Below are positions 1 to 64,000 of a stretch of 64,000 bases of DNA, piece after piece (within the stretch, counting starts at the first letter, position 1; the number at the start of each line of letters is the position of its first letter). The stretch is from contig NZ_CP065217.1 in NCBI RefSeq assembly GCF_015767675.1, positions 1,426,001 to 1,490,000 on the forward strand, given 5' to 3'. A model generated the notes under the pieces. That model had not been told where the DNA came from. It saw only the letters and a list, made by a program, of their open reading frames with translations, and searched no databases. This DNA comes from Vibrio navarrensis. Lineage in GTDB: Bacteria > Pseudomonadota > Gammaproteobacteria > Enterobacterales > Vibrionaceae. The translations under genes were made by a program, and so were the position numbers.

Positions 1-41
1 CTTTTCTTGAGGCTGTGGTACAATCCGCGCAGTTTTAAGTC

Positions 42-3000
42 ATGAAAAGAATAGGAAATGCTTTGACGTCGTCACAGCCCAATACACAATCCAAGCCGCC
101 GGAGCAAAAGGCTCAGGCGAATACCGCCGCGTCTTTACGCCAAGCGCTCAGCCAGTGCTTGATCAAAGATCGCTTCCGTCTCAGTAAGCGCATTTCGGGT
201 GCCAGCAAAATCAAAAAAGAGTCAGCACGTCACGCCGTGTTTGATGAGATAGCACTAGATATCGCTAAATCGATGATGGAAGTGGAGCAGCGCTGTCGCC
301 TGCAACCTAAAATTGACTACCCTGAAATCCTGCCTGTTAGCCAGAAAAAAGATGACATCGCCAAAGCGATCGCTGAGCATCAGGTGGTGATTGTGGCGGG
401 GGAAACGGGTTCAGGGAAAACCACCCAGCTACCGAAAATTTGCGCCGAGTTGGGCCGAGGTAAATTTGGCCTGATTGGTCACACTCAGCCGCGCCGTTTG
501 GCTGCTCGTTCGGTCGCCAGCCGTATTGCCGAAGAGATGGAGACCCAACTGGGCGATTTCGTCGGCTACAAAGTGCGTTTTAACGACCAAATCTCCGAAC
601 ATACCCAGATCAAACTGATGACCGACGGTATTTTGCTGGCGGAAATCCAGCACGACCGTTTTCTCAATCAGTACGACACCATCATCATCGATGAAGCGCA
701 TGAACGCAGCCTCAATATCGATTTTATTCTCGGCTACCTCAAAGAGCTGTTGCCGCGTCGTCCAGATCTCAAAATCATCATCACTTCCGCGACGATTGAT
801 CCGGAGCGCTTTTCTAACCACTTTGGCGGCGCACCGATCATCGAAGTTTCTGGCCGAACCTATCCGGTTGACACTCGCTACCGCCCGCTCAGTGGCGAAG
901 ATGAAGACGACCGCGATCAGCTCGAAGGCATTTTTGAAGCCGTTGATGAGCTGTGCGACGAAGGGTTAGGCGACATCCTGATCTTCATGAACGGTGAGCG
1001 CGAGATCCGAGATACCGCCGATGCCTTGGCGAAACGTAAACTCAAAGACACCGAAATCATCCCGTTGTACGCGCGTTTGTCAGCAGGCGAGCAGAATAAA
1101 ATCTTCCAGCCGCACGTTGGGCGTCGCATTGTGCTGGCGACTAACGTCGCGGAAACCTCGCTGACGGTACCGGGGATTAAATACGTGATTGATCCGGGTA
1201 CAGCGCGCATCAGCCGTTACAGCTATCGCACCAAAGTGCAGCGTTTGCCGATTGAACCCATTTCGCAAGCCAGTGCCAACCAGCGTAAAGGCCGTTGTGG
1301 ACGGGTGGAAGAGGGGATCTGTATTCGGCTTTACTCTGAGGAAGATTTTAACTCACGCCCAGAGTTCACCGATCCGGAAATTCTGCGCACCAACCTAGCT
1401 TCGGTTATTTTGCAAATGACGGCGCTCGGCCTTGGCGATATTGAAGCGTTCCCGTTTGTTGAAGCGCCGGATAAACGCAATATCCAAGACGGTGTGCGTC
1501 TTTTAGAAGAGCTGGGCGCGATTGACTCGCAAGCGAAAGATGCCAACAAACGTCTGACCGCGATAGGCAAGCAGTTGGCCCGTTTGCCGATTGACCCACG
1601 TTTAGCGCGCATGGTGCTGGAAGCGCCTAAGTATGGCTGTTTGAAAGATGTGATGATCATTGCCGCTGCGCTCTCCATCCAAGATCCGCGCGAGCGTCCA
1701 TCGGACAAACAGCAATCGTCGGACGACAAACATCGCCGCTTCTTCGACGAAGAGTCTGATTTCCTTACTTTCGTCAATCTGTGGAACTACATTCAAAAGC
1801 AGCAAAAAGCGCTTTCGGGTAACCAGTTCCGCCGCCAGTGCAAAGAGGATTACCTCAACTACTTGCGGGTGCGCGAATGGCAAGACGTCTATTTCCAAAT
1901 CCATCAGTCGATGCGGGAAATGGATTTCAAACTGAATGATGAACCGGGCTCATTTGATGCAGTTCACAGTGCCATCTTGGTCGGTCTGTTATCGCACATC
2001 GGCATGAAAGATCAGGAGAAGAACGAATATCAGGGCGCACGCAATGCCCGTTTCCATCTTTTCCCTGCCTCCGGTCTGTTTAAGAAGCAGCCGAAATGGG
2101 TGATGTCGGCCGAGCTGGTGGAAACCTCCAAACTGTGGGGACGCGTGGTGGCGAAGATCCAACCTGAATGGATTGAACCGCTTGCCAAACACCTGATAAA
2201 ACGCAGTTACAGCGAGCCGCATTGGTCGAAAAAGCGTGCAGCGGTAATGGCCTATGAGAAAGTGATGCTGTACGGCATTCCTATCGTGCCAAAGCGTTTG
2301 GTCAACTACGGCAACATTGACGCCGCAGTGAGCCGTGAGATTTTCATTCGCAGCGCACTGGTGGAAGGAGAATGGGAAACCAAACACGCCTTCTTCAAGC
2401 AAAACCGCAAGTTGCTGCAAGAGGTGGAAGAGCTTGAGCATAAGTCGCGACGCCGTGACATCTTGGTCGATGATGAGGAGCTGTTCCAGTTCTACGATCA
2501 GCGCGTGGGGACGGACGTGGTTTCTGGTAAGCACTTTGACACTTGGTGGAAACAAGCAGCGAAGAAAGATCCTGAACTGCTGAACTTCGAAAAAGAGATG
2601 CTGTTCAAAGGCGACGCCAGCCATGTCACTGATTTGGACTATCCGAATTTCTGGCATCAAAACGGCCTGAAACTCAAACTCAGCTACCAATTTGAACCGG
2701 GTGATGACAGCGATGGCGTGACGGTGCATATTCCGCTGCCGATTCTCAACCAAGTGGATGCGGCCGGTTTTGACTGGCAAATTCCGGGCTTGCGCCATGA
2801 GTTGGTGGTGAGCCTAATTAAGTCGCTGCCAAAGACATTGCGCAAGAATTTTGTTCCCGCACCGAACTATGCGGATGCGTTTTTGTCGCGTGTGAGCGCG
2901 ATGGAAATGCCGTTATTGGATGCCTTGGAGAAAGAGCTGCGCCGTATGACAGGCGTGGAAGTGCTGCGCGAGGACTGGAAACTTGAACAGGTGCCCGATC

Positions 3001-3995
3001 ACTTGAAAGTCACTTTCCGCGCGGTGGACGAGAAAAATCGTAAACTGAAAGAGCACAAAGATCTGCACGAATTGAAAGAGAGTTTGAAAGAGAAAGTGCA
3101 GGAAACGCTCTCCAAAGTGGCCGATGATGACATCGAGCAGCAAGGTTTGCATACGTGGAGCTTTGGTGAGCTGCCACAGGTCTACCAGCAAAAACGCGGT
3201 GGTTATCAAGTCAAAGCCTACCCGGCGATTGTCGATAACAAAGACAGCGTGGAGATCAAGCTGTATGAAACCGAGCAAGAGCAGATTTCGGCCATGCGTG
3301 CGGGTCAGCGTCGTTTGATCTTGCTCAACGTGCCGTCGCCGATTAAGTATCTGCACACCAATTTGCCGAACAAGTCGAAGCTTGGCCTCTACTTCAACCC
3401 GTATGGCAAGGTGCTCGATCTGATTGACGACTGTATCGCCTGTGGGGTGGACAAGCTGATTGAAGAGCAGGGCGGTTTGGTCTGGGAACCCGAAAAGTTC
3501 GAGGCGCTCAAAGAGCATGTTCGTGTCGAGTTGGGTGACACTGTGGTTGAAATCGCCAAACAAGTGGAAACTATCCTCACTACCGCCTTTAATATAAATA
3601 AGAAGTTGAAAGGTAAGATTGATTTCACCATGGCGTTTGCACTGTCTGACATCAAGGCGCAAATTGAAGGTTTGATCTTCAAAGGCTTTGCCACGGAATG
3701 CGGCTGGAAGCGTTTGCCTGACATTCTGCGCTACATGCGTGCAATTGAGCGCCGCATGGAGAAGCTGCCTATCGATCCAAACAAAGATCGTCTGCATATG
3801 CTTAAGATCGAATCGGTGGTGAATGACTACAAAGAACTGCTGAATAAAATTCCGAAAGGGATGGCCGTGCCAGACAATGTGAAGGAGATTCGCTGGATGT
3901 TAGAAGAGCTGCGCGTGAGTTATTTTGCCCAGCAGCTTGGCACGCCGTATCCGGTTTCGGATAAACGGGTTAAAAACGCAATAGATGCTTGCTAA
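42..3995 (+). CDS. hrpA: ATP-dependent RNA helicase HrpA
   Basis: DEAH-box RNA helicase of 1317 residues, the usual length for HrpA. Visible motifs: Walker A GETGSGKTT at about residues 120-127, the DEAH box at about 217-222 (IIIDEAHERS), motif III SAT near 248, then the helicase C-terminal and OB-fold regions and a long C-terminal DUF3418-type extension. In E. coli the family unwinds RNA and is linked to mRNA processing and to resolving stalled or collided ribosomes; that role is from family knowledge. It opens the window with a short upstream region, and no clear terminator follows before the next gene. Identification is firm. Confidence 0.97.
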   Translation: MKRIGNALTSSQPNTQSKPPEQKAQANTAASLRQALSQCLIKDRFRLSKRISGASKIKKESARHAVFDEIALDIAKSMMEVEQRCRLQPKIDYPEILPVSQKKDDIAKAIAEHQVVIVAGETGSGKTTQLPKICAELGRGKFGLIGHTQPRRLAARSVASRIAEEMETQLGDFVGYKVRFNDQISEHTQIKLMTDGILLAEIQHDRFLNQYDTIIIDEAHERSLNIDFILGYLKELLPRRPDLKIIITSATIDPERFSNHFGGAPIIEVSGRTYPVDTRYRPLSGEDEDDRDQLEGIFEAVDELCDEGLGDILIFMNGEREIRDTADALAKRKLKDTEIIPLYARLSAGEQNKIFQPHVGRRIVLATNVAETSLTVPGIKYVIDPGTARISRYSYRTKVQRLPIEPISQASANQRKGRCGRVEEGICIRLYSEEDFNSRPEFTDPEILRTNLASVILQMTALGLGDIEAFPFVEAPDKRNIQDGVRLLEELGAIDSQAKDANKRLTAIGKQLARLPIDPRLARMVLEAPKYGCLKDVMIIAAALSIQDPRERPSDKQQSSDDKHRRFFDEESDFLTFVNLWNYIQKQQKALSGNQFRRQCKEDYLNYLRVREWQDVYFQIHQSMREMDFKLNDEPGSFDAVHSAILVGLLSHIGMKDQEKNEYQGARNARFHLFPASGLFKKQPKWVMSAELVETSKLWGRVVAKIQPEWIEPLAKHLIKRSYSEPHWSKKRAAVMAYEKVMLYGIPIVPKRLVNYGNIDAAVSREIFIRSALVEGEWETKHAFFKQNRKLLQEVEELEHKSRRRDILVDDEELFQFYDQRVGTDVVSGKHFDTWWKQAAKKDPELLNFEKEMLFKGDASHVTDLDYPNFWHQNGLKLKLSYQFEPGDDSDGVTVHIPLPILNQVDAAGFDWQIPGLRHELVVSLIKSLPKTLRKNFVPAPNYADAFLSRVSAMEMPLLDALEKELRRMTGVEVLREDWKLEQVPDHLKVTFRAVDEKNRKLKEHKDLHELKESLKEKVQETLSKVADDDIEQQGLHTWSFGELPQVYQQKRGGYQVKAYPAIVDNKDSVEIKLYETEQEQISAMRAGQRRLILLNVPSPIKYLHTNLPNKSKLGLYFNPYGKVLDLIDDCIACGVDKLIEEQGGLVWEPEKFEALKEHVRVELGDTVVEIAKQVETILTTAFNINKKLKGKIDFTMAFALSDIKAQIEGLIFKGFATECGWKRLPDILRYMRAIERRMEKLPIDPNKDRLHMLKIESVVNDYKELLNKIPKGMAVPDNVKEIRWMLEELRVSYFAQQLGTPYPVSDKRVKNAIDAC

Positions 3996-4116
3996 TTCGG
4001 CACTTGGATGTAGGCATATTAATTGCAGAATGTATAATAGCGGGCATTGATACGTCTATCATGAGGCAAAAACCTGCCTCCTGACAGACTGACAAACAAA
4101 CGAGAGAAGGTTAACG

Positions 4117-4614
4117 ATGAAAAAGACTCTTTTAGCACTAGCGCTTGTTGGCGCGTCATCAACAGCGATGGCGGATTCATGGATTTACGGCGGTGCGACG
4201 GTCGGTCAGTCTGACTTTAAAGGCGAAAGCGGCACTTCCTACTCAATTCATGCGGGTACAGGCATTCTGCCAATCATTGGTATTGAAGCGGGTCTGACTC
4301 AACACGGTACTTTTGATATCGATTACTCAGGCACGAAGCGTGATACCAAGCTACGTTCTTACTATGCAGCACTCAAACCAAGTATTGATGTTGGCCCACT
4401 GCACGTTTGGGCAAAGGGCGGTTTACATCAGTGGGATAAAGAAGTCACTGGTCTGTCAGCACAAGACGACGATGGCGTAGACATCATGTACGGTGTTGGC
4501 GCGGAATACTTTATCTTTGGCCCATTGTCTGTTGGCGCAAGCTACATGAACTACACCACAGATAAAGACGATGTGGGTACCTTCTCATTGAACGCGACAA
4601 TTCACCTCCTATAA
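4117..4614 (+). CDS. Small outer-membrane beta-barrel protein
   Basis: 165 residues with a clear Sec signal peptide (MKKTLLALALVG..., cleavage after AMA near residue 19). The mature part alternates polar and hydrophobic residues with repeated aromatic and glycine positions (WIYGGATVGQSDF, YAALKPSIDVGPLHVWAKGG), the pattern of an OmpX/Ail/OmpA-type eight-stranded barrel. It ends in a hydrophobic strand (NATIHLL). A good Shine-Dalgarno (GAGAAGG) precedes the ATG and a terminator hairpin follows, so it is probably transcribed alone. The exact function (adhesion, stress, porin) cannot be read from sequence. Confidence 0.8.
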   Translation: MKKTLLALALVGASSTAMADSWIYGGATVGQSDFKGESGTSYSIHAGTGILPIIGIEAGLTQHGTFDIDYSGTKRDTKLRSYYAALKPSIDVGPLHVWAKGGLHQWDKEVTGLSAQDDDGVDIMYGVGAEYFIFGPLSVGASYMNYTTDKDDVGTFSLNATIHLL

Positions 4615-4640
4615 GTGACTTGATTTATCATCGCAAATCT

Positions 4641-4670
4641 AATAAACCGCTAAGTTATTAGCGGTTTATT
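4641..4670. terminator. Bidirectional terminator
   Basis: AATAAACCGCTAA / TTAGCGGTTTATT inverted repeat with T tracts on both sides, between the converging barrel gene and the gene ending at 4658. The right arm and T tract overlap the 3' end of the minus-strand gene. Confidence 0.8.
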
Positions 4671-5110
4671 TTTATCCCCACTTTGTCAAAGCGCGCACCA
4701 AGGGTTGGTTTATCGGTCTGATACCATTCGCTTGGCATCGACTTTTCCAACCCAGCCTGTTTTAAGGCTTTAAGTTCCTCCTTGCGAATCACCACGTACT
4801 CTAGCCAAGTTGCCAGCAAACACTCTAGCTGTTCTAAGGTGATGTTTTCATTATTTTTCCAAAAACCTTTCAGTAAGCCAACCACACTTGCTTCTGGTAC
4901 TAAAGGTTCAATCACGCCCTGTTTGCTGCGGGTTACTTTGCTCGAACGTGGCAGTTGGTCTCGCGCTAAGTTCCAGTCCGGTTTGCCGTGGCGACTCACC
5001 AATTGGTGACGATAGCAGTAGTAGGGAAACAGAAAGCGTTCAATCGCATGCCAGCGCTCTGCTTTGATTTCCAAGAGTATGTGTTGCAGCTCTAAATGTT
5101 CATCGTACAT
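4658..5110 (-). CDS. Conserved hypothetical protein (150 aa)
   Basis: 150-residue soluble, probably cytosolic protein with many charged and aromatic residues (ERFLFPYYCYRHQL, ECLLATWLEYVVIRKEEL). There is no signal peptide, membrane segment or catalytic motif I recognise. Codon use resembles the neighbouring core genes, so it is likely real. It converges on the barrel gene and shares its terminator. Function unknown. Confidence 0.6.
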   Translation of the reverse strand: MYDEHLELQHILLEIKAERWHAIERFLFPYYCYRHQLVSRHGKPDWNLARDQLPRSSKVTRSKQGVIEPLVPEASVVGLLKGFWKNNENITLEQLECLLATWLEYVVIRKEELKALKQAGLEKSMPSEWYQTDKPTLGARFDKVGIKINR

Positions 5111-5189
5111 GGTGGTTAGGAGTATTGTTCGAGGCGATTTTATAGCGCTATAAAATATCAGAATCGGGATTTAGTTGATACTCGACGCG

Positions 5190-5345
5190 ATGTACAGTTT
5201 GCCCGGTGAAGAAAACAGCTACGCCAGCATTTACAAGTATGAAAATCAGACTATTCGCCTTAATGGTGTGCTGTTTCACATCAAAGCCGATGGTAGTCAA
5301 GTTGCACTTGAGAGCGAAACTGGGGTAGTGTTTCTTTCCAATTAA
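5190..5345 (+). pseudogene. Possible small ORF or gene remnant (51 aa)
   Basis: A 51-codon reading frame (MYSLPGEENSYASIYKY...VVFLSN) with natural-looking composition lies between the divergent 4658 gene and the OsmC gene. No convincing Shine-Dalgarno precedes the ATG, and similar sense continues slightly upstream without a start. It may be the tail of a decayed gene or a short real gene. Low certainty. Confidence 0.3.
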
Positions 5346-5392
5346 GTGGGCGACTCCGACTTGTTGTCCCTGTTTCAAGGAGAGAAGAAACC

Positions 5393-5854
5393 ATGTCTCA
5401 ATATACCGCGACAGTTCATTGGCAGCGTCAAGCCCACGAGCCGTTTTCTGATAATCTGTATAGCCGCGGACATGAGTGGCGTTTTGATGGTGGCGTAGTG
5501 GTTCCCGCTTCAGCGTCGCCGCATGTGGTTCCTCTGCCTTTATCGGTAGAGCAAAACGTCGATCCTGAAGAGGCTTTTGTCGCCGCGCTGTCGAGCTGCC
5601 ACATGTTGACTTTTCTGGGGATTGTGGCGAAAAAGCGTTACGTGGTGGAAGAGTATATCGATCACGCGGTTGGCCGCATGGAAGAAAATGAACAGGGCAG
5701 AATGTGGGTTTCGCAGGTGGTACTCAGGCCGAAAATTCGCTTCGCTGGTGAGTTGCAGCCGACACGTGAGCAGCTAGAAAAGTGGCATCATTTGGCTCAT
5801 CAGCACTGCTTCATTGCCAACTCAGTAAAAACGCAGGTAAGTACGGAGTTTTAG
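5393..5854 (+). CDS. OsmC/Ohr family protein
   Basis: 153 residues with the OsmC-type layout. The N-terminal strand region (YTATVHWQRQ) is followed by the helix carrying the first conserved cysteine (VAALSSCHMLTFL, about Cys66) and a second cysteine near the C-terminus (HQHCFIANSVKT). In OsmC/Ohr proteins these two cysteines reduce organic hydroperoxides. The sequence looks closer to the general OsmC-like (YhfA-type) branch than to Ohr, so the substrate is open. A strong Shine-Dalgarno (AAGGAGAGAAG) precedes the ATG. Stand-alone gene. Confidence 0.85.
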   Translation: MSQYTATVHWQRQAHEPFSDNLYSRGHEWRFDGGVVVPASASPHVVPLPLSVEQNVDPEEAFVAALSSCHMLTFLGIVAKKRYVVEEYIDHAVGRMEENEQGRMWVSQVVLRPKIRFAGELQPTREQLEKWHHLAHQHCFIANSVKTQVSTEF

Positions 5855-6055
5855 CAAGTAATTGTAATGCAAGTGAAAATTGTCGTTTGACGAACAGTAA
5901 ATTACATATGTGATACGATGTTTATAAAATTTGTTGAGCATTGAGTGGTCATCACAAAAATTAACAAATAATTTACATGTGCCGTCAATCCTTGAAAATC
6001 TATTCTACGGTTAATGAGCTCCTCAGAGGTCTGACTAGTTATAAGGAATAGAAAA

Positions 6056-7000
6056 TTGAAAAGGAAACTACTCTTTGCTGCTCTCTGGATAGTGAGTGTC
6101 AGTAGCTTGGCCGGAACCAGCGCTGCCTCACTTGATCAAACAGGTTATACCCAAACTCGTTATCCCATCGTGCTTGTGCACGGCTTATTCGGCTTTGATA
6201 AGTTAGCTGGGGTGGACTATTTCTACGGCATTCCAGAATCGCTCACCAAAGACGGCGCTAAGGTGTACGTGGCGCAGGTCTCCGCGACCAACAGCAGTGA
6301 GGTGCGTGGCGAGCAGTTGCTCGCGCAAGTTGAAACCTTGCTCGCAGCCACTGGGGCGGAAAAAGTGAACCTGATTGGTCATAGCCATGGTGGGCCGACG
6401 GCACGTTATGTTGCTTCTGTTCGGCCTGATTTGGTGGCGTCGGTGACCAGCATTGGCGGTGTTCACAAAGGTTCAAAAGTGGCAGATTTAGTGCGTGGCC
6501 ACGTTGCTGAAGGCTCTGTCACGGAAGCGCTGGCGGTGAAACTTGCCGAAGGGCTTAGCGGGCTGATTGGTTTGCTTTCTGGTGGCAGCTCGCTTGAGCA
6601 AGATCCACTTGCCTCGCTTGATGCCTTGACCACGCAAGGTTCGCTGCGCTTCAACCAGTTTTACCCCGAAGGCATTCCGAGGTCGGAATGCGGAGAAGGG
6701 GATCTTCTCGCCGCGAATGGCGTCTATTACTACTCTTGGACAGGCGCAAGCACGTTCACCAATGTGTTAGATCCGATTGATGCGCCGATGGCAATTCTTG
6801 GATTGGCATTTGCAGGTGAGGCGAATGATGGTCTTGTTGGCGCATGCAGCACCCATTTAGGCAAAGTGATCCGCGACGACTACAAAATGAATCATTTAGA
6901 TGAAATCAATGGTCTGCTTGGAATTCATCATCTGTTTGAGACCGATCCGGTCACCTTGTACCGTCAGCACGCGAATCGTTTGAAACGGCAAGGTTTGTAA
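6056..7000 (+). CDS. lipA: Secreted triacylglycerol lipase (family I)
   Basis: 314-residue secreted lipase starting at a TTG codon (Shine-Dalgarno AAGGAA just upstream). Signal peptide covers roughly residues 1-24. The oxyanion-hole strand VHGLFGFDKL (41-50), nucleophile elbow GHSHGG (Ser110), Asp258 in AGEANDGLV and His280 in KMNHLDEING form the expected catalytic triad. Cys212 and Cys264 match the disulfide of Pseudomonas-type subfamily I.1/I.2 lipases. These enzymes fold in the periplasm with a dedicated foldase and leave by type II secretion; the foldase gene follows 9 bp downstream, so both form one operon. Confidence 0.93.
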   Translation: MKRKLLFAALWIVSVSSLAGTSAASLDQTGYTQTRYPIVLVHGLFGFDKLAGVDYFYGIPESLTKDGAKVYVAQVSATNSSEVRGEQLLAQVETLLAATGAEKVNLIGHSHGGPTARYVASVRPDLVASVTSIGGVHKGSKVADLVRGHVAEGSVTEALAVKLAEGLSGLIGLLSGGSSLEQDPLASLDALTTQGSLRFNQFYPEGIPRSECGEGDLLAANGVYYYSWTGASTFTNVLDPIDAPMAILGLAFAGEANDGLVGACSTHLGKVIRDDYKMNHLDEINGLLGIHHLFETDPVTLYRQHANRLKRQGL

Positions 7001-7009
7001 GGATAGCCA

Positions 7010-7873
7010 ATGAAAAAGACCGTATTGAGCATAATTATTGTGGTCGCCTTGGGGAGCTTCATTGCGGTCTTTTATCCAACGGCAGAACAAACTGCGGTGC
7101 AAGACATTCGCACCGCTGCTCAAAAGGATACCGAACTCGATATCGCCTCTGGCCGGGCGCTAATGGATTACTCTCTTAGTGCTTTGGGTGAAAAACCGTT
7201 GCATCAGATCCAAAGTGAATTCACCGCGCTTGGCGAAGTGATTCAACCATTGCAAATTGACGAGCGTCTGTTTGCGACCTATTTGCAATATAAGCAAGCA
7301 CTCGTTGAGTTAGAACCCAATTGGAGTACGCTCGATAGTTTTGCCTTTACCGAGTTACACCAATCTTTGTTGGCGCTACAGCAGCGCTTTTTTACCGACG
7401 AGCAAATAGCGCTGCTTTTTGCCGAAGAAAATCAGTTGAGAGCCCTCGCGATAGAGAAAATACGCCTGCAGAGCAGCGCACTCAATCAGCAAGAGCAGCA
7501 GGAGATGTGGCAAGCTCAATTGGCCGATTTACCAGAGTACATTCAGCAAAGTGATGTGAATCGCAGGTTGATTGGTGAACTTAGCCAAACTGAGCAAGAG
7601 GACAGGCAAACGGCCTACTTAAAGCGAGCTGAGTTGGTGGGAGACGCTGGGGCGCAGCGGTTGAGTCAACTCGACGCGCAGCGTCAGCAGTTTGCCAATG
7701 AGTTGCAGAGCTATCTGCTTGCCCGCAGCGATATTCTACAGTCAGACTTTCTTAGCACAGAACAAAAGCAGCAGCAGATTGAGGCGCTGCGAGCTAACCG
7801 CTTTGCTCAAAAGCAGTGGCGACGAGTCGAAGCGTTAGAGCGCATTCAAGATGCATCGCAATCTGTAAACTAA
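7010..7873 (+). CDS. lipB: Lipase-specific foldase (Lif)
   Basis: 287 residues. An N-terminal membrane anchor (residues about 4-24, VLSIIIVVALGSFIAVFY) is followed by a long, mostly alpha-helical, Gln/Glu/Leu-rich periplasmic part typical of lipase foldases (FTDEQIALLFAEENQLRALAI region). The family wraps around the lipase in the periplasm to complete its folding. The position 9 bp behind lipA and the shared operon support the role. Length fits the family (280-340 aa). Confidence 0.88.
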   Translation: MKKTVLSIIIVVALGSFIAVFYPTAEQTAVQDIRTAAQKDTELDIASGRALMDYSLSALGEKPLHQIQSEFTALGEVIQPLQIDERLFATYLQYKQALVELEPNWSTLDSFAFTELHQSLLALQQRFFTDEQIALLFAEENQLRALAIEKIRLQSSALNQQEQQEMWQAQLADLPEYIQQSDVNRRLIGELSQTEQEDRQTAYLKRAELVGDAGAQRLSQLDAQRQQFANELQSYLLARSDILQSDFLSTEQKQQQIEALRANRFAQKQWRRVEALERIQDASQSVN

Positions 7874-7897
7874 AAGAGCAGGGGACACCTGCTCTTT
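7873..7897. terminator. Bidirectional terminator lipB/emrD
   Basis: AAAGAGCAGG / CCTGCTCTTT hairpin with a 5-nt loop, between the converging lipAB operon and emrD; the left arm touches the lipB stop codon. Confidence 0.8.
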
Positions 7898-7902
7898 CTT
7901 GA

Positions 7903-9108
7903 TCAAATCGCCAGCGGCATTTCGTTGGATGAATCAGGTTTACGAAACACCAAACGCAGCCCAAGCATGGCAAGAATGGACATGGCGAGCATCAAGCAGC
8001 CCAGCGGCAGTTGATCTTGTGCTGGAAACAGCGATGCGATGAGCGTTGCAATGCCCGCTCCTAGGTTTTGCATCCCGCCTAATATTGCGCCTCCCGTCCC
8101 TGCGTGATAAGGAAAAGGGGCCAGTGCGCCAGTGGTTGCCGCTGGGAATAAAATGCCCGCGCCAAGAAAGTAGATGGTCGCGCCGCCAACAAGCGTGAGT
8201 GCCGTCGTCTGACCAAACACGCCAGGGATCAAAACGATTGCCGCGCCAAGCAAAATCGCCACCAAACCCACATTGAGTGCACGTTTTTGCGAGCGGCGCT
8301 GAGCGATGTAGCTCGACAGGCCAGCACCGATCAGATAACCGGGAATGGGCAAGACAAACAAAATACTGACGGTCGTGGCTGGTAGATTCAGCACGCCGCC
8401 TAACAGCACGCCTGCCGCGGCTTCAAAGACCGCCACGCCAGCAAAGGTCGCGACTAAACAGAGCAAATAGCCTTGGAAACGTGGGTTGGAAAGCACATAG
8501 CGGTAACTGCGTGCAACGGACTCTACTTTGCGTTTCTCTTTTGGCAATGTCTCCATCATGCTGGTCATCATGGTGATGATGACCGCAATCGCAAACAGGG
8601 CAAGGAAGAGATAACTTGAGCGCCAACTAAAGGTTTCAGTCAAGTAGCCACCCAGCACCGGAGCCAACAAGGGGGAAAAGATCACGCACATGCTAATCAG
8701 GCTGTTGGCGCGGTGCAGCTCTGCTCCTTCAAAGCAATCGCGTGTTAAGGTGCGTGACATCGCTCCGCCACAGCCGATGCCCAAGCCTTGAATAAAGCTA
8801 CCCGCCAAAAACCACTCATACTGCTTGGCAAATAGCGTCACAAGCGTGCCAAGGATATAGATCACCAAGCCGATGATGATGACCGGTTTACGGCCAATTC
8901 GATCAGACAGCGGCCCGTAGAAAAACTGCGATAAGCCATACGGGATAAGATAGCAGGCCATGACCGCCTGCAAAGCGGCTGGTGAAACGAGGAATTCGTC
9001 GGCCATGTAACCAATCGAAGGCACGTACATGGTTTGTGTCATTTGACCGACAGCCGTCAGTATAGCGATTAAAAAGGTAAGTTTGACTAATGGAAATGAC
9101 GCGGACAT
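7903..9108 (-). CDS. emrD: MFS multidrug efflux transporter EmrD
   Basis: 401-residue major facilitator superfamily protein with about 12 predicted membrane segments. The family signature between TM2 and TM3 is visible (YGPLSDRIGRKPVI), and the N-terminal TM1 motif (MTQTMYVPSIGYMADEF) matches the Bcr/CflA-EmrD drug:H+ antiporter branch. EmrD-type pumps export amphipathic drugs and detergents across the inner membrane. It is encoded alone, converging on lipAB. Substrate range cannot be inferred. Confidence 0.87.
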   Translation of the reverse strand: MSASFPLVKLTFLIAILTAVGQMTQTMYVPSIGYMADEFLVSPAALQAVMACYLIPYGLSQFFYGPLSDRIGRKPVIIIGLVIYILGTLVTLFAKQYEWFLAGSFIQGLGIGCGGAMSRTLTRDCFEGAELHRANSLISMCVIFSPLLAPVLGGYLTETFSWRSSYLFLALFAIAVIITMMTSMMETLPKEKRKVESVARSYRYVLSNPRFQGYLLCLVATFAGVAVFEAAAGVLLGGVLNLPATTVSILFVLPIPGYLIGAGLSSYIAQRRSQKRALNVGLVAILLGAAIVLIPGVFGQTTALTLVGGATIYFLGAGILFPAATTGALAPFPYHAGTGGAILGGMQNLGAGIATLIASLFPAQDQLPLGCLMLAMSILAMLGLRLVFRKPDSSNEMPLAI

Positions 9109-9310
9109 CTGCGTATTTTCTCCGGAAAAAAGACAACAATATTCCCCGGCGCTTTAGTAAAAAAGTGCCAATAAATGACGTAAACACGGGAGGTTACGGC
9201 GCGAGATGTTAGTCTTTGCTAAGGGGGGAAGCAATAAGGAAATGTGATCTAAAGCAAGATTAATTTCTATCATTTGCATTAGAAAAATTAATGCAAAAGT
9301 AAAGGTAATA

Positions 9311-9334
9311 AAAAGGGAGCTTTCGCTCCCTTTT
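9311..9334. terminator. Terminator of the speA-speB operon
   Basis: AAAAGGGAGC / GCTCCCTTTT hairpin with a TTTC loop and T tracts on both sides, 18 bp beyond the speB stop codon. It would act on the leftward speAB transcript. Confidence 0.8.
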
Positions 9335-9351
9335 ATCAATCATTCAACGAA

Positions 9352-10287
9352 TTAGAACTTCTCTTCGAACTCTTTGTTCGCTGCCCATGCGTAGATAAGC
9401 TCTAGCGCGATGGTGGCTCCAGCTAATGCGGTCAGGTCGCTCTGATCGTATGGGGGAGAGACTTCCACAACGTCCATGCCGACGATGTTGACGTCTTTCA
9501 AACCACGGATGATCTTGAGGATCTTGTCGGAGTTGAGGCCGCCACAAACTGGCGTACCTGTGCCTGGCGCAAACGCCGGATCCAAACAGTCGATATCGAA
9601 GGTCACATACACAGGTTTATCAGCCACAATACGGCGAATGTCGGCCAGAATCTCTTCGACCGTCATGTCGTTGGCTTGCATCGCGTTGATGACGTTAAAG
9701 CCATGGCCGTCTTGTTTGTATTCAGTACGAATACCGACTTGTACTGAGTGCTTCGGTGAGATCAAACCTTCTTTCGGCGCATGGTAGAACATGGTGCCGT
9801 GGTCGTAGCTACTGCCGTTTGCATAGGTGTCGGTGTGCGCGTCGAAGTGGATCAGTGCCATCTCACCGTAGTGTTTTGCATAAGCACGCAGCACTGGCAG
9901 AGTGATGAAGTGATCACCACCCAGCGCCAGCATCGTTTTGCCGCTTTGCAAAATGGCCGAGGTCGCGGCTTCCATACGGTAGGTAAAGTCTTCTGCGTCA
10001 CCACAGTCAAAGACTAAGTCACCGCCATCAATCACTTTCACTTTCTTGAACAGGTTAAAGTCCCAAGGAAACTTTTTGCCTTCCCAAGCTAGGTTAACGG
10101 AGGCGCGACGAATCGCATCAGGGCCCATACGCGCACCTGGGCGACCAGAGGTTGCCATATCCAGTGGGGCACCGAACACCACCAGATCCGCATCTGCGGC
10201 GACCGGATCTTTAACATACGGACGACGCACGAAACTCATTGAGTTCGAGTAAAGCGAATAATCAGTTTTAGTAAACAAATCATTCAT
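9352..10287 (-). CDS. speB: Agmatinase
   Basis: 311-residue ureohydrolase. Binuclear Mn2+ ligands are visible: GGDH (His126), HFDAHTDT (Asp149, His151, Asp153) and FDIDCLDP (near 226-233). It hydrolyses agmatine to putrescine and urea in the cytoplasm. The start codon directly abuts the end of speA (10287/10288), so the two steps arginine to agmatine to putrescine are encoded in one operon. Confidence 0.95.
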
Positions 10288-12210
10288 TTAGAAATCCTCT
10301 AAATAAGTATAACCAGACAGACCTTGTTCCAGCTCTGCCAGGATTTGTTGTTGCTCTTTGGCCTCAACACGAAGTGAAACCAGAGATTGGTAGTTCTTAC
10401 GGATCTGGTCCACATCAATATGCACATAACGCATCATGTCTTCGACGGTGTCACCTTCGTTGACAAAATCGATATTCATTTCGCCTTGGTCACCGACATT
10501 AACCACCACACTGTGGGTGTCACCAAACAGGTTATGCATGTCCCCGAGAATTTCTTGATAAGCCCCCACAAGGAAAAAGCCCATCAAATAAGGTTCGTCC
10601 GCGTTCCAAGCCGGAACGGGGAGGGTGCTTTCGATACCTTGACCATCCACGTACGCATCAATCGCACCGTCTGAATCGCAGGTGATATCCAGCATTACAG
10701 CGCGGCGGTCTGCAGTATTTTGCAGCCCAGACAGAGGCATCACCGGGAAAACCTGATCGATACCCCAAGAGTCAGGCAGCGACTGGAATAGCGAGAAGTT
10801 CACAAAGAACTTGTCTGCCAGACGCTCGGCCAATTCGTCCAAAATAGGGCGATGGAAACGGTTTTTGTTGCTCATCAAACGATTGAGCTCGTAATAGATA
10901 CGCAGCGATGTTTGCTCTGCCCAAGCGCGGTGCTCAAGCGTCAACACGCCAGTGGCGAACTGAGAGTGCACCTCAGCCAAATCGCTCTGGGTGTCGTTAT
11001 AAATCTCAATCAATGCACGTGCGTCGGTTCCGTTGTGCAGATTCAACCAACTGCGCCACATGTTGTTGAGCAGCATTGGGAAATCTTCGTCCGGCTCGGT
11101 CACAGTTTCTGGCTTGTAGGTCTCTGTACCGATGACGTTGGCGATCAGCACCGCGTGATGCGCTGTTAATGAACGACCGGATTCAGAGATGATCACCGGC
11201 ATTGGCTGCTTGTAATCTTTACACACGTCACCAACCGTGTTGACGATGTTACGTGCGTACTCGACCAAGCCGTAGTTCATTGAGTTGGACGATTGACTAC
11301 GCGTGCCGTCGTAGTCGATAGCCAAGCCACCGCCTACGTCAAAATATTTGATGTTTGCACCAAGAGTACGCAGTTCGCAGTAGAAACGAACGGACTCGTT
11401 GACCCCATTACGCACATCGCGAATATTGGCCATCTGTGAGCCAAGGTGAAAGTGAACCAGTTGCAGCGTATCGAGCTGGTTCTCTTTCTTCAAACGGGTG
11501 ATCACATTCAGCACTTGTGAAGCAGAGAGTCCAAACTTCGACTTCTCACCGCCACTGGCTTGCCATTTGCCTGTACCTTGAGAAGCAAGGCGGATGCGAA
11601 TGCCCAAACGTGGCGTCACACCAAGGCTCTCTGCTTCACGCAGTACCAAGTCCAACTCCGACATCTTCTCAAGCACGATGAACACTTTATGGCCCAGTTT
11701 TTCGCCAATCAGCGCTAAACGGATGTACTCACGGTCTTTATAGCCGTTGCAGACGATCACAGAGCTCGCTTGTTGCGCCATGGCGAGCACTGCGAGTAAC
11801 TCTGGTTTACTGCCGGCTTCAAGGCCCAGCTGTTTTGTTTCAAGTTGTGCCTGGCTCGCCAGAATCTCATCCACCACTTCACGCTGTTGGTTTACTTTAA
11901 TTGGGTAAACCAGCAGGTATTTATTGGGGTATTGATATTCCTCAATCGCCTGGTTAAACGCGTCACAGATCGAATGAACACGCTGATGCAGAATTTGTGG
12001 AAAGCGAACCAACACCGGCACATTGAGCTGACGCTCTTCCAGTGCTTTGACGATTTTGCTTAACTGAACCTGGTGAGCATTGTCACTACGAGGTGAAACG
12101 TACATTTCTCCATGATCGTCAATGCCGTAAAAGCCTTGGCTCCAGTAATGTACGTTGTAATCTGCGCGAACGCGGTCTAGTTTGGATGTTTGTTCCACAT
12201 CTAATCTCAC
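10288..12210 (-). CDS. speA: Biosynthetic arginine decarboxylase
   Basis: 640-residue fold-III PLP-dependent decarboxylase, normal length for SpeA. The PLP lysine lies in [10 protein letters not shown] (Lys105). Later motifs include [27 protein letters not shown] and [12 protein letters not shown]. It converts arginine to agmatine; speB follows without a gap. The long upstream region (12,211 onward) must hold the operon promoter. Confidence 0.96.
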
Positions 12211-12782
12211 AGAATATATCCGCAGAACTGCAACGGATATTTAAGAACAAAACATGAGTGGGCTGAGCCTCTCATGGCCTGACACGCAACGCGTGTTGCG
12301 CGAATTAACGGACAATTTAACATTTGAGTCTAATGAATAAAATTAATTTTTACGACAATAGTTTCTTATTATGAACTCAACGAAAAACAAACGAATTTTC
12401 ATTGAATAACAGTGAGTAAGCACTTGATATTCAGGGGGTAAAATGTTACTTGCACTTTGAGTGAAAACTCGTGTTCTTTGTCAGACTAATCGCCTTTTTT
12501 TCAGACGGTTACCCTCTTATTTTTGCATTAAACAAGTGACGGGAAAACGATCTAATTTGCGATAAATACTCACGTTGCTAATGCAAATAATGAATATATT
12601 CATTCATGCAAAAATCACAGACGAGCAGTGCCTAATTTTCCAGCAGCGCTTAATTGATTAAACATCATTCATCTGTCATCAAAGGGGCTGTCCTTTGGAA
12701 AAACCAATGTTCCTCGAGTCGCAATATCACGTGTGTTCGAGTGGTGCCGTCGATGATATTGCGACCTTGTTTCTTACTTTGT
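12211..12782. other. Intergenic region speA / HDOD gene, with a long hairpin
   Basis: About 570 bp without a gene. The part next to speA is AT-rich and should hold the speAB promoter, but I see no unambiguous -35/-10 pair. At 12,718-12,765 a perfect 12-bp inverted repeat (GTCGCAATATCA / TGATATTGCGAC) encloses a 24-nt loop just beyond the HDOD gene's 3' end. On the minus strand it is followed by a short T run, so it may be that gene's terminator, although the stem is long and GC-poor for one. Confidence 0.5.
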
Positions 12783-13613
12783 TTAAGCGGCCACCATCTG
12801 CTGGGCCAACTCTCGGCCGTTGCCGCGAATTTTATCAAGCTTATCAACAAAGGCGGCGGAAATGCAGAGCAGCCTAGAGTCGGGGTGGTTGGCGAGGAAA
12901 AGGGCTTTTTCACTGGGTTCTGTCATTTCATCCCAACGGTTGTTGATAGCACGCGCAAAGTGCAAAATGCTGGCGAGTTTTGGGGAGACGTCCGCTTCGC
13001 GTGGTTCTGGGAAATGCTCTATTGCATCCGCCATTTCTTCGGGAAAGTTCCAGCTACGTGCCAGCTTTGCACCCAAAGTGGGAGAAGAGACGTTCAACAA
13101 TTCTTCCTGTACCGCTATTGGATCTTCGCCGTCGGCGACACGTTGATTGATCAACAGTGCTTCGCTCGGAGCGAGAGTATGGATCATGAGCTCACCGATG
13201 TTGTGTAAAACGCCAGTGGTAAAGGTTTCATTGACATCCATGCCCGCTTCTCCCGCCAATTTGGCGGAAATCACCGAGACTTCAAAAGTGTCAGTCCAGT
13301 ATTTTTCCATATCCAGCGTCGTGATTTTAGGAAAGGCGCTGGAAAGCACAGAAGCAACGACTAAAGTTCTTACCGCTTCGGTGCCAACGCGGATGAGCGC
13401 ATCGTTGATGGTAGCGACATTTTTACTTCCGCCAAAATGGGCGGAGTTGGCCATTCGCAATAAGCGGGCACTGAGCACTTGATCCATGGAAATTTTCTTC
13501 GTGAGTTGAACAAAATCGACTTCGTCACGATTGACCATTTCCAGTAGCTCTTGCAGCAGACTTTGAATGCGTGGTAGTTCGTTTAGTCTTGTAATTAACG
13601 CAGCCTGACTCAT
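12783..13613 (-). CDS. HDOD domain protein
   Basis: 276 residues from the ATG at 13613, chosen because GAGGAG lies just upstream; an in-frame ATG 14 codons earlier lacks this signal. The HDOD domain covers most of the protein (LPRIQSLLQELLEMVNRDEVDFVQLTKKISMD..., TGVLHNIGELMI). HDOD proteins are degenerate HD-type domains without full phosphodiesterase metal ligands and usually act in signalling or stress control. No partner domain is present. Monocistronic. Confidence 0.85.
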   Translation of the reverse strand: MSQAALITRLNELPRIQSLLQELLEMVNRDEVDFVQLTKKISMDQVLSARLLRMANSAHFGGSKNVATINDALIRVGTEAVRTLVVASVLSSAFPKITTLDMEKYWTDTFEVSVISAKLAGEAGMDVNETFTTGVLHNIGELMIHTLAPSEALLINQRVADGEDPIAVQEELLNVSSPTLGAKLARSWNFPEEMADAIEHFPEPREADVSPKLASILHFARAINNRWDEMTEPSEKALFLANHPDSRLLCISAAFVDKLDKIRGNGRELAQQMVAA

Positions 13614-13773
13614 GATTTTTCTCCTCGTGGTGTGGGCAATTTTAATATAGGTCACACTTTGAGATTATGACAAAAGCCGATAGCATCGTGGCAAAGTAGG
13701 CTTGGCAGAAAATAGCCTGATGAGTAGCAAATATGGGCTTATCGAGCTTGGTCAAAATAAAGAAGGTGTCGCA

Positions 13774-14304
13774 GTGACAGTTACACTCAGATTGCTTAGT
13801 GAGAAAGACAGTAACGCTCTGCTCGCGTTTGAGCTAGAGAATCGTCAGTGGTTTGAACGATTTATCGCACCAAGGGAGGCTTCTATGCTCTCCTCTGACG
13901 GCATTCTAGAACATATCGAGTTTTGCTTAGAAGAGTATGAGGAGAAGCGCCTGCTGCCGATGGTGGTGGTTGATAGCCAAGGTGAGATCCTCGGGCGGAT
14001 TAATTTCCACGATGTGAAGTTTAACCAAGGACAAGCGGCGCTGGGCTACCGATTCGCCGAACATGCGTGTGGTAAAGGGTTGGCGAGTGAAATGATAAAA
14101 GAGGGGATTGATACCGTTAGAGACATTGGATTTCGACGTCTTATTGCCGTTGCGGCGATAGATAATTTAACATCGCAACGAGTGCTGGAGAAGTGCGGTT
14201 TTTCTCAAGTTGCTTTAGTGCCAAACTATGTGCGATTGCATGGCCATTATGTGGATTGTTTTCGCTATCAATTGAACCTGCGTAAATTGAAAAATGCGGT
14301 TTAA
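13774..14304 (+). CDS. GNAT acetyltransferase (RimJ/RimL type)
   Basis: GNAT-fold N-acetyltransferase. I prefer the GTG at 13774 (176 aa, VTVTLRLLSEKD...) because AGAAGG sits 7 bp upstream and family members begin near this point; in-frame ATGs at 13702 and 13720 would extend it. Motif A lies around ALGYRFAEHACGKGLASEM, and the family C-terminal part is seen in SQRVLEKCGFSQVALVPNYVRLHGHYVDCFRY, as in ribosomal-protein N-acetyltransferase relatives. Acetyl-CoA is the expected donor; the acceptor is unknown. Confidence 0.85.
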   Translation: MTVTLRLLSEKDSNALLAFELENRQWFERFIAPREASMLSSDGILEHIEFCLEEYEEKRLLPMVVVDSQGEILGRINFHDVKFNQGQAALGYRFAEHACGKGLASEMIKEGIDTVRDIGFRRLIAVAAIDNLTSQRVLEKCGFSQVALVPNYVRLHGHYVDCFRYQLNLRKLKNAV

Positions 14305-14625
14305 TGTGGCTATGACGGAAAATTATTCTTTCAAATCGATGCTATTCCTCTCTTTGCCTGATTACTTTTTTATCTTGGTAAAGCACTATCTCTGTTATTC
14401 TGCTAATCTTTTGATTATTAATAAATTGTTAAAGTTAGCTAACGTGAATAATTGACTGCCTCACATTTATTAAACAGAGTATTGTCGTTTTTGTGATATT
14501 GAATGCATAAATGGAAAAAGTGTATCTATATCAAATTATTTATTAAAAAATCACGGTAACGGTTGCGAAAGATTTTTTTCACGCTACAAATATAGTCCGG
14601 TTGTAAAATAAAAAGGAAAGAAGAT
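14305..14625. other. AT-rich intergenic region
   Basis: About 320 bp of AT-rich DNA upstream of the HTH regulator. No gene, hairpin or clear promoter pair was recognised; AAAGGAAAGAAG just before 14626 is a good ribosome binding site. Confidence 0.4.
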
Positions 14626-15435
14626 ATGCGAGGAACTACTCCCGAGTATCTGTTAGCCGCATTAAGGCAGATCATTAAAAGCAAAGGGCTAACGTATCGA
14701 GAGTTGTCTGACAGATTAGGAATTCCTCTTTCTACATTCAAACGCCATCTTTATAGCTCGAACATTACGCTTGATAAGTTGATTGAATACTGCCGAGAGA
14801 TTGATTCTACCCTTGATGAGCTGCAGAAAATTGCAGTGCAGTTACAGACAAATGATGAAAACTACTTCAACCATACTCAGGATGAAGTGTTTTTTAACCA
14901 TCCAGAGCTTTATGATTTTTATAGAGAAATCCGTCATCTGCGCGACAAAGACGGTTTTCGTTGGATGAAAGATAAGTATCAGTTAGATGACTCAACCACT
15001 TATTCCTACTTGCGCGCTCTGGAAATGTTGGGTTTGATTAAACTCACCGAAGACAACAAGTTCAGCTTAGTCGGGCCGATGTATTACCGTTTTGCCGATA
15101 ATTCGAAGCTGAATAAGAAGTACACCGAAACGCTGAAAGAGCAGACAACCGCTTACAAAGACTGTGTACGGATAGGCTTTTCGCGTATGAATCTGACGGA
15201 TAATCAGCTAACCGCGATTGGCAAGACGTTAGCGAAAGAGGTGCTGAAGTATCACAGTGAGAACATGGCGGATGGTAATTTTGAAGTGTCTGACTTTAAA
15301 AACGTACTGTTGATTGCCAGCCCACACGAGCCTTTGATGTTTTCCGATGGAATCGGCAAGCTGCCGAATGATTTCCTCAATCAAATCAAAGAGGCAATTG
15401 ATAAAGCTGGGCAAAAGCCAAGTTTGGCACTGTGA
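14626..15435 (+). CDS. HTH transcriptional regulator (XRE-like N-terminus)
   Basis: 269 residues. Residues about 5-60 form a Cro/CI-type helix-turn-helix (LTYRELSDRLGIPLSTFKRHLYSSNITLDKLIEYC). The rest lacks a recognisable sensor domain but includes a region around DSTTYSYLRALEMLGLIKLTEDNKFSLVGP that looks like a second winged-helix module. It is therefore probably a DNA-binding regulator of unknown target. A terminator follows directly. It converges on the large metalloprotease gene. Confidence 0.75.
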   Translation: MRGTTPEYLLAALRQIIKSKGLTYRELSDRLGIPLSTFKRHLYSSNITLDKLIEYCREIDSTLDELQKIAVQLQTNDENYFNHTQDEVFFNHPELYDFYREIRHLRDKDGFRWMKDKYQLDDSTTYSYLRALEMLGLIKLTEDNKFSLVGPMYYRFADNSKLNKKYTETLKEQTTAYKDCVRIGFSRMNLTDNQLTAIGKTLAKEVLKYHSENMADGNFEVSDFKNVLLIASPHEPLMFSDGIGKLPNDFLNQIKEAIDKAGQKPSLAL

Positions 15436-15462
15436 TTTGATATTTCATGTGTAAGAGCAAAA

Positions 15463-15494
15463 AAAGCGCCGTCATGCTGACATGACGGCGCTTT
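15463..15494. terminator. Bidirectional terminator
   Basis: A 14-bp stem with a short loop (AAAGCGCCGTCATG / CATGACGGCGCTTT), preceded by an A run and followed by T-rich sequence, between the converging HTH regulator and metalloprotease genes. Confidence 0.85.
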
Positions 15495-15542
15495 GCTTGT
15501 GCGGGGATAATCAGGCCGGCATCGGGCTTACCGGCCAGTGAT

Positions 15543-18500
15543 TTAGTCCATCAAAGGCAACTGCTCAATGGCGCGGCGGTAACGACGGTACTCGCCTGTG
15601 CTCCATAGCCAGATGCTTTCTGCCGGAACGGCGTAGAACTTGGCATGCTCAGGTTTGTCTGCGATCTGTGCTGCGATTTCCGTTGCCTTAGTTGCTGAGA
15701 AGTTAAGTAGAGCCTCCAAGTACTCCGGATCGCTATCTTTATTCTCATTAATGCTTTGCCAAGCAAGCAGCAGGTCATCCTTGTTATGGCAGCCTTCAGC
15801 GGCACTTTTCTTCGCTGGGTAGTAGCATTTCTGGCTACTGTCGTAGGCGAATTTAGCCGGAGTGAAAGGGGTACCTCTAAACAGCGATTCAAAATAAACG
15901 GCTGATTTCAGGAGGTTCACTGCATCGGTATCACGCAGCAGGTACAAAGTGGCGTCTTTTTGCGTACGAATGCCTAGCTGAGTGAAACGCAAGTTTTGTT
16001 TTACGGTGTAAGGTGAACTCTCCAGAAGCTCACGTTGCTCGTCACGTCCGTCAATTAACATCGCTTTAAGTGCCATGTTTTTGGCCAAACCGTTACGACG
16101 CGTCACCATGTAGTTACGTGTTTTCCAGCTAAATTCATAACCACCATTTAGGTCAACAGACATACTTGGTTTTCTGATTGAAATGTCATCAATCAGGTGT
16201 TGAGCGCTGTCGGCTAATCCGTACTCATCTGCCTGTCCGAACGCCACCAAGTTGGTCAGCAATGCATTAAACAATGGTGTCACTGTGGTTGGTGACAACT
16301 GGAAATAACCCTTAAGTACATCGTAATACGGAAGCACTTCAATAGAGCTACGTAAATCTGGTAGGTAACGTGTCTTGGTTTGGACACTCTCACCATTCTC
16401 GTCAACAAATACCGGGCCGCGGAAGCTGGTCGCGCCGTAACCTATGTAGCCCAGGTACTCTTTCATTTTTACTGGTGTTCCTTTGGTGCCACTGCGAACG
16501 TCGGAAACATCCATCAGCGCCATATTGGATTTGTCACGCGAACTACGCCAATCATTCCTTTGCACCAGTGTCTGTGCTGCTAGCAATTTGTCTGGCCAGA
16601 TCCCCATCAAATCGATTGCCGATGAGTAAATCTGGTTGGGGTTGTTGGCTCTCATATCCGAATATGGACGGCCATCACGGGTCTCTGATAATACCTTGAT
16701 CGGTTGAGAACCACTTGCCAATTTAGCGACCAAGTCCTTGTCGAAACAAGATTCTGGTAGCGTGGTTTTATAGCTCATGTCTGGACCGTATTGCGCCCAC
16801 AAATCATTTAATGAGGAAAATAGCTGTAACGGCTGAGCGCTGCCAGTGGTGACCTCAATTTCGCAAACATGATCGGGCTGTGCCATCACTTCAACAAAGA
16901 AATCTGCCGCTAATAAGGCTGCATCAAAGGTGTCACAAATCATTTGTGCACCTTGTGGCAGTCGACTGCGAGTTGACGCATTTTGACAGTTGTCGGTGTA
17001 GAAATTCGCTACGTTTTGCCCGTAACTCTCTTCTTCTTCGCCTTTTAGCTGGGCAAAGTAGTAGTCGATTTCACCAAGATCCTCAACCACTTCACGGATC
17101 TCATTGAACTGGTTAAGGCGAGCCACCGTGTAGCCGAACAATCTACTCTCATAAAAGCTATCTCGGCCATTACGTTTGTTGAGGTAGTCGTAACTGTCCC
17201 AGTAACGCTGAATGCGGAACTTGGTCAACTCAAGGATATTGGTGCCTTCATCAAAGCGGTTACAGGTGGTCGTGCTGCTGGTGTTTTCATCAGTACAGTA
17301 GTAGTAGTTTTTAACGCTTTGAGTCGGTTGGCTATTGTCTTGTTTTGCCAACTGCTCTTTGAGTACTTCCAAAGTACCGAGTGGGTAATCACGGTAGTTC
17401 TGACGCACTTTAGCGTCAATGGCGTCTAAGCTGGCGTATGCGACAGTCGGCTCACCTTGAGCATCAACGGTATTCACTTCGGCTTGGCGATTATATCCGA
17501 AACGCAGGGCAGCGATGTCGTACTTACCATAGGTTGGCAGTTCGTCAAAAATCGAAGCGCCGTAATCCATGATCGAACTGTAAGCGGGGACCTTATCATA
17601 GCCAAGTGCGGTGATTTCTTGCTCGCTGTAGAAGTTATTCTTGTCCATTGAGCCCATAAAGTTATGGCGCAAACCGAGATTGTGGCCAAGCTCGTGGACT
17701 AAGGTCGAGGTATAAATGTGCTGCGAAATCTGTTTGGTCACTTGCGCTTGCTGATCTGCGTTGAGATCTTCCCACGCTTTGAGCTTAGTATTGACCTTGT
17801 CGGCGTAATCTGGCTGTGAAGGATCCAAATGCGTGTTATCAAAGTAACCGCCGTTGATATAATCAATGCCCTTAATTAACCCTTTCGATTGAGTGCTCAC
17901 CCAAAGGAACTGATCAGAATACATGTTCTGCTCAGCGTACGCTTGAAACTGCTTCGCATAGCTTAGGGCCTGCTTGTTAAAGCTGTGTTCCTGCTGCATA
18001 TCTGGACGAAGCCAAGAGACGACTCCATTATCGAAACGAGGTTCGCTGGCCGCGACCATAGGAAGTGACGCTCTGATATTGGTGATGTTTTTCGCCATGA
18101 CCAAGTTAGAAACGCGCTCGCCACCAAAGGTCATTATCGCTGGTTCAGAAGCGGCAGTATTGTCGTCGTTCGTCGTGGTTTGGTTATTATCAAGATCGTT
18201 TTCAGTCGGGCGTGCAATCTCTTGACGGTTGTAGTGCACCGTCAGGCGACGCCACATGTCTCGTGCGGAAGCACGGATAACGCCAGCGTACTGATTGACG
18301 TGCGCATGAACAATTTCACCGGTAAGCGGGTTGGTGGCTGAAGGGCCATAACCGAGCAAACCATTGTCGACCGGATCGGTGATGAGGTTAAACATGTTGA
18401 TGCGCAAGTCACCAGGGTGCTTACCTGCTGGTGTCTCTTTATTGACAATGTTAATTGTCGGCACACCCGTTCCAGCAAGCACTTCGTTGACATGGTCGAT

Positions 18501-19436
18501 AGTTTTAATAGTGGTTTCTAGGAACTCACGTCCCTCTGGCGTGAAGTAGCTGTCACTTAAGTAGTAATCGATCGACGCTTTTTTCGGGTTAAAACGATTG
18601 ATCAGGCGGTATTTTTCACCTTCTAAGTCCGCTTCACCATTGGTTGAAAGCGGCGTTTTTTCTTGGTTAAAGAAGCCATAGCGCTGAGAGTCACGACCGG
18701 GGTAGTGCACGACTTCATAATCTTTGCTGGCTAACTTGTCGAGCTTGACCAAAGAGTAGAAAAAGCGTGTTTTGAAGGAGAGATCTTCTAGTTCAGAACC
18801 AAACTGGTACATATCGTCGGCATCGGCGGTGAAAGTCCGTTCGACTTCGACGTTAATCACGCCAGCATCGGCATCGTACTCCCAATGGACCAAGCGCGGA
18901 TCGGCCGACTCAGTGACGTTGTCTGCGGTCCACCAAGCATCGACGGTATCGACGGCCAGCGACTTAATGCCAGTGTAATCTGGCGTGAAATGGGTGGTCT
19001 CTTCCCATTTTAAGCTCGCATCGGTGTTGAGCTCTTCTTTGTTGGTACATTCATCAAACTGATCTTCGGCACAGCGATACTGTTGAAATTCGCCAGGGAT
19101 CTTCAACACCGGAGCAAGGTTGATACTGCTGTCGTAGCGGCTCGGTTTACCATCGACTAGGGTATCACGATCCACTTCTTCGGCGATGATGCCGTTCTTC
19201 TGGTCAAAACGTAAGGTGACCAGTTTTGGCGTGCCTTGGAAGAAGCCACGTTGTGTGGCCGCATAGCGCGGCGCGGCACCCGTTGATGGCATGTAGAGCC
19301 AAAGTGATTCTGTGTCTAAAGAGCTTTTGCTGATCTGCTCAGCCGCTCTCGGTTCGTATTCATATGCGCGTTCCTCTGCGCCACAGCCATACAATGCCAC
19401 AGACACCATAGTGGCGAGTAATAACTTTCTATACAT
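15543..19436 (-). CDS. Large lipoprotein zinc metalloprotease
   Basis: 1297 residues from the ATG at 19436. This start gives a proper lipoprotein signal (MYRKLLLATMVSVALYGCG, lipobox Cys18); upstream in-frame codons would bury it. The zinc-binding motif HELGHNLGLRH lies near residues 581-591, an extended metzincin-like HExxHxxGxxH, followed by a Met-turn candidate in SSIMDYGAS. It is probably anchored in the outer membrane and acts in the periplasm or at the surface. The family matches the large DUF5117/DUF4953-type metalloproteases of unknown substrate. The outer-membrane gene upstream on the same strand ends 14 bp before this start, so the two are probably co-transcribed. Confidence 0.85.
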   Translation of the reverse strand: MYRKLLLATMVSVALYGCGAEERAYEYEPRAAEQISKSSLDTESLWLYMPSTGAAPRYAATQRGFFQGTPKLVTLRFDQKNGIIAEEVDRDTLVDGKPSRYDSSINLAPVLKIPGEFQQYRCAEDQFDECTNKEELNTDASLKWEETTHFTPDYTGIKSLAVDTVDAWWTADNVTESADPRLVHWEYDADAGVINVEVERTFTADADDMYQFGSELEDLSFKTRFFYSLVKLDKLASKDYEVVHYPGRDSQRYGFFNQEKTPLSTNGEADLEGEKYRLINRFNPKKASIDYYLSDSYFTPEGREFLETTIKTIDHVNEVLAGTGVPTINIVNKETPAGKHPGDLRINMFNLITDPVDNGLLGYGPSATNPLTGEIVHAHVNQYAGVIRASARDMWRRLTVHYNRQEIARPTENDLDNNQTTTNDDNTAASEPAIMTFGGERVSNLVMAKNITNIRASLPMVAASEPRFDNGVVSWLRPDMQQEHSFNKQALSYAKQFQAYAEQNMYSDQFLWVSTQSKGLIKGIDYINGGYFDNTHLDPSQPDYADKVNTKLKAWEDLNADQQAQVTKQISQHIYTSTLVHELGHNLGLRHNFMGSMDKNNFYSEQEITALGYDKVPAYSSIMDYGASIFDELPTYGKYDIAALRFGYNRQAEVNTVDAQGEPTVAYASLDAIDAKVRQNYRDYPLGTLEVLKEQLAKQDNSQPTQSVKNYYYCTDENTSSTTTCNRFDEGTNILELTKFRIQRYWDSYDYLNKRNGRDSFYESRLFGYTVARLNQFNEIREVVEDLGEIDYYFAQLKGEEEESYGQNVANFYTDNCQNASTRSRLPQGAQMICDTFDAALLAADFFVEVMAQPDHVCEIEVTTGSAQPLQLFSSLNDLWAQYGPDMSYKTTLPESCFDKDLVAKLASGSQPIKVLSETRDGRPYSDMRANNPNQIYSSAIDLMGIWPDKLLAAQTLVQRNDWRSSRDKSNMALMDVSDVRSGTKGTPVKMKEYLGYIGYGATSFRGPVFVDENGESVQTKTRYLPDLRSSIEVLPYYDVLKGYFQLSPTTVTPLFNALLTNLVAFGQADEYGLADSAQHLIDDISIRKPSMSVDLNGGYEFSWKTRNYMVTRRNGLAKNMALKAMLIDGRDEQRELLESSPYTVKQNLRFTQLGIRTQKDATLYLLRDTDAVNLLKSAVYFESLFRGTPFTPAKFAYDSSQKCYYPAKKSAAEGCHNKDDLLLAWQSINENKDSDPEYLEALLNFSATKATEIAAQIADKPEHAKFYAVPAESIWLWSTGEYRRYRRAIEQLPLMD

Positions 19437-19449
19437 GTTGTGCACCAGA

Positions 19450-20280
19450 TTAGTAGTTATAAGTGATTGATAGGTAGTAAGTTGGCTTGTCCAAGTCGAA
19501 TAAGGTGTCGATTGGGTTTGGTCCTCGGTCGGCATCGAAATACCGTGCGCTGTTGGTTAGACCAACAGCCAGTGAGATGTTTTCAGTTACGTTGTAACCA
19601 AGCTCTTCTGAGTGACTGAACTCAGGAGAATATTCATTGCCGCGATAGGTCCAAGACGTCGAGCTGTCGATGGTCGTAGAAAGCCACCAATCGCCAAATT
19701 CATACGTCAAACCAAAAGAGTTGCTGAGGCGATACTCTTCCAGTTGTGTTGTCCCCAAGGTGGTGTAGCGGTGGAAGTTCTTTCGAATACGCACCGAATC
19801 GGTCAGATTTAGGCCTTCGAGCAAAAACGCCATGTCGTAAGAGAGAGTGAGATCGGCGCGGATCGCGGTAGAAAGATCGCTTTTTTGCGCTGTCTCGGAA
19901 AGAGGAATCAAGACGCGCATGCCTGCGGAGAAGCTTAGATTCTCTGTAGGTTGGTATAGATCGGCGTATTTGGCCTTGATCCACGCGTTTTGCCAGTATT
20001 GGCCTTTTTCACCATCAAATTGGTGAATGCCAGCAATATCGGCACTCAGTGACCAGTTATCGTCGAATTGATAGCCAAGGGTTACACTGGCATCTATCGA
20101 CCGTGAGGCAAGGTAGCTGGTATCACGATAGGCGTTTCGGCTGTAAGAGCTCGACGCAGAGAAACTCCAGGGCTGGTCGTTTTCCACGCTGGCTTGTTCG
20201 TCGGTGGGACTTTCTGCATGTGCTGTTAACGGCAAACAAGTCGCAAAGAGCGCACACAGTGCGTAATGACACTGTTTCAC
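19450..20280 (-). CDS. Predicted outer-membrane beta-barrel protein
   Basis: 276 residues with a signal peptide (LCALFATCLPLTAHA, cleavage after about residue 22). The mature part consists of repeated amphipathic strands rich in Tyr, Trp and Ser (NAYRDTSYLASRSIDASVTLGYQFDDNWSLSADIAG) and ends in YLSITYNY, a plausible C-terminal barrel strand with aromatic terminus. It precedes the lipoprotein metalloprotease by 13 bp, suggesting joint envelope function. No named family is recognised. Confidence 0.7.
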   Translation of the reverse strand: MKQCHYALCALFATCLPLTAHAESPTDEQASVENDQPWSFSASSSYSRNAYRDTSYLASRSIDASVTLGYQFDDNWSLSADIAGIHQFDGEKGQYWQNAWIKAKYADLYQPTENLSFSAGMRVLIPLSETAQKSDLSTAIRADLTLSYDMAFLLEGLNLTDSVRIRKNFHRYTTLGTTQLEEYRLSNSFGLTYEFGDWWLSTTIDSSTSWTYRGNEYSPEFSHSEELGYNVTENISLAVGLTNSARYFDADRGPNPIDTLFDLDKPTYYLSITYNY

Positions 20281-20757
20281 GAAACTTTCCTTGTAATTTG
20301 TGATTAATGTTGTGTTTTTTGCAATTGACGAATACTAAAGGAACTAAGTCAACAAGAGAACCTATTCATGTAAAGTATCAGTATTTAGTGCGACTGGTAC
20401 AATCAGGTGGGTCTGATGACTTTTTGCTCAATAATTGGATTGTGTTGTGCGGAATTTATAATTTAACAGAATGGTCTTTTATATTTATAGAGTCAATATA
20501 ATCGTTTTTAAATCTACAACTATGAAGCGTTAATCTCTTTTTAAACAAAAATACGCTGATTTTTGGGCTGTAAACAAGCGTCTCGCTCAGTGGTTCGATC
20601 TGTATGGATTTCCATCAGAACGTTTGGGTATAACAGAACGAAGTTCTATATTGATGAGTTCTAAAACTGGCTACTCATCACACTCTACTTATCTCATATT
20701 GATTAAGAAAATGAATCTTTGATGAAAGGCTTGCTTTGAGTGATTAATGCGCTATTA
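20281..20757. other. AT-rich intergenic region
   Basis: About 480 bp between the divergent barrel gene and the TetR operators. It must hold the leftward promoter for the barrel/metalloprotease pair. No gene or strong structured element was recognised. Confidence 0.4.
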
Positions 20758-20787
20758 TGACGAAGTGTCATTTATGACGGTTCGTCA
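20758..20787. promoter_or_regulatory. Tandem TetR-type operators upstream of tetR
   Basis: Two 13-bp palindrome-like sites, TGACGAAGTGTCA (20758-20770) and TGACGGTTCGTCA (20775-20787), share the TGACG...CGTCA pattern with two sites in front of the MMPL operon. A fifth half-like CGTCA occurs at about 20796. They are probable operators for autoregulation by the adjacent TetR protein; this is inference from repetition and position. Confidence 0.65.
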
Positions 20788-20863
20788 TCATTGTGCGTCA
20801 TTTCTTTAGTAGAGAATCATGCTACAATTGCGGCGGGAGTAAATCGATACGGGTGAGTGAAAG

Positions 20864-21652
20864 ATGTTTAACTTTGGCTGTAAAAAAAGCGATGAACGCA
20901 AAGAGTGTGCCTTTTCGGCAATGAAGACGAAAAAGCAACAAGCGATCGCCGATAGAGAAGTTGAATTGATCCTGCTAGCGAAAAGCATTGTGCAGAAGGA
21001 GGGTTTTGCCAACCTGACGATGGACAAGCTGACGGCGGCAAGCTCGTATTCGAAAGGGACAATCTACAACCATTTTTGCAGTAAAGAGGACGTAGTCCTG
21101 GCTTTATGCATCCATTCTTTAAAGAATGAAGCGATGTTTTTTAACCGCACGGCCGCTTTTGAAGGGACTACGCGGGAAAAAATGATTGCGATGCATGTGG
21201 GTTACCGAATTTACGCACGGTTGGAGCCCGTCTTATCTACCTGCGCGATCATGGCGAAAACGCCATGGGTACTGGAGAAAGCGTCTCCAAGCCGAGTCAG
21301 TGAGCTCAATGAGTTGGAAGAGCGGGTGATCGATGGCGCGGACGCGCTCGTCAGTCATGCGGTGGCCATCGGGGACTTAAAGTTCTCTCCCGCGATTGGT
21401 TCGGATGCGATTGTTTTTGCTAACTGGTCGATTGCGTTTGGTTCTAATGCGTTAACGCAGAATGCATCAAACAGCCGTTGTATCAATCGGTTGCAAGATC
21501 CGTTTACCGTGCTGCACAATGCGAACATGTTGCTAGACGGGCTGGGTTGGAAACCACTTTCTAGCGAATGGGACTACCGCAAAACCTGGAGAAGGGTGGA
21601 GCAGGAGCTATTCGCTGAAGAGTTGGCTTACTTAGAATCTGTCGGACGTTAG
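20864..21652 (+). CDS. TetR/AcrR family regulator
   Basis: 262 residues. The N-terminal HTH is clear (residues about 35-80: ILLAKSIVQKEGFANLTMDKLTAASSYSKGTIYNHFCSKEDVV in pieces), with the YNHFxSKE signature. The ligand-binding C-terminal half is unassigned. The first about 20 residues contain extra cysteines (FGCKKSDERKECAF), so the true start may be the ATG at about 20921 (MKTKKQQ). It is flanked by matching TGACG-n-CGTCA sites and probably represses both itself and the exporter operon downstream. Confidence 0.85.
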   Translation: MFNFGCKKSDERKECAFSAMKTKKQQAIADREVELILLAKSIVQKEGFANLTMDKLTAASSYSKGTIYNHFCSKEDVVLALCIHSLKNEAMFFNRTAAFEGTTREKMIAMHVGYRIYARLEPVLSTCAIMAKTPWVLEKASPSRVSELNELEERVIDGADALVSHAVAIGDLKFSPAIGSDAIVFANWSIAFGSNALTQNASNSRCINRLQDPFTVLHNANMLLDGLGWKPLSSEWDYRKTWRRVEQELFAEELAYLESVGR

Positions 21653-21658
21653 TGGCTG

Positions 21659-21684
21659 AAAACCAATCTGAGGATTGGTTTTTT
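21659..21684 (+). terminator. Terminator of tetR
   Basis: AAAACCAATC / GATTGGTTTT hairpin with a short TGAG loop and following T run, 7 bp after the tetR stop codon. Confidence 0.8.
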
Positions 21685-21695
21685 CATCACGCTAG

Positions 21696-21823
21696 TTGAC
21701 GAATCGTCAAAGAATGACACGAGATTGCACGGAGGTGAGTGAGTTTCCGTGTAATAACTAACACATAAGTCATTAACGCCAGCATTTGCTGGTTTTTAAA
21801 GACTTGTATTTGACGAAACGTCA
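21696..21823. promoter_or_regulatory. TetR-type operators upstream of the MMPL operon
   Basis: A perfect 15-bp palindrome TTGACGAATCGTCAA (21696-21710) and TGACGAAACGTCA (21811-21823) match the two sites in front of tetR. The second lies only 16 bp before the exporter start codon, where repressor binding would block transcription. Functional assignment is inference. Confidence 0.7.
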
Positions 21824-21838
21824 CAAACGGAGAGTGTG

Positions 21839-24208
21839 ATGAAATACCCGACTTCTTCCCACAATGCGCCTTTTTCTTGGTCATCCATCCCAACCAAGTG
21901 GAGTTTTTGGACGCTACTGATCTCAATCGCTTTGATTGTGATTGCCACCCTTGGAGCCCGTAATCTCTACTTTCGTGGCGATTACGATATTTTCTTTGAT
22001 GGTTCGAATGCGCAGTTGCAGGCGTATGATGAAATCCAAACCACCTTTGCCAAGAGTGATAGCATCGCGCTGGTGATTGCACCGCAAAATGGCAATATTT
22101 TTGATGCAGAAAACCTAACCCTGCTGCAAAAGCTTACCGAAGCGGCGTGGCAAGTTCCTTTTTCTAGCCGCGTCGATTCGCTGGCGAATTATCAGCATAC
22201 CGAGGCGCTAGATGACGATCTCATCGTGGAGGATCTGCTGTATCGCGACTACGCATTCACGGCGGAGCGGATTGCCAAAGTCAAAGCCATCGCATTAAGT
22301 GAACCGGCGGTGGTGAACTCACTGGTATCGCAGCGTGGTGATGTGGCGGTTATTAACGTCACGGTGCAGTTGCCAGAAATTGACAAAACCGCCGAAGTAC
22401 AGCAAGTGATTAACGCGGTCAATGACTTAGTTGCCAGCTATCAGGTGCAATATCCGCAAGTCAGTTTTTACAAAGCAGGCATTATTGCTTTAAACGATGC
22501 CTTCATGGTTGCAGCGCAAGAAGACAGTGCCACGCTCGTTCCGGCAATGTTGTTGGTGATTTTGCTGTTTCTTACCTTGATGTTACGCACCTTCTTGAGC
22601 GTTCTGGCCACGCTCGCGGTGATTATTGGGGCGATTCTCGCCACTATGGGGTTGTCGGGTTGGGCGGGAATGTTCTTACATACTGCCACGGTGAACGTGC
22701 CTACTTTGGTGATGACATTGGCGGTTGCCGACTGTGTCCATGTGATTGCCACCATGCGCCAATTCATGCTGTCTGGGATGTCACGAGCGCAAGCGGTTGA
22801 ACGCAGTATCGCCATCAATTTTGTGCCGATTGTCATTACTTCTGTCACCACCGCGATTGGCTTTCTGATGATGAACATGTCGGATTCTCCCGTGCTGCGT
22901 GATTTCGGCAATCTCTCTGCACTCGGGGTGATGCTGGCTTGTCTGTTGTCAGTCACCTTGTTGCCAGCACTGCTGACACGGCTGCCTATCCACATCACGG
23001 CAAAAGCGCAAAGTGACAGCTCTGATTTTATGGACAAGCTGGGTGATTTTGTCGTCGCCAAACGCCGCATACTTTTACCTCTGTCGGTTGCGGTGATTGC
23101 CCTTGGCGGCGCTCTGATCCCATTCAATAAAGTCAATGATGAATCGGTGAAGTATTTTGGTGAGCGCAGTGAATTTCGCCAAGCGGCTGATTTTATGGAG
23201 GCGCGCATCAGTGGCATGACCAACATCAGCATCGCGATCAAAACCAATCAAGCGCAGGGGATTGCTGATCCGCAATTTCTGACTGCGCTGGGCGATTTCA
23301 CCGCGTGGCTGCGAGCTCAGCCAGAAACCGACCATGTGGCCTCGTTGGCTGATGTCTATAAACGCCTCAACAAAAACATGCACAACGACGATGATGCCTA
23401 CTACCGCTTGCCGCAAGACAGAGAGTTGGCCGCGCAATATCTGCTGCTGTATGAGATGTCTCTCCCATACGGCTTGGATCTCAACAACCAAATCAACGTG
23501 GATAAGTCCTCGCTGAAGCTGGTGCTGACCACCGCCAATCTCGGTAGTGTCGAGCTGGTTGATCTGGAGCAGCGTATTTACGCTTGGTTTGCTGAACATG
23601 CGCCGCAATACCAAGTGGTTGCATCGAGCCCGTCTTTGATGTTTGCCCACATTGGTGAAACCAACATGGCAAGTATGCTCTCAACGCTGCCGATCACACT
23701 GGTGCTGATTTCTGCCTTGATGATATTTGCTCTGCGCTCTTGGAAACTGGGCGTGATCAGCCTCGTCCCCAACATCGCGCCAGCCATTATCGGCTTTGGT
23801 CTCTGGGCGCTGCTTTCTGGTGAAATCAATCTGGGTTTGTCGGTGGTCGTGACGCTGACGCTCGGGATCGTGGTGGATGATGCGGTCCATTTCTTAGCCA
23901 AATATCAACGGGCGCGTAAGCAAGGTCAAAACGCTGAGCAAGCGGTGCGCTACGCCTTCCATACCGTTGGGCGCGCTCTGTGGATAACCACCGTTGTGCT
24001 GGTGGCCGGATTCTCGGTACTGGCGATGTCCAGCTTCCGCTTAAACGCGGATATGGGCCAGCTCAGTGCCTTGGTGATTTTCCTCGCTCTAGTCATCGAT
24101 TTCGTCCTGCTGCCAACTTTGCTAATGCTGTTTGACAAAGCCGAGTATCCGGTTGAGGCGCCTGAGCAAAACGGCGTCACGGCAGAATTATCACAAACCC
24201 AAGCCTAA
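21839..24208 (+). CDS. MMPL/RND-superfamily exporter
   Basis: 789 residues from the ATG at 21839 (a GTG lies one codon earlier). Two repeats of one TM, a large periplasmic loop and a block of about five to six TMs give the 12-TM RND/MMPL plan. TM4-like segments carry VMTLAVADCVHVIATM and VVTLTLGIVVDDAVHFLAK, with acidic residues placed for proton coupling. Members move lipids, hydrophobic compounds or drugs. No membrane-fusion protein follows; instead a LolA-like protein and an outer-membrane barrel do, hinting at transport of a lipid-like substrate across the periplasm. Confidence 0.88.
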   Translation: MKYPTSSHNAPFSWSSIPTKWSFWTLLISIALIVIATLGARNLYFRGDYDIFFDGSNAQLQAYDEIQTTFAKSDSIALVIAPQNGNIFDAENLTLLQKLTEAAWQVPFSSRVDSLANYQHTEALDDDLIVEDLLYRDYAFTAERIAKVKAIALSEPAVVNSLVSQRGDVAVINVTVQLPEIDKTAEVQQVINAVNDLVASYQVQYPQVSFYKAGIIALNDAFMVAAQEDSATLVPAMLLVILLFLTLMLRTFLSVLATLAVIIGAILATMGLSGWAGMFLHTATVNVPTLVMTLAVADCVHVIATMRQFMLSGMSRAQAVERSIAINFVPIVITSVTTAIGFLMMNMSDSPVLRDFGNLSALGVMLACLLSVTLLPALLTRLPIHITAKAQSDSSDFMDKLGDFVVAKRRILLPLSVAVIALGGALIPFNKVNDESVKYFGERSEFRQAADFMEARISGMTNISIAIKTNQAQGIADPQFLTALGDFTAWLRAQPETDHVASLADVYKRLNKNMHNDDDAYYRLPQDRELAAQYLLLYEMSLPYGLDLNNQINVDKSSLKLVLTTANLGSVELVDLEQRIYAWFAEHAPQYQVVASSPSLMFAHIGETNMASMLSTLPITLVLISALMIFALRSWKLGVISLVPNIAPAIIGFGLWALLSGEINLGLSVVVTLTLGIVVDDAVHFLAKYQRARKQGQNAEQAVRYAFHTVGRALWITTVVLVAGFSVLAMSSFRLNADMGQLSALVIFLALVIDFVLLPTLLMLFDKAEYPVEAPEQNGVTAELSQTQA

Positions 24209-24221
24209 TAAGGAGATTGCT

Positions 24222-25007
24222 ATGAAACCCACAACTAAGATCACCACCGCTTTTATTCTCGCATCCAGCCTGATTTTCTCTTCATTGGCGCTGGCGAACA
24301 AAGGATTGGAGATTGCCACAGAGCGCAAAAGCCGCGACCTCGGCTGGCAAGACTCGGTCGCTACCATGGAAATGTTGCTGAAAAATGCGCAAGGTGAAAG
24401 CAGTTCAAGACTGATGCGTTTGCAATCTTTGGAAGTAGATGGCGACGGCGACAAAGGGCTGACGATTTTCGACGAGCCGCGCGATGTCAAAGGCACGGCA
24501 TTTCTCAACCATTCGCACACCAGCGAAGCTGACGACCAGTGGCTCTATCTGCCGGCACTAAAACGCGTGAAGCGCATCTCATCGCGTAATAAATCGGGGC
24601 CATTTATGGGCAGCGAGTTTGCCTATGAAGATTTGAGTTCATTTGAGCTGGAAAAGTACCGCTTTAACTACCTACGAGACGAAGTGATTAATGGTCAGCC
24701 GAGTTTTGTGCTGGAACAAGTTCCGACCGATGAGAACTCAGGTTATACCAAACAGGTTATTTGGCTGGATCAACAGTTCTACCGTCCGCTCAAAGTGGAG
24801 TTTTATGACCGCAAAGATGCACTGCTCAAAACACTCACCTTTGATGATTACAAGCAATACCTCAACCAGTATTGGCGTGCGCACCAGATGACCATGATCA
24901 ACCATCAAACAGGCAAAAGCACCGAACTCTTGACCACCGATTTGGCCTTTCGTACTGGCCTGAGTGCGGACGACTTTGAGCAGAATGTACTCAAACGGAT
25001 TAAATAA
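24222..25007 (+). CDS. LolA-like outer-membrane lipoprotein-sorting family protein
   Basis: 261 residues from the ATG at 24222, supported by AAGGAGA and by a good signal peptide (ITTAFILASSLIFSSLALA). The mature protein shows the LolA-like lipid-carrier fold family (COG2834/DUF4292-type), with sequences such as DQWLYLPALKRVKRISSRNKSGPFMGSEFAYEDLSS in pieces. It is probably a periplasmic carrier for a hydrophobic ligand. It lies 13 bp behind the exporter and 12 bp before the barrel gene, so it is part of one operon. Confidence 0.83.
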   Translation: MKPTTKITTAFILASSLIFSSLALANKGLEIATERKSRDLGWQDSVATMEMLLKNAQGESSSRLMRLQSLEVDGDGDKGLTIFDEPRDVKGTAFLNHSHTSEADDQWLYLPALKRVKRISSRNKSGPFMGSEFAYEDLSSFELEKYRFNYLRDEVINGQPSFVLEQVPTDENSGYTKQVIWLDQQFYRPLKVEFYDRKDALLKTLTFDDYKQYLNQYWRAHQMTMINHQTGKSTELLTTDLAFRTGLSADDFEQNVLKRIK

Positions 25008-25019
25008 AGAGGGAGTGAC

Positions 25020-26204
25020 ATGACGCGTTGGACAATCAATGGAGGCCAGATTTTGGCCTCCGGACTTGCGACGGTGATCGCCTTACCTTGTTTTGGCGTT
25101 GAGCTGGCTGGACAGGTTAGCGTGGAGCATCGGCAGTTTTTTCAATCGGGCTTGCAAGGGCAAAATTTAGGGCAGAGCGCGTTGGTGTTGCAGCCCGAAT
25201 TTGACTGGCAACAAGCAGAAGGGAATGGTCGTTTTACCTTCACGCCTTTTTACCGCTTAGACAGCGAGGATGAAGAGCGCAGCCACGGCGATATTCGCGA
25301 AGCGCTGTACCTCAACTACTGGGGTGACTACGAACTCAGACTAGGGATTGGCAAAGTGTTTTGGGGCGTGACGGAATCGGCGCATCTGGTGGATGTGGTC
25401 AATCAAACCGATGCGGTGGAATCGGTCGATGGTGAAGACAAGCTAGGCCAGCCGATGCTGCATTTAACCAGTGTTAAAGAGTGGGGCACGCTTGATGCGA
25501 TGCTGCTGCCCTATTTTCGCGAGCGCACCTTTTCAGGCGAAGATGGGAGGCTGAGAAGCGATCCTGTCGTCGATGGAGACGCTCGCTATGAATCGTCCCG
25601 AAAAGAGCACCATCTTGACTATGCGCTACGTTACACTCGCATGCTTGGCGATTGGGATCTTGGGCTGAGTTACTTTCATGGCACCAACCGCGACCCCTAT
25701 TTCCAGTTTCAGCAAGGGAAACTTCATCCTTACTACGCGCAGATGAGCCAAGTTGGGCTGGATGTTCAAGGCATTGTCGGAGATTGGCTGTGGAAGCTAG
25801 AAAGCATTTATCGCGACAGCCTAGACAACCACACCGCCGTAGTGACGGGTTTTGAATACACTTGGGTTGGCGCGTTTGACAGCCAGATGGATGTCGGGTG
25901 GATTGCCGAATATCTTTACGACAGCCGTGGTAGCAAGGCGCAGAGTCTTGGTCAAAACGATCTGTTTGCTGGCATGCGCCTAGCGTTTAACGATGAGCAG
26001 GGAACGGAAGTGCTCGCGGGCGTCACGCAAGATCTCGACAATCACGATGTGTACAACGCCAAACTGGAAGCGAGCCGGCGCATCAACAATCAATGGAAAT
26101 GGCGCTTGGACGCTTGGTTGTTTGCCAACGACACGCCAAGCGATCAACTCTACTTCGCGCGTCGGGATGATTTTGTTGAACTGGCGATGGACTATTATTT
26201 TTAG
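25020..26204 (+). CDS. Predicted outer-membrane beta-barrel, third gene of exporter operon
   Basis: 394 residues with an N-terminal export signal (GGQILASGLATVIALPCFGVELA). The remainder is a series of Tyr/Trp-rich amphipathic strands (TFTPFYRLDSED, LYLNYWGDYELRLGIGKVFWG) and ends ELAMDYYF, a classic C-terminal aromatic barrel strand. It resembles DUF1302-type outer-membrane proteins found with MMPL exporters. It may be the outer-membrane exit or entry site for the exporter's substrate; this is inference from operon order. Confidence 0.75.
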   Translation: MTRWTINGGQILASGLATVIALPCFGVELAGQVSVEHRQFFQSGLQGQNLGQSALVLQPEFDWQQAEGNGRFTFTPFYRLDSEDEERSHGDIREALYLNYWGDYELRLGIGKVFWGVTESAHLVDVVNQTDAVESVDGEDKLGQPMLHLTSVKEWGTLDAMLLPYFRERTFSGEDGRLRSDPVVDGDARYESSRKEHHLDYALRYTRMLGDWDLGLSYFHGTNRDPYFQFQQGKLHPYYAQMSQVGLDVQGIVGDWLWKLESIYRDSLDNHTAVVTGFEYTWVGAFDSQMDVGWIAEYLYDSRGSKAQSLGQNDLFAGMRLAFNDEQGTEVLAGVTQDLDNHDVYNAKLEASRRINNQWKWRLDAWLFANDTPSDQLYFARRDDFVELAMDYYF

Positions 26205-26413
26205 TTATCTGTTTTCGCTAGTGGTGCAAGTTTTGCGCTGAATAATTGAGGTGGATTATAAGTAACTGAGCACAGATAGTGGCTCAAATCCGATCTACCT
26301 CTTTTTTTCAACATTTGCCTAAAGCCCTTATTGGCTAAAGAGGATAAAATTCTCTTATAGTTTGAGCACCGATAGGCGACGTTCTGTGATCGCGGAGCTG
26401 CAGTAAGGATGGC

Positions 26414-27583
26414 ATGTTGAATTCATTCAAGTGGGATAAAAACTTCGAAACGGGCCTTGATGAGGTGGACGAGCAGCATCAATTTCTGGTGGGATTTATC
26501 AATAAATATGGTGAGCTTCTATCGGAAAATAACATCTCGCTGCAAGGAATCCAGATGGCGCTGTTTGAGCTATCGCGTTATGCGGAGTTTCACTTCAAAG
26601 AAGAAGAAAACTTGATGCGTAAGGCGGGTATTTACCATCAGCATCTAGAACACCACATTCAGATCCATCGCGCTTTTATGAGCGATGTCATGACGATGCA
26701 AAGCTTCATTAGCGATCAAAATCGTGAATCGGCCGAACAACTCCTCAACTTCCTCATTCACTGGCTGGCGTACCATATTCTTGGCATCGATCAAAATATG
26801 GCAAGGCAAGTGCGCGCAATAGAATCGGGTCTTTCTCCCCAAGCGGCTTTTGAGCAGGAAGAGCGCAAAGCCGATGCGTCGACCAAACCGTTGATAGACG
26901 CACTCAGTGCGCTCTTTATGCAAGTGTCTGAGCGCAACCGTGAGCTGCTGATGCTCAATCAATCGCTTGAACAAAAAGTCGAAGAGCGTACCCGTCAGTT
27001 GGTGGAAGCCAACAAGCAACTTGAAGTGCTTTCGTTTACCGACTCACTGACCAAATTACCGAATCGGCGTTTTGCCATTCGCACCTTAAAAGAGCTGTGG
27101 GAAGAGAATCACACCGAAAGCGACATGATGGTGTGCATCATGGTGGATGCCGACTACTTTAAACAGGTAAACGACAGTTGCGGACATGACGCGGGCGATG
27201 CGGTGTTAAAAGAGCTAGCGCACAGCTTAAAACACAGCTTCCGCAGTGACGATATTGTGTGTCGTTTGGGGGGCGATGAGTTTCTGGTTATCTGCCCCAA
27301 TACCGATTTGCAAGGCGGCCTGCATATTGCAGAACTGGTGCGCAAACAGGTGACTAATTTACTGATCCCAACGGGTATGGAGCCATGGCGCGGCAGTATC
27401 AGTGTCGGCGTGGCGCAGCGTACCAAAGAGATGCAAACCTACACCGATCTGATCAAAGCGGCCGATGACGCGGTGTACCTCGCCAAATCCCAAGGCAAAA
27501 ACCGAGTCATGACCACTCAGGGCGAGCACTTTTCCGAGAAAAACGCGAGGGGGATGCCTCCCTCCCAATATCAAGTCCAATAA
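26414..27583 (+). CDS. Bacteriohemerythrin-GGDEF diguanylate cyclase
   Basis: 389 residues. Residues 1-135 are a hemerythrin domain with all expected di-iron ligands: His22, HxxxE (His60, Glu64), HxxxH (His77, His81) and HxxxxD (His121, Asp126). A coiled-coil linker follows ([24 protein letters not shown]), then a GGDEF domain with an intact RLGGDEF active site near residue 285 and an RxxD inhibitory site five residues before it. Vibrio bacteriohemerythrin-DGCs make c-di-GMP in response to oxygen or redox state of the di-iron site. It lies directly upstream of pheST as a separate unit. Confidence 0.93.
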
Positions 27584-27608
27584 CCGCATCTGTTTCATCT
27601 TCCTGTCG

Positions 27609-27668
27609 CAATTCAGGCGTCAAATTTGTTTGATAAAGCCTGAATTGTGCTGCTTTGACGCCTTTTTA
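27609..27668 (+). terminator. Terminator with a competing alternative hairpin
   Basis: AGGCGTCAAA (27615-27624) pairs perfectly with TTTGACGCCT (27654-27663), followed by a T run: an intrinsic terminator behind the diguanylate cyclase gene. Its 5' arm overlaps CAATTCAGGC (27609-27618), which pairs perfectly with GCCTGAATTG (27638-27647). The two stems cannot form together, the layout of an attenuator, although no leader peptide is evident. Confidence 0.65.
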
Positions 27669-27676
27669 TTCAATAA

Positions 27677-28777
<1,101 letters not shown>

Positions 28778-28795
28778 TCCAGAGGTTTAAGCACA

Positions 28796-31183
28796 ATGAA
28801 ATTCAGCGAATCATGGCTTCGTGAGTGGGTAAATCCTGCGATTACCACTGACGAACTTACTCATCAAATTACCATGGCTGGCCTAGAGGTCGACGATGTT
28901 CTGCCTGTGGCTGGCGAGTTTAACGGGGTTAAAGTTGGCCACGTTGTAGAATGTGGTCAGCATCCAGATGCCGACAAATTACGCGTGACCAAAGTTGATG
29001 TAGGCGAAGCAGAGCTTCTCGATATCGTCTGTGGCGCGGCCAACTGTCGCCAAGGGTTGAAAGTGGCCGTGGCAACCGTCGGTGCCACTTTGCCTGGCGA
29101 TTTCAAAATCAAAAAAGCCAAACTGCGTGGTCAACCTTCACACGGCATGCTTTGCTCGTTTACCGAGCTAGGTATCGATGTGGAATCAAACGGCATCATG
29201 GAACTGGCACAAGATGCGCCAGTGGGGATGGATTTTCGTGATTTCCTCGCTCTGAACGATGTGACGGTGGACGTGGATCTAACGTCTAACCGTGCCGACT
29301 GTTTCAGCATCCGTGGTATGGCGCGTGAAGTGGGCGTACTTAACCGTGCTGATGTCACCGAGCCTTCTGTAGAAGCGGTGGCGGTTTCGATTGACGACAA
29401 AGTATCTATCGAAGTAAAAGCACCGGCGGCGTGTCCACGCTACCTTGGTCGTGTGGTGAAGAACGTTAACGTTCAAGCGCAAACGCCACTGTGGATGCAA
29501 GAAAAACTGCGTCGTTGTGGCATTCGCTCTATTGACCCTGTGGTGGATATCACTAACTACATCTTGCTTGAGCAAGGCCAACCGATGCATGCGTTTGATC
29601 TGGCGAAGATCGAAGGCGGCATTGTGGTGCGCATGGCAGCGCAGGGCGAGAAGCTGACTCTACTAGACGGCAGCGAAGCAGAACTCAATGCAGATACTCT
29701 TGTTGTGGCAGACCACAACAAAGCGCTGGCGATTGCGGGAATCTTTGGTGGTGAGCACTCTGGTGTTAACGCAGAAACCAAAGATGTATTGCTTGAGTGT
29801 GCCTTCTTTGCACCAGACCACATTCGTGGCCGCGCGCGCAGCTATGGCTTGCACACCGATTCTTCAATGCGCTTTGAACGCGGTGTCGATTACGCACTGC
29901 AAGTGAGCGCAATGGAGCGTGCGACCGCGCTGCTGGTGGAAATCTGTGGTGGTGAAGTAGCCCCTGTTGTGGAGGTAGAATCACAAGCTGATTTGCCTAA
30001 GCCAAACAAAGTGGCACTGCGCCGTACAAAACTGGATAACCTTCTGGGCCATCACATTGCCGACAGCGATGTGGTTGAAATCTTAGAGCGTCTTGGTATG
30101 GCAGTCGAAACCACGGCTGAAGGCTGGGTTGCGGTAGCGCCAACATGGCGTTTCGATATTGCAATCGAGCAAGATTTGGTGGAAGAAGTGGGCCGTATCT
30201 ACGGTTACGACAACATTCCAAACCAAAACCCAACAGCTGCGCTGAAGATGCACGATCATCAAGAAGCCAAACTGCCACTAAAACGCGTGCGTGATTTGCT
30301 GGTTGATCGTGGTTACCACGAAGCGATCACTTACAGCTTCGTTGAACCAGAGCAACAAAAACTGGTTGTTCCGGGTGTCGAGGCTCTCATTCTGCCAAAC
30401 CCAATTTCTGCAGAAATGTCAGCGATGCGCCTTGGCCTGATTCAAGGCTTGCTAAATACGGTGGTTCACAACCAAAAACGCCAACAGCCACGCGTTCGTC
30501 TGTTCGAATATGGCTTGCGTTTCATTCCATGTGAATCAGCGGAAAACGGTATGCGCCAAGAGCCGATGCTGGCGGGCGTGATTGCCGGTACTCGCAGCGA
30601 AGAGCATTGGAACATCGACACCAATACGGTGGATTTCTTTGACCTGAAAGGCGATGTGGAAGCGATTCTTGAACTCTCTGCCAACGACAAAGCGTACAGC
30701 TTCGTGGCAACCAAGCACCCAGCGCTTCACCCTGGTCAGTCGGCGGCTATCGTGCTCGATGGAAAAGAAATCGGTGTGATTGGTACGGTTCACCCAGAGC
30801 TTGAGCGCAAGTTTGGTCTAAACGGCCGTACGATTGTGTTTGAAATCGAATGGTCTGCGATCAATCGCAAAGTGATCCCAGAAGCGGTGGCGCTGTCTAA
30901 GTTCCCTGCCAACCGTCGTGATATCGCAGTAGTGGTTGATCAAACAGTCGCTTCTGGCGACATCGTTAATGCGTGTTTGGAAGCGGGCGGTGAGTTCCTG
31001 AAAGCGGCAAAACTGTTTGACGTTTATGTCGGTAAAGGCGTGGAAGAAGGCAAGAAGAGCCTCGCTATCGCCCTGACACTGCAGTCAAACGAACGCACGT
31101 TGGAAGATGCGGATATCGCAGGCGCGGTTGATGCTATCGTCGCGCACGTTGCTGAAAAATTCGGTGCGTCACTGCGCGATTAA
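28796..31183 (+). CDS. pheT: Phenylalanyl-tRNA synthetase beta subunit
   Basis: 795 residues, the normal length. The N-terminal tRNA-binding EMAP-like domain ([21 protein letters not shown] in pieces) precedes the B3/B4 editing region, the B5 domain, a degenerate class II core and the C-terminal anticodon-binding FDX-ACB domain ([17 protein letters not shown]). It starts 18 bp after pheS in the same operon. In many gammaproteobacteria ihfA follows directly; here four other genes lie between. Confidence 0.97.
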
Positions 31184-31227
31184 GCGCAAAACCAATAAGT
31201 TGCTAGCAAGCAGAACTTAGCTTTGAC

Positions 31228-31253
31228 AAACGGCCCACATGGGCCGTTTTTTT
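31228..31253 (+). terminator. Terminator of pheST
   Basis: AAACGGCCCA / TGGGCCGTTT hairpin with following T run, about 45 bp beyond the pheT stop codon. Confidence 0.88.
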
Positions 31254-31416
31254 ATCGACAGAACACCTTACCAATCCAGTTTGCCGCTTATAATGTCGTC
31301 TACATTTTTGAGTAGATTTATCGTTATTTTTTTAAATTATAACTTATACTTAACACTTCAAGATTCTGAATACGGTAGAGTCTGCCGCAATAAATTAGAG
31401 GCATGAATTATTTAAG

Positions 31417-32961
31417 ATGGTTAAAATAATAATGAAGAAAATAATGATTAATAAAGGCCAAATAAAGCCGATTCAGTTTCTCTTTCTTACCGTTCTACCT
31501 TGTTTTCTTATTTTACAGGTTTCCCATTTTTATTTTGTTAGTTTGCACAAAGAGAAATCACAAGAGTATGCACAGAAAATAGCGTTAGAAATCGAATCTA
31601 TTCTTAACTACGGAAAAGAAGCGAATCAAAAAACATTATCTATTGTTAGCAATGGAGAAAGTTGTGATGACGTTATTGTTGAACTGCGGAAAATAGTTGC
31701 CACGACACCTTTTGTTAGAACCACAAACTTAGCGCATCATAATAAAATATATTGCACTTCGCTGTGGGGAGAGCGTTCATTTATCGACACGCCGCAAGCG
31801 TATGTCTCTGGAGAGCTGCTATTAATGAAAGGGAGTAAAGTGGAATCACAGCATCCACTGGTTGTCGTGCGCACAACCCAGGATAATAAAGTGTCGTTGA
31901 GTGGTATTGATGGCTTGCATATTCGCCACGCGTTAAATCAATCTTCTGCTGAAGCACTCTCTATGTTCTTAAAAATCGGTGATGCTTGGCTGGATGAGCA
32001 GGGCCGAATGACACGGCAAGACCCCACAGAAGGACTGATTATTTTTCAACATACTCAGTCCAGTCAGTTTCCATTTGCCATTCAATCCGGTTTCTCTTAT
32101 CCATCCACTTGGAATGCTTTTTGGCACGAGCGAAAATTTTATATCCTCTTGATTCTGTTTATGCAGGGCTCGTTTTCTCTGTGCTATTGGTGGCTTGCAA
32201 ACCGTCCCAAAACATTAGATGCAGAGCTGCAACGTGCTATTCGACAGAATGAATTTATTCCTTATGCTCAGCCTATCGTAAATGCTGAAACCAAAGAAAT
32301 AACGGGTATTGAGATCTTGATGCGCTGGCAGCATCCGATTCAGGGGCTCGTCAGGCCGGATCTTTTTATTCCTCAAGCGGAGGAATCTGGACTTATCATT
32401 CCGATGACACAGTTATTGTTTAAAGAAACGGCGCGACAGTTACGAGCATATAGAGATGTTTTGCCGAACGAATTTCATGTTGGGATCAATATTTCTCCCC
32501 AGCATTGTAAGAATGACGATCTTTTTACTGAATGTCAGGCGTTCTATAATCTCGTTGATTGCGATAGAGCCATATTGGTACTTGAATTAACCGAGCGAGA
32601 GGTGCTTGAGTTTTCTGATGCCACAGATGTTTTGTTCCGCAAAGTCAAGCAACTGGGCTGTAAAATTGCCATCGACGATTTTGGTACAGGGCACTCGAGT
32701 TTGATCAACCTGCAAAAAATCGACTTAGATTACTTAAAAATTGATCAGATATTTATCAAAAACATAGGCGCAGACCCGGTCGCTGAACACCTAGTTGAAA
32801 GCACGATTGAACTTGCCAAGCGTCTGTCTCTCAATCTTATTGCCGAAGGCGTTGAATGTGAGGAGCAAGTTGAGTATTTGCGACATCACGATGTGCACTA
32901 TCTGCAAGGATTTCTATTCGCTAAGCCAGTGCCTTTGTCTGAGTTCTTACAGCAGCTTTAG
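31417..32961 (+). CDS. CSS-motif EAL-domain c-di-GMP phosphodiesterase
   Basis: 514 residues. TM1 (about 18-42) and TM2 (about 237-257) flank a periplasmic CSS-type sensor domain, in which the expected Cys-Ser-Ser is Cys-Thr-Ser (CTS, 113-115). The cytoplasmic EAL domain has EIL in place of EAL but keeps the glutamate, IDDFGTGHSSL, the LKIDQIFIKNI lysine and IAEGVE, so phosphodiesterase activity is likely. In E. coli, related PdeB/PdeC-type enzymes are switched on when DsbA/DsbB-controlled cysteines are reduced. The start could be one of several ATG codons near 31417-31444. Confidence 0.88.
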   Translation: MVKIIMKKIMINKGQIKPIQFLFLTVLPCFLILQVSHFYFVSLHKEKSQEYAQKIALEIESILNYGKEANQKTLSIVSNGESCDDVIVELRKIVATTPFVRTTNLAHHNKIYCTSLWGERSFIDTPQAYVSGELLLMKGSKVESQHPLVVVRTTQDNKVSLSGIDGLHIRHALNQSSAEALSMFLKIGDAWLDEQGRMTRQDPTEGLIIFQHTQSSQFPFAIQSGFSYPSTWNAFWHERKFYILLILFMQGSFSLCYWWLANRPKTLDAELQRAIRQNEFIPYAQPIVNAETKEITGIEILMRWQHPIQGLVRPDLFIPQAEESGLIIPMTQLLFKETARQLRAYRDVLPNEFHVGINISPQHCKNDDLFTECQAFYNLVDCDRAILVLELTEREVLEFSDATDVLFRKVKQLGCKIAIDDFGTGHSSLINLQKIDLDYLKIDQIFIKNIGADPVAEHLVESTIELAKRLSLNLIAEGVECEEQVEYLRHHDVHYLQGFLFAKPVPLSEFLQQL

Positions 32962-32997
32962 TCGTGTCGGCGTCTCTGTGGAGCGATATGAGTACTA

Positions 32998-34311
32998 CTA
33001 CGCGACATGCTGAAATGAAATGCTCTGCGTCTTTTGTAAACTGGTCAGGGTGGCGATCACGTCATCCATCTCAAGTGGGAGGCCAAAGCGCTGCTTGAGG
33101 TTGAGCAGGAAGAAGATGTCTTCACACATCGCCTTTTCTGGTTCGTCGCTGATTTTGGCGACGGGCGAGCGGTTACACTCAGCCATTTTGACCACCATGG
33201 AAAGCGGTTGATAGCGTTCGCCTTGCGCATTTTGCCAATCGCCCATGTCATTGGCGAGGAATGTGCCAATGCCGAAGCTGATTTGCGCACGGCCAGCAAA
33301 GTACTCGCAGATATCCAGCGCGCGGGAAAAATCCAGGCCGTCAGTAAAAATCAACGTTTTGCTCAACGGGTCAATACCAAGCGATTGATAGTGGCTGATG
33401 ATTTTGTCGCCCCAAGTGAATGGGCAGCCAGAGTCGTGCCTAACGCCGACATAAGCATTGGCTCTTTGTGCGTTGAAATCCTGCAAAAACGCATCGATGC
33501 CGATGGTGTCAGTAAGCGCAATCCCCAAATGGCCTGAAAATGCTGCGAGCCATCTATCTAATGCCACGCGTTGTGAGTCTTGTACATTGACGAGCGCTTG
33601 ATGTGCCATAAACCACTCATGCGCCACTGTGCCAATAGGGGTGAGTGCAAATTCTTGGGCTAAATGGTAATTGCTTGTGCCAGTAAGCAGCTCCGGAACA
33701 TGAGTGCGTAAGTAGTCCAATGTATCCCGTTGCACCTTGGCACTGAAACGTCGACGCGTGCCCATTTCAGAAAAACGGAAATTGTCGATGTGGCGCTGTT
33801 GCAGTTCATTTTTTAACTGGCTGATTTTATCAGAGAGCACTTGCTCAAACTGCGAGTAGGGGATGTTATGCCAGCGGCGACGGTTTCTCACTTCGGAGAT
33901 AATGCTCATCACCAAGGTTTCGTACAAGATGGTTTCGTGCCATATCCCTTGGATAGCAACGCGCAGTTGGGATTGACCACTCTGGTTGGGCACTGTCTCA
34001 AGCAGAACCTGCTGTTGCGGCACAAAGCGGAAATGGCGCAGGTATTCGAGAAGCTCGCCTGTTAAGTAAGACGCTTGATTTTTCAAGTATGCGATTTGTT
34101 CGGCTGTAAAGGTGAGCAGTGCCAGCTTTTCAATTTCTTGGCGAACTTCTTCAATCAAATCAGAGAGATCATCATCGGAGCGCACGATCAGTTCATAACG
34201 TACCTGCGTGTCTGGGTAGAAGCGATACGCCGCTTGCATCATGTTGATTTTATACACATCGAGATCGAGAGCGCTCTGAATGATAGGCGATAGAAAAAGT
34301 GTTGTGCTCAT
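32998..34311 (-). CDS. pncB: Nicotinate phosphoribosyltransferase
   Basis: 437 residues from the ATG at 34311, chosen because GGAGAGGATTTC precedes it; a codon at 34329 is less likely. The sequence fits the PncB family throughout (LDVYKINMMQAAYRFYP, the EMGTRRRFSAKVQ phosphate-binding region, GVRHDSGCPFTWGDK, FTDGLDF). It converts nicotinate and PRPP to nicotinate mononucleotide in the NAD salvage pathway. It faces nrtR-pncA across a region carrying matching operator-like sites. Confidence 0.96.
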   Translation of the reverse strand: MSTTLFLSPIIQSALDLDVYKINMMQAAYRFYPDTQVRYELIVRSDDDLSDLIEEVRQEIEKLALLTFTAEQIAYLKNQASYLTGELLEYLRHFRFVPQQQVLLETVPNQSGQSQLRVAIQGIWHETILYETLVMSIISEVRNRRRWHNIPYSQFEQVLSDKISQLKNELQQRHIDNFRFSEMGTRRRFSAKVQRDTLDYLRTHVPELLTGTSNYHLAQEFALTPIGTVAHEWFMAHQALVNVQDSQRVALDRWLAAFSGHLGIALTDTIGIDAFLQDFNAQRANAYVGVRHDSGCPFTWGDKIISHYQSLGIDPLSKTLIFTDGLDFSRALDICEYFAGRAQISFGIGTFLANDMGDWQNAQGERYQPLSMVVKMAECNRSPVAKISDEPEKAMCEDIFFLLNLKQRFGLPLEMDDVIATLTSLQKTQSISFQHVA

Positions 34312-34366
34312 GAAATCCTCTCCACCCAAACTAGGTTAAGAACATCTTGTTTGTAAGTATGGCTGA

Positions 34367-34395
34367 ACTCTAATCAACTCATCTTGGTTTGTCAA
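34367..34395 (-). promoter_or_regulatory. Probable pncB promoter
   Basis: On the minus strand TTGACA (34395-34390), a 17-bp spacer and TAGAGT (34372-34367) form a sigma-70-like promoter. The operator-like AGTTAATAACAAA lies immediately upstream of the -35 box. Confidence 0.55.
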
Positions 34396-34397
34396 AC

Positions 34398-34522
34398 TTT
34401 GTTATTAACTACGATTTGCCTTATTGACAAGGCTTGTGCGACACTAAGCAAGCAATACTCAATAAGCATGACCGCTCTCTTAGGTTAGGCGTGAATTGAG
34501 TGTGCTCGCAGTTAATAACAAA
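34398..34522. promoter_or_regulatory. Pair of inverted 13-bp operator-like sites (NrtR candidates)
   Basis: TTTGTTATTAACT (34398-34410) and its exact reverse complement AGTTAATAACAAA (34510-34522) lie 100 bp apart. Each is near the start of one of the divergent units, pncB and nrtR-pncA. The core GTTATTAAC is close to palindromic. Recognition by NrtR is inferred from position and pairing. Confidence 0.6.
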
Positions 34523-34536
34523 TCGTTACTTTCATA

Positions 34537-35310
34537 TTGACCTCAAACAACACCATCAGTAAGGTATTGGCAGAACAATGCTTTGAGAGACGTCGAATGA
34601 TAGTCACCATTGATATGATTTGTCTGAAATTGGGCGAAAACGGATTAGACGTGTTGCTGATTAAGCGCAACAATCCTGAACGGCCTCAATTTGGCATGTG
34701 GTCGATTCCGGGTGGATTTGTTTTTGAACACGATCTGAGCGCTCAGGGAGGACAGGCTGCGGATGCGGATTTTGATTCAGCGAGAAGGCGCATCTGCCGA
34801 CAGAAAATTCACACTTATCCCCATTACATCAGTGAGCCGATGGTGGACGGAAACCCGAAACGAGATCCAGAAGGGTGGAGTGTGACGATCGCTCATTACG
34901 CGCTACTCAATAAAACCAATGTGGAACAGATAGATAATTGCGGGTTGTGCGACAAACAGCTGGGTTGGTTTGCGCTTGAGCGTATTTTAAACGGTGAAGT
35001 GGCGCTGGCCTTTGACCATGCCGATTTAATCAAACTGGCATGGACAAAACTCAGAGCGGCGATTGAATACACCTCGGTGTTGCTGTTTACTTTGGAAAAA
35101 GAGTTTCTCGTCTCTGACATCATTTCCGCATATGCCCAGTTTGGTGTGGAAGTCAATCGCATGACCATTAAACGGCGTCTTATCGATACTGGGGTCATTG
35201 AAAGTGCCAACAAGATAGCCGCCAGTAATAAAGGCAAAGGTGGCAAACCTGCTCAAGTTTATAGTTTGGCTGATAAACACGTCACTTATTTTCAGACGTG
35301 TTTACGTTAG
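34537..35310 (+). CDS. nrtR: NrtR-type NUDIX-related transcriptional regulator
   Basis: 257 residues from a TTG at 34537; the in-frame ATG at 34597 (237 aa, MIVTIDMICLK...) is an equally good start. The N-terminal NUDIX-like domain keeps the fold (VLLIKRNNPERPQFGMWSIPGGFV), but the hydrolytic REUxEE box is degraded (DSARRRICRQKI), as in NrtR repressors that sense ADP-ribose. The C-terminal winged helix (FGVEVNRMTIKRRLIDTGVIE) binds DNA. It is divergent from pncB and followed by pncA 19 bp later, the classic NrtR regulon. Confidence 0.88.
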   Translation: MTSNNTISKVLAEQCFERRRMIVTIDMICLKLGENGLDVLLIKRNNPERPQFGMWSIPGGFVFEHDLSAQGGQAADADFDSARRRICRQKIHTYPHYISEPMVDGNPKRDPEGWSVTIAHYALLNKTNVEQIDNCGLCDKQLGWFALERILNGEVALAFDHADLIKLAWTKLRAAIEYTSVLLFTLEKEFLVSDIISAYAQFGVEVNRMTIKRRLIDTGVIESANKIAASNKGKGGKPAQVYSLADKHVTYFQTCLR

Positions 35311-35329
35311 ACCAACGAGGATAATTACC

Positions 35330-35971
35330 ATGATTCGTATTAACAGAGAAACGACAGCCGCACTAGATGTGGACCCGCAGAAGGGGTTTAGCGAGTTGTG
35401 TCCGTTGGAGCTGCCCGTCACTGGTGCGCTAGAAATCGTTGATGAACTGACACGCAACCATCAAAAAACCAAGCTGAAGCTAGTCTCGCGTGATATGCAC
35501 CCTCCGGGCGCAGCGTGGGAAGCAAAAACCCCCGCCAATATGCTCGATCCAGTGGGGTTGCCGGAAGTAGACATCAAATGGAATCCGCATTGTGTGGTTG
35601 GCACGCCGGGTGTCGAGTTGCTTCCAGGGCTCCCATCGGTACGTGAATACGACTTTCAAATCAATAAAGGCATCGATCCTGATGCGCATCCTTATGGCGC
35701 GTTTTATCACGATCAGGCAGAAAAATTATCCACGGGTGGCATTGAGTTTTTGCGTGCCAATCAAATTGACACGGTGATCGTTGGCGGTTTAGCGCTCGAT
35801 TTCTGCGTGAAAAAATCGATTGAGCAACTTATCGCGGCGGGTTTTCGCGTCGTGTTGAACTTGGCAGCCACTAAAGCCGTCTTTGCTGAATCGGCACCAG
35901 AGGTGATTGAGCAGTTGTGTGCCTTGGGTGTGATTTGTGTTCAAGATGCAGAGCAAATTGACTTGCTGTGA
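35330..35971 (+). CDS. pncA: Nicotinamidase
   Basis: 213 residues from the ATG at 35330; the frame is open further upstream but overlaps nrtR. Isochorismatase-like fold with the expected triad: Asp in ALDVDPQKGF, Lys in QINKGIDPD and Cys in ALDFCVKKS. It deamidates nicotinamide to nicotinate, feeding PncB. It is co-transcribed with nrtR. Confidence 0.9.
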   Translation: MIRINRETTAALDVDPQKGFSELCPLELPVTGALEIVDELTRNHQKTKLKLVSRDMHPPGAAWEAKTPANMLDPVGLPEVDIKWNPHCVVGTPGVELLPGLPSVREYDFQINKGIDPDAHPYGAFYHDQAEKLSTGGIEFLRANQIDTVIVGGLALDFCVKKSIEQLIAAGFRVVLNLAATKAVFAESAPEVIEQLCALGVICVQDAEQIDLL

Positions 35972-36384
35972 AGCCAGTGATTTTGACATAAATCACTGGG
36001 AGTTCGTGTGATGATGTGCATTAGGTTGCTAACACAAGCCACTGATTAAGTAAGAAGTTTTCTCTTGATGAACAAAAAATAATCCATTGATATCGAAAAT
36101 ATCAAATAGATTTATTTGCTGATAAATTTCATTTTTTTGGTGAAAATATCTTTATGAGTGAATGCTTTATTAGTTTTTTTGTTGCAATCCTTCAAAAACC
36201 AACCGAAAACTGTGGGATTTATCGTAGCACGGCGAGATTTAGATCAAATAAAAAGTTGGCGTAAATCAGAAGCTTGGCATACACTTTCCGATGTAAGCCC
36301 GATATGTTGTTGATTGGTAGGGCAAATTGGTTTGGCGCTACCTACGGTGTAGCAAGGTTTAACATAGCTTTGAGGAAAGTTTTT
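35972..36384. other. Intergenic region upstream of ihfA
   Basis: About 410 bp, AT-rich in its first half, with no credible gene. It should contain the ihfA promoter; no clear pncA terminator or consensus IHF site was recognised by eye. GAGGAAAG precedes the ihfA ATG. Confidence 0.4.
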
Positions 36385-36675
36385 ATGGCGCTCACAAAAG
36401 CCGATTTGGCAGAGAACCTGTTTGAGAAACTTGGATTCAGTAAACGGGACGCCAAGGAAACGGTTGAGGTGTTTTTTGAAGAGATTCGTAAAGCACTGGA
36501 AAACGGCGAGCAGGTGAAACTATCAGGTTTTGGTAATTTTGACTTACGTGATAAGAATGAAAGACCTGGCCGCAACCCGAAAACAGGCGAAGACATTCCA
36601 ATCACAGCCAGACGTGTTGTCACGTTCCGTCCGGGGCAAAAATTGAAAGCCAGGGTTGAGAATATAAAACCTTGA
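36385..36675 (+). CDS. ihfA: Integration host factor alpha subunit
   Basis: 96 residues from the ATG at 36385 ([13 protein letters not shown]), the standard IhfA start; longer in-frame starts are not supported. HU/IHF-family signature [21 protein letters not shown] with the DNA-intercalating proline arm. With IhfB it bends DNA at specific sites, acting in recombination, phage integration and transcription. Its terminator is the landing site of the group II intron downstream. Confidence 0.97.
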
Positions 36676-36685
36676 TCGATTTCCC

Positions 36686-36721
36686 AAGACAAAGACCACG
36701 CAATGCGTGGTCTTTGTCTTT
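36686..36721 (+). terminator. Terminator of ihfA, target of the group II intron
   Basis: AAGACAAAGACCACGC / GCGTGGTCTTTGTCTT, a 16-bp perfect stem with an AAT-like loop, 10 bp behind the ihfA stop codon. The intron's 5' GTGCG begins directly after the stem, as typical for group IIC insertion. Confidence 0.9.
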
Positions 36722-38610
36722 GTGCGCCGAGCATGGCGTTGATCTAGGAGGTGAAAGTCCTCTACGGGCTCAGTCGAGCGAGAACCGTTAGCCTATGCAA
36801 GGGTGTTCACCGTGAGGTGAAACCTGAAGGAAGCAAACGGCAAAACTTGGTTGTGACGAACAGAAACCTGATAGTAGGCCTGTACAACTTGGGTAACCTA
36901 GCAATAGATAGAATAGCCCAATGCCTCGACGGGAAGTGTGTATAGGTAAATCAGGCATGACCAAGGGAAAGAGCAACGTCTTACCTCGGGAGAGCTCATT
37001 GCCTGTCTCAGATGAGACCAACACAGCAGTGATGTTGTGTGATGGGCAATGAGAAGTCAGCAGAAGGCATAGTACTTTGAGGAAGTACAACTCAAAGGAA
37101 GGCCAGAACTGAATATATCAAGAAGCAGTCACTATTTACTCAATGATGTGGAGTCATAGCAAGATGGAAAACATCTCTACGTCCCAATAGGCAATACCGC
37201 AAGTAAAGCTCATGGTCACGAAGAATGACAAGCATGATCGGCGTAGAAAGGAGGACGAGTCTTGGTGACCCCCACTCCGCTGATGGAACAAATCAGCTCC
37301 TCAGCGAATTTGAACCATGCCCTTCGACGCGTGAAGAAGAACAAGGGGTGCGCAGGTGTCGACAGACTCGACATCACAGCGACCATCTCTAAACTTCGAC
37401 AAGCTTCAAATGGGCAAGCGCTCCGCCAGAGTCTTCTGGACGGAAGCTACCAACCTCAACCAGTTCTGGGTGTAGAAATCCCCAAGCCGAATGGTGGCGT
37501 CAGGCAATTAGGTATCCCTACGGTACTGGATAGGATAGTCCAACAGGCGATCACATCAGTACTGTCAGAGCTCTATGAGCCGACGTTCTCCAACAGCAGC
37601 TACGGGTTCAGGCCGAACCGCAGTGCGCATCATGCGCTTGCGGCAGCAAGCCGCTATATCAGAGAAGGGCGGGGTTATGTAGTGGATATCGATCTAGCCA
37701 AATACTTCGACACGGTGAACCATGATAGGCTGATGCACAGATTATCTAAGGACATTAGTGATAAACGAGTATTAAAGCTCATCAGGTCCTATCTACAGGC
37801 AGGCTTAATGCGAGATGGGTTAGTAGAGCGAAGACAACGAGGAACACCACAGGGTGGGCCATTATCTCCGTTACTTTCCAATATTGTATTAGATGAACTG
37901 GACAAAGAGTTAGAGCGAAGAGGGCATAAGTTCTGTCGATATGCAGATGACTGCCAAATCTACGTTCTTAGTGAGGAAGCCGCCCATCGAGTCAAAGAGT
38001 CGATAACGGAGTTCTTGGAGCAGAAGCTAAAGCTCACGGTAAATCGTGAGAAAAGTGCAGCAACAAGAGTGACGGAGCGAGCTTACCTAAGCCATAGCTT
38101 CAAGATAGACGGAACCCTCCAGATATCAAAATCGGCACAAGCTCAAATGAAGAAGCGAGTGCGGAAAATAACGAAGCGAAATCGAGGTCGAGAGTTGTCG
38201 GTAATCCTCACCGAGTTAACCCAATACCTACGAGGTTGGCAGCACTACTTCAAGCTCGCCATAGGTCAAAGTGCGATGCAGCGCTTAGACGAATGGATAC
38301 GGCGTCGGTTGAGATGCTACCGCCTGAAACAGCGCAAACGCAGATACAGCATAGCGACATGGTTACAACGACAAGGTGTAACAGAGCGAAATGCGTGGAA
38401 GCTGGCGATGTCAGATAAAGGGTGGTGGCGCTTAGCACTCTCGCCCCAGTTGAATCACGCAATGCCAATCAAATGGTTCGAGGAGAGGGGGCTTTACTCA
38501 TTGAGAGATGGGTATGAGTCACTAAAAGTGTATTCGGAACCGCCGTATGCGACCCACGCTTGTACGGTGGTGTGAGAGGACGGAGGCCGTGAGGCCTCCT
38601 CCTACTCGAT
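36722..38610 (+). mobile_element. Group IIC-type intron
   Basis: About 1.89 kb. The 5' boundary is a GTGCG motif right after the ihfA terminator stem; the 5' non-coding part (36,722-37,261, over 500 nt) corresponds to ribozyme domains I-III. The RT/maturase gene occupies domain IV. Domain V is visible as ACCGCCGTAT...GTACGGTGGT (about 38,540-38,572), with CGC in the catalytic triad position as in class C introns, and overlaps the 3' end of the RT gene. Domain VI is the GGAGGCC / GGCCTCC hairpin with a bulged A before the 3' end CTACTCGAT. Exact ends are my estimate. Confidence 0.85.
37262..38575 (+). CDS. ltrA: Group II intron reverse transcriptase/maturase
   Basis: 437 residues from TTG 37262 (or GTG 37265), with AAAGGAGG 7 bp upstream. 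RT domains are complete: YGFRPNRSAHHAL, VDIDLAKYFDTVNH (catalytic Asp), GTPQGGPLSPLLSNIVLDE and YADD (227-230). The maturase X domain follows (LSVILTELTQYLRGWQHYF). No HNH endonuclease domain is present, as usual for class C introns. The last residues (EPPYATHACTVV) are encoded by domain V. It appears functional. Confidence 0.93.
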   Translation: MVTPTPLMEQISSSANLNHALRRVKKNKGCAGVDRLDITATISKLRQASNGQALRQSLLDGSYQPQPVLGVEIPKPNGGVRQLGIPTVLDRIVQQAITSVLSELYEPTFSNSSYGFRPNRSAHHALAAASRYIREGRGYVVDIDLAKYFDTVNHDRLMHRLSKDISDKRVLKLIRSYLQAGLMRDGLVERRQRGTPQGGPLSPLLSNIVLDELDKELERRGHKFCRYADDCQIYVLSEEAAHRVKESITEFLEQKLKLTVNREKSAATRVTERAYLSHSFKIDGTLQISKSAQAQMKKRVRKITKRNRGRELSVILTELTQYLRGWQHYFKLAIGQSAMQRLDEWIRRRLRCYRLKQRKRRYSIATWLQRQGVTERNAWKLAMSDKGWWRLALSPQLNHAMPIKWFEERGLYSLRDGYESLKVYSEPPYATHACTVV

Positions 38611-38636
38611 TCAAGCTGGCCATTTGATCTAGTGTT

Positions 38637-39413
38637 TTACGCAGCTTCTAGATGTGTAGTCAAATACGGTTGCCAAGCCTCTTGGTAAAGGTTCTTCGAT
38701 TGATTCCTCAGTTGTTTGATTGCGGCCATCTCCATTTCATTTAAGTCGCGCTGAGCTGCGCAAGCTTGACGTTCCATGGTTTGGATCTGCTCATACAGAT
38801 CGTGCTCTGGACCACTTTTTACATCCGCAATCGCTTTTAAGTGCAATTGCACTTCAGCCACTAGGTTGGTTTTGGGCAAACGCACCAACAGGTTCAAATC
38901 ACGGTAGCCTGACTCGGCTGGCGTTTTGAAGCGGTTTTTCACTTTAACAATGCGAGTTTCTCGCGATAAAGCCTCGTATACACTCACTAGGCTAGCTACG
39001 TCATTGGCCACAATCGTTGCGCGAGCCAAGTCAGTGATTCGACTCGCATCACCGTGCAACTCTAACGCGACTTTCTCTTTAGCTCGTTGCGCCGATTTTA
39101 CCCCTGCAAAATAGGGATGAGTATCGGTTAGCAGGGCCGTGCTTTTGACAATGGTTTCCAACTCAAGCTGGGCTTGGTGCGCTTTACTGTAAAGAATGTC
39201 GAAGTCGCTGTAGGGCTGAGTGGGCTGCGTATCAGTCGATTGAATGCCGTATAAACCACTCAGGCTGTGGCGGAAAAGCTTGGAAGAGACCTGACCTTGG
39301 CTATTTGCCCGCGGCTCTTCTTGATTCGAGGGGTCGTTTGGAATAGCCGCAAATGCGGGAGCACGGCTCAGTAACAAAAGCATCAGTGCGGTAGTACGAA
39401 GAAGTAAGCTCAT
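38637..39413 (-). CDS. relV: Small alarmone synthetase RelV
   Basis: 258 residues. The RelA/SpoT synthetase domain (about 70-200) shows RITDLARATIV, SGYRDLNLLVRLPK and AEVQLHL, equivalents of the RelA GYRSLH and EVQIRT motifs; no hydrolase or regulatory domain is present. RelV is the Vibrio-specific third (p)ppGpp synthetase, and lies near ihfA in V. cholerae as here. Oddly, residues 1-22 (LRTTALMLLLLSRAPAFA) look like a cleavable Sec signal peptide. It converges on the intron and ihfA. Confidence 0.9.
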   Translation of the reverse strand: MSLLLRTTALMLLLLSRAPAFAAIPNDPSNQEEPRANSQGQVSSKLFRHSLSGLYGIQSTDTQPTQPYSDFDILYSKAHQAQLELETIVKSTALLTDTHPYFAGVKSAQRAKEKVALELHGDASRITDLARATIVANDVASLVSVYEALSRETRIVKVKNRFKTPAESGYRDLNLLVRLPKTNLVAEVQLHLKAIADVKSGPEHDLYEQIQTMERQACAAQRDLNEMEMAAIKQLRNQSKNLYQEAWQPYLTTHLEAA

Positions 39414-39711
39414 TCATTCTCCTTAACTTGTTTGTCCTAGTAAACGGTGCAGGTAAAGGCTAAAACACAAATCAAGCTATCTAATTAATTGGGGTGTGAT
39501 GACAAAAAACAAGACCTGCGAGTTAATACCTTGTTTAACTGTGTTCCGCATCACGTTGTTATGGTTACCGTCTTCGACGTCGTCTTTTCCGTTTAGTTGC
39601 TAATTTAACGTCGTTCGATTAACACAAGGTGAATGGGCTTAACATTTTTCTGTTTTCAGCGCTTCTTTTTGGTTAGGCTAGGGCGAAAGTCACTTTGAAA
39701 GAAAGATAGCC

Positions 39712-40365
39712 ATGAGAGATCCAGAATTTTGGCACAGCAAATGGGCCGCCAATCATATCGGTTTCCACCTCGAAGACGTTAATCCTCTGCTGGTGCGCTT
39801 CTGGCAGGAAACAAAGCCTAAGCGCAGTGAACAGGTACTTGTGCCACTGTGTGGTAAATCGGAAGACTTAGCTTGGCTGGCGACAAAACATGACCACGTC
39901 GAAGGGGCAGAGCTCAGCCAAATTGCGGTTCGGGCGTTTTTTGCAGAGCACTTTTACACCCCGACGGTGACCACACTGTCAGGCCAACATGAGCTGTATC
40001 AGTTTGATGAACTCGCCATTTATGCTGGTGATTTCTTCACGGCGCCGCTTTCCAAAGCAGACATTGTCTATGATCGCGCAGCCTTGATTGCGCTGCCCCA
40101 AGAGATGCGGCTTGAATACGTGCAGCGAGTGCGTTCGCTATTAAACCCGGGTGGGCGGATTTTGTTGATCACCTTGGATTATCCGCAAGAAGAGATGTCA
40201 GGACCGCCTTTTAGCGTCGCGCAAAGCGAAGTAGAGCGCCTTTTCGCGGGTATGAAGGTGACACATCTGTTTGAAGACATTGCCGATGAACGTCATCCTA
40301 AAATTGCGCAAAAAGGGTTAAGTCGGTTTGCTGAGCATGTTTACTTGATTGAATCTATTGCCTAA
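39712..40365 (+). CDS. tpm: Thiopurine S-methyltransferase
   Basis: 217 residues matching the bacterial TPMT family from end to end: [22 protein letters not shown] at the N-terminus (in pieces), SAM-binding [16 protein letters not shown] and [13 protein letters not shown]. The family methylates thiopurines and, in bacteria, selenium and tellurium oxyanions. A monocistronic unit with GAAAGA upstream and a terminator behind. Confidence 0.93.
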
Positions 40366-40378
40366 TTGAATTGAAAGT

Positions 40379-40407
40379 AAAAGGGTTGGCGAAATGCCAA
40401 CCCTTTT
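40379..40407. terminator. Bidirectional terminator tpm/purT
   Basis: AAAAGGGTTGGC / GCCAACCCTTTT stem with a short loop, between the converging tpm and purT genes. Confidence 0.85.
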
Positions 40408-40444
40408 CAGTCATGAGAATGGTATCGCTTGAAACGGTCCCAGT

Positions 40445-41620
40445 TTAGTAAATCACTTTTACTTTTTTCGCGCTGTCTATCGCGCCTTGAATCGCTTTTT
40501 CTAAACCTTGGCGACGAGTGAGGACAACCCCAAGGCGACGACGCCCGTCGATATCCGGCTTGGCAAACAAACGCAGTTGTGTTTGCGGCGCTTCGAGTGC
40601 ATCGGCAATCCCATCGAAACGGATGTTGGCTGATTTGCCGTTGCCAAGTACCACCGCTGAAGCGGAAGGACCGTACTGGACGATTTTGCCAATCGGCATT
40701 CCAGTAAAGGCGCGTACGTGCAATGCAAATTCCGACATTTCCTGAGAAATCATAGTTACCATGCCAGTATCGTGAGGGCGAGGTGACACTTCGTTGAAGA
40801 TCACTTTATCGCCTTTAACAAACAGCTCAACGCCAAAAATGCCGTAGCCACCCAAGGCGTTGACGACTTCTTCAGCAGTGTACTCTGCGGCTTTAAGCGC
40901 GTTTTCTGACATGGCTTGTGGCTGCCAAGATTCGCGGTAGTCGCCATCTTCTTGGCGATGCCCAATTGGCGCGCAGAAGTGCACGCCATCAGCCGCTCTT
41001 ACGGTCAATAAAGTGATTTCATAATCAAAATCGATAAACCCTTCGACAATCACACGACCTGCGCCAGTGCGGCCGCCCTCTTGTGCGTATTGCCAAGCTT
41101 TCTCGATATCTTGGGCAGATGTGATCACGCTCTGTCCTTTGCCAGAAGAGCTCATCACGGGCTTAACCACGCACGGGATATTGACCGCTTCAACCGCAGC
41201 GACAAACTCTTCGTAGTTATCAGCAAAACGATAAGGCGAGGTGACTAGCCCTAATTCTTCAGCCGCTAAACGGCGAATGCCTTCGCGGTTCATGGTGAGT
41301 TTGGCGGCTTTGGCAGAAGGAACCACGTTTAAGCCTTGTTCTTCTAGCTCTACCAGTTTATCGGTGGCAATAGCTTCAATTTCTGGTACGACGAAGGCGG
41401 GCTTTTCCGCTTTAATGATTTTTTCCAGTTCGTCGCCATCGAGCATATTAAGCACATAGCTGCGATGGGCCACTTGCATGGCGGGAGCGTCTGCATAGCG
41501 GTCGCAGGCGATCACTTCCAGACCCAAGCGTTGACACTCAATCGCCACTTCTTTACCGAGCTCGCCTGAACCCAGCAGTAGTACACGAGTTGCTCCTTCG
41601 CGGGTAGCTGTACCGAACAT
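40445..41620 (-). CDS. purT: Formate-dependent GAR transformylase PurT
   Basis: 391 residues from the ATG at 41620 ([13 protein letters not shown]), the standard PurT length; upstream in-frame extension is not supported. ATP-grasp enzyme with [16 protein letters not shown] at the N-terminus, [17 protein letters not shown] and the metal-binding [23 protein letters not shown] segment in pieces. It makes formyl-GAR from GAR, formate and ATP in purine synthesis. A PurR-box-like palindrome lies 73 bp upstream, fitting purine control. Confidence 0.96.
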
Positions 41621-41692
41621 AGTTTGTTTTTCCTTAGAGAGTGAGAGCAATAAGATAATCAGCGAGGGATGATACCCAAATTCACAAGCAAA

Positions 41693-41704
41693 GCAAACGT
41701 TTGC
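41693..41704. promoter_or_regulatory. PurR-box-like palindrome upstream of purT
   Basis: Perfect 12-bp palindrome GCAAACGTTTGC, matching the core of the E. coli PurR operator, in the short purT upstream region between cdd and purT. Confidence 0.75.
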
Positions 41705-41722
41705 CAGTGGGGAAAAAAGAAA

Positions 41723-41741
41723 GCCCTGCGTAAAACAGGGC
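41723..41741 (-). terminator. Terminator of cdd
   Basis: On the minus strand GCCCTG-loop-CAGGGC is followed by TTTCTTTTTT, 14 bp beyond the cdd stop. It ends just before the PurR-like box of purT. Confidence 0.75.
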
Positions 41742-41754
41742 AAACGGAAATGCG

Positions 41755-42642
41755 TTAGATATTGAGGTAAGTGACCGGAATATCAGGGTTGATCACTTCA
41801 AGGGTAGATTGGGTGCACGCAAGGTGGCTGATTTTGCCTTTATGGCTCTCGACCAAAGCAGCAGATTGGATGTTTTCAAAGCGTTCACCGTCGAGCAGCA
41901 GTTGCATCAAGGCCACTTGCAGCGGTGGGAGGCTAGGATTGAAAGCGGCGTTTTCCGCATAAGCACCCAGATAGGTTTTGCCGCTACGCACTTGCAGAGC
42001 GACACCGCTCAAGTTGTGTGTGTAGGGCGCGTGGCTTCGATTCATCGCCGAGATGGCAGCTTTGAGCAGCTCGTCACTCTCGTCAGTGGAAAAACCGTGA
42101 TCGACTTTCGTCATCAGGCCGGACTCAATGCCAAGGTCAGCTGGGCCAAAAGAATCGGGCAGATAATCGTGCAGTACTTTCTCGTCGCGCTGAGGTAGCT
42201 GAATTTTCAGCACTTTCGCTGTAGAGAGCTCATTCATAAACTGGCGGCAGTGTCCGCAAGGGCTGAAGTTAATGGTGATGTCAGCAATGCCTTCTTCGCC
42301 TTTCATCCACGCATGGCTGATCGCCGCTTGTTCGGCGTGGACGGTTTGGCCCAGTTGTACGCCATTAAATTCCATGTTCGCGCCAAAATAGAGCTTTCCG
42401 GATAGACCGCGAACAATCGCGCCAACATAGAACTCTGAGATGGGGGCGTAAGAATAAGCCGCCGCGAAAGGCAACAGCGCGACACGCAGTTCGTTGTCTG
42501 CCAGTCCTGTTTTTTCCAATAGTTCATCGAACTGCTGTTTGGAAAGGGTCGCGTCAAAATGGTCGTCTGAAACGATAGGTGCAAGGTATTGAGAAATTGA
42601 TGCCGGTGCGCTTGCTAGCGCTTGTTCAATACGACTCTTCAT
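41755..42642 (-). CDS. cdd: Cytidine deaminase
   Basis: 295 residues, the long dimeric (E. coli-type) cytidine deaminase. The catalytic domain has HAEQAAI (zinc His and catalytic Glu) and [10 protein letters not shown] (zinc Cys pair), followed by a degenerate second domain. It deaminates cytidine and deoxycytidine to uridine forms in pyrimidine salvage. CRP- and CytR-like sites lie upstream, as in E. coli. Confidence 0.95.
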
Positions 42643-42697
42643 GATGAATCCTTGTTATTGCATGGAAGGATATTCTATGCGAACGACAAAAACCTAC

Positions 42698-42745
42698 AGT
42701 GATTTATCTCACATTTAAAAATGCAACGAATTTGCACGTTGCATA
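42698..42745. promoter_or_regulatory. CRP-like and CytR-like sites upstream of cdd
   Basis: AGTGA-TTTATC-TCACA (42698-42713) is one mismatch from the CRP consensus. Next to it, AATGCAAC (42720-42727) and GTTGCATA (42738-42745) are inverted CytR-type octamers with a 10-bp spacer, the spacing CytR favours. Together they predict CRP/CytR control of cdd. Confidence 0.65.
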
Positions 42746-42899
42746 ATTAGAGTGAGCTCACACATGTATTCGATTGCATCGAAAATAACTGTTAACGAGG
42801 TCGCAGTTTTTTCCAAGGCGATTTTTATCTTTCAAAGTCTACAGTTAACACCAATATTGCCATTTTAGCGAGTGATTGACGGTTTAAGATCAACGCGTA

Positions 42900-42919
42900 C
42901 AGGCCCGAGATTGGGCCTG
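42900..42919 (-). terminator. Hairpin behind the lrgB-like gene
   Basis: CAGGCCC / GGGCCTG stem with a short loop directly beyond the lrgB-like stop codon. On the minus strand the following T run is poor, so termination is uncertain. Confidence 0.45.
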
Positions 42920-42923
42920 ACCA

Positions 42924-43601
42924 TTAGTGATATGCCCAAAGGGCGAAAGCGAAGAAGCTGGGTGCGAGAATAGAGGTGATCACGCCGCACAGGACCAGAG
43001 CAAGTGAAGAAAATGCGGCATCGCCAGGCTGCTTCTCCGCACAAGTGGCGGTGCCGAGTGCATGCGATACCGTGCCCATGGTTAAACCACGTGCGATCGG
43101 GTGTTTTATGCCAATAAAGTTGTAAATAGGATAGGCGAGAATCGCGCCAAATAAGCCAACCAGCAGCACGAGGATGGCAGCAACCGCCGCTTCGCCGCCC
43201 AACTGACTGGAAATTTCCATCGCTATCGGTGTGGTGACTGATTTCCCCAGTAAACTGGCGATAAGCGTGATGTCGGCGTGAAACAGCACAGCAATAGCGG
43301 TCGCGGTCATCATCGACATCACACTGCCGATCAGGCAAGCGAAAGTGATGATGCGCCAATTGGCTTTGATTTGCGGCAACTGCTCGTAAAGCGGATAAGC
43401 CAGCGCCACCACAGCGGGTTGCAGCATGTCACTGATCCACTGGTTGTCGGCGTAATAGCGTTCAAACGGGATTTTCAGATAAGTGAGCAGCGGGATCAAA
43501 ATGCCGATGCTGATCAGCAAAGGGTTCGCCAACGGCTTGTTGATTTTTATCGCCAGCCAGCGGGCAAAGAAAAACACCAGGAGAGTAACCAGTAACCACA
43601 T
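42924..43601 (-). CDS. LrgB/CidB-family membrane protein
   Basis: 225 residues from the ATG at 43601, preceded by GGAGAG. About six to seven membrane segments; signature segments PLLISIGILIPLLTYL and SVTTPIAMEISSQLGG match the LrgB/YohK family. These proteins pair with LrgA/CidA holin-like proteins and are linked to cell-wall lysis control or, in some bacteria, export of small metabolites. It overlaps the upstream partner's stop region, so the two form one operon. Confidence 0.9.
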   Translation of the reverse strand: MWLLVTLLVFFFARWLAIKINKPLANPLLISIGILIPLLTYLKIPFERYYADNQWISDMLQPAVVALAYPLYEQLPQIKANWRIITFACLIGSVMSMMTATAIAVLFHADITLIASLLGKSVTTPIAMEISSQLGGEAAVAAILVLLVGLFGAILAYPIYNFIGIKHPIARGLTMGTVSHALGTATCAEKQPGDAAFSSLALVLCGVITSILAPSFFAFALWAYH

Positions 43602-43602
43602 A

Positions 43603-43974
43603 TTAGCTCTCCTTACGCAAAATGCGATCAAGTAGCCAAGAGAGGCTGACCAAGACGATCAAGGTGCCACCAATCGCACTGGCTAAAATGGGCAGCGCGT
43701 TGGCGAGTAACAGATCTAAATGCTCAATTAAACCCACGCTGATTGGCACGAAAAGTAAAATCATGTAGCGGATCAACAGACTTGCGCCCGGCTTGACCCA
43801 CTCGACTTTGACCAGCCCACTCGCCATGGCGAGAAACAGCACCAGCATGCCAATCACGCTGGCAGGAATGGAGGTTTCTAGCCAGTGGGAAATCGCCATG
43901 CCGATGCTGAGCGAAAGAAAAATAAGGCCAAATGACAACATCAGGCCAAGTAGGGTTTTCAAAGAGAATTTCAT
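43603..43974 (-). CDS. LrgA/CidA-family holin-like protein
   Basis: 123 residues from ATG 43974; a GTG at 43989 is possible. Four predicted membrane helices ([74 protein letters not shown] in pieces) match CidA/LrgA proteins, including the P-x-S-V-G-L motif. It is the first gene of the pair with the LrgB-like protein. Confidence 0.88.
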
Positions 43975-44022
43975 CTTGAGTAGAAACACACTGCTAAGTC
44001 AACGCCGTATGGCGCTCGATAA

Positions 44023-45444
44023 TTATGAGATCAAGCTCTCAGTATAGCGGTAAACCGATTTCAATATCGCTATTTTCTTTTCATCGCTTTCGTGCTCATG
44101 CACCAAGTTTTCCAAATTGAGCATGTACTCTTCAATACGACTTTCGAAGTACTCTCGGCAATGGTTGGCCCAGCGACGTTGTTCGCTCTCATCCAATGTC
44201 CACGGATAGTTACGCGCACGATAACGAAACAGCAGCGGATCAATACGCTTGTCGTTAAAGGTGATGTCGAGCGCAGCGAGGTTGTTTGGCTCGGTTTGAC
44301 GAATTATCTCCATCGCGGCGCGATCGGCTGGTGAGAAGAAACCGTCGTACAATTTACTGTCGACATCGTCACTATCGGCAAACTCGCGTTCAATGGAAAA
44401 AAGTTGCACCAACTTTTCACGCACTTCTGGGTGTTGACGGATCTGTGCTAAGTTGGCCAAACACTGCTCGCGGTCGATGCCAATGCTCGCCGCATTTTCT
44501 GCCGTCAGCGTTTTTGCAGGGGCCAAAATGGGGCATTTATTGAGATGTACCAATTTCACTGGCACTGGCAGCAGCTCGTCAAGATCTTCTCGCTTGGTAT
44601 AGAGCCGCTCGTGTAACTGCTCGGCGCTTAGCTCAAACAGTGGCTGTGGATCTTTCGCCAAATCGATCACGATCACTGCGTTGTTATTGGTCGGATGCCA
44701 AGCCAAAGGTACCACCCAACTGGTGTACTGGCATTCACGGCCAAGCATGCCGGATACGTGCATCAAGGGGGTCATATTGACGATATCAATCAGCGCATTC
44801 AGCTTGCGTTTGTGGCGCATGTTGAAAAAGTAATCAAACAGTTTCGGCTGGGCCGCTTTGAGCTTTTTGGCCATTTCGATGGTGGCAATGACATCGGCCA
44901 TCGCGTCGTGCGCGTTGCTGTGTTCGATGCCATTGGCGACGGACAGATGCTCCAGTTTGAAGCTGGTAAAGCCCTCATCATTTTCCGGCCAAGTAATGCC
45001 CTCTGGGCGAAGGGCGTGGCAAGCGCGCATCACATCCAGCAAATCCCAGCGCGAGTTGCCGTTTTGCCAGCTCCACGCGTAAGGATCGATGAAATTGCGA
45101 TAACAGGTATAGCGAGTGACTTCGTCGTCAAAACGAATGCTGTTGTAGCCAAGGCTGGTGGTGTTGGGTTTTGACAGCTCTGCATGGATTTTGCTAATAA
45201 ATTCGGGCTCAGACAGCCCCTCTTGCATCGCTTTTTGCGGAGTAATGCCGGTAATCAAGGCCGCTTCTGGCGCAGGAAGATAGTCGCTTGGCAATCGGCA
45301 GTAGATAACCAGCGGCTCGCCAATCACATTGAAATTTTCGTCGGTGCGTACCCCCGCAAACTGGGAAGGGCGGTCTTTAGCGGGGCTTATTCCCCAAGTT
45401 TCATAATCAAAAAAGAAGAATGTAGGCTGTTCGTTGTTTTTCAT
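44023..45444 (-). CDS. sbcB: Exodeoxyribonuclease I
   Basis: 473 residues from the ATG at 45444. N-terminal DnaQ-like exonuclease with FFFDYETWGISPAKDRPSQF (catalytic Asp and Glu), the N-terminal residues and NAHDAMADVIATIEMAKKL carrying the ExoIII His/Asp, then the SH3-like and helical C-terminal domains of ExoI. It degrades single-stranded DNA 3' to 5' and interacts with SSB. It is the last chromosomal core gene before the prophage, and its start is intact. Confidence 0.95.
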   Translation of the reverse strand: MKNNEQPTFFFFDYETWGISPAKDRPSQFAGVRTDENFNVIGEPLVIYCRLPSDYLPAPEAALITGITPQKAMQEGLSEPEFISKIHAELSKPNTTSLGYNSIRFDDEVTRYTCYRNFIDPYAWSWQNGNSRWDLLDVMRACHALRPEGITWPENDEGFTSFKLEHLSVANGIEHSNAHDAMADVIATIEMAKKLKAAQPKLFDYFFNMRHKRKLNALIDIVNMTPLMHVSGMLGRECQYTSWVVPLAWHPTNNNAVIVIDLAKDPQPLFELSAEQLHERLYTKREDLDELLPVPVKLVHLNKCPILAPAKTLTAENAASIGIDREQCLANLAQIRQHPEVREKLVQLFSIEREFADSDDVDSKLYDGFFSPADRAAMEIIRQTEPNNLAALDITFNDKRIDPLLFRYRARNYPWTLDESEQRRWANHCREYFESRIEEYMLNLENLVHEHESDEKKIAILKSVYRYTESLIS

Positions 45445-45479
45445 TAAATTTCTATGTTGTTCGTAAATAGTCAAATTAA

Positions 45480-45626
45480 GCCTTTAATACCAATCGATTA
45501 GCGTTCATTCTTGTGCTATCTTTTCTTAAAAATTAATGTGATTTTTTGGTTTTTACATTTGCACTTGTGTCTAAATGTGTGTCCATTTTTGACAAGTGCT
45601 GCGTCCAAAATTTTTAAGGTAAAGAA
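45480..45626. other. Prophage left boundary with integrase arm-type repeats
   Basis: Between sbcB and the integrase gene lie three similar short repeats: TGTGTCTAAA (45566-45575), TGTGTCCATT (45578-45587) and TGCGTCCAAA (45600-45609). Such repeats next to a tyrosine integrase gene are typical arm-type binding sites in attP/attL. The core attachment site cannot be located without the right end of the prophage. Confidence 0.45.
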
Positions 45627-46820
45627 ATGAGCATCACAGACAAGCAACTCAAGGCGATTGAGAAGCTAAGTACTTACGATGGCCCGCCAGAGTTAAACGA
45701 TGGTGAAGGGCTGATCGCTAAAATCTCGCCTAAAGCAAAAATTACATTTCAATATCGTTGCCGATACAACGGCCAGAACAAGCGTCTGCGTATCGGGAAA
45801 TATCCTCAGGTGAGTTTAAAGCAAGCGCGGCAGATTCACAAACGCATGTTGGAGCTGAAAGAAGAGGGCAGAAACCCTGAAATCGCACTAACTGGCGAAA
45901 CGGATTTTGTCACGCTTAAGCAGTGTCTCGACTATTGGTTTGAGAATAAAGTCTCAACACTTAAAGAGGGCACCTACGTTCTTTACGATTCGGTTGCCAA
46001 GAACTATTTTTACCCCGCCTTTCATGATGTCGATGTTGAGCGAATCACAGCCAGAGAATGGATGCTGTGGTTTGACGAGATCGCACGCAAAAATCCCAAA
46101 ACCGCAAACTCCGCATTTTCTAAGATGCGCGCCTGTCTAAATTTCTGTAAATCAAAATTCCTTATCGACAGTACCCACTTTGAAAAAATACGTCAGCAAG
46201 ACGTTGGCGAGTCAGCCACCGATGGCGACCGCGTTCTTACACTACCAGAGTTAGCGAAAATCTGGATCACGCTAGAGCGCAGCAAAGCGGGAACATCTAC
46301 CAAGAACCTGCATTTGATGACAATGTTATGGGGTAACAGGATCTCAGAGCTGCGTTTAGCACGCAGACAGCACTTTGATATGCTCAATGATATTTGGACT
46401 GTCCCACCTGAGCTAAGCAAAATGGGCAATACGATCCGCAGGCCTATTCCGAAACACATTAAACCGATGCTCGAGCGTTTAATGAATATCTACGATGACT
46501 ATCTATTCCCCGGAGCATCGTTGAATAAGCCGATCACCATTTCCGCGGCTAACCGATTTATCCGACGTCAGCGCCAACTGCTTACCTTGCCGCATTGGCG
46601 AACGCATGATTTTAGACGCAGTATTTCGACTATTTGTTCAGCGCTTGGCACCGCTCCGCATGTCACAGAGAAAATGCTAGGGCATGATTTGGGTGGAGTG
46701 CTTGCCATTTATAACAAGCACGATTGGATTAATGAGCAGAAAGAGGCGTATGAGGCGTTTGCAGAGGCGCTGTTCGCGCAAGTGAAGAAGGAACTGGAAA
46801 ATGAGCAGGCGAGCCGTTAG
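45627..46820 (+). CDS. int: Prophage tyrosine integrase (P4-type)
   Basis: 397 residues. N-terminal arm-binding domain of DUF4102/P4 type (ISPKAKITFQYRCRYNGQNKRLRIGKYPQ in pieces), a SAM-like core-binding domain, then the catalytic domain with the first Arg in WGNRISELRLA, HDFRR with the second Arg, LGHDLGG (His) and IYNKHDW (Tyr nucleophile). It appears complete and is probably the integrase that placed the prophage beside sbcB. It points toward the leftward early operon and converges on its last gene. Confidence 0.92.
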   Translation: MSITDKQLKAIEKLSTYDGPPELNDGEGLIAKISPKAKITFQYRCRYNGQNKRLRIGKYPQVSLKQARQIHKRMLELKEEGRNPEIALTGETDFVTLKQCLDYWFENKVSTLKEGTYVLYDSVAKNYFYPAFHDVDVERITAREWMLWFDEIARKNPKTANSAFSKMRACLNFCKSKFLIDSTHFEKIRQQDVGESATDGDRVLTLPELAKIWITLERSKAGTSTKNLHLMTMLWGNRISELRLARRQHFDMLNDIWTVPPELSKMGNTIRRPIPKHIKPMLERLMNIYDDYLFPGASLNKPITISAANRFIRRQRQLLTLPHWRTHDFRRSISTICSALGTAPHVTEKMLGHDLGGVLAIYNKHDWINEQKEAYEAFAEALFAQVKKELENEQASR

Positions 46821-46831
46821 CTCGCCTTTTT
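46808..46831. terminator. Bidirectional terminator int / AlpA-like gene
   Basis: GGCGAG / CTCGCC stem followed by TTTTT, spanning the int stop codon. The int and AlpA-like genes overlap by 4 bp at their 3' ends here. Confidence 0.7.
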
Positions 46832-47110
46832 AAATCCGCCTTGATGTTCTACCCATTCCATCACGGCGCTACGCAGCCAACGGAGCGGAGCCTTGCTGAT
46901 GGGCTCAGGGAAGCCACGTTCTTTTCGCCATTGGATGATGGTTGTACGGCCTTTCTGAAAGAAATCGAGCACTTCTTGATGGCACATGATGCTATTGGAG
47001 GATTCAGGGTATTTACACACATCGTAAACGGCCTGTTCTTTTTTGCTGGCGAAATCATTAAGGAAGCTTGGCGCTTGGTAAGTAAATGTATAGTTATTTG
47101 CTAAGTTCAT
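46817..47110 (-). CDS. AlpA-like DNA-binding protein (possible excisionase)
   Basis: 97 residues from the ATG at 47110, in a GTGCAATG start context. The C-terminal half has an AlpA/excisionase-type HTH: VLDFFQKGRTTIIQWRKERGFPEPI followed by RWLRSAVMEWVEHQG. Small proteins of this type next to an integrase control excision or prophage genes. Last gene of the leftward early operon, preceded by a hairpin with the shared CTGACCA loop. Confidence 0.65.
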   Translation of the reverse strand: MNLANNYTFTYQAPSFLNDFASKKEQAVYDVCKYPESSNSIMCHQEVLDFFQKGRTTIIQWRKERGFPEPISKAPLRWLRSAVMEWVEHQGGFKKAS

Positions 47111-47134
47111 TGCACTGTTCTCGTTTGTTGGGTT

Positions 47135-47155
47135 AAGCCGCTGGTCAGGCGGCTT
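47135..47155 (-). repeat. Shared-loop hairpin copy 1
   Basis: On the minus strand AAGCCGC-CTGACCA-GCGGCTT: 7-bp stem and a 7-nt loop shared with five other hairpins in this prophage, 25 nt before the start codon at 47110. Confidence 0.7.
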
Positions 47156-47162
47156 GGTTTTA

Positions 47163-47735
47163 TCAAAGTTTATTGTATTGAATAGGAGCCTCAATCATTT
47201 GGAGAGCATCGCGCCAGCAATCATCAACACTTATGTGTGGAGTGATCCAATTTGGTGTTTCCCAATCAGGAATATAACCATCGTCACCCATGGTAAAAGC
47301 ATCTATATAAGTTCTTACATCTCGGAACTTGTTATATTTGATCGGCATTTCCACACCGAAATCCTTGCATAAACTTGCAAGTTTAGGAGGATCGAAATCT
47401 GTACCACGACAATATAGTTGCGTGCCTTTTATGAAATCGAAGAATTCCTCTAGGGCTTGTTTTACTGGTGTGGCACTAGCAAAAAACGCTTCATCAATCA
47501 CGTTCTGAGGTTGCTTTAACCAAAATTGCTCAATGCAACTAGCTTCAATAATCCGACCTTTGAGTATCTGCTCCGGAATATTAAGAGTGCGGTGAAAGCT
47601 GTAATTTTTTAGTTCCGCAGAATCATGGAAAGCATTGAATCGATCGAACTTAACAGCAGACAGTGTAAGGATTATGCACTTGTTGTCGGTTCCTGTTGTC
47701 TCAGTGTCAAAAACTGATGTGTTAACTTTTGTCAT
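47163..47735 (-). CDS. Phage 3'-5' exonuclease (DnaQ-like)
   Basis: 190 residues with a DEDD exonuclease pattern: VFDTETTGTDNKCIIL (Asp and Glu), YCRGTDFDPPKLASLC, and FRDVRTYIDA near the C-terminal Asp. The family includes phage 3'-5' exoribonucleases or exonucleases of the Rv2179c/DUF5051 type found in early operons. Substrate unknown. Member of the leftward operon. Confidence 0.75.
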   Translation of the reverse strand: MTKVNTSVFDTETTGTDNKCIILTLSAVKFDRFNAFHDSAELKNYSFHRTLNIPEQILKGRIIEASCIEQFWLKQPQNVIDEAFFASATPVKQALEEFFDFIKGTQLYCRGTDFDPPKLASLCKDFGVEMPIKYNKFRDVRTYIDAFTMGDDGYIPDWETPNWITPHISVDDCWRDALQMIEAPIQYNKL

Positions 47736-47761
47736 GTAATTTGTCTCGCTTTTCGTAATCA

Positions 47762-47778
47762 GCCGCTGGTTAGGCGGC
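47762..47778 (-). repeat. Shared-loop hairpin copy 2
   Basis: On the minus strand GCCGC-CTAACCA-GCGGC, the only copy with one loop change; 27 nt before the exonuclease start codon at 47735. Confidence 0.65.
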
Positions 47779-47786
47779 CTAGTTGG

Positions 47787-48119
47787 TTAATATGGTTCTA
47801 CATCTTGCGGCTGCATCGTGCCTTTGTTGCATTCCCTGCACGTTTCGCCAATCTTTGATGCTTCGAACCAGTTCCCGCATTCAGAGTTGTCGCACTGGCA
47901 GTAGTACTCAGACTTATTTTTTAAACGCTCGGCTGTAACCGAAACCTTTCCGAAGTAAACCGCCCTGAAAAACCAACCGGATTCAATCCATACCCAATAG
48001 CCAAACTGATTTTCATAAAAGCTAAAACAGACCGTTTTGGGTAAGCATCCATTTATTCTGAACATTTCAATGTCGGAAATCATCTGCTTGGCTTTCTTAT
48101 TGCTGATTCGCTTGGTCAT
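47787..48119 (-). CDS. Phage protein with zinc-ribbon-like cysteines
   Basis: 110 residues from the ATG at 48119, which overlaps the upstream stop codon (TGATG), so it is translationally coupled. The C-terminal half carries CQCDNSECGNWF and CRECNKG, two Cys pairs suited to zinc binding. No catalytic motif. Function unknown; leftward operon. Confidence 0.65.
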   Translation of the reverse strand: MTKRISNKKAKQMISDIEMFRINGCLPKTVCFSFYENQFGYWVWIESGWFFRAVYFGKVSVTAERLKNKSEYYCQCDNSECGNWFEASKIGETCRECNKGTMQPQDVEPY

Positions 48120-49123
48120 CACAACCCCCTTACCAATTGATCGCGCAAATTCGGTGGCGTTCCTTTAATCGTTAGCGTGTCGGTTTCGACATCATAGAAA
48201 ACGCGTTCGGAGAGTAGGGCGCGGTCAAATTGAATATTGATGCCACCGCCAGCGCCTTTGTAGGCAACAAGCTTGCTGATCATCTTCTTGTCTACGGGGA
48301 ACTGTGGTGCAAGTTCGTAGCCGTTCTCAATCACGTAGTTTTCGAATGATTGGCCGTTGTTGGTTGGTATTTCTCCGGAAAGCTCGGCAATGTCTACCTC
48401 TTCACCGAGCTTGGCGACATCAAAGCAGTGAGTTTTCACTTGCTTGCGAATCAATAACGCTTCATCTTGCTCGGTGGTTTGGTCGTTGATGAAATCATTG
48501 ACGGCTTGCATCAAGATGGTGTTTTGCATTTTGATGTCGATGCCGTTTTGGATGCCGAGGAAGTCAAAGAAGAAGTCCCCCACGCGGCGACCAGCGCGGC
48601 CTTTGATGTAGCTGACATAGCGCTTTGAATCTGGGTTGGTTTGATACTCAGTGATATTGACCACTGCAGCGATCGTGATGCCAGAAATATCAAGGAAGGT
48701 CAAACGGCTTAAATTGCGCCCGAAGCTGATTTTCATTCCTTCAGTAAATGGAATGATAGCCACCAACAGGAGGTCATTGGCAAAGTGCCAATAACGGGCG
48801 AACACCACTAGGCCTGTATCAGCAAATGGGTACTTGCTCAGTTCAGAGATTAAATGGGTGTTTTCTAGGAAGGCGAACTCATTGAAGTCAGCACCATCAA
48901 GCATGAGATCAATCATTTTCTTGAAATTGCTATCGGCATCGAAGAAGCCAAACCCCTTTGCGGGTTTGCTTGAGAATGCGCGGTGTGCTTGCTCTACTAG
49001 GCGTTCGAATTCAGCAAAGCCTATTTGTGGGCCAAGGTTGTCGATGCTGTGCATAGGGATTAATTCGCCCATGTCATTCTCGATGATTTCGTTGATGTAT
49101 GCGTTTGTTACTTGGAAGCTCAT
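48119..49123 (-). CDS. YejK/NdpA-type nucleoid-associated protein
   Basis: 334 residues matching the 37-kDa nucleoid-associated protein family (YejK/NdpA) over the whole length, with the conserved YVSYIKGRAGRRVGDFFFDFLG core in pieces. The family binds DNA and chromosome-associated proteins in enterobacteria and vibrios; here the copy is carried by the phage, in its leftward early operon. It starts in a GTGCAATGAG context behind a shared-loop hairpin. A phage copy could help reshape host DNA, which is inference. Confidence 0.8.
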   Translation of the reverse strand: MSFQVTNAYINEIIENDMGELIPMHSIDNLGPQIGFAEFERLVEQAHRAFSSKPAKGFGFFDADSNFKKMIDLMLDGADFNEFAFLENTHLISELSKYPFADTGLVVFARYWHFANDLLLVAIIPFTEGMKISFGRNLSRLTFLDISGITIAAVVNITEYQTNPDSKRYVSYIKGRAGRRVGDFFFDFLGIQNGIDIKMQNTILMQAVNDFINDQTTEQDEALLIRKQVKTHCFDVAKLGEEVDIAELSGEIPTNNGQSFENYVIENGYELAPQFPVDKKMISKLVAYKGAGGGINIQFDRALLSERVFYDVETDTLTIKGTPPNLRDQLVRGL

Positions 49124-49151
49124 TGCACGTTTCCTTTTGGTTGTGGTTAAT

Positions 49152-49170
49152 AGCCGCTGGTCAGGCGGCT
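49152..49170 (-). repeat. Shared-loop hairpin copy 3
   Basis: On the minus strand AGCCGC-CTGACCA-GCGGCT; the TGA in the loop is the stop codon of the gene at 49161-49709. It lies 29 nt before the start codon at 49123. Confidence 0.7.
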
Positions 49171-49709
49171 TGACTATCTTGAACTAATTCAGTTTTTAGC
49201 TGCTCAACAAATGGCAACCAAACATAATTCCAAAAATCCTGACATCTTGGATCTATCTTTTTTGCATCTGGTAGATACTCGTAATCACTAAAAACTTTCC
49301 CAAAAAGATGATGGTCAATCAGCTCTCTAAAGTACAAATCACCAGAGTCATGGTCGGCGTTCAGCATATCAACCCACGCTTCACGAGCTTCCTCTTTGGT
49401 TAAACCTTCATACTCTCGGCGAGCTTCAATGATTCTCTGTTTTACTTGGATCGGATACAGCTCTGGTGCTTTGATGTAGAGCTTATAATCCGTCAGTTTT
49501 TTCATGCAGTAGTTAAAGTCGATTTTTGCTAGAAACTCTTTTGGGTTACATCCGCAGTGCGTCCAATTGTGAGCAAAAACGCCATAGTCGGAATTTATGG
49601 TGATACTGACTGACTCTTCACCACAAATTAAGAATAAATCTCCCCATCCCTCAAAGGTATTATGGCGAACTTGGTAAAGCTCTGCTGATGCTTTGATTAC
49701 TCTGTCCAT
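49161..49709 (-). CDS. Hypothetical phage protein (182 aa)
   Basis: 182 residues, no signal peptide or membrane segment. Rich in aromatic and acidic residues (FSDYEYLPDAKKIDPRCQDFWNYVWLPF in pieces). No recognised motif. Its start overlaps the small gene upstream by 13 bp and its stop lies in a hairpin loop. Function unknown. Confidence 0.6.
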   Translation of the reverse strand: MDRVIKASAELYQVRHNTFEGWGDLFLICGEESVSITINSDYGVFAHNWTHCGCNPKEFLAKIDFNYCMKKLTDYKLYIKAPELYPIQVKQRIIEARREYEGLTKEEAREAWVDMLNADHDSGDLYFRELIDHHLFGKVFSDYEYLPDAKKIDPRCQDFWNYVWLPFVEQLKTELVQDSQAA

Positions 49710-49882
49710 GGCATACCCCTCTCAATTTTCTCACCTACTACCAACTGCTTTGATAAATACTGATCGACAACTTGAACCGCATTGCTGTAAGCCTTTAGCT
49801 TACTGGCGTTATCCGCTTGAGCCTGATATGGGTTCTCATCAACAAAACGGACGACAGGCATCCCTATTTGATAGCGCTCCAT
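49697..49882 (-). CDS. Small phage protein (61 aa)
   Basis: 61 residues from the ATG at 49882 (MERYQIGMPVVRF), chosen because GGAAGGAG lies 9 bp upstream. Likely soluble. It overlaps the 49161-49709 gene by 13 bp, fitting tight phage packing. Function unknown. Confidence 0.55.
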   Translation of the reverse strand: MERYQIGMPVVRFVDENPYQAQADNASKLKAYSNAVQVVDQYLSKQLVVGEKIERGMPWTE

Positions 49883-49884
49883 GC

Positions 49885-50259
49885 TTAAACTCCTTCCGGC
49901 AGATACAGGCGCACTCGGTTTAATGTGTGCCAACACTTTGCCTCACCATTAAACAATCCGCCCTGAGAAAGCTTTGCGCAGCCCTGCGGAAGCTGTTCAC
50001 CGCATTTGCTGCAGGTTCCTAGCTGCGCTTGAATCTTGGGCATATCTTTGTGAGCCCGAAGAATGCATGCCTCAATTGCTTCGGTTTCGTCGTAAGGTTC
50101 GCCGGGGTAGGCGTAGAAAATTCGTACCTCATCCAGTTTTTGCTTAACGGTTTGGCTTAAAAGCAGGCCGCGAACTTCGTGGTGCTGTGTCTGCTTCTTT
50201 TTGGCGCGATAGCGCTTTGCGCGTTCTGCCGCCAATTTCTTCTCACGTTCGTTGCTCAT
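49885..50259 (-). CDS. Phage protein with CxxC pair (124 aa)
   Basis: 124 residues. Very basic N-terminus (EREKKLAAERAKRYRAKKKQ) and one zinc-type pair in GTCSKCGEQLPQGC. Its ATG overlaps the stop of the frameshifted gene upstream (ATGA). Possibly nucleic-acid binding; no family recognised. Confidence 0.55.
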   Translation of the reverse strand: MSNEREKKLAAERAKRYRAKKKQTQHHEVRGLLLSQTVKQKLDEVRIFYAYPGEPYDETEAIEACILRAHKDMPKIQAQLGTCSKCGEQLPQGCAKLSQGGLFNGEAKCWHTLNRVRLYLPEGV

Positions 50260-50520
50260 GCCGCTTTACCCCGCGCACGCTTGGTTTTTTCGGCTTTCTT
50301 TTTGAGAGGGGCAACAAACTGCTTTGCTCTGTCTAGGCAGAACTCGAAACACTTGCCCCCCCCGTCGTCCGCCAAAAGTCGCGGTGCTGCGGTAGGTTTC
50401 AACGGCGAAGTTGGCCGCTTTTGTTGCGTCGGCTGTTTCGTGGCCGTCTTTTTCGAGGATTTCTCGGATGTTGCGGTGTATGAACGCTTCTTGAGAGTTT
50501 CTAAATTCGATGGTACTCAT
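50256..50520 (-). pseudogene. Frameshifted small phage gene
   Basis: The first frame starts MSTIEFRNSQEAFIHRN at 50520 in a GTGCAATGAG context. The second frame ends with KCFEFCLDRAKQFVAPLKKK and stops at 50256, overlapping the next start by ATGA. A +1 shift, at the TTTT near 50,390 or the G8 tract (50,356-50,363), would join them into about 87 residues. It is either a real frameshift, a slippage site, or a sequence error. Confidence 0.6.
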
Positions 50521-50551
50521 TGCACTTTCCTTTTAGGGTGAGTGCCCGTAC

Positions 50552-50617
50552 TCAGGTATATGGCTTGTCAGGGTGGTCAGCCCTGTATATACTTGATTCC
50601 GAGGCGTTAAGTCTCAT
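50552..50617 (-). CDS. Possible tiny phage ORF (21 aa)
   Basis: A 21-codon frame (MRLNASESSIYRADHPDKPYT) begins in the same GTGCAATGAG context as larger genes nearby and contains hairpin copy 4. It may be a leader peptide rather than a functional protein. Uncertain. Confidence 0.3.
   Translation of the reverse strand: MRLNASESSIYRADHPDKPYT
50569..50585 (-). repeat. Shared-loop hairpin copy 4
   Basis: On the minus strand CAGGG-CTGACCA-CCCTG: same loop, entirely different stem with pairing kept; 49 nt before the start codon at 50520. Confidence 0.65.
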
Positions 50618-50669
50618 TGCACAAAGATTGCCCCTGTTGGTTTGGTCACCGATAGGGGCTTTCTCTTTT

Positions 50670-50981
50670 CTAGCCCTGCAACTGGTGTTGTGATTCGGCC
50701 AGTTCGGTTCTTCTTGCGTTAATTGCAGAATGCAAGCGTGATGTTTGATTGCGGATGCTCTCAAATAGCGCGGCTTGCTGTTCATTGAGCCAAAGCTCTA
50801 TCTTTTTCGCCTTAGCGATGTCTTCTTCCATTTGCTCCGCTTGAATACGTAGCGGATCGTCTTCACGAAGCCCAGATACCTCTGCTTTAAACTGGTGAGC
50901 AAAACAGTTCGCTACTTCAACGGTTTGAATTAGCTGTTTTGCAAAATGCAAATTGATGCTTTGCAGATTGGTGTCATTCAT
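50670..50981 (-). CDS. Hypothetical phage protein, helical (103 aa)
   Basis: 103 residues, mostly helical (LREDDPLRIQAEQMEEDIAKAKKIELWL in pieces) with coiled-coil-like heptads. First full gene of the leftward early operon, with ACAGGAG before its ATG and hairpin copy 5 upstream. No recognised family. Confidence 0.55.
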   Translation of the reverse strand: MNDTNLQSINLHFAKQLIQTVEVANCFAHQFKAEVSGLREDDPLRIQAEQMEEDIAKAKKIELWLNEQQAALFESIRNQTSRLHSAINARRTELAESQHQLQG

Positions 50982-51021
50982 CTAAAAACTCCTGTATTTC
51001 CTATCCCAAAAGGGAGTGAGG

Positions 51022-51047
51022 GCGGCTGGTCAGGCCGCGAAGCTCAT
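51022..51047 (-). repeat. Shared-loop hairpin copy 5 inside a five-codon ORF
   Basis: On the minus strand GTGCAATGAG begins a five-residue frame (MSFAA, 51047-51030) whose TGA lies in the loop of GCGGC-CTGACCA-GCCGC (51038-51022). The stem has the opposite order of copies 1-3, so both strands of the stem changed together. It lies 40 nt before the start codon at 50981. Confidence 0.65.
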
Positions 51048-51100
51048 TGCACAAGTAAGTTCTATACGTGTTTCGGTTATCGATTGATACAATTTCTACA

Positions 51101-51127
51101 ACCTGAGGTTATTGTAACCTGAGGTTG
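51101..51127. promoter_or_regulatory. Tandem repressor operators (leftward promoter region)
   Basis: Two copies of the palindrome AACCTGAGGTT (51101-51111 and 51117-51127), 16 bp apart, lie between the divergent early operon and the accessory cassette. Related AACCATAGGTT and AACCAATAGTT occur between cI and cro. Probable CI/Cro operators. Confidence 0.7.
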
Positions 51128-51244
51128 CAATCTGTCAACAACCCAAAGTGTCATTTTTAGTGAATTTTGAGTTTTGTTGCATAAAGTTCAATTTAGATAT
51201 GCATACTGTATAGCTCTTTCTCATATGGAAATTGTTGTGTAGTC

Positions 51245-51826
51245 ATGGATATAGAAGAGGTTTGCGATCTAATTGAGCGCAAGGAAAAAGTTTTAGTTCG
51301 ATATTTCGGTGGTAAGTCACCAGGAGCGAAACGCCTGATCGCACCTATTGCAATCGTGGATGATGTGAAAGTCAGGGCGCGTTGTTATTCGTCAAATCGT
51401 GTAAAAGAGTTCTTTGTTGGCAAACTTGTTATGGCTGATGAGTCCGACAATGGACTCGACGGTTTGTATCTTGCCCCGCAGCCAGCAAAGGAATTTTCGT
51501 CCCTTGACGAAGTGGCCGCTTTTTATAAAGACACGCTGGAATCGTTAGGTTGGGGCGTAGAGGTTGGAGCTGAATTTAGCGTATTTGGATTCTTTAAGAA
51601 TGGTCGAATGCGCCGAACTCCTTCAGCAAGTATTAGCTTCCTGATGGAAATAGGGGAGGAATTTATTACCGATCCTAATTTAGTTTCAGTATCTGAATTT
51701 GCCACAAATAAAAGGCCTTGGTGCGTCAGAGCGAAAGGTAAGAAAACCACTAATTTCCGCGAACTGAGCAAAGCAGCTCAGAAATTTATGGAATACGTGA
51801 TTGATTTAGACTCAACAGGAAAGTAG
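51245..51826 (+). CDS. Accessory prophage protein, possible WYL-like domain
   Basis: 193 residues, no signal peptide. The N-terminal half (VLVRYFGGKSPGAKRLIAPIAIV, VKVRARCYSSNRVKEFFVGKLV in pieces) resembles the beta-rich WYL ligand-sensing domain of phage-defence and regulatory proteins, although the diagnostic W-Y-L residues are not intact. The rest is unassigned. It heads a two-gene rightward unit in the immunity region and is not part of the phage core. Function unknown; the WYL link is tentative. Confidence 0.55.
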   Translation: MDIEEVCDLIERKEKVLVRYFGGKSPGAKRLIAPIAIVDDVKVRARCYSSNRVKEFFVGKLVMADESDNGLDGLYLAPQPAKEFSSLDEVAAFYKDTLESLGWGVEVGAEFSVFGFFKNGRMRRTPSASISFLMEIGEEFITDPNLVSVSEFATNKRPWCVRAKGKKTTNFRELSKAAQKFMEYVIDLDSTGK

Positions 51827-51829
51827 TCA

Positions 51830-52333
51830 ATGGAAATGCGTCAGTTAGATATCATTAAAAAGATAATAAAAAAGCGAATTGAAAGTGGAAAGTCGAGTTT
51901 TGATAGGCAAGATAAGACATTGATTATCCCAAAGGTTTCTTATGATAAAGTGTCTATGAAGGGCAGTCTGAACAATGAAGAATGGGCTTTTCATGTCGGT
52001 TACTGTTTTCGTGATGCGCTAGACCTTCAGTATTTAAAAAGAAAGCGTGATAAAAAAGATGTATACCTTTGGACTCAAGGACCAATAATTTCGTTTAAAG
52101 AAGGGGATATGCTCGATAAGAAGACGGGCGATATCGCTTTGCAGGTTAAAAATGCTTTGCCTATGGGGTGGAGCGAAGAGAAAAACGAAATGTATTATGG
52201 GTTTGTGATTTATCGTGAATTTGATATTGCAAGTAACACTTACAAAGGTGAGAAACGAGTTAACCAGCTTGAATTCTTGGATATTTTAATTAACGGCCAT
52301 GACTATCAGATTCAAGCGGGTTCAGGGCTGTAG
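51830..52333 (+). CDS. Hypothetical accessory prophage protein (167 aa)
   Basis: 167 residues, Lys-rich, soluble. No recognised domain (EEWAFHVGYCFRDALDLQYLKRKRDKKDVYLW in pieces). It starts 3 bp after the 51245 gene, so the two are translated together; its 3' end overlaps the end of the convergent cI gene by 22 bp. Lower GC than the phage core suggests separate acquisition. Function unknown. Confidence 0.55.
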   Translation: MEMRQLDIIKKIIKKRIESGKSSFDRQDKTLIIPKVSYDKVSMKGSLNNEEWAFHVGYCFRDALDLQYLKRKRDKKDVYLWTQGPIISFKEGDMLDKKTGDIALQVKNALPMGWSEEKNEMYYGFVIYREFDIASNTYKGEKRVNQLEFLDILINGHDYQIQAGSGL

Positions 52334-53010
52334 CTTCCAATAACCACACCACATATTTCAATTCCCTCACCAAAAATCGGTTGGTGATGGGGATTGAGCG
52401 CTTTTAGGTATCTCTCTCCAAACTCATTCATCGCCAATTCTTTGAACGTAAAGCCAAGCTCAGTTCTGGCCACTACGCGATTGCGTGGCAGCGCTTCTTT
52501 CTCTGGATCAACATAAATAATTGTCCCTTCTGGATAGCTTTTCCCGTAAGGCGCAGTCATAGAGTCGCCAACAACTCTAAGGGCGAAGGTGCTTCGAGAT
52601 GCCGATCTATTCGGGCACAGTATAGTTTCACAATCTTGGGGTAATACCTGCGACTCTGAATTACAAAATGCTCCAGCTTGTACCCAAGACAAGATGGGGA
52701 CTTCAAAGCGCCTTGGGGATGTCCCGTAATTTGTGGTGACTTCTTGGACGGTGGCACCCAGAGATCCATTTACTTCATCTGCAAACAATGCTTCAACCGA
52801 GGTGTTGGCAATAACCGCAAGTTCTCCGATGCGTTTAGTTTCAGGCATTGCTTCACCAACCAGCCATTTTCTAATAGCTGTGATTGATAGTTTGTCACTC
52901 AAGCGATCTTGTATGTACTTCGCTCTACCTCGAACAGGTATGCCTGCTTTGTTGCACGCATCGTTGAGTCTGTCTGCAAAAGTTTTATCAACCATGTTTT
53001 TGTAACCCAT
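52312..53010 (-). CDS. cI: CI-type prophage repressor (S24 autopeptidase)
   Basis: 232 residues from the ATG at 53010, with AAAGGAG upstream. N-terminal HTH (about 10-75: SITAIRKWLVGEAMPETKRIGELA), then a LexA-like C-terminal domain: Ala112-Gly113 cleavage site in WVQAGAF, nucleophile Ser150 in VVGDSMTA and Lys190 in FTFKEL. RecA-stimulated self-cleavage would induce the prophage. It faces the Cro-like gene across an operator region. Confidence 0.9.
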   Translation of the reverse strand: MGYKNMVDKTFADRLNDACNKAGIPVRGRAKYIQDRLSDKLSITAIRKWLVGEAMPETKRIGELAVIANTSVEALFADEVNGSLGATVQEVTTNYGTSPRRFEVPILSWVQAGAFCNSESQVLPQDCETILCPNRSASRSTFALRVVGDSMTAPYGKSYPEGTIIYVDPEKEALPRNRVVARTELGFTFKELAMNEFGERYLKALNPHHQPIFGEGIEICGVVIGSYSPEPA

Positions 53011-53027
53011 GTTGATCTCCTTTAGTT

Positions 53028-53095
53028 AACCATAGGTTATTTTAAAGTTCTTTTGCTTACTTATCAGTTGTGTTTTAATATAGAAACCAATAGTT
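53028..53095. promoter_or_regulatory. cI-cro operator region
   Basis: AACCATAGGTT (53028-53038) and the weaker AACCAATAGTT (53085-53095) match the AACC...GGTT pattern of the tandem sites at 51,101, in the 100-bp divergent cI-cro region. Confidence 0.65.
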
Positions 53096-53110
53096 GCAAA
53101 TGGGGGCATT

Positions 53111-53362
53111 ATGCATAACATAGTCAGCAATGTGAGGTTTGAGTTTTTCAATGGCAGTTATTCCAAGATGGCAGAAGTTTTTGGCGTCTCCTCAATGGCC
53201 GTTCGCAAATGGGAGGCATCACAGGAGTTTCCTGCCAAACATGGCCGTATGCAGCAGGCGCATGAACTGACAGGCATTGACCATAAAATTCTTACCCCAT
53301 CGGCATTTATGGTGCCAGATGATTTTCAGTATAGGTTACAGAAGTTTCGTGAAGCAGCGTGA
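53111..53362 (+). CDS. cro: Cro-like HTH regulator
   Basis: 83 residues. A YdaS/Cro-type helix-turn-helix (YSKMAEVFGVSSMAVRKWEASQEFPAKHGRMQQAHELTG in pieces) occupies nearly all of it. Divergent from cI and first of the rightward early genes, the position of lambda cro. Confidence 0.82.
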   Translation: MHNIVSNVRFEFFNGSYSKMAEVFGVSSMAVRKWEASQEFPAKHGRMQQAHELTGIDHKILTPSAFMVPDDFQYRLQKFREAA

Positions 53363-53401
53363 TTCTCGGCTTTCTGTATGAATAAACAGTAAGGAGTAAA
53401 T

Positions 53402-53947
53402 ATGACCATGAGCTTTAAGGCGGTGCTACGCAACGCGATTGAGGGCTGGCGAGCTGAACTGAGCAAAGAGTGCATTGCTCATAAGATCGCCAGTGCTTAC
53501 TACAAGCTGGGACTCGCCAACGAGGTGGATGCTCAGCGCAAGGAATTGCTGAAAGTACCCGGCAAGGACGACAAAAACAACATGCAAAACTTTTTCCGCT
53601 ACAACGAGCGTTCGTCGGTAGAGGCAAAAGCGACAATGATGGATTTGTTACCTGCGGTAATTACGGCAATGCCAGCTGAAAGAGCCTGCACGGCTTTGAA
53701 TCAGTTTTTGAATCCGCTTGGGTTCTCGGTGGCGAAGATTGGCGCAAACCAAACCACCTCGAACCGCGATCAGCTGCTGGCAAATTTCAGTAAGGAATCG
53801 AGCGAGGCCTTTCGCGCGTTTTTGCTGCTTCCTGAGTCTGCGTCGATTGACCAACTGCGCTCGGCTTACAAGGAAGTGCAAGAATCGGCAGGTTCTCACG
53901 AGCCGTTATTGAACTACTTGGAAAAGTTAATCGCGTTAAAGAGCTGA
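53402..53947 (+). CDS. CII-like phage regulator (CP76 type)
   Basis: 181 residues in the cII position. The N-terminal part (IAHKIASAYYKLGLANEVDAQRKELLKVPGKDDKNN in pieces) resembles the CP76-type CII regulator of Vibrio phages such as K139. The rest is helical. The TGA stop lies in the loop of hairpin copy 6. Assignment rests partly on position. Confidence 0.6.
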   Translation: MTMSFKAVLRNAIEGWRAELSKECIAHKIASAYYKLGLANEVDAQRKELLKVPGKDDKNNMQNFFRYNERSSVEAKATMMDLLPAVITAMPAERACTALNQFLNPLGFSVAKIGANQTTSNRDQLLANFSKESSEAFRAFLLLPESASIDQLRSAYKEVQESAGSHEPLLNYLEKLIALKS

Positions 53948-53954
53948 CCACTCT
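53940..53954 (+). repeat. Shared-loop hairpin copy 6 (rightward operon)
   Basis: AGAG-CTGACCA-CTCT on the plus strand, 4-bp stem with the same loop as the five leftward copies. It spans the stop codon of the CII-like gene and lies 50 nt before the GTGCAATG start at 54005. Confidence 0.6.
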
Positions 53955-54004
53955 GCTAGTGACGCGTAACGATTGTTTAAGTGAATTTTGGAGAGCTTTG
54001 TGCA

Positions 54005-54139
54005 ATGAGCCTTTATTTAATTTTTGTCGGTGGGCTGCGGTTTTATGTAACCGTGACGCCGCAAGGGAAACGTATTGTGCCGCGTGATGAGGCGGCAGTG
54101 ATTTGGAACACGATGCAGGCGCACAGGGTGGCGGTATGA
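54005..54139 (+). CDS. Small phage protein (44 aa)
   Basis: 44 residues (MSLYLIFVGGLRFYVTVTPQ...) starting in a GTGCAATGAG context with GGAGAG upstream, and overlapping the next start codon (ATGA). Tight coupling to the replication gene supports it being translated. Function unknown. Confidence 0.55.
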   Translation: MSLYLIFVGGLRFYVTVTPQGKRIVPRDEAAVIWNTMQAHRVAV

Positions 54140-54936
54140 GTATTAAATACATGTCCACCATTCTGGACGTTGATGCGTTCACCTGCACGCAAAAGATTAT
54201 TTTGCTTTGTTTGGCAGACTATGCCAATGACGATGGTATGGCGTGGCCGGGTAAATCGGCCATCGCTAAGAAGAGTCGTGTTTCACCCTCTACGGTGAAA
54301 ACTCAAATCAAAAATTTGGTTGAAATGGGTGTGCTTTCTGTTCGTCGTCGTAAGGCGGAAGAGAGCAAAATTCATGACACAAACGTGTACTGGATCAACC
54401 TAAAAGCCATCATTGATTTGGGTGCTACCTCGGGTAGTGATGACCCTAGGGTAAATTCTGACCTAGGGCAAATGACGCAAGGGGGTAGGGCGACAGCTGG
54501 CCCCAAACCATCATTAGATCCATCAGATAATAATAGATCCCCCCTTAATCCCCCCGTTGAGGATTCTGGGAACAATTCGGCACCTCAAAAACCCAAGCGC
54601 AATGCGAGTGTGAAAACCAAGTTTCCTGACCAGTTCGAAGTGACATCGGAAATGCGTGATTGGTATCTCCAGCAGACAGATTTTGTGTTGGAGGTTCGTG
54701 TTGCTACGGACCAGTGGCGTGATGCGATGATTGCTCGTGGTTCGACTTACAGCGATTGGGTGGCCGCTTGGCGCAATGGGATGCGTTTGCAGAACCAGTG
54801 GGCGAGAGAACGCGCAGTGCCGGCACGCGGAAATTCAAAGATTTCTCAGGTTGAGCCATTTTCAGACCAAACCAACCCAGCCGATTACGGACCACCGCAG
54901 TGGTTTATCGATCGTCAAACCGGAGGTGAGCAATGA
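54136..54936 (+). CDS. Phage replication initiator (O-like)
   Basis: 266 residues from the ATG at 54136. The N-terminal winged helix (about 15-85: CTQKIILLCLADYANDDGMAWPG, KKSRVSPSTVKTQIKNLVEMGVL in pieces) is the replisome-organiser/GntR-like fold of lambda-O-type proteins. A low-complexity linker is followed by a C-terminal segment (DWYLQQTDFVLEVRVATDQWRD). It would bind the phage origin, perhaps inside its own gene. The DnaC-like gene overlaps its end by 4 bp. Confidence 0.8.
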   Translation: MSIKYMSTILDVDAFTCTQKIILLCLADYANDDGMAWPGKSAIAKKSRVSPSTVKTQIKNLVEMGVLSVRRRKAEESKIHDTNVYWINLKAIIDLGATSGSDDPRVNSDLGQMTQGGRATAGPKPSLDPSDNNRSPLNPPVEDSGNNSAPQKPKRNASVKTKFPDQFEVTSEMRDWYLQQTDFVLEVRVATDQWRDAMIARGSTYSDWVAAWRNGMRLQNQWARERAVPARGNSKISQVEPFSDQTNPADYGPPQWFIDRQTGGEQ

Positions 54937-55664
54937 ACAACTTCTACCAAAAACTTCGCCAAGCGATGCCTGCTCATGTGGTGCCGTACACGCAGGAGCA
55001 AATGACCCAGATCAGCCAGCTAGCCACTCAGGCTAAGGACCGAGAGGTGTACGAGAACTACCAGCAAAGCAAGATTCAAGATTTGCTTGGCCGTAGCGGT
55101 GTTGGCAAAAAACACCTTAAGTGTCGGTTTGATAATTACATCACGGACAACCAAGGGCAGCGTCAAGCGTTCAGTGTTGCGCGTCGCTGGGTGTCTGAGT
55201 TCTTAGATGGCAACCAGAAGAATTTTATTTTCTCTGGCTCGACAGGAACGGGTAAAAACCATTTGGCTTGTGCGATGGCGAATGCGTTGATGAAGCGTAA
55301 ATACACGGTGTTGGTGATTACTGTCGCTGAGCTGATGATGAAAATTCGCGACAAGTACAACAAGGAATCCAAGGTTACAGAATCGCAGTTCTTGAAGTAC
55401 TTGGCGAGTGTGGATCTGTTGGTGCTTGACGAGGTAGGCGTGCAGCGCATGAACGACCATGAAGCAATTATGATCAATACGATTATTGATTCACGCTACA
55501 CCAACGAGAAACCAACGGGCGTTCTAACCAATCTCAAATCGGATGAGCTGACTCGAGTTCTTGGTGAACGTGTGATGGAAAGGTTGCTTGAGAACTGCGA
55601 GTGGGTGGGTTTTACATGGGATAGCTACCGTCGCCAAAAACAGAATCTTAAGGGGGTGGCGTGA
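54933..55664 (+). CDS. DnaC-like helicase loader ATPase
   Basis: 243 residues. AAA+ domain with Walker A GSTGTGKNH at residues 102-110 and Walker B DLLVLDEVG near 155-163, followed by LTNLKSDELTRVLGERVMERLLENC with an arginine-finger-like Arg, as in DnaC/phage P-type loaders. It would load the host DnaB helicase at the phage origin. It overlaps the O-like gene (ATGA) and the next gene (TGATG). Confidence 0.88.
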   Translation: MNNFYQKLRQAMPAHVVPYTQEQMTQISQLATQAKDREVYENYQQSKIQDLLGRSGVGKKHLKCRFDNYITDNQGQRQAFSVARRWVSEFLDGNQKNFIFSGSTGTGKNHLACAMANALMKRKYTVLVITVAELMMKIRDKYNKESKVTESQFLKYLASVDLLVLDEVGVQRMNDHEAIMINTIIDSRYTNEKPTGVLTNLKSDELTRVLGERVMERLLENCEWVGFTWDSYRRQKQNLKGVA

Positions 55665-56296
55665 TGCCAATTCTTGTTCACTCAACAACGCCAACTCAAG
55701 ACAAAAACCGTTGGGGTACAACGTGGGAATGTTTTGAAGATGGCCAAGCCCTTTACGGTCGCCAGTTTAAATTGGATGTTTGCGCAGAGCCTGCAACGGC
55801 CAAAGTGAATCGTTTCTACACTTCGCTTGAATGGTTGGAGCAGCGAGCAGGGAATTATGACCAGCGCGGCATTGGTTTTTGCAAAGAGGATTTTAACCCG
55901 CACGCGAAGATCGTCGGCTTTGATGCGCTTAGCCTGCCTTGGGAGAATGATTTCTGGTGTAATCCGCCGTTTGACTTGAAGCAGTTTTTTATCAAGAAAG
56001 CTTTTGACGAGGCTAGAGGCGGCAATAGCGGAATGATGTTACTGCCTTACGAGCCTGCTACCGGATGGTGGCGCGAGCTGGTTGATGGCAAGGCAACTGC
56101 GATTTACGAACCGGATGGCCGTTACAACTTTTACGACATTGATGGTGTAACCAAAAAGACAGGGGTGAATTTTCCCTCTGCGTTCGTGCTCTGGACTCCT
56201 CACTTCACGCACTACACTCCAAGAATCCCGTTTTCTCGCGGTGTGGCTGATGAGTTGGGCATTAATTTCCGCATGCGATTAGGGGAGGCGGCATAG
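55664..56296 (+). CDS. Phage N6-adenine DNA methyltransferase
   Basis: 210 residues from the ATG at 55664 (GTG at 55661 possible). Matches the phage Dam-type family (TTWECFEDGQALYGRQFKLDVCAEPATAKVNRFYT in pieces), with the catalytic DPPY-type motif as NPPF in FWCNPPFDLKQFF. Such enzymes protect phage DNA from host restriction or alter regulation. Member of the replication operon. Confidence 0.88.
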   Translation: MPILVHSTTPTQDKNRWGTTWECFEDGQALYGRQFKLDVCAEPATAKVNRFYTSLEWLEQRAGNYDQRGIGFCKEDFNPHAKIVGFDALSLPWENDFWCNPPFDLKQFFIKKAFDEARGGNSGMMLLPYEPATGWWRELVDGKATAIYEPDGRYNFYDIDGVTKKTGVNFPSAFVLWTPHFTHYTPRIPFSRGVADELGINFRMRLGEAA

Positions 56297-56297
56297 C

Positions 56298-56879
56298 ATG
56301 AGACCTGAAACGTTATTGGCTAAGTTCGATTTAAAAGGCATAAATTATCAACCGGAAAAAGGCGGCAAGGGTATTTTTACGTTAGAGGATCAGCTCGCGA
56401 TGGTGGGCATTACTTGGAAGGAGTCACCAGTTGGCTTTCTGGTGCTGTTTGTCGAGCTACTGGACAACGCTCAATCTCGTCGCATGCTGGAGAAAGCAGT
56501 ATTGGCCGAGGTGTACTCACTAACGGGTGATTGGAGAGGGCAAAAGAGCGATCTCGCCTTTGCCGCAATGGTGAACGCAGCCGTGACAGAGGCAATCACA
56601 CCAATGGGGCAGATCTGTTCTTGTTGTGGTGGTAGTGGTAAGTACCTGAGTGCGAACCGTCACTACCGTGATTGTTTGCACTGCCAAGATGGCCGCGTAG
56701 CTTGGAATGTGGAGAGCCGTTTCGCGGCAATGTGTGCTTCTAAGTTTGTTTGTACGTTCTCAGTGTTTAAGCGCAAGTATCACCCTGTACTGGAGCAGCT
56801 GTCTGTGTTCTTGTCTGGTAAGCGTAACGCAGCCATGCTGGCGCTGATGGATAGAATCGAGAGGGAGGAAGCGGCTTAG
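56298..56879 (+). CDS. Q-like antitermination protein
   Basis: 193 residues with a zinc-binding pattern CSCCGGSGKY...CLHCQDGRV (about residues 107-134), as in phage 21/82-type Q antiterminators. It is the last gene before a terminator and the late region, exactly the Q position. It probably lets RNA polymerase read through terminators into lysis, packaging and head genes. Confidence 0.75.
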   Translation: MRPETLLAKFDLKGINYQPEKGGKGIFTLEDQLAMVGITWKESPVGFLVLFVELLDNAQSRRMLEKAVLAEVYSLTGDWRGQKSDLAFAAMVNAAVTEAITPMGQICSCCGGSGKYLSANRHYRDCLHCQDGRVAWNVESRFAAMCASKFVCTFSVFKRKYHPVLEQLSVFLSGKRNAAMLALMDRIEREEAA

Positions 56880-57000
56880 GAAAGTATTAAGTTTAGTAGC
56901 GTGAGTCTCGCTATTGCTAGAATGTGCTTCTACTACAGCAGGCAATGAAGTACTTTTTATAAAACAAATATTGATACCTTTCTTGCTGCTACTAAGACGA

Positions 57001-57027
57001 AAACGCCCCTCGCTGGGCGTTTTTTTG
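57001..57027 (+). terminator. Terminator before the AbiC-like accessory gene (tR'-like)
   Basis: AAACGCCC / GGGCGTTT hairpin with TTTTTTG, between the Q-like gene and the accessory gene. It could be the late-region terminator overcome by Q. Confidence 0.8.
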
Positions 57028-57130
57028 TTGGTGGGTGGTGATATCTATCTCCATATGCAATAAGAATTATGCTCTGGTTATTCAAGTTGTTATGATGATT
57101 ATCAGTTATATATCTTAATGGACTTATGGA

Positions 57131-58480
57131 ATGAGAACGAGGTTTAGAGATTTCAAATATAAGGGCTTTACAGGAACAGTTGAACGACTAGAAGATGGTA
57201 GTTTTTCTGGAAAAGTTAACGACTTAAATGAAGGATTTTCCTATCTAGCGCCTTCACATTCGGAGTTGGAAGTTCAATTTAAAAATCGCGTTGATTACTT
57301 TTACGAGTTGTGCACGATGCTAGGTGTCGAGCCTGAGATTATTGGAAGGGTGAAGTCTCGCTCATGGCCCTACTTTCTTTTGTTTCTAATTGCAGTTTTC
57401 GTTATGGCAGGTCTTCTGTGGTTTTATGCTCACGAATTCCCATTGAGTGAAGTTGCGAGTCAATCTAACTCTAAGCTTGACTGGTTTGATAAGTCGGGAT
57501 CCTTCTTTAACAATTATTCCGCTCCTCTCTTGTCATTTCTCTCTTTTATGGGGCTGCTGTTTACTATTTACCAACAGAACCGAAGTCATCAATTGTCCTT
57601 GAAAGAATTGGCTTTGACACGGGAAGAGTTAGAGCTGACAAGAAAGGAAATAGAGAAAACAACAATTGCTAATGAAGAGCAAGCCGAAGCACTACGTCAA
57701 CAAGTTGTAGAAGCGCAAAGTGCTGCAGCAGAACAAAAGGCGTTAGCTCAAGAACAGAGGAAAGCGACACAAATTCAGCAGTTTGAAACTAGCTTTTATG
57801 CGTTGCTGGCTGAGCATAATCAAGCATTAACAGAGCTGATAAATGCAGCTAAAGGTAATAATGACGATATAGTGAATATAAGTAGCATTGCTTTTTACTC
57901 GATGCATGACTGCTTAAAAGAAATTCAGGATAATGCTCAGCTTTGTAGATATTTTCGTATGCTTTATCAGATACTTAAGTTTGTTGTGACCAACCATGTA
58001 AGTAACTTAAATCGTGATTTTTCAAACGAATATTTGCAATCCGATGTGTCAGAAGAGGAAAAGCGCTACGCTAGTCTCATTCGAGCAATGTTGCCTCAGA
58101 ACGTTTTGGGCATTTTGGCGGTAAATTGTTGTGCTGGATATGAGCCTGAGCACTCATATCATAAATATTTTCTGGTGTTACAAAGATATTCCTTTTTAGA
58201 GCATTTGAATGTTGATACAGCATTGACTTACAGAGAAATGGATTATCGACACCCAAATGCCATGGCTATCGTTATTCAAAGCTATAGTCCCACAGCTTTT
58301 GGTACCAGCGAGAGTTTGGTAAAGCTGGAAAAGAAGTTTCGGAAATATTTAGAGTATGAAAATCCGGAAAGTGATCATATTATCTTTGTCCTTGGAAAGG
58401 GTAAGAAAGGTAGCGTTTACGAAAAGATGACGAAAATAGAACATGCATGGAATTGTCCATTTTGGGCGGTGCTTAATTAA
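57131..58480 (+). CDS. HicB-like fused to putAbiC-type abortive-infection protein
   Basis: 449 residues. Residues about 6-70 (FKYKGFTGTVERLEDGSF, KVNDLNEGFSYLA, LEVQFKNRVDYFYELC, GVEPE) follow the HicB antitoxin fold, including its YKGYTG-like start and the closing helix. Two membrane helices follow (about 80-100, 128-148), then a long Glu/Gln-rich coiled coil (about 150-216) and a C-terminal domain (FETSFYALLAEHNQAL, YFRMLYQILKF, YASLIRAMLPQNVLGILAVNC in pieces) like the putative AbiC family of phage abortive infection. No DNA-binding or RNase motif was seen. It lies between two terminators with its own upstream region, so it is an independently expressed accessory (moron) gene. The fusion and role are inference. 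Confidence 0.7.
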   Translation: MRTRFRDFKYKGFTGTVERLEDGSFSGKVNDLNEGFSYLAPSHSELEVQFKNRVDYFYELCTMLGVEPEIIGRVKSRSWPYFLLFLIAVFVMAGLLWFYAHEFPLSEVASQSNSKLDWFDKSGSFFNNYSAPLLSFLSFMGLLFTIYQQNRSHQLSLKELALTREELELTRKEIEKTTIANEEQAEALRQQVVEAQSAAAEQKALAQEQRKATQIQQFETSFYALLAEHNQALTELINAAKGNNDDIVNISSIAFYSMHDCLKEIQDNAQLCRYFRMLYQILKFVVTNHVSNLNRDFSNEYLQSDVSEEEKRYASLIRAMLPQNVLGILAVNCCAGYEPEHSYHKYFLVLQRYSFLEHLNVDTALTYREMDYRHPNAMAIVIQSYSPTAFGTSESLVKLEKKFRKYLEYENPESDHIIFVLGKGKKGSVYEKMTKIEHAWNCPFWAVLN

Positions 58481-58550
58481 TTTAATCACTACATCTAGTG
58501 GGTGAGTGTTGACATTCACCCCAATATGGCGCACTATTTCCACGATGCAA

Positions 58551-58576
58551 AACCTCGCCCACTCGGCGGGGTTTTT
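58551..58576 (+). terminator. Terminator of the AbiC-like gene
   Basis: AACCTCGCC / GGCGGGGTT hairpin with a short loop and following T run, about 70 bp behind the gene, separating it from the lysis genes. Confidence 0.75.
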
Positions 58577-58604
58577 GTGTTTCTAAACCTTGACTGACGT
58601 TTTC

Positions 58605-58626
58605 GGCACCTTCGGGTGCCTTTTTT
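58605..58626 (+). terminator. Second terminator before the lysis genes
   Basis: GGCACC-TTCG-GGTGCC followed by a T run, 30 bp before the holin-like start codon. Two terminators in series before late genes fit Q-type antitermination. Confidence 0.8.
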
Positions 58627-58654
58627 ATTCCTATAAAACAGGAGCCGGACTCCT

Positions 58655-58945
58655 ATGGTTTCAACGCTTTTGAATTGGTGGCAACAGCTTCAGGAGTGGA
58701 AAGGGCGATTAATAGTTTATCTTGGCGGTGGTGGTATCAGTTTTTTTAGTGAAAGCGTTACGGCTCGTGCGAGAGAGGTTGCGGAAGCAGCTGCTGCTAT
58801 TCCTGACCCGGTTGTTTTTAATCCATACACCACGGCTGGGCTAGTTTTTGTTGGTGGTCGCTTGGTCTTCGATATTTTTGTGTATCTCGACCAGCGTCGC
58901 ATGAAGAAACGGAGAGAACGAGATGGACGCAAAGCAACTGACTGA
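58655..58945 (+). CDS. Holin-like membrane protein
   Basis: 96 residues with one to two hydrophobic segments (GRLIVYLGGGGISFF and FNPYTTAGLVFVGGRLVFDIFVYLD) and a highly basic C-terminus (QRRMKKRRERDGRK), typical of phage holins. It overlaps the endolysin start by 23 bp. The role rests on topology and position in the lysis cassette. Confidence 0.65.
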   Translation: MVSTLLNWWQQLQEWKGRLIVYLGGGGISFFSESVTARAREVAEAAAAIPDPVVFNPYTTAGLVFVGGRLVFDIFVYLDQRRMKKRRERDGRKATD

Positions 58946-59411
58946 GTTTGTCGTAAGGCCTGAACTTAAGCGTCTTGGCCTTTGGAGTGAAGCAGCAGAG
59001 CAACTGGTTATCGGCACTATTTTTACTGAGAGCCGAGGCAAGTATCTCAAGCAGCATGGGAATGGGCCAGCGCTTGGCATTATCCAAATGGAACCTGCCA
59101 CGCACGATGATATCTGGTTAAATTTTCTGAAGTACAAACTACGTCTTGCAGCGAAAGTTCTAGATTCAATAGGTAATGACTTTTTCTTGGACAGGGCGAA
59201 TCCGCCAGTTGATGCAACTGAACTTATCGCAAACCTGCGTTACGCCGTGGCGATGTGTCGAGTGCATTATCTTCGTGTTCCTGAGGCTTTGCCGCCTGCA
59301 GGTGATATTCCTGCGTTGGCTCGGTATTGGAAGAAGCATTACAACACGCATTTGGGTGCTGGTGCTGTTTCTGATTTTGTCGATAAATTCCCGAAAGGGA
59401 TTATTCACTAA
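58923..59411 (+). CDS. Endolysin, lytic transglycosylase-like
   Basis: 162 residues with a lysozyme-like SLT core: IGTIFTESRGKYL (probable catalytic Glu) and GPALGIIQMEPATHDDIW, followed by YAVAMCRVHYLRV. It would cleave peptidoglycan at host lysis. No signal peptide, so it needs the holin. It overlaps the holin gene and is followed by a terminator. Confidence 0.82.
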   Translation: MDAKQLTEFVVRPELKRLGLWSEAAEQLVIGTIFTESRGKYLKQHGNGPALGIIQMEPATHDDIWLNFLKYKLRLAAKVLDSIGNDFFLDRANPPVDATELIANLRYAVAMCRVHYLRVPEALPPAGDIPALARYWKKHYNTHLGAGAVSDFVDKFPKGIIH

Positions 59412-59413
59412 CA

Positions 59414-59436
59414 GGCGACTTCGGTCGCCTTTTTTA
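59414..59436 (+). terminator. Terminator behind the endolysin gene
   Basis: AGGCGAC-TTCG-GTCGCCT hairpin followed by a T run, directly behind the endolysin stop codon and before the next lysis genes. Confidence 0.8.
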
Positions 59437-59449
59437 ATGGAGAAGAGCT

Positions 59450-59758
59450 ATGAAGTTATTTATAGCATTTTGCACGTTGTTGCTTCCGTGTGTAGTACAG
59501 GCATCAACGCTTGAGTCACCGCCACTTTATGACTTTATTGTCTCTGTCCTTGGCCCGCAAGGGGTTAGCGCCGTGGCAGTATTCTGTGTGGTTGGATATT
59601 TGTGGGCCATGGTTCGTCAGATGATAAACCCTGAGCAACTTTCAAAGTTGCCTAAGTGGCTAATTGATCTTCTAGAGTTTTTTGCTGCCAACAAAGGTTA
59701 TGCAAAAAATCTTGAGCATCACGATCCACAGTTCATCAAAAGGATTCGCCCAAAATGA
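59450..59758 (+). CDS. Membrane protein of the lysis cassette (102 aa)
   Basis: 102 residues with an N-terminal signal-like helix (LFIAFCTLLLPCVVQAS) and one TM (LGPQGVSAVAVFCVVGYLWAMVR). It may be a second holin or antiholin. Function not certain. It overlaps the next start (ATGA). Confidence 0.6.
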   Translation: MKLFIAFCTLLLPCVVQASTLESPPLYDFIVSVLGPQGVSAVAVFCVVGYLWAMVRQMINPEQLSKLPKWLIDLLEFFAANKGYAKNLEHHDPQFIKRIRPK

Positions 59759-59970
59759 CATGGCTCAAAGCTATCCCCATTCTCGGGGATTTGGCACTGA
59801 AAGGTGTTGAGCTGTGGGAGCGGCGTCAAGCAGCTAAGGCTTCACAGGAGCGTGAGACAAAGTATGAACGGATTAAAGCGAATTCTAGTGATCGGCATAG
59901 TGAGCTGTTTGGTGATGCCTCTGGCCGGATGCGAGTCGATAAAGACTCCGACTCATCCGGTCAGCTGTAA
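59755..59970 (+). CDS. Small phage protein overlapping the spanin gene (71 aa)
   Basis: 71 residues, amphipathic and charged (LKGVELWERRQAAKASQERETKYERIK in pieces). It lacks a clear membrane anchor, so it is not a standard i-spanin. It overlaps the o-spanin-like gene in another frame, as Rz and Rz1 do. Confidence 0.55.
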   Translation: MTWLKAIPILGDLALKGVELWERRQAAKASQERETKYERIKANSSDRHSELFGDASGRMRVDKDSDSSGQL

Positions 59971-60112
59971 GCCAGTCGCGCCGATGCTTGAATGGTATTA
60001 CGCCGATGATGAAGGCGGTGTTTATTATCCCAAGCGTTCGGTTGATAACTTGATGATTTATATCGAACAGCTCAATGACTGCATTGATTACTACAACATC
60101 AATCCCGGTTAG
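59864..60112 (+). CDS. o-spanin-like lipoprotein (Rz1 type)
   Basis: 82 residues from the ATG at 59864 (MNGLKRILVIGIVSCLVMPLAGC). The LAGC lipobox gives a lipoprotein at Cys23. It is encoded in +1 frame inside the 59755 gene and extends past it, the nested arrangement of phage spanin genes. It would anchor in the outer membrane for the last step of lysis. Confidence 0.7.
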   Translation: MNGLKRILVIGIVSCLVMPLAGCESIKTPTHPVSCKPVAPMLEWYYADDEGGVYYPKRSVDNLMIYIEQLNDCIDYYNINPG

Positions 60113-60575
60113 CTTGGCTTGATGTGGTCGAGTGCTACTGACTGCACTTGTTATCCGTTAAGTCAGGTTGTGAACGCAGCTTATCTCGCAACTGCCCAGA
60201 TTAAAGGGAGAGAGTAGCTTTGGACTAGCGATCCATTAGTGCATCAGTAGCTGTAAAGATGAAAAAGGCTGCTTGCTGCCTCAAAGCAAGCAAAACTCTC
60301 ACCGCCAAGAGCAAAAAGTGCATTCATGATTAGGCGTAAGCCATTGTCTCAAGTGCTTACGGCGGTGACCCTATTAAATGCGCGTCAGCACCTCGCTGTT
60401 TTAGAACGTTAGCTGTGACCACGAAGCATTAACCATGCTTACTCCTTACGTGTAAGCGCGATCTGAAAATCAAAAAGGTGTTAGCCAAGGTTGAAAATCC
60501 TACATTAACGGCAACGTCAGCCAGAGGCGAAAAAGCGGCGTGACACTGGAGAGACAGGCTAAGCGGTTTATATCT
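60113..60575. other. Structured non-coding region before the second integrase
   Basis: About 460 bp without a credible gene. It has several inverted repeats: GCTTGC/GCAAGC near 60,271-60,292, and a nested pair in which TCACCGCC (60299-60306) and GTAAGC (60336-60341) can pair with the continuous GCTTACGGCGGTGA (60355-60368). It may hold att or control sites of the recombinase gene or an RNA; none could be proved. Confidence 0.4.
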
Positions 60576-61805
60576 ATGAAGACAGTAAGATTACGTATTT
60601 CAGATGCGAAAATTAAAGAGTACTTGAAGAGTGATACTGTCACGAGGCTTAGGGATGAGAGGTATGCTCTTGAGCTGCGTTTTCATAAGTCTCGTGAGAG
60701 TGCTACTTGGTGGCTGATAGACAAACGGAAAAACAACGGCAAGCTTGGAAAGCCTAAATGGGAACGTTTGGGCCTTTGGCCTCGTTTGAGTGCCAAATCG
60801 TTGTTTGAGCTGTTGCCCCAAAAAATAGCGAGAATGGCGACAGAAACCGACCAGATTGTGACTGACTGGACGTGTTTCGGGGATTGTTTGCGCTGGTATG
60901 TTGAGCATATTGATTCAAACAAAGACATTTCTGCAGAACGGAAAAGCGCGGTGCGCTCGGTTGTGTTTAACCACTTGATTCCCGCCCTGAATGATTTGCC
61001 GTTAACCCATGTTCGTAAGCATCACATTAAAGATGCATTGATCTGGCCATTACGAGAGCGCTATGAACTTAGAACGGTTAAGGGCTATTTTGCCATTCTG
61101 AAAGCGGCGTTTAATCAGGCGTATCGAGAAGAGCATATTGCTGCTAACCCTATGGCTGGAATGGTGTTTAGCGATTTCATCAAAAAGAAAATCACGCCCA
61201 ATGAGGGCAAGATTCAGTCTGATGATGTGCGTGAATTGCTTGAGCGTTTAAAAGACGACATGCAGCAAAAGCAGGTGTTTATTTTGATGCAGTTGGCCCA
61301 CGGCACGCGCATTCGTGAAACACGGTTGGCACGTTGGAGCCATATTGATTGGGATGAGGGCATTTGGCGAATTCCGGCTTGTAACGCTAAGAACGGTGAG
61401 GCTTTGGTATTGCCATTGACTTGGCAGGTGAGAAATCTGCTAATTCGTTATCGTGCCACTCAATCCGAAAAGCAAAAGTTTATTTTCCCGAACTCGAAAG
61501 GGGATGCGCCTATTTGTAAAGATACCGCCAATGATATCTATGCAGAGTTCAGTGCAGGCGCATTTACTAGCCACCATTGCCGTAAGCTGGTCGGGACACG
61601 ATTAACCGATCTTGGTGTTGATAAGTTTGTGCGTGAACGAATACTCAATCACAAGATGTCAGATTTAGACCAAGCGTACATACATACGACGACAGAAGCC
61701 TTAAAACTCAAGGCCTTGCAGACCTATCACAACTGGTTAGATCTGCAGGGCTTTATTTTTTTTCATGGGAAGACAGAGGGAAGATCTGAAAACATGATCA
61801 TTTAG
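60576..61805 (+). CDS. Second tyrosine recombinase in the late region
   Basis: 409 residues from the ATG at 60576 (MKTVRLRISDAKIKEYL); an upstream frame to 60540 is open. The catalytic residues are in place: Arg in HGTRIRETRLARW, HHCRK (His, Arg), LNHKMSD (His) and QAYIHT (Tyr). It is unlike the integrase at 45,627 in sequence. A complete recombinase between the lysis and packaging genes is unusual; it may be a nested mobile element, a satellite remnant or a second phage recombinase. Confidence 0.85.
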   Translation: MKTVRLRISDAKIKEYLKSDTVTRLRDERYALELRFHKSRESATWWLIDKRKNNGKLGKPKWERLGLWPRLSAKSLFELLPQKIARMATETDQIVTDWTCFGDCLRWYVEHIDSNKDISAERKSAVRSVVFNHLIPALNDLPLTHVRKHHIKDALIWPLRERYELRTVKGYFAILKAAFNQAYREEHIAANPMAGMVFSDFIKKKITPNEGKIQSDDVRELLERLKDDMQQKQVFILMQLAHGTRIRETRLARWSHIDWDEGIWRIPACNAKNGEALVLPLTWQVRNLLIRYRATQSEKQKFIFPNSKGDAPICKDTANDIYAEFSAGAFTSHHCRKLVGTRLTDLGVDKFVRERILNHKMSDLDQAYIHTTTEALKLKALQTYHNWLDLQGFIFFHGKTEGRSENMII

Positions 61806-62238
61806 GGTGAGTTTAGATCTTTCAACGGCTCGCGAAACTCTTGCCGATTTAACTCTTAAGAAAATCGGTAAATTCTAGTGATTGTGGATTGTTTGGAATT
61901 CTAGATGGCTAAATAGGCCAAAAATCAAGAAAGGACCAGAAGGGAGTTTTCCCCTGTTTACCCTCAAAACCGCCTGATTTCTGTGTTTTTCATGATGCTG
62001 AAAGTCTTGGCGAAAACGAGCCAAAAGATCGAGAGCTAAACGCGGCTGGTCGAACTCGTCGCAACCCCTTGCGCCACAAGGGGTGGGGGTGGTCGCGGGT
62101 CCTTCCCCAAGGGTGGAATCTCCACGGGGTCGAGACTCGCCGATTCCGCCTCGTTTTAATGTCCGGTTTTTACTCCCTTCTATCGGGCAGCTTGAGAAAG
62201 GAGTGAACCATAACGCGTAACGCTAAAAGAGTGTCGCT
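61806..62238. other. Non-coding region with cos-like GC-rich block
   Basis: About 430 bp between the second recombinase and the small terminase. The part 62,070-62,160 is GC-rich with several short inverted repeats (CCCCTTG/CAAGGGG near 62,077-62,093) and a GGTCGCGGGTCC stretch. Lambda-type phages with a gpA terminase have cos just upstream of the small terminase gene, so the cos site is probably here; its cleavage point cannot be set by eye. Confidence 0.5.
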
Positions 62239-62808
62239 ATGGCAGAAGTAAACCGAAATGAATTTGCCCAAATCATGGGCTACTCACCCAAATGGGTGGG
62301 TGACCTCATCAAAGAGGGTTTGCCACATCAAGGCGGTGGAGGTCGGGGCAAGCCACTCATCATTGAAACTGACAAAGCTATCCAGTGGATCATTGACCGC
62401 GAAATCAAAAAGCAAATTGGTCAGTACGAAAAAGAGAACAATGCGCCCAAGGTCGGTACCAAAGACGGCGAAGATTTATTGCTGACCGCAGCAAAGCGGC
62501 GCAAAGCGGAAATCGAAGCGAAGAAAGCAGAAGAAGCCGTGATGGATTTGGGCGAGTTGGCGCAGTTCCTATACATGGTTGGCAACTTGTTTGGCAGTGA
62601 GCTGGACGGCATAGGTGCCCGAACAGCGTTAGAGGTATCGTCAGAACATGAGCCTGCAAAATGCAAAAACATCATCGACAAAGAGAGCCGACGTATTCGC
62701 TCTGCCACCGCTGACCGCCTCAGTGCGTTCGTTGCTGACTATCTTGCAAAACGTAGCGGAGATGGTGAGAGCGAAACCGCTGAGGAATGCTGCGCAGTGG
62801 GCGACTGA
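62239..62808 (+). CDS. Terminase small subunit (Nu1-like)
   Basis: 189 residues. N-terminal winged HTH as in Nu1/gpNu1 (VNRNEFAQIMGYSPKWVGDLIKEGLPHQGGGGRGK in pieces), followed by a basic coiled-coil middle (TAAKRRKAEIEAKKAEEAV). It binds cos and brings the large subunit to phage DNA. The large-subunit gene overlaps its end by about 47 bp. Confidence 0.85.
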   Translation: MAEVNRNEFAQIMGYSPKWVGDLIKEGLPHQGGGGRGKPLIIETDKAIQWIIDREIKKQIGQYEKENNAPKVGTKDGEDLLLTAAKRRKAEIEAKKAEEAVMDLGELAQFLYMVGNLFGSELDGIGARTALEVSSEHEPAKCKNIIDKESRRIRSATADRLSAFVADYLAKRSGDGESETAEECCAVGD

Positions 62809-64000
62809 AAACCGCATCATGCCTCCTGGCTCTCCAATACCTGGGCCGTTTGATACCACTTCAACGCCCTACATGATTCCGGTCTGTGTGGCGTTTTCAG
62901 ATCCCGCGTATTCCAAAATCACTTTTGTGATGGGTACGCAAATGGGCAAGTCGGCCACCATGCAGAACATCATTGGCTGGCGACTGGATGATTTACCAGC
63001 ACCAATTATTTATGTCGGGCCCACCGAGTCCAACATCAACAACGTGGTCGAACCCAAGATCATGGAGATGTTTCGCGAGTGTCAGAGTCTTTGGATTAAG
63101 TACGACGACAAAAGTCCGAAACACAAAAAGCGTATTGGCGGTGTTTCACTGCGTTTCGCTTGGGCAGGTTCGGCCACCGAACTTGCTTCTGACTCTGCAG
63201 TTATCACGCTAGTTGACGAACTTGATCGCCCAGATGCCAACGCAACAGGCGAGGGTTCACTGTCGGAAATTGCTGAGGCGCGGGGTGATGCCTATATCGA
63301 CTCCAAGCTTGGGCTGACCAGTACACCGACTCACGGAAAAGCAAACACCTTTGTTCATCCCGAAACGGGAATGACGCATTGGGCCGTTTCGCCCAAGGGA
63401 AAAGTCTCAAGCCCCATTTGGCTAGAATGGGAGCAAGGTACCCGCCACGAATGGGCGGTACCCTGTCCAGACCCAGATTGCGGTGAGTATTTTATCCCGC
63501 GGAGTGAGTTACTGTATTGGCCGGGTAAGGGCACAGAGAAAGAGTGCTCACCAGCTGCAGCTTCACGTGAAGCTAGGCTGACCTGCCCTCATTGCGGCGG
63601 TCAAATTGAAGACAAACATCGTAAGTTAATGAATGCACAGGGCGTTGCAATCGCCCCCGGTCAATATGCCAAACGGCATGATGATCATTCAGTGCTGATC
63701 ACTCAGGGAGACGAATCGGCTGTTGTGCCGTTTCATTCCATGCTGCACCCACTGGAAGATAACAACCATTTCAGTATTTGGGTGAGCGGCCTGTGTTCAT
63801 TCTCAGGCAAAAAGAGTTACGGCTATCTGGCGCGTAAACTTCTGCAGGCCCAACGCAGTGGCGATCCAAACCAACTGCTTTCGGTCTACAACACGGGCTT
63901 TGGTGAAATCTTCGCGGTTGTCGGTGAGGCACCGGATTGGGAAGAAGTGTATGCACTGCGTTCAAGCTATCAGTCAGGTCAAATTCCTGATGGTGTCGAA
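62762..64000 (+). CDS. Terminase large subunit (lambda gpA type), partial
   Basis: At least 413 residues, open to the window edge. I placed the start at ATG 62762 (MVRAKPLRNAAQWATENRI); a TTG at 62744 and GTG at 62765 are alternatives. Walker A lies in MGTQMGKSATMQN and Walker B in AVITLVDELDRP, as in gpA. A zinc-binding region follows (CPDPDCGEYF, CPHCGG). The nuclease domain lies beyond the edge. It packages DNA and cuts cos. Confidence 0.88.
   Translation, partial: MVRAKPLRNAAQWATENRIMPPGSPIPGPFDTTSTPYMIPVCVAFSDPAYSKITFVMGTQMGKSATMQNIIGWRLDDLPAPIIYVGPTESNINNVVEPKIMEMFRECQSLWIKYDDKSPKHKKRIGGVSLRFAWAGSATELASDSAVITLVDELDRPDANATGEGSLSEIAEARGDAYIDSKLGLTSTPTHGKANTFVHPETGMTHWAVSPKGKVSSPIWLEWEQGTRHEWAVPCPDPDCGEYFIPRSELLYWPGKGTEKECSPAAASREARLTCPHCGGQIEDKHRKLMNAQGVAIAPGQYAKRHDDHSVLITQGDESAVVPFHSMLHPLEDNNHFSIWVSGLCSFSGKKSYGYLARKLLQAQRSGDPNQLLSVYNTGFGEIFAVVGEAPDWEEVYALRSSYQSGQIPDGVE

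Follow-up and report, generated by a model that had tools for sequence, protein, structure and literature searches.

A HicB-like antitoxin domain without HicA, joined to membrane helices and a putAbiC domain, behind the Q-type antiterminator of a Vibrio prophage

Introduction

HicA and HicB were reported to form a strictly unique pair, some domain fusions aside (Makarova 2009; available part of PMC2701414). What, then, is a HicB-like domain doing at the start of a prophage protein that has no HicA gene beside it and continues into membrane helices, a coiled coil, and a putAbiC domain? The gene is part of a window (the whole stretch of DNA that was analyzed) of 64,000 nucleotides from Vibrio navarrensis, positions 1,426,001 to 1,490,000 of contig NZ_CP065217.1 (assembly GCF_015767675.1). 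The openly licensed PMC literature yielded no paper that treats putAbiC or PF16872 by name or accession, and the name putAbiC itself says "putative"; in the same literature, no title or abstract describes the HicB-membrane-putAbiC layout. Nor is the layout among the 14 HicA classes of PMC10865869, as far as the accessible part of that survey goes; the survey starts from HicA and is thus blind to HicB without HicA.

Results

Architecture of the fused protein

The gene encodes a single intact protein, whose parts are listed in Table 1 together with the neighboring features. PF16872 scores 41.6 bits, above the Pfam gathering cutoff of 22, and was found in 20 of 20 relatives at E ≤0.1 (best, 1.9e-12). 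As in bare members of the family, membrane helices and a coiled coil precede the putAbiC domain; the second helix is weak by hydropathy. After residue 75, these parts take the place of the ribbon-helix-helix DNA-binding part of HicB, and Pfam-type and PHROG family scans found no DNA-binding family in the 449-aa protein. The AlphaFold2 model, built from 22 sequences (mean pLDDT, 81; pTM, 0.55), is usable for single domains but not for their placement relative to each other. No PADLOC model fits the protein; the best was PtuB1 (E 6e-4), over the coiled coil.

Table 1. Features of the fused gene and its prophage surroundings (window coordinates)
Feature	Position	Strand	Basis
Group II intron reverse transcriptase/maturase	37262..38575	+	PF00078 and PF08388
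Regular integrase	45627..46820		
Q-type antiterminator; upstream border of cargo slot	56298..56879	+	phrog_127, E 9.7e-22
Terminator-like hairpin between Q and fused gene	56999..57024	+	Consensus scan only
Fused gene, 449 aa: HicB-like domain, membrane helices, coiled coil, putAbiC	57131..58480	+	Open reading frame, translation
HicB-like N-terminal domain, residues 8-69	57152..57337	+	phrog_9151; hhalign with free HicBs; model and fold match
First transmembrane helix (strong), residues 79-102	57365..57436	+	Helix in model; hydropathy
Probable second transmembrane helix (weaker), residues ~128-148	57512..57574	+	Hydropathy ≤1.47; start of long helix 114-242 in model
Coiled coil, residues 151-215; best conserved part	57581..57775	+	Model; pairwise identity
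putAbiC domain (PF16872), residues 269-360; helical bundle	57935..58210	+	Pfam match; 20/20 members of alignment A2
Variable C-terminal tail, residues 361-449	58211..58477	+	Pairwise identity
Terminator-like hairpin behind fused gene	58549..58575	+	Consensus scan only
Two overlapping genes at lysis position; downstream border of slot	58655..59411	+	PHROG families without function; lysis by position
Second tyrosine recombinase	60540..61805	+	PF00589, E 5.8e-18

Two resemblances within the C-terminal part and the hinge were set aside. Reading RYSFLEH (residues 352 to 358) as a HEPN nuclease motif is unsupported: by eye, its R varies among bare members, which have K, E, I, V, or other residues there. 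Residues 73 to 137 matched a ~660-aa protein in about 100 Vibrio genomes (E ~1e-4), which we took as an effect of membrane-helix composition; the one such frame that we read through (L036) resembles CcmF by eye, and the tally of 121 of 227 genomes obtained from matches of this type does not amount to 121 carriers.

Identity of the N-terminal domain

The sequence-only reading had called the first ~65 residues HicB-like and the rest two transmembrane helices, a coiled coil, and an AbiC-like domain; the latter layout stands, with the second helix the weaker, and comparison by profile and by structure bears out the former. The N-terminus matched phrog_9151, a phage HicB family, in 20 of 20 alignment members; 13 fused N-termini aligned to 18 free HicBs with an hhalign probability of 98.8; and the top fold match of the modeled N-terminus was 6g1c, with caveats. 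The fused protein thus begins with a HicB-type (partial RNase H) domain. When we searched 369 genomes of the class with the fused-domain profile, all 39 places that it found outside the window lay in short, HicB-sized frames of 84 to 169 aa (one with a stop). We reject chance resemblance because of the profile-profile comparison and this survey taken together. Homology with free HicBs spans ~65 residues, and the positions common to both (Y10, K11, G27, L46, F50, C61, and P68) are of the fold type.

Searches of the PDB were less telling. The fused profile retrieved no HicB entries from its sequences, and true HicBs used as queries likewise retrieved none, so this test is without power. A GH19 chitinase matched residues 23 to 69 (phmmer E 3.7e-5), which we regard as chance because a 13-row profile gives only E 1.5.

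How the fused domains differ from free HicBs was sensitive to how the latter were collected. A sharp loss of the motif IxDLVTYE from fused domains is weakened as a finding, and the count behind it overstated, because the 34 viral HicBs used in that comparison had been found with a pattern built on the motif itself. Among 34 free HicBs found instead via the fused profile, with no motif search, position 35 is L, V, or I in 25 and position 36 is I, V, or A in 33, and D34, T37, and E39 are kept in only 18, 14, and 14, respectively. In the 13 fused domains, position 35 is never hydrophobic and position 36 is so in two, one of which is the window protein. Thus, of the motif positions, only the pair 35-36, which precedes Y38 and is polar in most fused domains, clearly separates free from fused HicBs.

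HicA accompanies free HicBs and is missing beside fused genes

A HicA-like match lies near 31 of the 34 free HicBs in viral loci and near 30 of 34 in genome loci (E 0.05). By contrast, the nine stretches with fused or related genes held none at E 0.01, and PF07927 (HicA) found nothing in the window's genome at E 1e-3; no hicA adjoins the fused genes, which for the window gene had already been noted from the DNA letters. Judged on sequence, the N-terminus is a true HicB antitoxin domain that has been separated both from HicA and from the DNA-binding part of HicB. Having no partner toxin nearby suggests that the antitoxin part has been reused, perhaps for recognizing an infecting phage. Solo HicBs were also seen elsewhere: in L133 and L134, viral contigs of >344 kb, a short HicB-like frame has no HicA-like match in 3.2 kb, which places such solo HicBs in large phages.

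Might the domain still bind a HicA of the host or of a rival element, neutralizing it or using it as a trigger? Its homology with HicA-neutralizing domains is clear, and hicAB pairs are present in the genus (L048 and L050) and in phages; however, the pair 35-36 has turned polar in most fused domains (the window protein is an exception at position 36). We consider a role as a HicA sponge very unlikely. With the motif loss weakened as a finding, binding of an ordinary HicA by the fused domains is uncertain.

Exchange of modules between alleles

Mean pairwise identity among 17 relatives (P0001 to P0017) is 60% in the HicB-like domain, 69% in the membrane part, 83% in the coiled coil, 61% in the core, and 29% in the tail. 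Single pairs show switches: P0008 and P0010 have identical HicB-like domains (100%) with cores at 50% and tails at 38%, and, conversely, P0004 and P0009 share only 50% of the HicB-like domain and 100% of core and tail. The pairs P0007/P0013 and P0011/P0016 behave in much the same way, and a sliding-window comparison puts the changeover within the conserved hinge, at residues ~76 to 215. Across 16 relatives (P0001 to P0016), identity of domain 1-72 is uncorrelated with that of core 216-360 (r −0.07; permutation p 0.72), whereas core and tail are correlated (r 0.70; p 2e-4). Our interpretation is that recombination within the hinge swaps the N-terminal module.

Such shuffling bears on two other accounts of the domain. 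The HicB-like domain could be an intramolecular antitoxin that caps the C-terminal half and leaves it inactive until infection releases it, an option that the sequence-only reading had offered. HicB is known to mask its partner's active site (available part of PMC11594946), and CapRel is a fused toxin-antitoxin with a domain of this kind (PMC9712102, as excerpted). A cap seated on variable surfaces should coevolve with them, however, and here the N-terminal module is combined freely with differing C-terminal modules; this speaks against a tight cap matched to the C-terminal half of the same protein and for an independent partner. The cap has accordingly lost support, and we think it unlikely, the version that remains being one on conserved surfaces. 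In the second account, the domain does no more than bring copies of the membrane protein together in higher-order units, while the C-terminal tail does the sensing. HicB dimers of one species do form tetramers via their N-terminal domains (PMC11594946, in the portion available), and the tail is the most variable part; yet the HicB-like domain itself varies widely and is exchanged as a unit, which is more than a plain scaffold needs, and this account too seems improbable to us. For the independent recognition module that we prefer, the tail may nevertheless carry specificity too, since the tail rather than the HicB-like domain is the most variable part.

Relatives and bare putAbiC members

The bare putAbiC proteins compared do not share this N-terminus. 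By eye, the 16 bare putAbiC proteins in the tree (six from the same genus) start close to the first membrane helix and none has a 70-residue HicB-like domain; phrog_9151 matched none of the five bare proteins scanned. By these alignments the HicB part is an add-on and not an ordinary part of the family, so the finding that could have undone the proposed fusion did not appear. Where the source names the organism, recognizable fused proteins come only from Vibrio and Aliivibrio. The AU test does not reject a single origin for the fused proteins (p-AU 0.43); the free tree needs two changes and has long branches.

Searches farther afield returned little. Viral contigs gave no relatives with P0001 alone and three with alignment A2; tblastn of 50,697 phage records gave no match; and the plasmid search gave two records with partial matches outside the HicB part. 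Looking for other proteins that share region 1-76 returned only P0001 and P0002 among nine candidates, which is little informative. The diverged relatives P0023 and P0024 have N-termini that compare with HicB at hhalign probabilities of only 16 and 1 to 4%, too low to identify them as HicB. In L019/L051, the frame of a P0024-related copy ends early and the matches continue in another frame. About 4 kb from P0023 lies an Avs3a match of 1,108 bits (L045, 33-5498, + strand), with two large frames between them that have no PADLOC match.

The Q-lysis slot of the prophage

The fused gene begins 250 bases behind the Q-type antiterminator, and no promoter-like site was found just upstream of it on the + strand; it could be under late (Q) control and not expressed in the lysogen. 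The order Q, fused gene, lysis-position genes recurs in IMG/VR prophages L053 and L055. L054 and the genome contig L047 begin inside the fused gene, and lysis- or terminase-type genes then follow. The lysis-position genes of the window are assigned by place; an endolysin is recognized in L084 at a place like theirs.

We compared this slot across 19 stretches beside Q homologues in other Vibrio genomes. Lysis or terminase markers lie downstream in eight of them (L083, L084, L085, L092, L093, L097, L099, and L101). In six others (L086 to L091), neither a lysis nor a terminase marker lies behind Q, and among those listed the genes after Q are of the tail type. Where both borders are seen, the slot holds AriA/AriB (L084), KwaB (L093, with terminase as the far border), an AbiLi-like ATPase (L099), or an NsnB-like ATPase (L101); in L083 it holds two small frames only. 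PtuA/PtuB also lie behind Q in L094, where the contig ends, and in L098, which has no marker within 10 kb and carries GajA as well; in neither is the far border reached. We take PtuA/PtuB, GajA, and KwaB to be components of Septu, Gabija, and Kiwa, respectively. The name PARIS, for AriA/AriB, appears in PMC9122126 (available part). Thus, the same site holds different known defense genes in related elements (L084, L093, L099, and L101), with the proviso that the proteins given to PADLOC were chosen by eye from six of the 19 stretches and from L053, so that slot content is not an unbiased count. The proposal that the gene occupies a defense-type site in a prophage fares well here, given that the Q-lysis slot of related prophages holds defense-like genes.

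Several other features of these elements deserve mention. In lambda-like prophages of Vibrio, the stretch from Q to the lysis genes looks like a hotspot for defense cargo, and one other than the cI-integrase hotspot already published. Behind the Q of L098, PtuA/PtuB, GajA, and a frame that by eye is HipA-like are stacked together. In L053, the space between Q and the fused gene contains a KAP-type NTPase that matches PADLOC candidate PDC-S20 (7110-8471, − strand; E 1.3e-106). Between the lysis-position genes of the window and its terminase small subunit sits the second tyrosine recombinase, well away from the regular integrase; L053, L054, and L055 carry the same gene there too (in L055, split into two frames). 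The window also encodes a group II intron maturase (Table 1).

The slot also allows for some other role, for example in the timing of lysis, in the fitness of the lysogen, or in exclusion through an altered surface: the gene adjoins lysis-type genes and, being behind Q, would be expected to be expressed late. Against such roles, relatives occur outside prophage-like surroundings (L044 to L046), one of them beside the Avs3a match, and other residents of the slot match defense models; we regard this account as highly doubtful.

Discussion

Proposed function

With roughly even confidence, we propose that the gene encodes a prophage-borne, membrane-acting anti-phage protein, in which an exchangeable HicB-derived recognition module signals via the hinge to a C-terminal effector. 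We infer a protective role for the lysogen because of the position of the gene and its kin. In the lysogen, the protein would be anchored in the inner membrane, and its two ends would face the cytoplasm. Its HicB-derived domain would recognize a protein made when a rival phage infects, and engagement would be passed through the conserved membrane and coiled-coil hinge to the C-terminal helical module; this module might then damage or depolarize the membrane, and infection would be stopped by death or arrest of the cell. Sensing of a phage component by the HicB-like domain, the other option of the sequence-only reading, would fit. We advance only tentatively, as a broader and rather doubtful idea, that a HicB fold released from its tie to HicA now serves a membrane-acting phage-defense protein as an interchangeable domain for recognizing pathogens; natural alleles would join differing HicB-derived modules to differing C-terminal modules across the conserved hinge, such that antitoxin domains would form a receptor repertoire.

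If true, this would mean that antitoxin domains can turn into recognition parts of unrelated effectors. Natural allele pairs could test which half sets specificity, offering a route to the triggers and actions of putAbiC proteins, and further defense genes may be sought between Q and the lysis genes in lambda-like prophages of Vibrio.

Comparison with known systems

The closest homologues of the N-terminal domain are HicB antitoxins with a ribbon-helix-helix domain (PF05534/phrog_9151; class 4 in the available part of PMC10865869). Unlike these, the fused protein has no HicA beside it and no DNA-binding domain, and has membrane helices, a coiled coil, and putAbiC instead. With bare putAbiC proteins (PF16872) it has in common the membrane helices, a coiled coil with the motif ELxLTRxE, and the helical putAbiC domain; only the fused proteins, however, add the HicB-like domain.

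Interchangeable defense cargo at a fixed position is also known from prophage hotspots, including the cI-integrase site of P2-like elements of Vibrionaceae (PMC9122126, as excerpted), whereas here the position is between Q and the lysis genes of lambda-like Vibrio prophages. Staphylococcus aureus prophages must silence their own defense upon induction (available portion of PMC11087260); together with the location of the gene behind Q, this makes the timing of its expression worth asking about.

PdpSau of S. aureus prophages is likewise an accessory membrane-protein gene beside the lysis module, and it brings about abortive infection in which the membrane potential is lost (PMC10127798, in the part available). 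As that part describes it, PdpSau has a single membrane helix, at the N-terminus, together with an OB-like part and no HicB domain; the likeness drawn here is one of place and kind. CapRel, likewise one protein, senses a phage protein through its antitoxin-type domain, but its effector is soluble and modifies tRNA, its antitoxin part lies at the C-terminus and bears no relation to HicB, and its cap is intramolecular (available part of PMC9712102). By analogy, PdpSau would be the closest tested parallel to the fused protein in place and kind, and CapRel the closest in logic.
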